NCBI GenBank assembly: GCA_002280405.1
Contig: NCDY01000041.1
Span: 1 to 37,544, forward strand
Length of the DNA stretch: 37,544 bases
Direction: 5' to 3'
Origin: Rhodobacterales bacterium 32-66-9
GTDB lineage: Bacteria; Pseudomonadota; Alphaproteobacteria; Rhodobacterales; Rhodobacteraceae
Shown here: positions 1-37,544 of the stretch, piece after piece
How positions within the stretch are numbered: position 1 is the stretch's first letter
Layout of the letters: each line of letters starts with the position of its first letter
Notes under the pieces: model-generated
Told to the model about the DNA's origin: nothing
Seen by the model: the letters and a program-made list of their open reading frames with translations, nothing else
The model's database searches: none
Translations under genes and position numbers: made by a program

Positions 1-1
1 A

Positions 2-445
2 AAGCTGGTGCTTCACGAAACGCCGGTGCCGGTGCCCGAGGTCGTTCTCCTGGACGCCGATGACGCCAAGCGATCGCTGGGCGACTACAGGGGCAAATGG
101 GTGGTTCTGAACTTCTGGGCCACCTGGTGCGCGCCCTGCCGGTACGAGATGCCGTCCCTGGACCGGCTGCAGGCCGCGATGCCCGAAATCGCCGTGGTGC
201 CAGTGGCGACCGGACGCAATGCGGTGGCGGGGATCCAGCGGTTCTACGCCGAGGTCGCGATTGCCAATCTGCCGGTCCTGCGCGACGTGAAAATGGATCT
301 CTCGCGCGGGATGGGCGTGCTTGGCCTGCCGGTGACGGTGATCCTGAACCCCGAATGCCAGGAGGTCGCCCGGCTGATCGGCGACGCCGAATGGGACAGC
401 GCCAGCGCCAGGGCGATCATGGCGGCGCTGGTCAAGGGCCCGTAG
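2..445 (+). CDS. TlpA-like thiol:disulfide oxidoreductase, 5' end outside window
   Basis: A thioredoxin-fold protein of the TlpA/ResA type, which in this family is membrane-anchored or periplasmic and reduces disulfides in apocytochromes or metal-centre proteins. The sequence shows the active site WATWCAPC followed by R-YEMPSL, then a cis-proline region GLPVTVIL, as expected for a redoxin domain. The reading frame is open back to the first base (codons AAG CTG GTG at 2-10), and TlpA proteins carry about 40-60 more N-terminal residues with a signal anchor, so the gene very likely begins upstream of the window. A GTG at position 8 could be read as a start but no ribosome binding site can be checked. 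The stop is TAG at 443-445. Family call is firm; the exact client protein is unknown. Confidence 0.85.
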   Translation, partial: KLVLHETPVPVPEVVLLDADDAKRSLGDYRGKWVVLNFWATWCAPCRYEMPSLDRLQAAMPEIAVVPVATGRNAVAGIQRFYAEVAIANLPVLRDVKMDLSRGMGVLGLPVTVILNPECQEVARLIGDAEWDSASARAIMAALVKGP

Positions 446-596
446 AACGCTCTACCGGCCGAGACAACGCCCTCGGCACCACACGGACAAGCCCCTTCGG
501 GTGACCGTTGCGCCAGCGGCGCGCATGCGGCAAGGTCTTCGTCGGGGCCTCGCTTCGGCCCGAACATGGGCGGGGAATGCCAAGGGGTACCTGGCG

Positions 597-1529
597 ATGG
601 CGGCAGAGCCGGAGTGGAGCGATTTCTGGGTCCTTGTGGCATTGGCGAGAGCTGGCTCGGTCGCTGGCGCCGCGCGTGAGCTGCATGTCGACCACTCGAC
701 GGTCAGTCGGCGTCTTGCTGCGCTGGAAGCGGCCGTCGGGACCATGCTTGTCATCCGCGGCGGAAGAGAGTTCAACCTGACCGCCGACGGGCGTAGTCTC
801 TTGGCCGCGGCAGAGGCGATGCAGGCGGCGGCGACTCCGGCCGTGCTTGCCATCCGCAGGGCGAAGGCGGGGCTGGCCGGTCTGGTGCGTGTATCGGTTG
901 CGCCCGGGTTCGTGCCGCCGCTGATGCGGCTCTTGTTGCCGCCGCTGCGGGTTCAACATCCCGAGCTGGAGGTCGAGCTTGTTGGAGCCTATCACCGTGC
1001 CGACATCGCGCACGGCGAAGTGGACATCGCCTTGCGCATGGTGCGGCCAACCGAGCCAGACCTGGTGGCACGCCGAGCGGTCGAGACGGGCTGGTTTCTG
1101 TTTGCCTCGCGCGACTACCTCGATCTCCATGGTTGGCCGGCCTCTCCCGCAGATCTCGGCAGGCATCGTCTGGTGCTCTACGTCGAGGCCATGCACAACG
1201 TTCCGGCCCTGCGCTGGATCGAACAGTATCGCTGCGACGGGCAGCATGCCTTTCGTGTCGACAACCTGGAGATTGCGCGTGATGCCATGAGTGCGGATGC
1301 AGGCATCGGAGTGCTGCCGTATTTCATCGCCGCCACCGCGCCGAACCTCATGCGGGTGCTGCCAGAGCCTGTGGACGTGAACGTCGGCTGGATCGTCTAT
1401 CATGAGACGCAGCGCGACACGGCCCGGATCCGCGCGGTGGCCTCTGCCCTTGCGTCATGCTTCGAGACCCATGCCGAATGGTTTTCAGGTTTTGTCGCGC
1501 CACAGGCAAAGCCTGCCGACGGGGCCTGA
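597..1529 (+). CDS. LysR-family transcriptional regulator
   Basis: A 310-residue LysR-type regulator: an N-terminal winged helix-turn-helix (GSVAGAARELHVDHSTVSRRL, roughly residues 20-40) and a C-terminal effector domain (RVSVAPGF, then DIALRMVRP and GIGVLPYF segments). The frame is open further upstream to 501, but the ATG at 597 is preferred: it has an AAGGGG ribosome binding site about 10 bases upstream and gives the usual distance to the HTH. It lies on the same strand as, and 144 bases before, the O-methyltransferase gene at 1674. LysR proteins more often sit divergent to their targets, so a regulatory link to that gene is only an inference. The effector is unknown. Confidence 0.88.
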   Translation: MAAEPEWSDFWVLVALARAGSVAGAARELHVDHSTVSRRLAALEAAVGTMLVIRGGREFNLTADGRSLLAAAEAMQAAATPAVLAIRRAKAGLAGLVRVSVAPGFVPPLMRLLLPPLRVQHPELEVELVGAYHRADIAHGEVDIALRMVRPTEPDLVARRAVETGWFLFASRDYLDLHGWPASPADLGRHRLVLYVEAMHNVPALRWIEQYRCDGQHAFRVDNLEIARDAMSADAGIGVLPYFIAATAPNLMRVLPEPVDVNVGWIVYHETQRDTARIRAVASALASCFETHAEWFSGFVAPQAKPADGA

Positions 1530-1673
1530 GCCGGTCCCGACCGGTCCCCGGAACCTGCCCGTCGCGCAGGGGTCACCGGGATTTCTGCACGCGACGCGTG
1601 CGGTCCCCGGCATCGACGGGTTTCGGACGGGCGTCTAGCCTTGGCTCATCCCACCCGCAAGGAGATCGGCACC

Positions 1674-2702
<1,029 letters not shown>

Positions 2703-2855
2703 GAACCGTCCTTCGCCGCTGTCTGGTCGCATCAAAGGCACGCTTCGCTGGATCCCGGGCGCCTGCACGGGGTCCGGCCGTGCATTCGGCATGCGCTCTG
2801 CCAGGGGCGCGTGTGTCGCCAGCCGGGCCACGCCCGGCAGTCTTCGGACGTCGCC

Positions 2856-3644
2856 CTACAGGTCGAAGGTCGCGAAAACCGGGACATGATCGCTTGGCTG
2901 CTCCCACCCGCGCACGGGCCGCAGGATGCGGCTGCCTGATGCCGCGGCGGAGATGTCGGGTGTGGCCCAGATGTGGTCCAGCCGACGACCTTTGTCAGCG
3001 CCATCCCAGTCGGGGCTGCGATAGCTCCACCAGCTGTAAAGCCGCCCCTCGGGAATGTCGTTGCGGGTCACGTCCTGCCAGCGACCCGCCTCCATGACCG
3101 CGTCAAGATGATCGACCTCGACCGGCGTGTGGCTGACGATCTTCAACAGTGCCTTGTGATCCCAGACGTCATCCTCACGCGGGGCGATGTTGAGATCGCC
3201 GACCAGAATGGCACGATGCGGCCTTTCCCAGCGGAAGAAATCCCGCATCTCGGTCAGGTAGTCCAGCTTCTGTGCGAATTTCACGTTCTCGTCCCGGTCC
3301 GGGACATCCCCGCCCGCGGGCACATAGCAGTTGTGGATCGTCACGCCGTTTTCCAGCCGGGCCGAGACGTGGCGGGCGTGGCCCAACTGGGCGAAATCCC
3401 TGTCGCCGCCGTCGACGATGGGCAGCTTCGACAGGATCGCCACGCCGTTGTATCCCTTCTGCCCGCGCGCGACCAGATAGCGGTAGCCAAGCGCCTGAAA
3501 CTGCGCCAGCGGGATCATCTCCACCGGGCTCTTGCACTCTTGCAGGCACAGGATGTCCGGCGCCTCTTCGGCCAGCAGCCGCGAGACCAGCGTCTCGCGC
3601 AGGCGGACCGAGTTGATGTTCCAGGTGGCAAGGGTGAAGGGCAT
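2856..3644 (-). CDS. xthA: Exodeoxyribonuclease III
   Basis: An AP endonuclease/3'-5' exonuclease of the Mg-dependent EEP family acting in base-excision repair. At 262 residues it is full length. Visible family motifs are the opening LATWNINSVRLR, the metal ligand Glu in LCLQECKSP (about 33-40), YNGVAILSK, the active-site VGDLNIAPREDDVWD, RLDHIWAT and the C-terminal SDHVPVFATFDL containing the catalytic His. The start ATG at 3644 has AGGAG about 8 bases upstream on the minus strand. It lies downstream of cenR on the same strand, but a strong terminator separates the two, so it is probably transcribed on its own. exoA or xthA are both used names. Confidence 0.95.
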   Translation of the reverse strand: MPFTLATWNINSVRLRETLVSRLLAEEAPDILCLQECKSPVEMIPLAQFQALGYRYLVARGQKGYNGVAILSKLPIVDGGDRDFAQLGHARHVSARLENGVTIHNCYVPAGGDVPDRDENVKFAQKLDYLTEMRDFFRWERPHRAILVGDLNIAPREDDVWDHKALLKIVSHTPVEVDHLDAVMEAGRWQDVTRNDIPEGRLYSWWSYRSPDWDGADKGRRLDHIWATPDISAAASGSRILRPVRGWEQPSDHVPVFATFDL

Positions 3645-3702
3645 CGCGGGTCTCCTGTTGCGGTGACCCTAGGAGGAAGGCGACGCGACCTCAAGCGCGG
3701 GC

Positions 3703-3730
3703 AAAAAAAGGCCGGGCACGAAGCCCGGCC
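3703..3730 (-). terminator. Rho-independent terminator
   Basis: Read on the minus strand, a perfect 8-bp stem GGCCGGGC / GCCCGGCC with a 5-base loop is followed directly by seven T residues. This is as clear an intrinsic terminator as the window contains. It would end transcripts coming from cenR or from a promoter candidate at 3778-3806. Confidence 0.9.
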
Positions 3731-3771
3731 AGGTCCAACAGGGAGGATGCCGCGCCATAACCCCGACGCGA
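3703..3771 (-). ncRNA. Candidate small RNA between cenR and xthA
   Basis: If the promoter candidate is used, transcription would start near 3771 and stop at the strong terminator, giving an RNA of roughly 65-70 nt with a terminal hairpin and an upstream single-stranded CATCCUCCCUG segment resembling an anti-Shine-Dalgarno sequence. C/U-rich motifs of this kind occur in Rhodobacter stress-induced sRNAs of the CcsR type. Alternatively the 170 bases after the cenR stop are simply a long 3' UTR. No homology to a named RNA was recognised. Confidence 0.25.
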
Positions 3772-3777
3772 CCAGGG

Positions 3778-3806
3778 GAACTTGGTGCACAACCAGTGCA
3801 TGTCAA
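3778..3806 (-). promoter_or_regulatory. Candidate sigma-70 promoter in the 3' region of cenR
   Basis: On the minus strand, an exact TTGACA (complement of 3801-3806) is followed after 17 bases by a weak -10 hexamer AAGTTC (complement of 3778-3783). In Rhodobacter relatives -10 elements are often poor, so the exact -35 hexamer with ideal spacing is suggestive only. It points at the terminator at 3703-3730, about 50 bases further on. Confidence 0.35.
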
Positions 3807-3904
3807 AAAGGTAGCAAGCAAACCCGGCAACAATAAGCCCTAAGCGGCAAGATTTCATGGTTGTTGCAAGGCGGTCGCAATGATCCGCCCCAAAACCACA
3901 AGGC

Positions 3905-4591
3905 TCATGCCACCAACCGATACCCGCCGCTTTCGGTTACCAGTAGCCGCGCGTTGGACGGATCGGGTTCGATCTTCTGCCGCAGCCGATAGATATGGGT
4001 CTCCAGCGTGTGCGTCGTGACGCCCGCGTTGTAGCCCCAGACCTCGTGCAGAAGCACGTCGCGCGCGACCACGCCCGAGGCCGAGCGGTAGAGATATTTC
4101 AGGATGTTGGTTTCCTTCTCGGTCAGGCGGACCTTCTTGTCCTTCTCGTCCACCAGCATCTTCTGGGCGGGCTTGAAGGTGTAGGGCCCAAGCTGGAATA
4201 CCGCGTCTTCCGACTGCTCATGCGTGCGCAACTGGGCGCGGATGCGGGCCAGAAGAACCGGAAACTTGAAAGGTTTCGTCACATAGTCGTTCGCGCCCGC
4301 GTCCAGACCCAGGATCGTGTCGCTGTCGGTGTCATGGCCCGTCAGCATCAGGATCGGACACTTGACGCCCTGCTTGCGCATCCGGCGGCACAGCTCGCGC
4401 CCGTCGGTGTCGGGCAGGCCGACATCCAGAATCACCAGATCGAACAGGCCGGCCTTGACCTTCTCCATGCCCTCCGCACCGGTTGCGGCCTCGAAGACAT
4501 CGAAATCCTCGGTCATCACCAGTTGCTCGCTCAGCGCCTCGCGCAGGTCGTCGTCGTCGTCTACAAGCAGGATTTTCCGCAGTCCGGCCAT
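3905..4591 (-). CDS. cenR: CenR-type OmpR/PhoB family response regulator
   Basis: A 228-residue response regulator with a receiver domain (acidic pocket LLVDDDDD at 8-15, phospho-acceptor Asp56 in VILDVGLPD, conserved TKPF near 105) and a C-terminal winged-helix DNA-binding domain ending in [11 protein letters not shown]. The segments [29 protein letters not shown] and [19 protein letters not shown] match the alphaproteobacterial CenR lineage closely. CenR is essential in Caulobacter and in Rhodobacter sphaeroides, where it controls cell-envelope genes. The start has GGGAGG 7 bases upstream. No histidine kinase is adjacent, which is usual for cenR. Other OmpR-family members are possible but less likely. 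Confidence 0.8.
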
Positions 4592-4729
4592 GGGTGCCTC
4601 CCGTGCTGTTGCCCATCAGATGCGCCCCGATCACGCGGTCTGCAAGATTTGCAACGGATGCCTCACGCGGTCGTGTCGGCGCAGCGGGGAATGTTTCAAT
4701 TTCGTCGTCCGGCAGCTAAGGATGGGCGT

Positions 4730-5818
4730 ATGGTGCTGGCCCTTTCCATTTCCGAACGCCTGACCCGCGCCCGGGGCGATCTGCGCATGGGCGTGCCCGT
4801 GGTGCTGTGCGGCCCCGGCGGGGCGGCGCTGATCGCGGCGGTCGAGACGCTGGATGCTGCCCGTCTGGCTGTCCTTCGGGGGTTTGGCACCCCGGTCCTT
4901 GCAATCACCGCACGGCGGGCCGAGACGCTGAAGGCCCGGGCCTATGACGGAGATCTGGCGCGGATCGTGCCGCCGCTGGACGCCGATCTTGGCTGGCTGC
5001 GGTCGGTCGCGGACCCGGCGGATGACCTGCGCACACCGATGAAGGGTCCGCTGCAATCGATCCGGGATGGAACCGCGGACCTGGCTCGCGCGGCTCTGGC
5101 GCTGGCAAAGTCGGCGCATCTGCTGCCCGCTGCGGTTCTGGTGCCGGTGGAACAGGCGTTGTCGCTGGCGGGGGCACACGGGCTGACGCTCCTCAGCCTC
5201 GACGAGATCGCCCCCGCGCTGAGCGCCATGCCGCCGATGGACAGGGTCGTGTCGGCCCGCGTGCCCCTGATGGCCGCCAGCGCAGGCCGGGTGCATGTCT
5301 TCCGCCCCGATGACGGCGGCGAGGAACATTATGCCATCGAGATCGGCCGCCCGGACCGGAGCCAGCCGGTTCTCGCCCGGGTGCATTCGGCCTGTTTCAC
5401 CGGCGATGTGCTGGGGTCGCTGAAATGCGATTGCGGGCCGCAGCTGCACGCAGCTTTGGCGCAGATGGGCGAAGAAGGCGCAGGGGTGCTGCTGTATCTG
5501 AACCAGGAAGGACGGGGCATCGGTCTTGCCAACAAGCTGCGGGCCTACAGCCTGCAGGACCAGGGCTTTGACACGGTCGAGGCCAATCACCGCCTGGGCT
5601 TTGAGGATGACGAGCGCGACTTCCGCATCGGCGCGGAAATCCTGCGCAAGATGGGCTTCTCTGCGGTGCGGCTGATGACCAACAACCCGAGAAAGCTGGC
5701 GATGATGGAAAGCTGCGGGGTGCATGTGACCGAGCGCGTCCCCCTGCGCGTGGGCCAGACGGCCGAGAACCGGGCCTATCTTGCGACCAAGGTCGCGAAG
5801 TCGGGGCATCTGCCGTGA
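4730..5818 (+). CDS. ribA: GTP cyclohydrolase II
   Basis: Catalyses the first step of riboflavin synthesis, GTP to 2,5-diamino-6-ribosylamino-4-pyrimidinone phosphate plus formate. The catalytic domain occupies the second half: [20 protein letters not shown] with zinc ligands Cys222, Cys233 and Cys235, then [13 protein letters not shown] and [11 protein letters not shown]. The first ~170 residues form the extra N-terminal domain found in alphaproteobacterial RibA, making 362 residues instead of the ~200 of E. coli RibA. The frame stays open far upstream across the antisense of cenR, but the ATG at 4730 has AAGGA at 4718-4722 and fits family length. It runs divergently from cenR and overlaps the next gene by 4 bases (GTGA). 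Confidence 0.92.
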
Positions 5819-6318
5819 AGCCGACCGACCTGGTGGTCACGCCGATGGGCCTGCGCTTCCTCGGTCGGGTGTTTCCCTGTTCCGTCGGGCGGCGCGGGAT
5901 CGTCCCCGCGGGGAAGAAACGCGAGGGCGACGGGGCGACGCCGGCGGGTGTGCATCGGCTGGTCGGGATGCTCTACCGCCCCGACCGCCTGACGCGTCCT
6001 GCCGACTGGGCCCTGCCGATCGGGCCGTTGGACCTGTGGTCCGACGACCCCCGCGACGAGAACTACAACCTTCTGGTCCGCGCCCCGCATGGCTTCAGCC
6101 ACGAGCGGCTGCGACGGGCCGATCCGATGTATGATCTCGTGATCCTGACGGACTGGAACTGGCCCGACGCAAAGCCGGGCAAAGGCTCGGCGATCTTCCT
6201 TCACCAGTGGCGGCGGCCAGGCATGCCCACGGCAGGCTGCGTGGCCCTGTCGCGCCACGATCTGCACTGGATCGCCCCCCGCATCACGCATCAGACGAGA
6301 CTGATTCTGGGCCGCTGA
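5815..6318 (+). CDS. YkuD-fold L,D-transpeptidase family protein
   Basis: A 167-residue protein with a YkuD catalytic domain; members form 3-3 cross-links in peptidoglycan or attach proteins to it. The diagnostic motif is [19 protein letters not shown], giving His130 and the nucleophile Cys142. No signal peptide is visible, and the protein is the short DUF-like variant of the family in which the transpeptidase domain makes up the whole chain, so its site of action is uncertain. The GTG start at 5815 overlaps the ribA stop as GTGA, implying translational coupling to ribA. Why riboflavin and envelope functions should be linked is not evident. Confidence 0.85.
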
Positions 6319-6325
6319 CCTCTTC

Positions 6326-6339
6326 TCAAAACGCTTTGA
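6326..6339. promoter_or_regulatory. Candidate LacI-family operator
   Basis: TCAAAACGCTTTGA is an inverted repeat (TCAAA / TTTGA) around a central ACGC. Length, symmetry and central CG match operators of sugar-responsive LacI-family repressors in alphaproteobacteria. It sits 31 bases before the amylosucrase ATG, where a bound repressor would block transcription. No LacI gene is in the window. Confidence 0.45.
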
Positions 6340-6370
6340 CCACCATAAACTGCCCAAAACGGGGAAAGCC

Positions 6371-8245
6371 ATGGCCAAAGCGATCAGCGCCGACGATCAG
6401 ATTTTCGACCTGCGGCTGGCCCGGTCCGCCCCAGACCTGTTTCCGATGCTGGAGGCGCTTTATGGCGCGCGGCCGGACTATGCCGGTTTCCGCGACAGGC
6501 TGGTCAGGGCGCTGAGAAGGGGCTGGGCCGACCGACCGGATGACCTGAAGCGGCTGGATCTGCGGCGCGACCTGGAGCCGGACTGGTTCCAGCGCCCCGG
6601 CATGGCGGGCTATGTCTTCTACATCGACCGATTCACCGGCTCGCTGCGGGGGGTGCTGGACAAGCTCGACTACCTCGAGGATCTCGGCATCACCTATGTC
6701 CATCTGATGCCCTGCCTCAAGCCCCGGCCAGGCGACAGCGATGGCGGCTATTCGGTGATGGACTACCGCCGGATCAACCCCGCTTTCGGGACGATGGCGG
6801 ACTTCGAGGCCGTCAGCCGCGCCTTGCGGGACCGGGGCATGTCCCTTTGCATCGATCTTGTCCTGAACCATACCGCAAAGGAACATGCCTGGGCGAAGAA
6901 GGCGGCGAAGGGGGATGCGGCCTATCAGGACTACTACCTGATGTTCGACACGCCGGACATGCCGCGCCTTTACGAACAGACGCTGGTCGAGGTCTTCCCC
7001 GACACCGCTCCGGGTAACTTCACCCATTACCCCGCGATCGGAAAATGGGTCTGGACCACCTTCAACGAACACCAGTGGGATCTGAACTGGGCCAACCCGG
7101 CGGTGTTTCTGGAAATCGTCGAGGTCATGCTGTTCCTGGCCAACAAGGGCGTCGACGTGCTGCGGCTGGACGCCGTCGCGTTCATGTGGAAGCGGATGGG
7201 CACCCGTTGCCAGTCGGAACCCGAGGTGCATATGCTGTTGCAGGCCTTGCGGGCGTGCAGCCGGATTGCCTCGGCCGCCGTGCTGCACCTTGAGGAGGCC
7301 ATCGTCGCCCCGGCGGAGATGCTGCCCTATCTCGGCCGGGGCAGGCACGACGGCCGTGAAGGCAACCTTGCTTACCACAACAGCCTGATGGTGCAGTTCT
7401 GGTCGGCTTTGGCGACGCGGGACGTGCGGCTGATGACGCATGTGCTGGGAACGCATTTCCCCGACCGGCTGACCAACGCGACCTATGCCACCTACATCCG
7501 CTGCCACGACGATATCGGCTGGGCCGTCACCGACGAGGATGCGGCGGCGGTGGGGGTGTCGGGACATGGTCATCGGGCTTTCCTGTCCGGGTTCTACGAG
7601 GGCACCTTTCCCGGCACTTTCGCAAAGGGCGCGCTGTTTCAGGTCAACCAGGCGACGGGGGACAAGCGGATTTCGGGGTCGTTCGCCTCGCTGGCGGGGC
7701 TGGAGACGGCGGTGGACGAGGCGGGGCGCGACCTTGCGGTGCAGCGGATCCTGCTGGGACATGCGCTGATCGCGGCCTGGAGTGGCATTCCCCTGATCTA
7801 CATGGGCGACGAGCTGGCGCTGACCAACGACTACGGCTACCTCGACGATCCCGACCATGCCCATGACAGCCGCTGGATCCACCGCCCGCGGATGGACTGG
7901 GCGCTGGCCGAGGCGCGGCAGGGGGCGGACACGCCGCCCGCGCGGGTGTTCCGGGGGACGAAGACGATCCTGGCCCGCCGCCGGGCGACCGGGGCGCTGC
8001 ATGCGGGCCATCCGCTGCGGGTGGTGTCGTCAGGGAACCCGGCGGTGCTGGCGTTCCAGCGGGTCGCACCCACGGGGACCGTGCTGGGGCTTTTCAACTT
8101 CACCGAGGGCTGGCAGAGCCTGCCTGAGGCCTGGGCCCGGGCGCTGGGGGCGGGCCGGCTGCATGATGCCCTGTCAGACGCACCGGTCACCCCGCATCAC
8201 GGGCAGATCGCGCTGCCGCCCTATGCGCGGGTCTGGCTGACCTGA
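6371..8245 (+). CDS. Amylosucrase (GH13 subfamily 4)
   Basis: Converts sucrose into an alpha-1,4-glucan plus fructose, or transfers glucose to other acceptors. The 624-residue length is that of amylosucrases. An N-terminal helical domain (to about residue 90) precedes the barrel. GH13 regions are all present: DLVLNH at 162-167, the nucleophile Asp267 in VLRLDAVAF, the acid/base Glu309 in EEAIVAP, and CHDDIGW with His379-Asp380. The C-terminal part of the barrel has the amylosucrase-like GIPLIYMGDELALTNDYGY and DSRWIHRP. Sucrose phosphorylase and trehalose synthase are near relatives but match these segments less well. The gene stands alone, with a LacI-type operator candidate upstream. A GGGGAAAG ribosome site precedes the ATG. 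Confidence 0.88.
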   Translation: MAKAISADDQIFDLRLARSAPDLFPMLEALYGARPDYAGFRDRLVRALRRGWADRPDDLKRLDLRRDLEPDWFQRPGMAGYVFYIDRFTGSLRGVLDKLDYLEDLGITYVHLMPCLKPRPGDSDGGYSVMDYRRINPAFGTMADFEAVSRALRDRGMSLCIDLVLNHTAKEHAWAKKAAKGDAAYQDYYLMFDTPDMPRLYEQTLVEVFPDTAPGNFTHYPAIGKWVWTTFNEHQWDLNWANPAVFLEIVEVMLFLANKGVDVLRLDAVAFMWKRMGTRCQSEPEVHMLLQALRACSRIASAAVLHLEEAIVAPAEMLPYLGRGRHDGREGNLAYHNSLMVQFWSALATRDVRLMTHVLGTHFPDRLTNATYATYIRCHDDIGWAVTDEDAAAVGVSGHGHRAFLSGFYEGTFPGTFAKGALFQVNQATGDKRISGSFASLAGLETAVDEAGRDLAVQRILLGHALIAAWSGIPLIYMGDELALTNDYGYLDDPDHAHDSRWIHRPRMDWALAEARQGADTPPARVFRGTKTILARRRATGALHAGHPLRVVSSGNPAVLAFQRVAPTGTVLGLFNFTEGWQSLPEAWARALGAGRLHDALSDAPVTPHHGQIALPPYARVWLT

Positions 8246-8353
8246 GCGGGTGCTGTCCCCGCGTGGACGGATTTTCGGTGCCAATGGACTCAAGGGGTTG
8301 GTCGCGGGCGTTTACGATTGGGTAACCAGAGTGGCGGTGCGCTGCAGCACGGC

Positions 8354-9013
8354 CTACGCCCGGGTCTGACGCCGCGCGCCGAAGATCGCGCTGCCGACGC
8401 GGACATGGGTGGCACCTTGGGCGATGGCGGTCTCGAAATCGCCGCTCATCCCCATCGACAGGCCAGCCAGCCCCTGATCCGCCGCCATCCGCGCCAGCAT
8501 GGCGAAATGCGGCTGCGAGTCCTGATCTTCGGGCGGGATGCACATCAGGCCGACGGGGGACAGGTCCATCGTCCGGCAATCCCGCAGGAAGGCGGCAAGG
8601 TCGCCCGGCAGGACGCCGGCCTTCTGCGGCTCCGCCCCCGTGTTCACCTGCACGAAAAGCTGCGGCAGAGCGCCGCGCGCCTGGCCGAGGCTGGCCAGCT
8701 TCTGCGCCAGCGAGGGCCGGTCGAGCGTGTGGATCGCCTGGAACAGATCGACGGCGACCTTGGCCTTGTTGGTCTGCAAAGGGCCTATCATGTGGAGTTC
8801 GACCCCGGGGAACCGGTCCCGCCAGGCAGGCCATTTTTCGCCGGCCTCCTGCACATAATTCTCGCCAAAGAGGCGGTGACCGGCGGTCAGCACCGCCTGC
8901 ACCCGATCTGCGGGCTGCAGCTTTGACACGGCGATCAGCCTGACCGCGCCTTCGACCCGCCCTGCCGCCCGTTCCGCCGCGCGGATGCGGGCGACGATGT
9001 CCGCCAGTGCCAT
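8354..9013 (-). CDS. YggS/PLPBP family PLP homeostasis protein
   Basis: A 219-residue pyridoxal-5'-phosphate binding protein of the YggS/PROSC family, which has an alanine-racemase-like barrel but no known catalytic activity and maintains PLP and amino-acid balance. The PLP lysine is Lys31 in LIAVSKLQP; further family segments are FGENYVQEAGEKW, HMIGPLQTNKAK, VQVNTG, GLMCIPP, LSMGMSGDFETAI and VRVGSAIFG. Length is normal. It faces the amylosucrase gene tail to tail and is separated from the porin upstream by a terminator, so it is likely a single-gene unit. Confidence 0.94.
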   Translation of the reverse strand: MALADIVARIRAAERAAGRVEGAVRLIAVSKLQPADRVQAVLTAGHRLFGENYVQEAGEKWPAWRDRFPGVELHMIGPLQTNKAKVAVDLFQAIHTLDRPSLAQKLASLGQARGALPQLFVQVNTGAEPQKAGVLPGDLAAFLRDCRTMDLSPVGLMCIPPEDQDSQPHFAMLARMAADQGLAGLSMGMSGDFETAIAQGATHVRVGSAIFGARRQTRA

Positions 9014-9051
9014 GCGCCGCTCTCCTTTCGGGGCAACCTAACCGCGCGTGC

Positions 9052-9085
9052 AGAAAAGAAAAGAGCGGGCGCAAGGCCCGCTCTT
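9052..9085 (-). terminator. Rho-independent terminator of the porin gene
   Basis: On the minus strand a 10-bp stem AAGAGCGGGC / GCCCGCTCTT with a 5-base loop runs into TTTCTTTTCT. It lies 24 bases after the porin stop codon and before yggS on the same strand. Confidence 0.88.
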
Positions 9086-9109
9086 TCCCGGTCGTCCGAT
9101 CTGGAAGGA

Positions 9110-10054
9110 TCAGAACGAGAAGTTGATGCCGAGGTCGGCGTAGGTCTGGTCGTTGAACCCTTGCTGGATGGTGCCGGCGATGGTTGCGCCGCCCAGGTCG
9201 TAGTTCGCGCCGATACCGATGGCGTAGTCGTTGGCATAGGTCACGTCCGAGTCGACGCCCGAAAGGAAGGCGCCGAGGCCGACGCCGCCGGCCAGCTTGG
9301 TGTTGCCGTAGATGGTCACGGTGGTGTCGTTCTCAGCACCGTTTTCACCGATGACCTGCAGACCGACATTGGTCATGTCGTTCATCGCGTATTCGCCGAG
9401 CAGGGCATAGACGTCATAGTCGGCAATGCCAGCGGCGTTCGACACATAGCCGGCACCCAGCTTGAACGCGCCAGCGGTGTAGTCCAGCGCGATGCCGGTT
9501 TCTTCGCTGTCGGTCGACACGGTCTGGTCGTAGTCGATGTAGGACACGCGGGCGACCAAGCTGCCGACGCTGTAGCTGGCGAACAGGCCGATGCGGTTCG
9601 CCTGACCAGCGGCATAGGGACCGGAGTTGTAGGAGTCGTAGCTGAACAGCGAATACGAACCGGTCGTCGACGAGATGAAGCCGAGTTCCGCGTTGTACAG
9701 GGTGGCCAGCGAGTCGAACGCGGTGTTCGCGTTGCCGATTTCAAAGCGGAAGCCGGCGGTTTCGGCGTAGAGCATCGCGGCGTTCAGCTCGGCTGCACCT
9801 TCGGTAGTGTCGTCGACCGTGTCGCCATTGTCGTATTGCAGACGCACCCGACCACCGAACTTGACGCCAGAGTCAGTCTCGGTCATCGCGTCGATGTTCA
9901 GGCGCAGACGGTAGGACAGCAGGGTGTCGCTGCCAGCAACTGGGTCATCGGTGTAGACGAGACCGAAGCGGCCCGTGCCGCTGAGCGTGATTTCGGCAGC
10001 GGCCATGCCAGCGAAGCCGATCAGCGCGGTCGAGGCCAAAAGAACCTTTTTCAT
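9110..10054 (-). CDS. Outer-membrane general porin
   Basis: A 314-residue beta-barrel porin allowing passive diffusion of small solutes through the outer membrane. A clear signal peptide (MKKVLLASTALIGFAGMAAA, cleavage before Glu21) is followed by alternating amphipathic strands such as ITLSGTGRFGLVY, and the chain ends in the obligatory C-terminal Phe (LGINFSF). This matches the Rhodobacter capsulatus-type porins. The gene has few rare codons and a strong terminator, consistent with high expression. AGAGGG precedes the ATG. Its 5' leader carries a perfect 12-base tandem duplication at 10084-10107. Confidence 0.93.
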   Translation of the reverse strand: MKKVLLASTALIGFAGMAAAEITLSGTGRFGLVYTDDPVAGSDTLLSYRLRLNIDAMTETDSGVKFGGRVRLQYDNGDTVDDTTEGAAELNAAMLYAETAGFRFEIGNANTAFDSLATLYNAELGFISSTTGSYSLFSYDSYNSGPYAAGQANRIGLFASYSVGSLVARVSYIDYDQTVSTDSEETGIALDYTAGAFKLGAGYVSNAAGIADYDVYALLGEYAMNDMTNVGLQVIGENGAENDTTVTIYGNTKLAGGVGLGAFLSGVDSDVTYANDYAIGIGANYDLGGATIAGTIQQGFNDQTYADLGINFSF

Positions 10055-10083
10055 GTTTTCCCTCTTTCTTCAAGGTAAGCCCG

Positions 10084-10107
10084 CCGCAGGGGAATCCGCA
10101 GGGGAAT
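10084..10107. repeat. Perfect 12-bp tandem duplication in the porin leader
   Basis: CCGCAGGGGAAT occurs twice without any spacer. It begins 30 bases upstream of the porin start codon, so it is most likely inside the untranslated leader or the core promoter of that gene. Confidence 0.8.
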
Positions 10108-10312
10108 GAACGGTATTTCCACCTTGCCGCCCCGGATTGCAACGATGGGGAGGTGCAGGGCAGAAATCGGCAGAAAATTGGTGCAGCAAAGCCACAGGTG
10201 CGGATTGCCCCTGCCGCGGACCGGCTGCCGACGCCGCAGCCCTGGGCGTGAAAGGCCTTGGCAGGCATCGGTGCCTCGGCTAGACAGCAGCAGGGATACG
10301 AAGGATGGCCGG

Positions 10313-10825
10313 ATGATCTTGCATCGACTCGCACGCGCGGCGCTGATTACCGGGCTGGCTTTCTCGCTGTCGGCTTGCGGTATCGGCCTGTTCCAGAAAC
10401 GTGGCCAGGCGCGTGTCGAGGACGGGACTACCCCGCCGCGCGCTGCGGCGACGCGGCAGATCGCCGAGGAGAGCAAGGGTTCGTCGATCATGGACCTGTT
10501 CCGCAAGTCGGACGACCCGAACACCACGGTCGAGGTCAACAAATACATCTGGCAGGCCAGCCTTGAGGTGCTGAACTTCCTGCCCATCGAATCGGTCGAT
10601 CCGTTCACCGGGGTCATCGTGACCGGCTATGGGCGGCCTCCGGGCGGCGGGCGGGCCTATCGGGCGACGGTCTATGTCCAGGATCCGGCGCTGGACGCGC
10701 GCAGCCTGAAGCTGGCGCTGCAGGGCCAGGGCGGGGCCTCGGTCGCGCCGGAAACCGTGCGGGCGGTCGAGGATGCGATCCTGACGCGGGCGCGGCAGTT
10801 GCGGGTCCGCGACAGCAGGCTTTAG
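10313..10825 (+). CDS. DUF3576 domain lipoprotein
   Basis: A 170-residue predicted lipoprotein. The N-terminus has a signal peptide with lipobox LSAC and the lipidated Cys22. The mature part contains the DUF3576 core: EVNKYIWQASLEVLNFLPI, DPFTGVIVTGYG and YRATVYVQDPALDARSLKLAL. The domain is common in alphaproteobacteria and has no established function. The ATG at 10313 is chosen over upstream starts because AAGGA lies 7 bases before it and the signal peptide starts there. It is 89 bases upstream of leuS on the same strand, a common arrangement in this family, and may share its transcript. Confidence 0.88.
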   Translation: MILHRLARAALITGLAFSLSACGIGLFQKRGQARVEDGTTPPRAAATRQIAEESKGSSIMDLFRKSDDPNTTVEVNKYIWQASLEVLNFLPIESVDPFTGVIVTGYGRPPGGGRAYRATVYVQDPALDARSLKLALQGQGGASVAPETVRAVEDAILTRARQLRVRDSRL

Positions 10826-10914
10826 GCGAATCGCAGGGGACGCGGCCGGGAGGGGGTGGACCTTTCCGGGCCGGCATGTGTAATTCCGCGCGGAATTCCG
10901 CATGAGGCCCGCAG

Positions 10915-13554
10915 ATGTCGCGCTATGACCCCGCCGTGATCGAACCCAAGTGGCAAGCCGCCTGGGACAGGGCCGGGGCCTTCACGGCGGTCCGCGATCC
11001 GTCCCGGCCGAAGTATTATGTCCTGGAGATGTTCCCCTATCCCTCGGGCCGCATCCACATGGGGCATGTGCGCAACTACACGATGGGCGATGTGGTGGCG
11101 CGCTATAAGGCCGCCTGCGGGTTCAGCGTGCTGCACCCGATGGGCTGGGACGCCTTTGGCATGCCGGCCGAGAATGCCGCGATGGAGCGGGGCGGGCATC
11201 CCAGGGACTGGACCTACGGCAACATCGCCGACATGAAGGCGCAGATGCAGCCCCTGGGCCTGTCGATCGACTGGAGCCGCGAGTTCGCGACCTGCGACCC
11301 GGAGTATTACGGCCAGCAGCAGGCCCTGTTCATCGACATGCTGGCGGCGGGGCTGATCACCCGCAAGGCGGCCGTGGTGAACTGGGATCCGGTCGACATG
11401 ACGGTTCTGGCCAACGAGCAGGTGATCGACGGCAAGGGCTGGCGGTCGGGGGCTGCGGTCGAACGGCGCGAGCTGGTGCAGTGGTTCTTCAAGATCAGCG
11501 ATTACTCCGAGGAGCTCTTGTCGGCGCTGGACGGGTTGAAGGACTGGCCGGAAAAGGTGCGCCTGATGCAGGCGAACTGGATCGGCAAGTCGCGCGGGCT
11601 GCAGTTTGCGTTCCAGACGGTGGCGGCTCCGGCCGGGTTCGAGAGGCTGGAGGTCTATACGACCCGGCCCGACACGCTGATGGGCGCGTCCTTCGCGGCG
11701 ATCAGCCCGGATCACCCGCTGGCCAAGGCGCTGGAGACGGACCCGAAGGTGGCGGCCTTCGTGGCGGAGTGCCGGAAGGGCGGAACGAGTGCCGAGGAGA
11801 TCGAGACGGCCGAGAAGATCGGCTACGACACGGGGATAAGGGTAAGGCATCCGCTTGATCCGGCTTGGGAATTGCCAGTCTGGATCGCGAATTTCATCCT
11901 GATGGATTACGGCACGGGGGCGATTTTCGGCTGCCCGGGCCATGACCAGCGCGACTTCGACTTTGCGCGCAAGTATGGGCTGCCGATCCCGCCGGTCTTT
12001 GTCGCCGAAGGGTCAGACGAGGCCGCCCTGACTGAGGCATTCGTGCCGATGAAGTCCGAAAAGGTCCGCTATGTGCGCGGCTTTGCCGGGAACGCGGTGC
12101 AGACGGGCGACGAAGGCGTGGCAGCCGCCATCGCTCATGCGGAAGCCAACGGCTACGGCAAGGGCGTCACCAAATTCCGCCTGCGCGACTGGGGGCTGAG
12201 CCGCCAGCGCTATTGGGGCTGTCCGATCCCGGTCGTGCATTGCGCCACTTGCGGCGTGGTGCCGGAGAAGAAGGAAAACCTGCCGGTCGAGCTGCCCTAT
12301 GACGTCAGTTTCGACAAGCCCGGCAACCCGCTGGACCGCCACCCGACATGGGCCGCGACGGCCTGCCCGCAGTGCGGCGCCCCGGCCAAGCGCGAGACGG
12401 ACACGATGGACACCTTCGTCGATTCGTCCTGGTATTTCGCCCGCTTCACCGCGCCGCGCGCGGCGACTCCGACCGTGGCGGAAGACGCCGACTACTGGAT
12501 GAACGTCGACCAGTACATCGGCGGGATCGAGCATGCGATCCTGCACCTGCTTTACTCGCGCTTCTTCGCCCGGGCGATGGTCAAGACCGGGCATCTGCCG
12601 CAGAAGGCCGTCGAGCCGTTCAGCGCGCTGTTCACCCAAGGCATGGTGACGCACGAGATTTACCGGTCGCGGGACGCGCAGGGCCGCTCGGTCTATCACC
12701 TGCCCGAGGACGTTCTGCGCTTCAACATCAAGAACGAAGCGGTGGCCTTCCTGAAGGTCGATCACCAGACCGACCTGTCGGAACTCAGCGAGAATCAACT
12801 GCAGGACCTGCTGCTGGAGGCGGCCGGGACGCCGGTCGAAATCGTGCCCTCGGCGAAGATGTCGAAGTCGAAGAAGAACGTCGTCGACCCGATGAACATC
12901 ATCGCCTCGTTCGGGGCCGACACCGCGCGCTGGTTCGTGATGTCGGACTCGCCGCCCGAACGCGACGTGGAATGGACCTCTTCGGGTGCCGAGGCCGCTT
13001 TCAAGCACCTGTCCCGCGTCTGGAGCCTCTGTGACCGGATCGGCCAGATGCCTGCCGACCACAAGGGCGACGGCGACGGTGATGCCGATATGGCCAAGGC
13101 CACGGCCCGCGCCATCGACGAGGTCACGAAGGGAATCGAGAGCTTTGCCTTCAACAAGGCCATCGCCTCGCTTTACGCCTTCACCAACACCTTGAGCCGC
13201 GCCAATGCCTCGACCCCGGTGATGAAAGAGGCGATCCGCACGCTGGCCAGGCTGATGTCGCCGATGACCCCGCATCTGGCCGAGGAAATCTGGGCGGCGC
13301 AGGGCGGTCGGGGCCTGTGCGCGCAAGCCCCCTGGCCCAAGGCCGACCCTGCTCTCCTGATCGACGACACGGTGACGCTGCCGATCCAGATCAACGGCAA
13401 GCGGCGCGCGGAAATCAGCGTGCCGAAGGACATGCCGGCAACGCAGGTTGAAAAGCTGGCGCTGGCGGACGAGGATGTGGTCAGGTTCCTTGCCGGTCAG
13501 CCGGTGAAGAGGATCATCGTCGTCCCGGGCCGCATCATCAATGTCGTCGTCTAA
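10915..13554 (+). CDS. leuS: Leucyl-tRNA synthetase
   Basis: Charges tRNA-Leu. The 879-residue class I synthetase shows the HIGH-type motif HMGH at 48-51 (within [16 protein letters not shown]), the editing domain with [12 protein letters not shown] and [15 protein letters not shown], the zinc-type CATCG...CPQC knuckle, the KMSKS motif at 648-652, the anticodon-binding helical region and a C-terminal domain ending in [15 protein letters not shown]. All expected parts are present and the frame is unbroken. Its last 14 bases overlap the longest possible reading of lptE. Confidence 0.98.
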
Positions 13555-14155
13555 GGTCAGCCCCACCAGCGAAGGGTGCCCCCCCACCCTGTCCCTTCCC
13601 CAGAGTGGGGGGAGGGGACCTGTCGCGCATGGTGCCGGAAGCATCCCTGCAGCCAGAGCGCCTTCTTCTCCCAGCGTGGGGGAGGGATGGGGTGGGGGGG
13701 CCCCGGTCGACCGGCTATCTCGCCGCTTCCTTCTGATCGCCCCCCTTGTCCTTGCTGCCTGCGGCTTCACCCCGGCCTATGCCCCCGGCGGCGCTGCGAC
13801 AGCCCTTCTGGGCACGGTCTATGTGCAGGATCCGGGCGACAGGAACGGCTTTGACCTGGTCGAGCGGCTGGAGGAACGGCTGGGCCGCACCACCGAAACC
13901 CTGGGCGTGGGCTTTACCGCCGACAACCAGATCACCCGCTACAACCTGAAGGGCGTGATCGACTACACCCTGACCGACCGCGCCTCGGGCGCGCGGGTGA
14001 CAGGGGGGCGGGTGCAGAACTTTACCGCCTATTCCGCGACGGGATCGACCGTCGCCGGGCTGGCGGCCGAGGAAGACGCGGGCCTTCGGCTGATGCGCAT
14101 CCTGGCTGACCAGATCGTCGTCCGTCTGGTCGCGGCCTTGGCAAGCCAGCCATGA
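13541..14155 (+). CDS. lptE: LPS-assembly lipoprotein LptE, with repeat-derived N-terminus
   Basis: LptE is the lipoprotein plug of the LptDE translocon that inserts lipopolysaccharide into the outer membrane. The conserved part starts at [22 protein letters not shown], with the lipidated cysteine at codon 74, followed by ALLGTVYV, DFxL-like and [15 protein letters not shown] segments. Position between leuS and holA is the standard alphaproteobacterial order. Normally the start codon lies about 20 codons before the lipobox cysteine; here the only ATG is at 13541, inside leuS, and a palindromic repeat (13578-13701) fills the gap in frame. An in-frame GTG at 13676 would give a 159-residue protein of normal form and may be the real start, though no good ribosome site precedes it. 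The stop overlaps holA as ATGA. Confidence 0.85.
13578..13701. repeat. G/C-rich palindromic intergenic element in the lptE start
   Basis: A segment opening with GCCCCCCCACCCTGTCCCTT and closing with its near-complement GAGGGATGGGGTGGGGGGGC. The left arm also folds on itself (GTCCCTTCCCC with GGGGAGGGGAC). The two ends form an imperfect inverted repeat around a ~75-base centre, like a small MITE or dispersed hairpin element. Such CCCCACCC...GGGTGGGG elements occur between genes in many Rhodobacteraceae. Copy number in this genome cannot be seen here. Confidence 0.65.
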
Positions 14156-15165
14156 TCCTGAAGGGGGCCGAGGCCACCCGCTATGCGGCCAAACCCGATC
14201 CGGCGCGGGCGGGTCTGCTGCTTTTTGGCGCCGATGCGATGCGGGTCGCGCTGAAACGGCAGGCGGCGATCGCCGCCCTGCTCGGCCCTGCAGGCGAGGC
14301 CGAGATGCGGCTGACGCGCATGTCGGGGGCCGACCTGCGCAAGGATGCCAGCCTTTTGCTGGATGCGATCAAGGCGGTAGGGTTCTTTCCCGGCCCCCGC
14401 GTGGCCTTTGTCGAGGACGCGACCGACGGGCTGGCCGAAACCGTCGCGGTGGCCCTGCGGGAGTGGCGGCCGGGCGACGCGGTTATCGTGGTCACGGCGG
14501 GTGGGCTGACCGGCAAGTCGGCGCTGAAGACCCTGTTTGAAAAGCACCCTTCGGCAGTCAGCATCGGGCTTTATGACGACCCTCCGGGCCGGGAAGAGAT
14601 CGAGGAGGCGCTGCGGATTGCCGGACTGCGGGACATCGACCGCGAGGCGATGACCGACCTCAACACGCTGGCGCGGGCGCTGGATCCGGGGGATTTCCGG
14701 CAGACGCTGGAGAAGATCGCGCTGTTCAAATATGGCGACCCCTCGCCCCTGAGCCCCGCGGATGTCGCGGCGATGGCTCCGGCCACGATCGAGGCCGAGG
14801 TCGATGATCTGATCGACGCGGTGGCCGAGGCGCGGGCCAATGCCATCGGCCCGCTGTTCCGGCGGCTGGAGGGTCAGGGTGTGCTGCCGGTCACCATCTG
14901 CATCGGGGCGCTGCGGCACTTTCGCATCCTGCATGCGGCGGCGACCGATCCGCAGGGGCCGGGGGCCGGCATCCAGCGGGCCCGGGTCAACTTCAGGCAG
15001 AAGGATGCGATGGGACGGCAGGCCGGGCAATGGGGGGTTCGTGCGCTGGAAACCGCCGTTGGCGTGCTGCTGGACACGGACCTGACGCTGCGCTCGTCCA
15101 GCCGCGCCCCCGGCATGGCGCTGATGGAACGCGCGCTGATCCGCATCGCCATGTCGCGGCGATGA
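14152..15165 (+). CDS. holA: DNA polymerase III, delta subunit
   Basis: The delta subunit of the clamp loader opens the beta clamp ring for loading onto primed DNA. The 337-residue length is normal. Recognised segments are LLFGADAMRVALKRQA near residue 25, FFPGPRVAFVEDATDGL, VIVVTAGGLTGKSALKTLFE, DIDREAMTDLNTLARAL, and the C-terminal region VLPVTICIGALRHFRILHAA with the collar domain. The start ATG overlaps the lptE stop (ATGA at 14152-14155), and the gene again overlaps the next small gene by ATGA, so the block is likely translationally coupled. Confidence 0.94.
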   Translation: MILKGAEATRYAAKPDPARAGLLLFGADAMRVALKRQAAIAALLGPAGEAEMRLTRMSGADLRKDASLLLDAIKAVGFFPGPRVAFVEDATDGLAETVAVALREWRPGDAVIVVTAGGLTGKSALKTLFEKHPSAVSIGLYDDPPGREEIEEALRIAGLRDIDREAMTDLNTLARALDPGDFRQTLEKIALFKYGDPSPLSPADVAAMAPATIEAEVDDLIDAVAEARANAIGPLFRRLEGQGVLPVTICIGALRHFRILHAAATDPQGPGAGIQRARVNFRQKDAMGRQAGQWGVRALETAVGVLLDTDLTLRSSSRAPGMALMERALIRIAMSRR

Positions 15166-15497
15166 CCATGGCGGCCGGACCGGCACCGATCGAGGCCTTT
15201 CTTGCACCGCTGGTCCGGATCACCCGCCGGAAACGGGACATCGACGGCCTGGTGTTCTGGGGCGGGCCGGAAGGCTGGCCGGACCAGCCGTCCGAAGCCC
15301 TGGCGGCAGAGGAGATCGCCTTCTATGCCGAGGGGCTGCTGCTGGAAGGGTTCAACATGGACTGGACGCTGGTGGCGGATGCCGCGGGCGCCGTCGACCA
15401 TCTGCGGCTGTGCTTCTGGCAGGACGGCCCGCCGCCTCCGGTGCCGCCGCCGGGGTGGACCGGGCTGGAGACGGGGCGCTGGGGGCCGGGCGGCTGA
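15162..15497 (+). CDS. Hypothetical protein coupled to holA
   Basis: A 111-residue protein that I do not recognise. It has no signal peptide or membrane segment; the middle reads FYAEGLLLEGFNMDWTLV and the end is proline- and glycine-rich (PPPPVPPPGWTGLETG). The start ATG at 15162 forms an ATGA overlap with the holA stop, and a second ATG follows at 15168. The overlap with a conserved upstream gene and the codon-like third-position GC favour a real gene. It would be the last member of the leuS-lptE-holA unit. Function unknown. Confidence 0.55.
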   Translation: MTMAAGPAPIEAFLAPLVRITRRKRDIDGLVFWGGPEGWPDQPSEALAAEEIAFYAEGLLLEGFNMDWTLVADAAGAVDHLRLCFWQDGPPPPVPPPGWTGLETGRWGPGG

Positions 15498-15599
15498 GAC
15501 CGCGGCGGACAGTGACCGCACGCCCTGCGTCGGAGGACAGTTCTTGCATTTCGGATCATTGCCGGATCAGATAGACTGCAGGTCCTATCGTGGTTTCCG

Positions 15600-16508
15600 A
15601 TGGCATTCACCTTGCGCCAGTTGCAGTTCTTTGTCGCCGCCGCCGAAGCCGGTTCGGTCTCGGGCGCGGCTCGGGCGCTGTCGATCAGCCAGTCCTCGGT
15701 GACCGAAGCGATCCGTGGGCTGGAGGATGACCTGGGCGTGATCCTGTTCGACCGGCAGGCGCGGGGGATCCTCTTGACGCACAAGGGGTCGGCCTTCCTG
15801 CGGCATGCACGGCAGATCCTGGCCGATGTGGCGACGGCGCGGACGACATTTCAGGTCGAGGCGAAGACCGCACGGGGCCGCCTGTCCCTGGGGGTGACCA
15901 GCCTTGTTGCAGGCTATGTGCTGTCGGACATCCTGCAACGGTATCGCCGCGCCTTTCCTCAGGTCGAGCTTAACGTGATCGAAGACAGTGGCGACTACCT
16001 GCAGCACCTGCTGATCGGGGGCGAGCTGGATGTGGCGGTCCTCTTGACCTCATCGGTGCATGACCGGATGGCGCTGAATGTCGAGACGCTGCTGGTATCG
16101 CCCTACCGGCTGTGGCTGCCGCTGGGTCACGCGCTGGCCCAGCAGGAGAGCATCACGTTGGAGGAACTGGCGGGACAGCCGCTGATCCAACTGATGGTGG
16201 ACGAGATCGAGGAATCGACCCGCCGCCTGACTGCTGCCCTGCCGGTCAAGCCGCAGATCGCCTTCCGCACCCGCAGCGTCGAAGCGGTGCGCAGTCTGGT
16301 GGCGACGGGTGCGGGTCTGGCGATCCTGCCCAGCCTCGTCTACCGGCCCTGGTCGCTGGAAGGCGACCGGATCGAGATCCGCGATGTGTCGGGCGATCTG
16401 CCATCGGTGCAGGTGGGCCTCGCCTGGCGCAAGGGCGCGCCGCTGACCGGCCCCGCGTCGAATTTCATCCGGTCGGCGCAAAGCACCACGGTGCTGCGGC
16501 CGGGATAG
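15600..16508 (+). CDS. LysR-family transcriptional regulator
   Basis: A 302-residue LysR regulator with the typical opening LRQLQFFVAAAEAGSVSGAA, helix-turn-helix ALSISQSSVTEAIRGLEDDLG, and effector-binding domain (LSLGVTSLVAGYVLSDIL, DVAVLL, GAGLAILPSLVYRPW). Closest in feel to CbbR/CynR-like regulators, though no close relative is recognised. It lies 314 bases upstream of, and in the same direction as, a polyamine-type ABC operon, and may regulate it; this is inferred from position only. Confidence 0.9.
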   Translation: MAFTLRQLQFFVAAAEAGSVSGAARALSISQSSVTEAIRGLEDDLGVILFDRQARGILLTHKGSAFLRHARQILADVATARTTFQVEAKTARGRLSLGVTSLVAGYVLSDILQRYRRAFPQVELNVIEDSGDYLQHLLIGGELDVAVLLTSSVHDRMALNVETLLVSPYRLWLPLGHALAQQESITLEELAGQPLIQLMVDEIEESTRRLTAALPVKPQIAFRTRSVEAVRSLVATGAGLAILPSLVYRPWSLEGDRIEIRDVSGDLPSVQVGLAWRKGAPLTGPASNFIRSAQSTTVLRPG

Positions 16509-16822
16509 TGCGCGCGCGGCCGCGGCCTGCGACCGCAAGGGGTTCGGCCCGGGCAGACCCTGCGCGTCCAGCCGCAGACGGCCGGTGTTCCCGAGCACCT
16601 TCACCGATGCGACCAGCAGCATTCGGGCCAGCACAGACGCAGCCCGTGGCGTCGGGCATGAAAGAGGAACCGAAACCGAGCGTTCCGCCGGCTTCATCGG
16701 TAATGCCGATATCAGGCTTCAGTTTTTTGTCCTTGTGAAAGTTTCAGGGCGACATACGGTCAGGGGAAGTCCGCCAGAACGGACCCTCTGCGCATGCAAG
16801 AGACAACCAACGGGAGCCTGCC
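16509..16822. other. Intergenic stretch before the ABC operon
   Basis: No convincing gene in either strand. The first two thirds are GC-rich without conserved-looking protein. The last ~130 bases turn AT-richer (a T6 run at 16724-16729 and a following TTGTGAAAG), which is where the promoter of the binding-protein gene should lie, but no clear -35/-10 pair could be picked. A GGGAG ribosome site precedes the ATG at 16823. Confidence 0.5.
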
Positions 16823-17980
16823 ATGACTCATCTCAAACTGCTGGGAACCACGACGCTTGCCCTATTGACCGGCCTGTCACCCGTCCTGTCCCAGGTCGCC
16901 GAAATCGGTCCGCCGGAAGGCCAGGTGAACATTGTCGCCTGGCCGGGCTATATCGAGCGCGGTGAGACCGACAAGGCCTTCGACTGGGTGACCAAGTTCG
17001 AGGCATCCTCGGGTTGCAAGGTCAACGTCAAGACCGCCAACACCAGCGACGAGATGGTGGCGCTGATGAACGAAGGCGGGTTCGACCTGGTGACGGCCTC
17101 GGGCGATGCGTCGCTGCGGCTGGTGGCGGGGAAACGGGTGCAGCCGATCAACACCGCGCTGATCCCGTCCTGGTCCACGGTCGACGACCGGCTGAAGAAC
17201 GCAGCCTGGCACACGGTTGATGGCGTGAACTACGGCGTCCCCTACATGTGGGGGCCGAACGTGCTGATGTACAACACCGAAGTGTTCAAGGAACCGCCGA
17301 CCTCATGGAACGTGGTGTTCGAGGAAATGACCCTGCCCGACGGCAAGACCAACAAGGGGCGGGTGCAGGCCTATGACGGCTCGATCTATGTGGCCGACGC
17401 CGCGCAATACCTGATGGCGACCAAGCCGGAACTGGGCATCACCTCGCCTTACGAGCTGAACGAGGACCAGTACAAGGCTGCGCTGGACCTGTTGCGCCAG
17501 CAGCGCACGCTGGTCAGCCGCTACTGGCACGACGCCTTCATCCAGATCGACGACTTCAAGAACGAGGGCGTGGTCGCGTCCGGTTCCTGGCCGTTCCAGG
17601 TGAACCTGCTGAAGGCCGAAGGGCTGCCGATCGCCTCGACAATTCCGAAGGAAGGGGCGACGGGCTGGGCTGATACCACGATGATGGCGGTCGACGCAGC
17701 GAACCCGAACTGCGCCTATCTGTGGATGGAGCATACGCTGTCGTCCAATCTGCAATCCGACCTTGCGGTCTGGTTTGGCGCCAACCCCAGCGTTCCGGCG
17801 GCCTGCACCAACGGTTCGGGCATGTCGACGGCGGAAAGCTGCGCCGCCAACGGGATGCAGGATTTCGACAAGATCCGGTTCTGGACCACCCCGGTGTCGA
17901 ACTGCTCGCAGGGCGACGGGGCCTGCGTGCCCTATTACCGCTGGGTCAGCGACTACATCGGGGTGATCGGCGGGCGCTGA
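16823..17980 (+). CDS. Polyamine-type ABC transporter, periplasmic substrate-binding protein (YdcS-like)
   Basis: A 385-residue type 2 periplasmic binding protein of the PotD/PotF/YdcS group. It starts with a signal peptide (MTHLKLLGTTTLALLTGLSP... to about residue 25), followed by the mature opening NIVAWPGYIERG, then DLVTASGDASLRLV, GVPYMWGPNVLMYNTEVF and SGSWPFQVNLL, all typical of this group. Four cysteines in the C-terminal quarter (AACTNG, ESCAANG, NCSQGDGAC) probably form disulfides as in YdcS homologues. It leads an operon with an ATPase, two permeases and an aldehyde dehydrogenase, the same set as E. coli ydcSTUV-patD, which suggests putrescine or a related amine as substrate. Confidence 0.88.
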   Translation: MTHLKLLGTTTLALLTGLSPVLSQVAEIGPPEGQVNIVAWPGYIERGETDKAFDWVTKFEASSGCKVNVKTANTSDEMVALMNEGGFDLVTASGDASLRLVAGKRVQPINTALIPSWSTVDDRLKNAAWHTVDGVNYGVPYMWGPNVLMYNTEVFKEPPTSWNVVFEEMTLPDGKTNKGRVQAYDGSIYVADAAQYLMATKPELGITSPYELNEDQYKAALDLLRQQRTLVSRYWHDAFIQIDDFKNEGVVASGSWPFQVNLLKAEGLPIASTIPKEGATGWADTTMMAVDAANPNCAYLWMEHTLSSNLQSDLAVWFGANPSVPAACTNGSGMSTAESCAANGMQDFDKIRFWTTPVSNCSQGDGACVPYYRWVSDYIGVIGGR

Positions 17981-17989
17981 TTGCACCAT

Positions 17990-18049
17990 CGTAGGGTGGG
18001 GTTCAACCCCACCTGTTCCTGCAACGGTGGGGTTGAACCCCACCCTACG
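17990..18049. repeat. Paired GTAG-type REP elements (BIME-like)
   Basis: Two 24-base arms (17990-18013 and 18026-18049) are perfect inverted copies around a 12-base loop. Each arm begins with C-GTAG and then a palindrome GGTGGGGTT-C-AACCCCACC of its own. GTAG followed by a hairpin is the known signature of REP sequences mobilised by RAYT transposases; two in opposite orientation make a BIME. It fills the gap between binding-protein and ATPase genes and ends 8 bases before the ATPase ATG. Confidence 0.85.
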
Positions 18050-18057
18050 GATACTCC

Positions 18058-18897
18058 ATGACCCCCGCTGTCGAATTTTCCAACGTCTCCCGCCATTTCG
18101 GCCCCGTGCGCGCCGTCGATGACGTGGACCTGACCATTGCCGAGGGGTCCTTCTTCGCCATGCTCGGCCCCTCCGGGTCGGGCAAGACCACCTGCCTGCG
18201 GCTGATCTCGGGGTTCGAGAAGCCCACCGGCGGCACGATCCGCATCTTCGGCGAGGATGTGTCGGCCACCCCGCCGCATCTGCGCAACGTGAACACGGTC
18301 TTTCAGGACTACGCGCTGTTCCCGCACATGCAACGGGTCGCGCTGGCCCGGGCGCTGGTGAACGAGCCCCGCGTTCTTCTGCTTGACGAACCCCTGGGCG
18401 CGCTGGACCTGAAGCTGCGCGAAGCGATGCAGGACGAACTCAAGGCCTTGCAGAAGCGTCTGGGGCTGACCTTCGTCTTCGTCACCCACGACCAGCACGA
18501 GGCGCTGTCGATGGCCGACAGCCTTGCCGTGTTCAACGAAGGCAGGATCGCCCAGATCGGCACGCCGCAGGACATCTACGACCGCCCCGCCACCCGGTTT
18601 GTCGCCGATTTCGTCGGCTCCTCGAACGTCCTGCCCCCCGACATGACGCGCAGCCTTGGCGGACCCGCGCAATGGGCAAGCCTGCGCCCGGAGGCGACCC
18701 GCCTGGCCGCCACGGGCCCGCTGAGCGGCACGGTCACCGCGCTGCGCTATCTGGGGTCCGGCACCCGCGTGCTGATCGACGCGAACGGCACCGAGATCGC
18801 CGCCATGGTCCCCGCAGGCGAGCCGGTTCCGGCCGAGGGGGCCGTGACCGCCATCGCCTTCGAGCCCTCGGCCCTGCACCTGATGGGGGCCAGTTGA
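18058..18897 (+). CDS. Polyamine-type ABC transporter ATPase lacking the signature segment
   Basis: The nucleotide-binding subunit of the transporter, PotA/YdcT-like, 279 residues instead of the usual ~330-360. Walker A (GPSGSGKTT, 37-45), the Q-loop ([11 protein letters not shown], ending at residue 91), Walker B (LLLDEP with Asp110-Glu111), the D-loop (GALD) and the switch His144 (FVTHDQHEA) are all present, as is the C-terminal TOBE domain. But residue 91 is followed at once by QRVALARAL; the ~50 residues that normally lie between, comprising the helical subdomain and the LSGGQ signature, are absent. The frame is preserved (junction at 18330/18331). Without the signature such a subunit should not hydrolyse ATP normally. 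It could be a recent deletion or an assembly collapse. The ribosome site is poor because the REP pair ends just upstream. Confidence 0.85.
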
Positions 18898-19037
18898 TGC
18901 GCCGAGCCTTTGCACATTTCATGTCCGCAAATATCCCCGCCGGAGGCTCCGCACTCTCCACCCCACGCAATGCCCGGCATGGAAGCGCCCGGAATCTTTG
19001 CTTCAAGATCTTTGCCGGTCGAAGGGCGCGCGGATGA
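18897..19037 (+). CDS. Possible 46-residue small ORF within the ABC operon
   Basis: The ATPase stop and an ATG overlap as TGATG at 18895-18899; that ATG opens a 46-codon frame whose TGA overlaps the ATG of the first permease (ATGA at 19034-19037). The peptide ([17 protein letters not shown]...) resembles nothing known and is basic. It contains a dispersed-repeat segment at 18917-18947. The chain may simply carry ribosomes across an insertion rather than make a useful product. Confidence 0.25.
   Translation: MRRAFAHFMSANIPAGGSALSTPRNARHGSARNLCFKIFAGRRARG
18917..18947. repeat. Dispersed repeat segment, copy 1
   Basis: A 30-base stretch (18918-18947) centred on AAATATCCCCGCCGGAGGC that matches 23 of 30 positions, without gaps, with 31204-31233 in another operon. 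Sequences like this are familiar between genes in Rhodobacteraceae genomes. Confidence 0.5.
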
Positions 19038-19972
19038 CCCGCTCTGCGATCCTGCCCGCCCGTGGCCCCGCCGACCGGCTGACCGCGATCTTCTGGCGGC
19101 ATCCGCGTGTGCTGCTGGCGATCCTCCTCACCCCGCCGCTCGTCTGGCTTGGCGTGGTCTACCTCGGCTCCCTCGCCGCCCTCCTCCTCCAGTCCTTCTA
19201 TTCCATCGACGAATTCTCCGGCGTGGTGAAGGAAGAGTTCACCCTGAAGACCTACGGCGAGCTGCTGCGCCCGTCGAATTTCGACATCCTCGTCCGCACC
19301 GTCAGCATAGCCGCTGCGGTGACGCTGGCCTGCGCCATCCTCGCCTTCCCGGTTGCCTACTACGCCGCACGCTTTGCCAGGGGCCACTGGAAGGCGGCGT
19401 TCTACCTTGGCATCATGCTGCCTTTGTGGTCGAGCTACCTTGTCAAGGTCTATGCCTGGAAGCTGATCCTTGCCAAGGAGGGCATCCTCGGCTGGACCGC
19501 CGAACAGACCTATACCGGCTGGATCATCGACGGTCTCCTCTCGATCCCGGGGCTGGAGGGATCGTCGCTGTCGACTTCCCCCATCGGCACCTTCATGGTC
19601 TTCGTCTACATCTGGCTGCCCTACATGATCCTGCCGATGCAGGCCGCGCTGGAGCGGGTGCCGAATTCCATGCTGGAAGCCTCCGCCGACCTGGGTGCGA
19701 CGCGGGCGCAGACCTTTCGGACGGTGATCCTGCCCCTCGCCTTGCCGGGGGTCGTCGCCGGGTCGATCTTCACCTTCTCGCTGACGCTGGGAGACTACAT
19801 CATTCCCCAGATCATCGGCAATTCCGCGAACTTCATCGGCATGGCGGTCTATCAGCTGCAGGGCACCGCCGGGAACATCCCGCTGGCGGCGGCCTTCGCC
19901 GTGGTGCCGATCGGGATCATGCTGGTCTATCTTGGCCTTGCGCGGCGGATGGGGGCCTTCGATGCTCTCTGA
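19034..19972 (+). CDS. Polyamine-type ABC transporter permease (PotB/YdcU-like)
   Basis: A 312-residue inner-membrane permease with about six hydrophobic segments, the first at [20 protein letters not shown]. The cytoplasmic EAA loop that docks the ATPase reads [20 protein letters not shown], with the conserved Gly seven residues in. Features such as [18 protein letters not shown] and the large loop after the first segment place it with PotB/YdcU. The ATG at 19034 is chosen over an upstream ATG at 18998 from alignment with family N-termini. It overlaps the second permease by 11 bases. Confidence 0.92.
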
Positions 19973-20780
19973 CCGCTCGCCCCTTTCCCTCCGCGCCGCA
20001 GCCATTGGCGGGCTCCTGTTCCTGCACCTGCCGATCCTGCTGATCTTCCTCTATGCCTTCACCACCGAGGAGCGCAGCTTTCAGTTCCCGCCGCCCGGCC
20101 TGACAACGCAGTGGTTCGGCGTGGCCTGGAACGACCGGCCCGACATCTGGCCGCCTCTGTGGCTGTCGTTGAAGGTCGCGACCATTGCCACGGCCATCGC
20201 CCTTGTCCTTGGCACCCTCGCGGCCGCCGCGATGACCCGCAGCGCATTCTTCGGGCGCGACCAGATCAGCCTTCTGATCCTTCTGCCCATCGCGCTGCCC
20301 GGCGTCATCACCGGCATGGCGCTGCGGTCGGCCTTCGGGGTCATGGACATCCCGTTCAGCATCTGGACCATCGTGCTTGGCCATGCCACCTTCTGCATCG
20401 TCATCGTCCACAACAACGCCGTCGCCCGCCTGCGCCGCCTGTCCGGCGGCATCCTGGAGGCCAGCGCCGACCTTGGCGCGAACGCGTTCCAGACCTTCCG
20501 CCACGTCCTTTTGCCGAACATGGGCACCGCTCTTCTGGCCGGCGGGATGCTGGCCTTTGCCCTGTCTTTCGACGAGGTCATCGTCACCATCTTCACCGCC
20601 GGATCCGGCACCGGGTCCAAGACCCTGCCGATCTGGATGCTGGACGAGCTGATCCGCCCGCGACAGCGCCCGGTTACCAATGTCGTCGCCATCCTGGTCT
20701 TCGCGACCACATTCTTCCCCATCCTCGCAGCCTACTACCTGACCCGCGGCGGGTCCGAGACCGCCGGCATGGGCAAATAG
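19962..20780 (+). CDS. Polyamine-type ABC transporter permease (PotC/YdcV-like)
   Basis: A 272-residue inner-membrane permease with about six hydrophobic segments and the EAA loop [20 protein letters not shown]. PotC/YdcV features include [20 protein letters not shown] after the first membrane segment, [15 protein letters not shown] and [11 protein letters not shown]. The ATG at 19962 lies inside the end of the first permease gene, so the two are coupled. Together they would form the heterodimeric channel of the transporter. It ends 11 bases before the dehydrogenase ATG. Confidence 0.92.
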
Positions 20781-20791
20781 GGAGATTTCTC

Positions 20792-22234
20792 ATGGACACG
20801 CTGACCAAGATCGACACCGCCCTGCTGATCGGGTCCGGCTTCGAGGCCGGGCAGGAGGCGCGCGAGCCGATCCTGAACCCCCGCACCGGCGGGCTGATCC
20901 TGGAGGTGCCCGAAGCCTCGACCGCCCAGATCGACCGGGCGGTGGCCGCGGCGCGCAAGGCCTTCGAGGGCTGGTCGCGGACAACACCCGCCGAACGCTC
21001 GGCCGCGCTCCTTACCATCGCCGACCGGATCGAGGCCGAGGCGGATGCCTTCGCGGCCCTTGAGGCCTTGAACTGCGGCAAGCCGATCAATGCGGCCCGC
21101 AACGACGAAATGCCGGCGATCGTCGATTGCTTCCGCTACTTCGCGGGCGCGGTGCGCTGCATGACCGGCACAGTGGCGGGCGAGTATCTCAGCGGCCACA
21201 CCTCGATGATCCGCCGCGATCCGGTGGGGGTGGTGGCGAGCATCGCGCCCTGGAACTACCCCCTGATGATGATGGCCTGGAAGCTGGGCCCCGCCATCGG
21301 TGGCGGCAACACGGTGGTGTTCAAGCCCTCGGAACAGACTCCGCTCACCGCGCTGAAGCTGGCGCATATCCTGGCCGATGTCCTGCCGGACGGCGTGGTG
21401 TCGGTCGTGGCGGGGCGCGGCCAGACGGTGGGCAGCTACCTGATCAACCATCCGCAGGTGGACATGATCAGCCTGACCGGGGACGTGGCGACCGGCAAGA
21501 AGATGCTGGATGCCGCCGCCAAGACCGTGAAGCGCACGCATCTGGAACTGGGCGGCAAGGCCCCGGTGATCGTGTTCGACGATGCCGATGTGGGCGCGGT
21601 GGTCGAGGGGCTGCGGGCGTTCTCGTTCTACAACGCCGGTCAGGACTGCACCGCAGCCTGCCGGGTCTATGCCGGGAAGAAGGTCTACGACACGCTTGTC
21701 GCGGATCTCACCTCGGCGGCGTCGTCCATCGTTCTGGGGGCGGAGGACGACGCCACCAATGAAATCGGTCCGCTGATCAGCCAGCGCCAGCGCGACCGGG
21801 TGGCGAGCTTCGTCAACCGCGCGCGGGAGCTGAACCATGTTCAGGTCACGACGGGCGGCGAGGCGATGGACCAGGGCTTCTACTACCGCCCCACCGTCGT
21901 CGCCGGGGCCAAACAGGACGACGAGATCGTCCGGCGGGAGGTCTTCGGGCCGGTCGTGTCGGTCACCCCGTTCAGCGAGGTGGACGACGCGGTCACCTGG
22001 GCCAACGACAGCGACTACGGGCTGGCGAGTTCAGTCTGGACCCGCGACGTGGGCCGCGCGATGGCCACGGCGGCGCGGCTGCGCTACGGCTGCACCTGGA
22101 TCAACACGCATTTCATGCTGACCAACGAGATGCCGCATGGGGGCCTCAAGCAATCCGGCTACGGCAAGGACATGAGCGCCTATGCGCTGGAGGATTACAC
22201 CGTGGTTAGGCATGTGATGGTGAAGCATGGGTGA
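20792..22234 (+). CDS. patD: Aldehyde dehydrogenase, gamma-aminobutyraldehyde type (PatD/YdcW-like)
   Basis: A 480-residue NAD-dependent aldehyde dehydrogenase. The active site is complete: APWNYPL near the cofactor, general base Glu252 in LELGGKAP, nucleophile Cys286 in [11 protein letters not shown], and the C-terminal EVFGPVVSV and [10 protein letters not shown] segments. NAGQDCTAA and the overall length match 4-aminobutyraldehyde dehydrogenase PatD, which oxidises the aldehyde formed from putrescine to GABA. Being last in a polyamine-type transport operon supports this, but betaine-aldehyde or other amino-aldehyde substrates are possible. GGGAG precedes the ATG. Confidence 0.85.
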
Positions 22235-22270
22235 GGGGGAAGCGCCACTGCTTGGGCGCTGCAGATAGGC

Positions 22271-22288
22271 CGTAGTTGCGGCACTACG
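22271..22288. repeat. Short inverted repeat
   Basis: CGTAGT, six loop bases, ACTACG. The first of four hairpins after patD. Confidence 0.5.
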
Positions 22289-22301
22289 ATGTCGCACCCT
22301 T

Positions 22302-22329
22302 GCCCGATTTGTCCCGCGACAAATCGGGC
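22302..22329. repeat. Perfect 12-bp inverted repeat
   Basis: GCCCGATTTGTC, four-base loop, GACAAATCGGGC. A very stable hairpin without a T tract on either side, so not a standard terminator by itself. Confidence 0.75.
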
Positions 22330-22356
22330 CGCGCCTGCCTGCCCCTGGCAGGCGCG
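22330..22356. repeat. Perfect 10-bp inverted repeat
   Basis: CGCGCCTGCC, seven-base loop, GGCAGGCGCG, directly abutting the previous hairpin. Confidence 0.7.
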
Positions 22357-22447
22357 TTACCGCGCCCGCCCAGGCAGCCGCGCCCCGATTTTCAAATGCC
22401 AGGACCTGCACAACACCCCTTGGCCTGCGGCTTGCGCCTTCGGCCAA

Positions 22448-22490
22448 CTGCCCGGGTGACTGTCCACCGGACAGTCACCTTTTCGGGCAG
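22448..22490 (+). terminator. Nested hairpin, probable terminator of the ABC/patD operon
   Basis: An 11-bp perfect stem GGTGACTGTCC / GGACAGTCACC (22455-22465 and 22469-22479) is followed by TTTT on the plus strand, and the whole is framed by CTGCCCG (22448) and CGGGCAG (22484), an outer complementary pair that would compete with the T tract. It is over 200 bases after the patD stop. Confidence 0.6.
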
Positions 22491-22548
22491 GCGCTCCATC
22501 TTGACGGCCGGAGCTTGCTTGACGGAAGGTGCTTGAGCGGACGCACCG

Positions 22549-22857
22549 TCAAAACCGCTCCGCCCGCAACACCTCCGCGTCCGTCACCCCGATCACGCCG
22601 ATATGCCGCTCCACCACCGCGTAAGCCGCTTCCAGCAGAGCATCCAGCCGCTCGGGCCGGATCAGGCACACCACGGCGACCATGCCGCTGCGGCCGACCT
22701 GACCCTCGCGGGTCCAGCGGCCGGACCGGCCCGAGCCGCCGAGGACCGGCAGCACGGTGAACCCCGTCACCCCCGCCTTCTCCAGCGCCTGGGTCAGGCG
22801 GCCCTCCATCGGGGCCTCGATGATGATTTCCACCCGTTTTGCCTTGTGCGTCTGCAT
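22549..22857 (-). CDS. sbtB: SbtB-like PII-family protein
   Basis: A 102-residue PII-fold protein. Family features are the opening beta strand KRVEIIIEAPMEGRL, the T-loop region VLPVLGGSGRSGRW, and the second half MVAVVCLIRPERLDALLEAAYAVVERHIGVIGVTDAEVL. In cyanobacteria SbtB binds adenine nucleotides and second messengers and closes the SbtA bicarbonate transporter. Here it follows sbtA after a single base on the same strand, which supports the same partnership. The C-terminal disulfide R-loop with two cysteines seen in cyanobacterial SbtB is missing; the chain ends in LRAERF. Confidence 0.8.
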   Translation of the reverse strand: MQTHKAKRVEIIIEAPMEGRLTQALEKAGVTGFTVLPVLGGSGRSGRWTREGQVGRSGMVAVVCLIRPERLDALLEAAYAVVERHIGVIGVTDAEVLRAERF

Positions 22858-22858
22858 G

Positions 22859-23836
22859 TCAGCCCCCCACCGCCTGCGCCACGGCCACCCATGCCGGAAT
22901 ACCGATCACCAGATTGAACGGGAACGTCACCCCCAGGGACAGCGTCAGATAGATCGACGGGTTCGCATCCGGCAAGGCCACCCGCATCGCCGCAGGCACG
23001 GCGATATAGCTCGCCGACCCCGCCAGCACCATCATCAGCGCGACGCCCCCGGTCGAGAGCCCCAGAAGGAGCCCCGCTGCAAGACCAAAGCCCGCCCCCA
23101 CCACAGGCATCACCAGACCAAAGGCCAGGACTCCAGCCGTCAGCACACCCTTCGCGTTCCGCATCCCCCGCCCCGCGACCAGCCCCATGTCCAGAAGGAA
23201 CAGGCACAAGACCCCCTGGAACGGGGCGACGATGAAGGCCTCGATCCGCTGCATCCCCGGATCGCCCGTGACCATCCCGATCAGGAACGACCCGACCAGC
23301 AGGACGATGGAGCCGTTGAGCAGGATCTCGCGCCAGAGGTCGGCGTCCATCTTCTCGGCCCGCCCCCCCGAGCGTGTGGCCAGATAGAGCGCCGAGATGA
23401 TCGCCGGGGCCTCCATCGCCGCGGCGACGGCGACCATGTAGCCCTCGGCCACCAGCCCCGCGCCCTGCACGACCGACGAGCCGGTGACGAAGGTCACGAT
23501 CGAGATCGACCCGTAGTGCGCCGCCACCGCCGCCGCATCGGTCGCCGACAGCCGGGTCATCGCCTTCAACAGCGCGAAAGCCACGAAGGGGATGACGAAG
23601 GACAGCACGACCCCCGCCGCCAGCGCCGCGATCAGCCGCGCGTCCAGCCCGTTGTCGGCGACCGCGACGCCGCCCTTGAAGCCGATGGCGAAGAGAAGGT
23701 AGATCGACATCCCCTTCGCCACCGCCTCGGGGATCGTCAACTCGCTGCGCGCCAGAGCCGCAGAGAGGCCCAGCGCGAAGGCAAGGATCATCGGCGTCAG
23801 AAGGTTGGCGCTTGCCAGCTCCAGCACGTCCTGCAT
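22859..23836 (-). CDS. sbtA: SbtA-like sodium-dependent bicarbonate transporter
   Basis: A 325-residue inner-membrane protein of the SbtA/DUF897 family with about ten hydrophobic segments. Recognised stretches are LTPMILAFALGLSAALARSEL, IYLLFAIGFKGGVAVA, the substrate-site-like AHYGSISIVTFVTG, EAPAIISALYLA and, in the second half of the inverted-repeat fold, LMMVLAGSASYIAVPAAMRVALPDANPSIYLTLSLGVTFPFN. In cyanobacteria SbtA imports bicarbonate with sodium. In a proteobacterium it may feed carboxylases or balance bicarbonate. It is transcribed divergently from mutL. Confidence 0.88.
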   Translation of the reverse strand: MQDVLELASANLLTPMILAFALGLSAALARSELTIPEAVAKGMSIYLLFAIGFKGGVAVADNGLDARLIAALAAGVVLSFVIPFVAFALLKAMTRLSATDAAAVAAHYGSISIVTFVTGSSVVQGAGLVAEGYMVAVAAAMEAPAIISALYLATRSGGRAEKMDADLWREILLNGSIVLLVGSFLIGMVTGDPGMQRIEAFIVAPFQGVLCLFLLDMGLVAGRGMRNAKGVLTAGVLAFGLVMPVVGAGFGLAAGLLLGLSTGGVALMMVLAGSASYIAVPAAMRVALPDANPSIYLTLSLGVTFPFNLVIGIPAWVAVAQAVGG

Positions 23837-23949
23837 GTCTGTCCCCCGTTTTCTTCCGGTATGCCACCCCCGGCAAAATGCGCAAGCCTTGCGATCACTG
23901 TCCTGTTTTGTTCTTCCCCGACTCAGGCGCCCCTGCTACAGATGGGGGC

Positions 23950-25765
23950 ATGACCCTTCATACCCCCAAGATAACGGGCGCTTCGGGCCGCCCGGTGATC
24001 CGGCAACTGGACGAGGCCGCGATCAACCGCATCGCGGCGGGTGAGGTCGTGGAACGTCCCGCCAGCGCCGTGAAGGAGCTGGTGGAAAACGCGCTGGACG
24101 CGGGTGCCGCCCGCATCACGGTGGATATCGCCGATGGCGGCAAGACCCTGATCCGGGTCACCGATGATGGCTGCGGCATGACGGCCGAGGATCTGCCGCT
24201 GGCCCTGTCGCGCCATGCGACATCGAAGATCGACGGCTCGGACCTTCTGGACATCCGCAGCTTCGGCTTCCGCGGTGAGGCTTTGCCAAGCCTCGGCGCG
24301 GTGGGTCGCCTGACCATCATCTCGCGCGCGGGCGGGGGGGCGGCACAGATCGCCTGCGAAGGCAGCCGCATGTCCCCGGTAAAGCCCGCAGCCCTGACCC
24401 GGGGCACGGTGGTTGAACTCCGCGACCTGTTCTTCGCCACGCCTGCCCGGCTGAAATTCCTCCGCTCCGACCGGGCCGAGTTGCAGGCGGTTACCGAGGT
24501 CGTCCGCCGCCTTGCCATGGCCGAGCCGCAGACAGGCTTCACCCTGCGCGACGTCAGCGGAGGCGAGGCGCGCAGCCTGTTCCGCGCCGACCCGGCCAGT
24601 GGCGATCTTTTCGACGCCCTGCATTCCCGGCTGACCTCGGTGCTTGGCCGCGACTTCACCGACAACGCGCTCAAGATCGACGCCGAGCGCGACGGGTTGC
24701 GCCTGCAAGGCTATGCGGCCCTGCCGACCTACTCCCGAGGCTCCTCCGCCCAGCAATACCTTTTCGTCAATGGCCGTCCGGTGCTGGACCGGATGCTGTA
24801 TGGTGCCCTCCGCGCCGCCTATTTCGACGTGTTGTCCCGCGACCGCCACCCCGCCGCAGTCTTGAACCTGATCGCCGATCCGCAGCGGGTGGATGTGAAC
24901 GTGCATCCGGCGAAGGCCGAGGTGCGCTTTCGCGAACCCGACGCCGCCCGCAGCCTGATCATCACCGCGCTGAAGTCGGCGCTGACCGGGGCGGGGCACC
25001 GCGCTTCGTCCACCGTGGGGGCGGCCACCTTGCAGGCGTTCCGTCCGGTGTATCAGATGGATCGCCCCAGCCAGCAAAGCCTGTCCCGCGCCTTCGCCTT
25101 CCAGTCCCCGGGCTTTGCCGAGACCCTCCAGGCCCCCGCTTTCGCGCCGCCCGGCGAGGAGAAGGCGCAGCCGCACGACGCGCATTTCGGGGAGCATCCG
25201 CTTGGCGCCGCCCGCGCGCAACTGCATGAAAACTGGATCGTCGCCCAGACCGCCACGGGCATCGTCATCGTCGACCAGCATGCCGCGCATGAGCGGCTGG
25301 TCTACGAGCGCCTGAAACGCCAGCACGCCGAAACCGGCATCCGCGCCCAGGCCCTGCTGATCCCCGAAATCGTTGACCTCTCCCCCACCGATGCCGCCCG
25401 CCTGTCGGACGCCGCGCCCGAGTTGGCAAAGGTCGGGCTGGTGCTGGAGCCCTTCGGCGGCAGCGCCATCGCCATCCGCGAAACCCCCGCCGTTCTGGGC
25501 GAGGTCAACGGCGCGGCCCTCCTTCGCGACATCCTCGACGAACTTGCCGATCAGGGCGACAGCCAGCTTGTCCGGGCGAAGATCGACGCGATCCTTTCCC
25601 GAATGGCCTGCCACGGCTCGGTCAGACCAGTTGCGCCCCGAAGAAATGAACGCCCTTCTGCGCGAGATGGAGGCGACGCCCCTTTCCGGCCAGTGCAACC
25701 ACGGGCGGCCCACCTACGTTGAACTGTCCCTGCATGACATCGAACGGCTGTTCGGGCGGCGATGA
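23950..25765 (+). pseudogene. mutL: DNA mismatch repair protein MutL, frameshifted near the 3' end
   Basis: MutL couples MutS recognition to strand incision. The N-terminal GHKL ATPase is intact: AINRIAAGEVVERPASAVKE, ELVENALDAGA, DDGCGM, SFGFRGEAL and GTVVELRDLFFATPARLKF. The C-terminal dimerisation/endonuclease domain keeps DQHAAHERLVYE (from Asp442) and ACHGSVR, but just after this (25624-25628) the frame is lost and unrelated residues run to a stop at 25722. The correct ending, [14 protein letters not shown]...[13 protein letters not shown]...ERLFGRR, continues in the next frame to 25765. Comparison with family members implies about 8 bases missing where AGR normally lies; restoring them gives 607 residues. 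The true stop forms an ATGA overlap with rmuC. A sequencing or assembly error cannot be excluded. Confidence 0.85.
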
Positions 25766-26916
25766 TCACCTTGTTCGGCCAGACCTATGCCTGGAACGAC
25801 CCCGAGGTGCTGGTCCTTGGGGGCCTCGTCACTGTGCTCCTCGGCTTTCTTGTCCTGATCCTGCGCAGTGTCAGCCGCTCGGCCACTGCCGCCGAGCCCC
25901 TGATGCGCGAAATCGGCTGGCTTTCCAGTCGCTTGCAGCAGTTGGGCGACGGACAGGAACGGCTGGCCGGGGGGCTGCATCATGTGTCCGAGGCGCAGGC
26001 GGTCAGCCAGACCGCGATGCTGCAGGTGATGGAACAGCGGCTTGCCGAAGTGCAGCGCCAGATGACCGAGGCGCTGCATGGCACCTCGACCCGCACGGCG
26101 CGGTCGCTGGGGGAACTCCAGACCCGGCTGGAAACCATCGACAAGGCGCAGGCGAATATCGAGAAACTCTCGGGCAACGTGCTGTCGCTGCAGGACATCC
26201 TGTCGAACAAGCAGACGCGCGGGGCCTTCGGCGAAATCCAGCTGCATGACATCGTGCAGAAGGCCCTGCCCGCCGATGCCTACACGATGCAGGCGACCCT
26301 ATCGAACGGCAAGCGCGCCGACTGCCTGATCCACCTGCCGAACCCCCCCGGCCCCATCGTCATCGACGCCAAGTTTCCGCTGGAGGCCTATGAGGCGATC
26401 CGCCGCGCCGACACCCCCCGGCTGGTGCAAGAGGCGGCGCAGGCGATGCGCACCGCCGTCCGCGCCCATATCCGCGCCATTGCGGAAAGATACATCCTCG
26501 AAGGCGAAACCGCCGACGGCGCGCTGATGTTCCTGCCGTCGGAAGCCGTCTACGCCGAGTTGCACGCCAACTTCCCCGACCTCGTCCGCGAGGGCTTTGC
26601 CGTGAAGGTCTGGATCGTGTCGCCCACCACCTGCATGGCGACGCTGAACACGATGCGCGCGGTCCTGAAGGACGCCCGCATGCGCGAACAGGCCGGCGCG
26701 ATCCGCAAGGAACTGGCGCTGCTTTACGGCGATGTGGAACGGCTGGGTGTGCGCGTGGAAAGCCTGGACCGCCACTTCGGGCAAGCGGCGAAGGATATCG
26801 AGGACATCAAGATCTCGTCCGAAAAAGCCGGCAAGCGCGCCCGGCGGCTGGACAATTTCGACTTCGAGGAGCTGGCCCCGGACAATCCGGTCAAGGTGAT
26901 CGGGGCGGCGGAATGA
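25762..26916 (+). CDS. rmuC: RmuC-family DNA recombination protein
   Basis: A 384-residue RmuC homologue, a family linked to limiting inversions at short inverted repeats and containing a predicted nuclease domain. There is an N-terminal membrane segment ([20 protein letters not shown]), a coiled-coil stretch (about 60-140), then the RmuC core: [56 protein letters not shown] and [24 protein letters not shown]. The start overlaps the restored mutL stop, suggesting both repair genes are co-translated. Confidence 0.93.
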
Positions 26917-27440
26917 TCCACCTCACCCCCGCCGACTACAGCCGCCAGCCCTGGAAGAACGGGCGAGGGCTTACGACCGAGCTTTGGCGGCTGGACCGCG
27001 ATGGGCAGCTTCTGGTGCGGCTCTCGCGTGCGGCGGTGATGGAGGATGGGCCGTTCTCGATCTTTCCGGGGATCGAGCGGAACCTGACGGTCCTTTCTGG
27101 CCCGGGTTTCCGGCTGACCGGAGACGGGCTGGACCTGCGCTGCGAGCCGCTGGTCCCCGTGGCTTTCCCCGGCGATGTCCTGGTCACGGCGAGCGCGACA
27201 AACGGCCGACACAGCGAGGATTTCAACGTGATGACCGCGCGGACCCTGCCCTGTCCGCAGGTGCGCGTCGTGCGGGACGAGACAGTGGCTGAGGGCGGTC
27301 GTCTGGCGCTTTACGCCGTTGGCGCGTGCCGGATCGACGGCACCGATGTCGCGCCGGGCGACCTGGTTCTGAGCGAAGGCCCCGCGCGGCTGCAAGGCGA
27401 TGGGGCTGTCATCGCGGTCCGCCTGCGCGGACTTGACTAG
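26913..27440 (+). CDS. HutD/Ves family protein
   Basis: A 175-residue bicupin of the HutD/Ves family. Recognised features are the N-terminal PWKNGRGLTTELWR, then SRAAVMEDGPFSIFPGIERNLTVLSG, and SEDFNVMTAR in the second half. HutD occurs with histidine-use (hut) genes and may act as a sensor or regulator, but no other hut gene is nearby. It overlaps rmuC by ATGA and ends exactly where a perfect hairpin begins. Confidence 0.87.
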   Translation: MIHLTPADYSRQPWKNGRGLTTELWRLDRDGQLLVRLSRAAVMEDGPFSIFPGIERNLTVLSGPGFRLTGDGLDLRCEPLVPVAFPGDVLVTASATNGRHSEDFNVMTARTLPCPQVRVVRDETVAEGGRLALYAVGACRIDGTDVAPGDLVLSEGPARLQGDGAVIAVRLRGLD

Positions 27441-27535
27441 ATCGGGATGATGTTTGCTGGAAACATCATCCCGATCTCGATTGTTAATGGTCGCGTGAGT
27501 GACGCGGAAAACCGGATTCCAATTTTCTTCATCCC
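27440..27535. repeat. Extragenic hairpin and degenerate alphaproteobacterial repeat
   Basis: A perfect 16-bp stem, GATCGGGATGATGTTT (27440-27455) and its complement (27461-27476), with a 5-base loop, starts on the last base of the hutD stop codon. It is followed by GGAAAACCGGATTCC and TTTTCTTCATCCCGC (about 27507-27539). The last part resembles the GGAAAACCGG...CACTTTTC extragenic repeats widespread in alphaproteobacteria. There is no T tract on either strand. Confidence 0.55.
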
Positions 27536-27571
27536 GCTTTCAGCCCAGACAACGCGTCGAGGGACCGGCGC

Positions 27572-28216
27572 TCAGATCCGGAGCAGCGGCTGCGCCAGGC
27601 GCGGGATCAGCCCCCGGAACCGCAGCGGTGCGTCCGTCGCCGCCAGACAGATGCAATCCTGCCCGGCCAGCGCGACCGGTGTGTGTTCCATCTCTTCGTC
27701 GGCAATCTCGATGTCGCCGCGATCGAACCGGTCATTTGCGTCGGCGAAGGCCCCTTGCAGGACCAGCGTCAGCTCCGTTCCCCGGTGGCCATGGTCTGGC
27801 ACCGCGGTTCCCGCCGGTATGAACAGCAGCCGGGCCGAGGCATCCCTGGACGTGGGCAGGATCGCCTGCTTCACGCCGCCGCCAACACGCCGCCAGCGCA
27901 CCGAGGCAAGATCGCCGCCGACATAATCGGCAAGCGGCGCCGGGAAGATCCCGACGGATCGCAGCGGCTCGGACCGGGTTGCCTGCGGCAGGCCATCGAG
28001 CCGCTCTAGCGCCTTGGCCAGCGCACCCTCGCCCAGCGCGATTTCGTCCGCCTCTTCCAGCAACGCGCCGCCCAGCGTGTCGAAGGCAGCCGCCCGCGCC
28101 CGGCAGTCGTCGCAAAGCGAGACATGCGTTGCCACGACCAGGCTGAAAGCCTCGGGGAGCGAGCCGGCCGCATAGGCGGTGAGAAGCTGGTCGGAAAGAT
28201 GGTGCCGTATTGTCAT
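27572..28216 (-). CDS. chrR: Anti-sigma factor ChrR
   Basis: ChrR holds the ECF sigma factor RpoE inactive and releases it in response to singlet oxygen and related oxidants. The N-terminal zinc anti-sigma domain has ligands His6, His31, Cys35 and Cys38, the same numbering as in R. sphaeroides ChrR. The C-terminal cupin domain has His142, His144, Glu148 and His178, each one residue beyond the R. sphaeroides positions, so both metal sites look intact. The 214-residue length is normal. It follows rpoE by 15 bases on the same strand, so the pair is co-transcribed. Confidence 0.95.
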   Translation of the reverse strand: MTIRHHLSDQLLTAYAAGSLPEAFSLVVATHVSLCDDCRARAAAFDTLGGALLEEADEIALGEGALAKALERLDGLPQATRSEPLRSVGIFPAPLADYVGGDLASVRWRRVGGGVKQAILPTSRDASARLLFIPAGTAVPDHGHRGTELTLVLQGAFADANDRFDRGDIEIADEEMEHTPVALAGQDCICLAATDAPLRFRGLIPRLAQPLLRI

Positions 28217-28231
28217 GTCCGTCGTCGTCCT

Positions 28232-28855
28232 TCAGGTCATCTCGTGGCGCAGTTTGTCCAGCGCCAGTCGTATCCGCGATTTTATCGTCCCAAGCGGCAG
28301 GCCGGTCTCGGCGGCAATCTCGCTGTGGGAAAGCTCGCCGTAGAAGGCGCGCTCGATCAATGTCCTCTGTGGACCGGGCAGGGTGGACAGCGCTCGCCCC
28401 AGCCGCTCCGTCTCTTGCTGGGCCTCCATGACCTCGGCCTGATCCGGCTCTGGCGCTGGTCCCCAGTCCAGTTCTTCCGGCTCGGCCCGGCGCGCTTTCC
28501 TCAACGCGTCGATCCTCCGGTTGCGGGCGATGGTGTAGACCCAGGTCGCCACGCTTGCCCGCGCCGGATCGAACAGATGCGCCTTCTGCCAGAGCGTGGC
28601 CATCACGTCCTGGGCGCATTCCTCGGCCAGCGTCGCCCCGGCGCCAGACTTCATCAGGAACGCCTTCACCCGGGGGGCAAAGTGCCGGAAGAGCTGCGCA
28701 AACGCCGCCCGATCCTGATCGTCGCGCACCTTCAGCAGAAGGGCTGCCCAATCGGTCTCGTCCACTGCCTTCGCCAACGACCCTTCCCTCAACCGGCGCA
28801 CATTGAAACCGCCAGGCGCAGCCACAGGAGGCGGGCGTCCGACAAGGTCCGTCAT
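28232..28855 (-). CDS. rpoE: ECF sigma factor RpoE (ECF11 group)
   Basis: A sigma factor for the singlet-oxygen response. Region 2 is seen as FAQLFRHFAPRVKAFLMKSG, AEECAQDVMATLWQKAHLFDP and SVATWVYTIARNRRIDALRK; region 4 as LPGPQRTLIERAFYGELSHSEIAAETGLPLGTIKSRIRLALDKLR. The frame is open up to 28918, but the RpoE-type promoter at 28878-28907 lies inside that extension, so the two upstream ATGs cannot be used from it. The ATG at 28855 is the first one downstream. A GTG at 28765 would match the R. sphaeroides protein length (~180 residues) even better. Followed by chrR. Confidence 0.92.
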   Translation of the reverse strand: MTDLVGRPPPVAAPGGFNVRRLREGSLAKAVDETDWAALLLKVRDDQDRAAFAQLFRHFAPRVKAFLMKSGAGATLAEECAQDVMATLWQKAHLFDPARASVATWVYTIARNRRIDALRKARRAEPEELDWGPAPEPDQAEVMEAQQETERLGRALSTLPGPQRTLIERAFYGELSHSEIAAETGLPLGTIKSRIRLALDKLRHEMT

Positions 28856-28877
28856 GGCGTCTTTGGTGGCGTCAAGC

Positions 28878-28907
28878 ATCTTATTGAGTGTTACGCAAGC
28901 AGGATCA
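28878..28907 (-). promoter_or_regulatory. RpoE (ECF11) promoter of rpoE-chrR
   Basis: On the minus strand TGATCC (complement of 28902-28907), 18 bases, then TAAGAT (complement of 28878-28883). This is the RpoE consensus known from R. sphaeroides, giving autoregulation. A second TGATCC lies 10 bases further upstream (28912-28917). Confidence 0.85.
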
Positions 28908-28946
28908 GTTTGGATCACCTGACCGGCGCAGCGGTGCAGCGGTGCA

Positions 28947-28979
28947 ACAGGTCAAGGACACCTGTCACCTTTATGTGAC
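28947..28979. promoter_or_regulatory. Inverted repeats in the divergent rpoE / FAD-operon region
   Basis: ACAGGT-7 bases-ACCTGT (28947-28965) interlocks with GTCAC-6 bases-GTGAC (28964-28979). The second has the size and spacing of sites for Crp/Fnr-superfamily dimers but is not their consensus. It may bind a second regulator. Confidence 0.35.
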
Positions 28980-29071
28980 GAGAGACGGTCGGCCCGGATG
29001 TTAGGCTGGTCCGACAGGTTACTTTCCGCCACCTTGGCCCGAAGCTGGCCGCAGAGAGGGGAACGCCGCGC

Positions 29072-29101
29072 TGATCCGAACAGGCCCGCGGCGCGTAAGA
29101 C
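29072..29101 (+). promoter_or_regulatory. RpoE (ECF11) promoter of the FAD-protein operon
   Basis: TGATCC at 29072-29077, an 18-base spacer and TAAGAC at 29096-29101, the same architecture as the rpoE promoter on the other strand. Transcription should begin near 29108, 22 bases before the first start codon. Confidence 0.87.
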
Positions 29102-29129
29102 TGCAAACACGGGAAGGAAACTGCCGAAA

Positions 29130-30425
29130 ATGCCGTTCGAACATCTGGGACAAGCCCCGCGCCGCATCGCTGTTGTCGGGGGGGGCATTTCTGGCATGGC
29201 GGCGGCGCATCTTCTGGGCGAACGGAACCGGGTGGTTCTTTACGAAGCCGAGCCGCGCCTCGGCGGCCATTCCCGGACGGTGATCGCGGGCAGGCGGAAG
29301 GACCAGCCGGTCGACACCGGCTTCATCGTGTTCAATCGGGTGAACTACCCGCGCCTCGTGCGGCTGTTCGACAGGCTCGGGGTGCCGACGGCACCCAGCA
29401 CCATGTCCTTCGGGGCCTCGATCCGGGGCGGGGCGCTGGAATACGGGCTTGCCTCGGTGGACACGATCTTCGCCCAGCGCAGGAACGCCTTTTCCCCGCG
29501 CTTCCTGCAGATGCTGACCGACATCCTGCATTTCAACCGCAACGCCGAGGCGATGGCAGGCGATCCCGCGATGACCATCGGCGAGCTTCTCGGCCGCCTG
29601 CGCACCGGCCGCTGGTTCCGTGACCACTACATCACGCCGTTCTCTGGTGCGATCTGGTCGACGCCGACCACCGGCATCCTCGACTTTCCGGCGCAGGCCC
29701 TGGTGCGGTTCTTCCGCAACCATGCGCTGATGGATTACGACGGCCAGCACCAGTGGTACACGGTCAAGGGCGGCTCGATCGAATATGTCCGCCGCCTGCA
29801 GGCCGCCATGACGGCGCAGGGCGTGGACATCCGCACCGGCACGCCCGTCGCCTCGGTCCGCCGAGAGGCCGGGTCGGTCTTCATCCGGGCGGTCGGCGCA
29901 GAGCCGGAACTGTTCGATGACGTGGTCTTCGCCACCCATTCCGACATCTCCCTGCGCCTCTTGGCCGACGGAACGCCGGCCGAGACACAGGCCCTTGCCG
30001 CGATCCGGTTTCAGCCCAACGAGGCGGTCCTGCATGCCGACCCCACGCTGATGCCCCGGTCCCGCAAGGTCTGGTCCTCCTGGTCCTACGTCGAGCCGAA
30101 GTCCGGCCCCGGCGACCGCATCGATCTGACCTACTGGATGAACTCGCTGCAACCGATCCCAGAGGACGATCCGCTGTTCGTGACCCTGAACACGACCCGC
30201 CCGATCCGGGACCATCTGATCCATGACGTGACGACCTTCCACCACCCGGTCTTCGACGTCGCGGCATTCGCCGCGCAGGACCGCCTGCGGCTGATGAACG
30301 GCAGCCGAAACACCTGGTTCTGCGGGGCCTGGATGCGGAACGGCTTTCACGAGGACGGCTTTGCGTCGGCGGTGGATGTGGTGCAGGCAATGGCCGAACG
30401 CCAGAGCCTGCGCCTGGTCGCGTGA
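29130..30425 (+). CDS. FAD-dependent amine-oxidase-type protein of the RpoE operon
   Basis: A 431-residue flavoprotein with an N-terminal Rossmann motif RRIAVVGGGISGMAAAHLLG (GxGxxG at 17-22) and GGHSRTV, followed by the NAD/FAD-binding amine-oxidase-like fold (DTGFIVFNRVNYPRLVRLF; GSIEYVRRL; CGAWMRNGFHEDGFASAVDV). Equivalent genes next to rpoE-chrR in R. sphaeroides are in the core singlet-oxygen regulon and are tied to fatty-acid modification and full RpoE activation; the reaction is not established. Start at 29130 has AAGGA at 29114-29118. The stop overlaps the next start (TGATG). Confidence 0.88.
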   Translation: MPFEHLGQAPRRIAVVGGGISGMAAAHLLGERNRVVLYEAEPRLGGHSRTVIAGRRKDQPVDTGFIVFNRVNYPRLVRLFDRLGVPTAPSTMSFGASIRGGALEYGLASVDTIFAQRRNAFSPRFLQMLTDILHFNRNAEAMAGDPAMTIGELLGRLRTGRWFRDHYITPFSGAIWSTPTTGILDFPAQALVRFFRNHALMDYDGQHQWYTVKGGSIEYVRRLQAAMTAQGVDIRTGTPVASVRREAGSVFIRAVGAEPELFDDVVFATHSDISLRLLADGTPAETQALAAIRFQPNEAVLHADPTLMPRSRKVWSSWSYVEPKSGPGDRIDLTYWMNSLQPIPEDDPLFVTLNTTRPIRDHLIHDVTTFHHPVFDVAAFAAQDRLRLMNGSRNTWFCGAWMRNGFHEDGFASAVDVVQAMAERQSLRLVA

Positions 30426-31171
30426 TGCAGGTCCAGCGGATCCCGGCGGAAACCTTCCACGGTCGCAAGGGCCCGGTGCAGAATGCCTTCCGCTATTCTG
30501 TGGATTATCTCCTGCTCGACCCCGCGAGGGCGAACGGGCCGGCGCTGTTCTCGCGCAACCGCGGGAACCTGATGTCGCTGCAGGACACCGACCACGGCGG
30601 CACCCCCGGACAGGGAACCGGGGCGGACTGGGCGCGGGCTGTGCTGTCCCGGCACGGCCTGCCTGCCGACCGCCTGCTTCTGCTCGCGCAGCCCCGCCTT
30701 CTGGGCCATGTCTTCAACCCGGTCGCCTTCTGGCTGTCCTACGACCACGTCGGCCACCTGCGCGCGGTCATCGCCGAGGTCACCAACACCTACGGCGACC
30801 GTCATTCCTATCTTTGCCACCGCGAGGACCGAGCGCCGATCCTGCGCGAGGACGCGATCAAGGCGCAGAAGATCCTCCACGTCTCGCCGTTCCAGCCCGT
30901 TGCCGGAACCTACACCTTCCGCTTCGACATCCGCCCCGACCGGATCGGCATCTGGATCGACTACACCACGCCGGGCGGCGGCCTTTTCACCAACCTGATC
31001 GGCCCGCGCCTGCCCCTGACCAACGCCGGAATCATCGCCTCGGCCCTTCGCCGTCCGTTCGGCTCGCGCCGTGTCCTGGCGCTGATCCACTGGCAGGCGC
31101 TGAGGCTGTGGTGGAAGAAGGTCAAGTTCCACAACCGCCCGACGCCCCCTGCCGAAGACGTCACCCGATGA
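30425..31171 (+). CDS. DUF1365 family protein
   Basis: A 248-residue member of DUF1365, found almost always beside the FAD protein described upstream. Conserved stretches are GRKGPVQNAFRYSVDYLLLD near the N-terminus, RLLLLAQPRLLGHVFNPVAFWLSYD, AEVTNTYGDRHSYL and KILHVSPFQPVAGTYTFRF. Its function is unknown; in R. sphaeroides the counterpart is needed, with the FAD protein, for full singlet-oxygen induction. The ATG at 30425 shares one base with the upstream stop; a GTG at 30422 is the alternative. Confidence 0.9.
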   Translation: MQVQRIPAETFHGRKGPVQNAFRYSVDYLLLDPARANGPALFSRNRGNLMSLQDTDHGGTPGQGTGADWARAVLSRHGLPADRLLLLAQPRLLGHVFNPVAFWLSYDHVGHLRAVIAEVTNTYGDRHSYLCHREDRAPILREDAIKAQKILHVSPFQPVAGTYTFRFDIRPDRIGIWIDYTTPGGGLFTNLIGPRLPLTNAGIIASALRRPFGSRRVLALIHWQALRLWWKKVKFHNRPTPPAEDVTR

Positions 31172-31320
31172 CGCCCGCCCGCTGGGAAAGCGACATCGCG
31201 CCGTTCGTGTCGCCGAAGATCCCCACCAGAGGCACGTCCGAGCCGGTTGCGCGCCCTTCGCGCGCAGAGGCGAGACAGAAGGCGTGCGCGGAACGCGCTC
31301 CAGACAACAGCCGCCGATGA
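31168..31320 (+). CDS. Possible 50-residue small ORF within the RpoE operon
   Basis: A 50-codon frame joined by ATGA overlaps to DUF1365 before it (31168-31171) and to the MFS gene after it (31317-31320). The peptide is hydrophilic and Arg/Ala-rich with no recognisable domain (contains FVSPKIPTRGTSEP). It carries a copy of the dispersed repeat also present in the small ORF at 18897. In R. sphaeroides no gene is known at this point in the operon. A product is doubtful. Confidence 0.3.
   Translation: MTPARWESDIAPFVSPKIPTRGTSEPVARPSRAEARQKACAERAPDNSRR
31204..31233. repeat. Dispersed repeat segment, copy 2
   Basis: Matches 18918-18947 at 23 of 30 positions without gaps; five of the seven differences are transitions at single bases. 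Contains GATCCCCACCAGAGGC. Confidence 0.5.
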
Positions 31321-32567
31321 CCCCCCGTCTGCCCGCCTGGTCGCTGTTCGCCGCGCTGATCGCCATGGCGGGCCTGCCGATCTATATCCACGCGCCGAAA
31401 TTTTATGTCGACCAGTACGGCACGCCGCTTGCCGCGATGGGCTTCACCCTTGCCGCGCTTCGGTTGATCGACGTGGTGCAGGATCCCCTGCTTGGCTGGC
31501 TTGCCGAGTCGACCCGCCCCCGTCGCCGCGCCACCATCGCGGTCGCCACCGCCCTGATGGCCGCGGCGATGGCCGCGCTGTTCGCCGTCCCTCCACCCAC
31601 CGCGCCGCTTATCTGGTTCGCGCTCTCGCTGATTGTCCTCTTCTCGGCCTTCTCCTTCCTCACCATCTGCCTTTATGCCGAGGGCGTGACCAAGGCCTCG
31701 ACCCTTGGCGCGCAGGGTCATATCCGCCTGGCGGGCTGGCGCGAGGGCGGATCGCTTCTTGGCGTCAGCCTTGCCGCCACCGCCCCGGTCGCCCTGGCCA
31801 GTTTCACCGCCCACCCCCTTGCCGCCTTCGCCATGGTCTTTGCCGCCGTCGCGCTGGTCGCCACCCTTGCCATGCGCCGCGAATGGCTGGGCACCGCTGC
31901 CGCGCCCACGCCGAACCCGGTCGACCTTTTTCGCCCGGTTCTCGCCGATCCGCTGTCGCGCCGCCTGCTGGTGATCGCGCTTTTGAACGCAGCCCCTGTG
32001 GCGGTCACCTCAACCCTGTTCCTGTTCTTCGTCGAAAGCCGCCTTGCGGCCCCCGGCTGGGAAGGCCCGCTCCTGCTGCTCTTCTTTCTCGCCGCCGCGC
32101 TGTCCACCCCGATCTGGAGCCACCTCGCGCGGCGGCATTCCCCGCGCGCCGTCCTCCTGGCCGCGATGAGCCTGGCCATCGCGGCCTTTCTCTGGACGCT
32201 GGCGCTTGGTCCCGGGGATCTGATCGCCTTCGCCCTGATCTGCGCGGCATCGGGTGCGGCCCTTGGTGCCGACCTCACCCTTCTTCCGGCGATCTTCGCG
32301 CAGCGCCTTGCCCAGACCGGGACGTCCGAAGCGGCCGCTTTCGGCCTATGGTCCTTTGTGTCGAAACTGTCGCTTGCTTTGGCCGCCCTGACGATCCTGC
32401 CCGCACTGGACGCAGCGGGCTTCCGCCCCGGCGCGACAAACAGTTCCGCCGCCCTGCTCACCCTGACACTGATCTATGCCGGGCTTCCCTGCGTATTGAA
32501 GATATCAGCCATTGCACTTCTTGCCCGGACCAGCCTGCCCATGCCTGTCAAGGATACCGTCCGATGA
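31317..32567 (+). CDS. MFS transporter, GPH (sodium/sugar symporter-like) type
   Basis: A 416-residue membrane protein with about twelve hydrophobic segments. The region YGTPLAAMGFTLAALRLIDVVQDPLLGWLAE carries the DPxxG(W) motif of the glycoside-pentoside-hexuronide:cation symporters, while the second half (LLNAAPVAVTSTLFLFFVE) is also typical. The counterpart in R. sphaeroides belongs to the singlet-oxygen regulon. Its substrate is unknown; given the neighbours, a lipid or lipid precursor rather than a sugar is possible. Start ATG at 31317 overlaps the small ORF stop; overlap with the next gene is ATGA. Confidence 0.88.
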   Translation: MTPRLPAWSLFAALIAMAGLPIYIHAPKFYVDQYGTPLAAMGFTLAALRLIDVVQDPLLGWLAESTRPRRRATIAVATALMAAAMAALFAVPPPTAPLIWFALSLIVLFSAFSFLTICLYAEGVTKASTLGAQGHIRLAGWREGGSLLGVSLAATAPVALASFTAHPLAAFAMVFAAVALVATLAMRREWLGTAAAPTPNPVDLFRPVLADPLSRRLLVIALLNAAPVAVTSTLFLFFVESRLAAPGWEGPLLLLFFLAAALSTPIWSHLARRHSPRAVLLAAMSLAIAAFLWTLALGPGDLIAFALICAASGAALGADLTLLPAIFAQRLAQTGTSEAAAFGLWSFVSKLSLALAALTILPALDAAGFRPGATNSSAALLTLTLIYAGLPCVLKISAIALLARTSLPMPVKDTVR

Positions 32568-33148
32568 CCCCGATCCTCGCCGCACTGCTTGGCGCTTTGA
32601 CCGTCCTTGGCGTGATTGCGCTTCGCGCGCGTTTTGCCTCGTTCACGGCGCAACGGCCCGCGGACTACGCCAGCGGTCCGGCCTTCGACCTTCGCCGGCA
32701 TCTGAACGGTCCGCTCGCCTGCGACGGGGTGATCTTCGGGCCGACGGGCCGGGTGACCTCGCGTTTTGTCGCGGACATGGAGGGGCGCTGGGAAGGCTCG
32801 ACCGGAACGCTTTCCGAGGAGTTCCGCTATGACAGCGGCAGCATCCAGCACCGGGCCTGGACGCTGGCCTTGGGCGAAGGCGGCCGGATCATTGCCACCG
32901 CACCCGACGTGGTCGGTCAGGGCGAGGGCCGGGTTGCCGGGTCCGGCGTGATGCTGCGCTACCGCATCCGCCTGACGCCCGAGGCCGGGGGGCATGTGCT
33001 CGACGTCGTCGACTGGATGTATCTGATGGAGAACGGCACGATCATGAACCGGTCGCAGTTCCGCAAGTTCGGGATAAAGGTGGCCGAGCTGGTCGCCACC
33101 ATGCGCCCGGTCGAGAAACCTGCGACCCTGGCGCTTGCCGCCGAATGA
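32564..33148 (+). CDS. DUF3833 family protein
   Basis: A 194-residue protein with an N-terminal membrane anchor ([17 protein letters not shown]) and a DUF3833 lipocalin-like body: [65 protein letters not shown] and [30 protein letters not shown]. The fold and anchor suggest binding of a lipid at the membrane. Function is not known. Overlaps with genes on both sides are ATGA. Confidence 0.88.
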
Positions 33149-33885
33149 GAGAGTTCCGGGGCAGGCGCTACTGGCTGGTCGGTGCGTCTGAAGGCCTGGG
33201 GCTCGCGCTTGCCCGACTTCTTTCCGAAGCTGGTGCAGAGGTCATCCTCTCTGCCCGCAGCGAAGTCACCCTGAAGACCGCCGCGGCAAGCCTGCCCGGA
33301 CCGGCCACGATCCTGCCCGTCGATGTGGGCTCCACGGACAGCGTCAGTGCCGCCGCCGCGCAACTCCCCGACCTTGACGGGATGGTGTTCCTGGCGGGTG
33401 TCTACTGGCCGATGCGGGCCCAAGGTTGGGACGCGAAGGCTGCCGAAGCGATGGCCGACATCAACTTCACCGGCTGCATCCGCGCGGTGGGGGCGGCCCT
33501 TCCCGGCATGGTCGCCAAAGGCCGGGGACATGTGGTGATCACCGGATCGCTGTCGGGCTTTCGCGGCCTGCCCGGGACCATCGGCTATGCCGCGTCCAAG
33601 GCCGGGACGATGGTGCTGGCGGAATCGCTTTACGCCGACCTGCGCAAGTCCGGGATCGCCGTGCAACTGGCCAACCCCGGCTTCATCCGCACCAGGCTGA
33701 CCGCAAAGAACGACTTCACCATGCCCTTCATCATGGAACCCGAACGGGCGGCGCAGATCATGTTCCGCCACATGCAGTCGGGCCGGTTCAAGGTCAGCTT
33801 TCCCACCGTTTTCAGCTGGCTTTTCCGGGGCGGGCAGGTCCTGCCGGACTGGCTGTATTACCGGATGTTCCCGCCGAGGGGCTGA
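33145..33885 (+). CDS. Short-chain dehydrogenase/reductase of the RpoE operon
   Basis: A 246-residue NAD(P)-dependent oxidoreductase with the cofactor loop GASEGLGLALA, the NAG-equivalent LAGVY, and the catalytic Ser135, Tyr148 and Lys152 (GSLSG, YAASK). It is the last gene of the operon; its R. sphaeroides counterpart is also the last gene there. The substrate is unknown. Its final 28 bases overlap the end of arsJ on the other strand. Confidence 0.92.
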   Translation: MREFRGRRYWLVGASEGLGLALARLLSEAGAEVILSARSEVTLKTAAASLPGPATILPVDVGSTDSVSAAAAQLPDLDGMVFLAGVYWPMRAQGWDAKAAEAMADINFTGCIRAVGAALPGMVAKGRGHVVITGSLSGFRGLPGTIGYAASKAGTMVLAESLYADLRKSGIAVQLANPGFIRTRLTAKNDFTMPFIMEPERAAQIMFRHMQSGRFKVSFPTVFSWLFRGGQVLPDWLYYRMFPPRG

Positions 33886-35126
33886 TCCCGCAGCCGCCGT
33901 GCGGCCAGCCAACTGGCCAGCGCCATCATCCCCGCCGTGGCAAGGCACAGGGGCAGCCCGCCGATCTGATAGCTGAGGCCCGACAGCAGCGTCCCGATCA
34001 GCCGTCCCGCCGCATTGGCCATGTAGTAGAACCCGACATCCCGCGTGATGCGTTCCGCCGATCCGTAGGCGAGGATCAGGTAGGAATGCACGGACGAGTT
34101 GACCGCAAAGACAAAGCCGAACAGGAGGAGACCCGCAATCAGCGTGGCGGTCAGCCAGGCCGAAGGCCCCCCCGCCGCCAAGGCCGCCCCGGCCAGCAGA
34201 AACGGGATCGGCACCAGATAACCCGCCCAGCGGATCGCCTTTCGCACGGTATCGGCCTCGGCCTGGCCCTTCGCCCCCAGCAGGCGCGGGGCAAAGGCCT
34301 GCACCGCGCCATAGGCGATGATCCAAAGCGCCAGAAAGCCGCCGATCAGAAAGAATGCCTCGCGGCGACCTTCGGGGGTGCCATCGGACAGGACCGCCTG
34401 GAAATAGACCGGGAGGCCGACCACGAACCAGACATCCCGCGCGCCGAACAGGAACATCCGCGCCAGCGAAAGCCGGTTGACGCGCGGGTCGTTCGACCGC
34501 CAGCCGGCCCAGGCCTCCTCTGCCTTCATCCGCCCGGGCAGGCCCGCAGGCAAGAACCGGACCACGGCCAACAGGATGACCGCCAATACCCCCGCCATGC
34601 CCCAGACCGCCGCCTCGAACCCCGCCAGCGCCAGCAGGGCCGCGCCCAGAAAGAACCCGAGCCCCTTGACCGCGTTCTTCGATCCGGTCAATGCCGCGAC
34701 CCAGCGGAAGAGGCCGCCCGCCTCGGTCGGAGCCAACAGCTTCACCGCAGATTTCGACGACATCTTCGCCAGATCCTTCGCGACCCCCGACACCCCCTGC
34801 ACCGCCATAACGAAGGCGACCGAGGCGGCAACTCCCCACCCTGGGTCCAGTTGCGCCAGCGCCGCCAGGGCTGCGATCTGCAGCGCCAGCCCGCCATACA
34901 GCGTCGCCGCGAGGCCGAACCGTGCCGCAAGCCATCCGGCGGCAAGATTGGTCACGATCCCCGCCAATTCATACAGCAGGAACAGCCAGGCCAGCTGGAT
35001 CGGCGAAAATCCCAGGCTGTTGAACTGCAGCAGCACCAGCATCCGCAACGCGCCGTCCGACAGCATGAAGGCCCAGTAGGCCGCCGTCACCGCCGCGTAG
35101 GCGCGCAGGGGGTTCGGCACGCTCAC
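33858..35126 (-). CDS. arsJ: Organoarsenical efflux transporter ArsJ
   Basis: A 422-residue MFS protein with about twelve membrane segments that matches ArsJ in [64 protein letters not shown] and [14 protein letters not shown]. ArsJ exports 1-arseno-3-phosphoglycerate, the unstable product formed from arsenate by the GAPDH encoded immediately upstream. The frame continues to an ATG at 35180, but the GTG at 35126 fits: it overlaps the GAPDH stop as GTGA and gives the family N-terminus. Tail overlaps the SDR gene. Confidence 0.93.
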
Positions 35127-36130
35127 AGCGACGCCGCCACCATCCGCGCGATATCGGCCAGCCGACAGGCATAGCCCCACTCGTTGTCATACCAGGCATA
35201 GATCTTCACCTGCGTGTCGTTGATCACCATGGTCGACCGCGCGTCGATGATGGACGACCGCCGATCGTTGCTGAAGTCGGAGGACACAAGGGGCCGCGTC
35301 TCATATCCCAGGATGCCCTGCAGCGGTCCCTCTGCAGCCACGGCAAACAACCGGTTCACCTCTTCGACTGTCGTCGCCCGCGCCACCTCGAACACGCAGT
35401 CGGTCAAGGAGGCGTTAAGGAGTGGCACCCGCACCGCATGGCCGTTCAGCCGCCCCTTCAGCTCGGGATAGATCAGCGTGATCGCCGTCGCGCTGCCGGT
35501 CGTCGTCGGGATCAGGTTCAGCAAAGCCGACCGCGCCCGGCGCATGTCCCTGGCCGGGCGGTCCACGATGGTCTGGGTGTTGGTCACGTCATGGATCGTG
35601 GTGATCGACCCGTGCTTGATGCCCAACGCCTCATGGATCACCTTCACCACTGGTGCCAGGCAGTTCGTCGTGCAGCTTGCCGCCGTCACCAGCGCCTGCG
35701 ATCCGTCATAAAGCTGATGGTTCACCCCGTAGACCAGGTTCAGCGCCCCGCCGTCCTTGACCGGAGCACTCACCACCACTTTCCGCGCTCCCGCCGCAAA
35801 GTAGGGCGCGACCTTGGCGGCGGACTTGAAGACGCCGGTGCAGTCGATCACCAGATCGACGCCCATTTCGGCCAGCGGCAGCGCGTCGATGGTCCTGTCA
35901 TGGCAAAGCCGGATCGTCTGGCCTCCCAGCACCAGCAGACCGTCCCCCGCCGCGACCGGAGTCCGCCAGCGGCCATGGACCGAGTCGAACTCCATCAGCA
36001 GCGCATGTTGTTCGGCATCGCCTGCAGGGTCGTTCAACAGCACGATCTCGCCCGCGGCCCCGGTGTCGATCAGATCGCGCAGGACCAGCTTTCCGATCCG
36101 GCCCAGGCCATTCAACGCAATCCGGGGCAT
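35123..36130 (-). CDS. ArsJ-associated glyceraldehyde-3-phosphate dehydrogenase
   Basis: A 335-residue GAPDH with NAD motif [14 protein letters not shown], nucleophile Cys153 in ASCTTN, base His180 and C-terminal [11 protein letters not shown]. Beside arsJ, this paralogue is expected to use arsenate instead of phosphate, yielding 1-arseno-3-phosphoglycerate for export. It lies 3 bases after arsR-arsC and overlaps arsJ by four, so the three genes form one operon. A housekeeping GAPDH role is less likely given the context. Confidence 0.93.
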
Positions 36131-36133
36131 GGC

Positions 36134-36979
36134 TCAGGCCTTCTCGGCGGCATGGGCTTCGGTGCCGATGTCATCGACCCGGGTTTGTAGCGACATCCGG
36201 CTCAAGGCGTCGAACGGCAGCGCGACAAAGGCCGCGATCCGGCGACGCAACGCCGCATAGGTCTGGACGAAGACCAGCGCCTTCTCCGCCTCGGTCCCCG
36301 TCGCCTTGACCGGGTCCGGCAGGCCCCAGTGCCCGGTGATCGGCTGCCCCTGCCAGGGCGGACATTCCTCCGCCGCCGCCGCGTCGCAGACGGTGAAGAC
36401 GAAGTCCATCACGATCGAGTCCGGCGTCTGGAACTCGGACACATGTTTGGAGCGCAGGCCGGCAATGTCATGGCCATTGCGCCGCAAGACCTCCAGCGCG
36501 AAGGGGTTCAGCGTGGTTCCAGGGCGATACCCGGCGGAGAACGCCTGGAACTTCCCCCGTCCCAGATCGCGCAGCAGCACCTCGGCAAAGATCGACCGGG
36601 CCGAGTTGCCCGAGCAAATGAAGAGCACGTCAAAATCGGTATCCCGCATGGCGGCGTCCTTTCGGTGGGCAAGAAGAGGGGCCAGAAGATCAGGCCGCGC
36701 CCGGCCCACATCCAGCGCCAGATAGCCGATCAGCGCCTCGGCGGCGTCCAGATCGACGGAGTAGAACAGCGACCGCCCCGCCCGGGTGACCTTGACCAGC
36801 CCCGACCCCGTCAGGTCCGCCAGATGATGCGACAGCGTGTTGGCCTTAAGCCCCAACGCCGCCGCGATCTCGGTCGGCCGCACCCCCCGCGGCGCGAACC
36901 GCATCAAGAGACGGAAAGCCGCCAGCCGGTCGGGGTGACCGAGGGTGGCAAAGGCTTGCGCGGCACGATTCTGTTCCAT
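36134..36979 (-). CDS. ArsR-ArsC fusion: HTH repressor joined to a low-molecular-weight phosphatase-type arsenate reductase
   Basis: A 281-residue two-domain protein. Residues 1-105 are an ArsR/SmtB winged helix (ATLGHPDRLAAFRLL, GVRPTEIAAALGLKANTLSHHLADL, GSGLVKVTRAGRSLFYSV). Residues 115-265 are a low-molecular-weight phosphatase fold with the P-loop CSGNSARS (Cys122, Arg128), plus TVCDAAAAEECPPW with further cysteines, as in thioredoxin-coupled arsenate reductases. The HTH part has no cysteine at all, so the usual arsenite-sensing site is missing. The ATG at 36979 is chosen because a palindromic site ends right there and upstream codons are not conserved-looking; the frame stays open to 37075. 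Confidence 0.9.
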   Translation of the reverse strand: MEQNRAAQAFATLGHPDRLAAFRLLMRFAPRGVRPTEIAAALGLKANTLSHHLADLTGSGLVKVTRAGRSLFYSVDLDAAEALIGYLALDVGRARPDLLAPLLAHRKDAAMRDTDFDVLFICSGNSARSIFAEVLLRDLGRGKFQAFSAGYRPGTTLNPFALEVLRRNGHDIAGLRSKHVSEFQTPDSIVMDFVFTVCDAAAAEECPPWQGQPITGHWGLPDPVKATGTEAEKALVFVQTYAALRRRIAAFVALPFDALSRMSLQTRVDDIGTEAHAAEKA

Positions 36980-36999
36980 ATTTCCCGAATGCTGGAAAT
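36980..36999. promoter_or_regulatory. Candidate ArsR operator
   Basis: ATTTCC, 8 bases, GGAAAT, abutting the arsR-arsC start codon. The position suggests autorepression by the fused HTH domain. Confidence 0.5.
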
Positions 37000-37051
37000 A
37001 ACCGCCCACATCCAGTGAAGGTTTGATGACAGTCAGACCATACGCGCGACC

Positions 37052-37076
37052 CGTAGGGTGCGCATTCATGCGCACC
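37052..37076. repeat. Single GTAG-type REP element
   Basis: C-GTAG followed by a perfect palindrome GGTGCGCAT-TC-ATGCGCACC. Same head and stem ends as the REP pair at 17990-18049, with different inner bases that keep pairing. Confidence 0.75.
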
Positions 37077-37151
37077 GCCTTGCCCGCGCCGGTTCACTTG
37101 CCCTTAACCGCTTCTGGCGGATAGGATTCCGAACGGGTCAGGAGGCCGCGC

Positions 37152-37544
37152 ATGTCGGACCGGGAAGTGAGGCGCGGGATGATCGAACGGACCCATCCCA
37201 AGCTGTCGGTCGGCGCACAGTGCCGCCTGCTGTCGATCTCACGGTCGTCGTTTTACTACGCGCCACAGGGTGAAACTGCCCTTAACCTCGACCTCATGCT
37301 GCTGATCGACAGGCAGTTCCTGGACACGCCGTTCTACGGCGTCCGCCAGATGACCTGGCACCTGCAGAACGAGGGCCATGCCGTGAACGAAAAACGCATC
37401 CGGCGGCTGATGCGCCTTATGCGGTTGATGCCGATCTACCAGAAGCCCGACACCAGCAGGCCCGCGAAGGGCCACAAGACCTACCCCTATCTGCTCGGCG
37501 GGCTGCGGGTGGACCGGCCCAACCAAGTCTGGTGCGCTGACATC
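37152..37544 (+). mobile_element. IS3-family transposase OrfB, cut by the window end
   Basis: The first 131 residues of an IS3-type integrase (OrfB). Recognised stretches are HPKLSVGAQCRLLSISRSSFYY, LDTPFYGVRQMTWHLQNEGHAVNEKRIRRLMR, MPIYQKPDTSRPAKGHKTYPYLL and GLRVDRPNQVWCADI, which ends at the first Asp of the DDE triad. A strong AGGAGG at 37140-37145 precedes the ATG. The OrfA gene that normally lies just upstream, and a left terminal repeat, are not seen in the ~75 bases between the REP element and the start, so the element looks truncated on this side. Confidence 0.88.

Follow-up and report, generated by a model that had tools for sequence, protein, structure and literature searches.

The window, the whole stretch of 37,544 nucleotides that was analysed, carries an operon in which genes for a YdcS-like binding protein and two permeases lie around ydcT, a gene for an ABC ATPase (Table 1). 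The operon is present even though the YdcS model is matched below its curated cut-off, and the genes flanking ydcT are intact. Alignment blocks between the window and stretches of four relatives (G015, G018, G020 and G022) were read through, and no other in-gene loss of this kind was noticed; the comparison covers part of the window and is at block level only. Outside of the feature described here, YdcT, its operon and its family are ordinary.

The intergenic region between the binding-protein gene and ydcT holds a near-perfect, two-arm palindrome of 60 bases (positions 17990-18049, GTAGGGTGGGGTT...). Its core, GGGGTT(C/G)AACCCC, has no second occurrence in the ~297 kb of this genome that were sampled, the window included. 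Between ydcT and the first permease (positions 18898-19045), the window has ~150 bases versus ~14 to 20 in G018 and G022. This region contains a AAATATCCC...GGAGGC motif that is found near the same locus in G020 and G015, too.

Table 1. Features of the window and of other contigs of the same draft assembly (columns: feature; position; strand; basis or remark).
YdcS-like substrate-binding protein, 385 aa	16823..17980	+	NCBIfam model over full length, 592.7 bits, below curated cut-off of 725; SBP_bac_8
ydcT-like ABC ATPase ORF as assembled, 279 aa, lacking 49 codons	18058..18897	+	translation, Pfam, NCBIfam, orthologues
joint in ydcT, missing 147 bp	18330..18331	+	versus 24/24 same-genus orthologues; no Ns; at most 1 shared base
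permease in the ydcU position, BPD_transp_1	18998..19972	+	ORF limits, putative start codon
permease in the ydcV position, BPD_transp_1	19932..20780	+	ORF limits, putative start codon
ORF with aldehyde dehydrogenase domain (residues 248-702)	20111..22234	+	downstream of the transporter genes
potA-like gene, 67 bp lost at the SGGQ region	L114:1120-2102 (contig C106)		frameshift
PotA-type ATPase, 114 bp lost including SGGQ and Walker B	L111:631-1626 (contig C27)		in frame
short-chain dehydrogenase split by a seamless loss of ~158 bp	L204:757-1366 (contig C177)		frameshift
N gap in uvrA, 25 N	L113:1000-1024 (contig C47)		67 bp in 5/6 relatives
N gap in fabG, 52 N	L176:7016-7067 (contig C128)		172-197 in 6/6 relatives
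N gap in tamB, 75 N	L178:8716-8790 (contig C20)		85 bp in 6/6 relatives

The ydcT frame is open over all of its 279 codons, and in its translation FPHM (residue 91, last base 18330) directly adjoins QRVALARAL. The Pfam profile ABC_tran is matched in two pieces only, with a hole between them: residues 21-91 correspond to profile positions 2-74 and contain the Walker A part, and the second piece, at positions 114-136, contains the Walker B part and the subsequent ATPase motifs. PotA-like NCBIfam models match the protein in two stretches with scores below their cut-offs. The PotA structure 8zx1 aligns with residues 91-193, and a C-terminal TOBE-type domain (TOBE_2) is found at residues 208-276. 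The Walker A part, Walker B part, TOBE_2 domain and polyamine-type importer operon are those of the YdcT/PotA-type ABC ATPases (PF00005 and PF08402; PotA structures 8zx1 and 8y5f). Unlike these ATPases, ydcT as assembled is without the helical subdomain and the LSGGQ signature. The original prediction had described this passage from FPHM to QRVALARAL and had put the loss at about 150 bases; the translation, Pfam and the orthologues bear out the first, and the comparison with orthologues sets the second at 147 bp.

The size of the loss follows from the relatives. All 24 same-genus genomes that were searched yielded an orthologue, and each has exactly 147 bases (49 codons) at the position where the window has none. 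The missing segment spans NVRDNVAYGL to LSGGQR, which is the helical subdomain and the signature. As judged from the relatives, the junction and the lost end have at most one base in common. The 147 bases are also present in 14 of 15 named loci, hand-picked from 80, and the fifteenth (L064) is masked at that point; three of the 14 (L031, L032 and L033) presumably duplicate the contigs of the relatives L004, L021 and L016. In G002 (L025), the 147 bases are present, but the frame ends early further downstream. A 69-aa probe from the G018 orthologue did not find the missing segment elsewhere in the window's own assembly. Its best match is a paralogue on contig C128 (66%), and a relocated segment was rejected. 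The missing helical subdomain and LSGGQ are most likely an assembly loss and no argument against a PotA/YdcT-type gene in the organism.

In ABC importers, the helical subdomain touches the permeases, and the ATP site of the partner ATPase is incomplete without LSGGQ. A YdcT that functions without its signature, for example as the partner of a full-length ATPase from elsewhere in the genome, would agree with the open ydcT frame and its otherwise intact motifs, and further PotA-type ATPases are present in the genome. Against such an ATPase stand these roles of the segment, its retention in all of the same-genus orthologues and its presence in the solved PotA chain 8zx1 (one alignment viewed of 126 matches), as does the frameshift in the potA-like gene on C106. 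We regard it as extremely improbable. The same very low probability is given to a broader version, in which several PotA-type ATPases of the lineage were together stripped of the segment with LSGGQ, and a full-length ATPase that is still present works for several importers or acts as the partner in mixed dimers.

The remaining part of ydcT has a pN/pS of 0.11-0.21 against four relatives. This is within the range of its neighbours (ydcS, 0.13-0.26; permeases, 0.09-0.32) and gives no sign of an old pseudogene, which was rejected as an explanation; several of these comparisons span part of a gene, up to the end of the fetched stretch. Because constraint on the rest of the gene is not relaxed, any real deletion would have to be very young. 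Such an event, in which the YdcSTUV-like importer was very recently inactivated by an in-frame deletion, either in the strain itself or in a fraction of the population sampled, is consistent with a clean and in-frame ydcT joint between intact flanking genes. It is also consistent with a missing piece that is nowhere else in the assembly, though an artefact predicts the same if the piece was never assembled.

The assembly is a draft of 177 contigs, is 81.5% complete and contains N gaps. Seamless losses of similar size are found in three further genes of this draft, on contigs C106, C27 and C177. A screen of the assembly with ABC_tran gave 95 rows and identified two further PotA-type ATPases that are broken internally. 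The orthologue of the potA-like gene on C106 is intact in 15 of 15 relatives, with the distance measured in six of them. The loss on C27 is based on one close orthologue from another genus (G129, 77% identical); a search of 15 same-genus genomes gave none at E <= 1e-40, which is stringent for a broken query. On C177, the dehydrogenase was compared to the structure 5u9p, where its first piece stops at residue 41 and its second restarts at residue 94; the ~158 bp are a hand calculation from this alignment. The short-chain dehydrogenases were chosen as a family after the gap in fabG had been seen. They gave 31 rows, about a dozen of them partial, and the cases on C128 and C177 were worked out. 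Stretches on C84 and C160 were checked for Ns only, and the rows at C156, C160, C162 and C170 are close to contig ends by their coordinates. The reading frame is kept in two of the four seamless losses, ydcT included, and broken in the other two, which is the expectation without selection on the losses, albeit at a small n of four. Four contigs (C135, C120, C45 and C168) start or stop within ABC ATPase genes (L117:1-225 and the ends of L112, L115 and L118).

Three N gaps were found, all within genes and all shorter than the sequence of the six relatives compared. Two came from 13 stretches of 20 kb, and the third was in a locus fetched for a weak ABC match. The names uvrA, fabG and tamB were given from reading the translations, and the dehydrogenase family of fabG was confirmed by a family search. 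The shortfalls are 42 bases in uvrA, ~122 in fabG and 10 in tamB. In uvrA, the sixth relative gave a measurement of -6, and its gene is itself disturbed. In fabG, the three relatives with a left anchor extending to the joint give 174. Ahead of the tamB gap, the frame (L178:8117-8713) starts with 39 to 56 residues that match none of the six relatives, whereas the remainder does; this may be another frame break upstream.

These findings weigh on the recent deletion. The genome would have to have suffered three more recent losses, each independent of the others, of which two shift the frame and one is in potA, and the N gaps show that sequence was lost at joints in this assembly. Together with the youth demanded by the constraint on ydcT, this makes a real deletion unlikely, though it is less remote than a working signature-less ATPase.

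Two relatives served as controls. In G015 (10 contigs), ABC_tran gives 118 rows, and six of these are clearly partial and low-scoring. By reading of the table, the six appear to be other ATPase types, and none of the 118 rows is a comparable broken transport ATPase. G018 (170 contigs) has 133 rows, several of them partial. At its loci L207-L214, several ABC ATPase genes are partial or split between frames, and the eight stretches fetched contain no Ns. Broken ABC genes are therefore not unique to the assembly of the window.

The missing middle of ydcT is best explained as an assembly artefact, a collapsed joint in the draft, to which the circumstantial evidence of the sequence comparisons leads us to assign a probability of about 0.93. 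The artefact is favoured by the three further seamless losses (67 to ~158 bp, two of them frameshifting) and by the three N gaps that are 10 to ~122 bases short. It is also favoured by the 147 bp found in 24 of 24 orthologues, the fragmented and incomplete state of the draft, a pN/pS of ydcT like that of its neighbours and the lack of a comparable break in G015. Of the three options offered by the original prediction, assembly collapse is upheld by the other losses and the short N gaps, a recent inactivating deletion is reduced to a minor rival, and substitution by a second ATPase is very unlikely.

Under a collapsed joint, the YdcT of the organism would most likely be ordinary and full-length, at about 328 aa. 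During assembly, two pieces with ends inside ydcT would have been placed directly next to each other on an estimated gap of at most zero, and the 147 bp of the helical subdomain and LSGGQ would have been dropped with no Ns in their place. The joint would stem from scaffolding in which gap sizes are underestimated. If gaps that are truly 67 to 158 bases long were estimated at zero or below, the pattern seen in ydcT, potA and the genes on C27 and C177 could result. Survival of the ydcT frame would then be by chance, at one in three.

Some observations count against the artefact. The ydcT joint is clean, in frame and without Ns. The SGGQ region of PotA-type ATPases is lost in three of the four seamless cases, a concentration that a model of random joints does not predict; this clustering may be due in part to the ABC genes being the first family screened. 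Identical sequence shared between paralogues could have caused the joints, but none was found there. With the ABC loci compared from the same assembly, ydcT shares at most 20 exact bases in a row, the C106 gene 22 and the C27 gene 18, and none of these stretches covers a joint. Repeat collapse through paralogue sharing is thus not supported, as judged on assembled sequence, from which the lost pieces are absent.

Chen et al. 2020 (PMC7111523) describe uncorrected local errors and gaps from scaffold joins in metagenome-derived genomes that lead to incomplete or incorrect protein-coding sequences in databases. The present case resembles those errors in that joints within several genes lack 67 to 174 bp. 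It differs in kind: the errors described there are Ns placed where pieces overlap and consensus unsupported by reads, whereas here a true gap would have been set to zero. The literature search found no paper on exactly this type of artefact, a collapsed joint as in ydcT.

A deletion in ydcT, if real, would be relevant to the question of whether ABC importers can work with no signature motif of their own. As a collapsed joint, ydcT is a caution that clean, in-frame losses without Ns lie inside conserved genes of this draft, most likely at scaffold joints. Because this draft contains such losses, claims of gene or domain loss drawn from it need read support.
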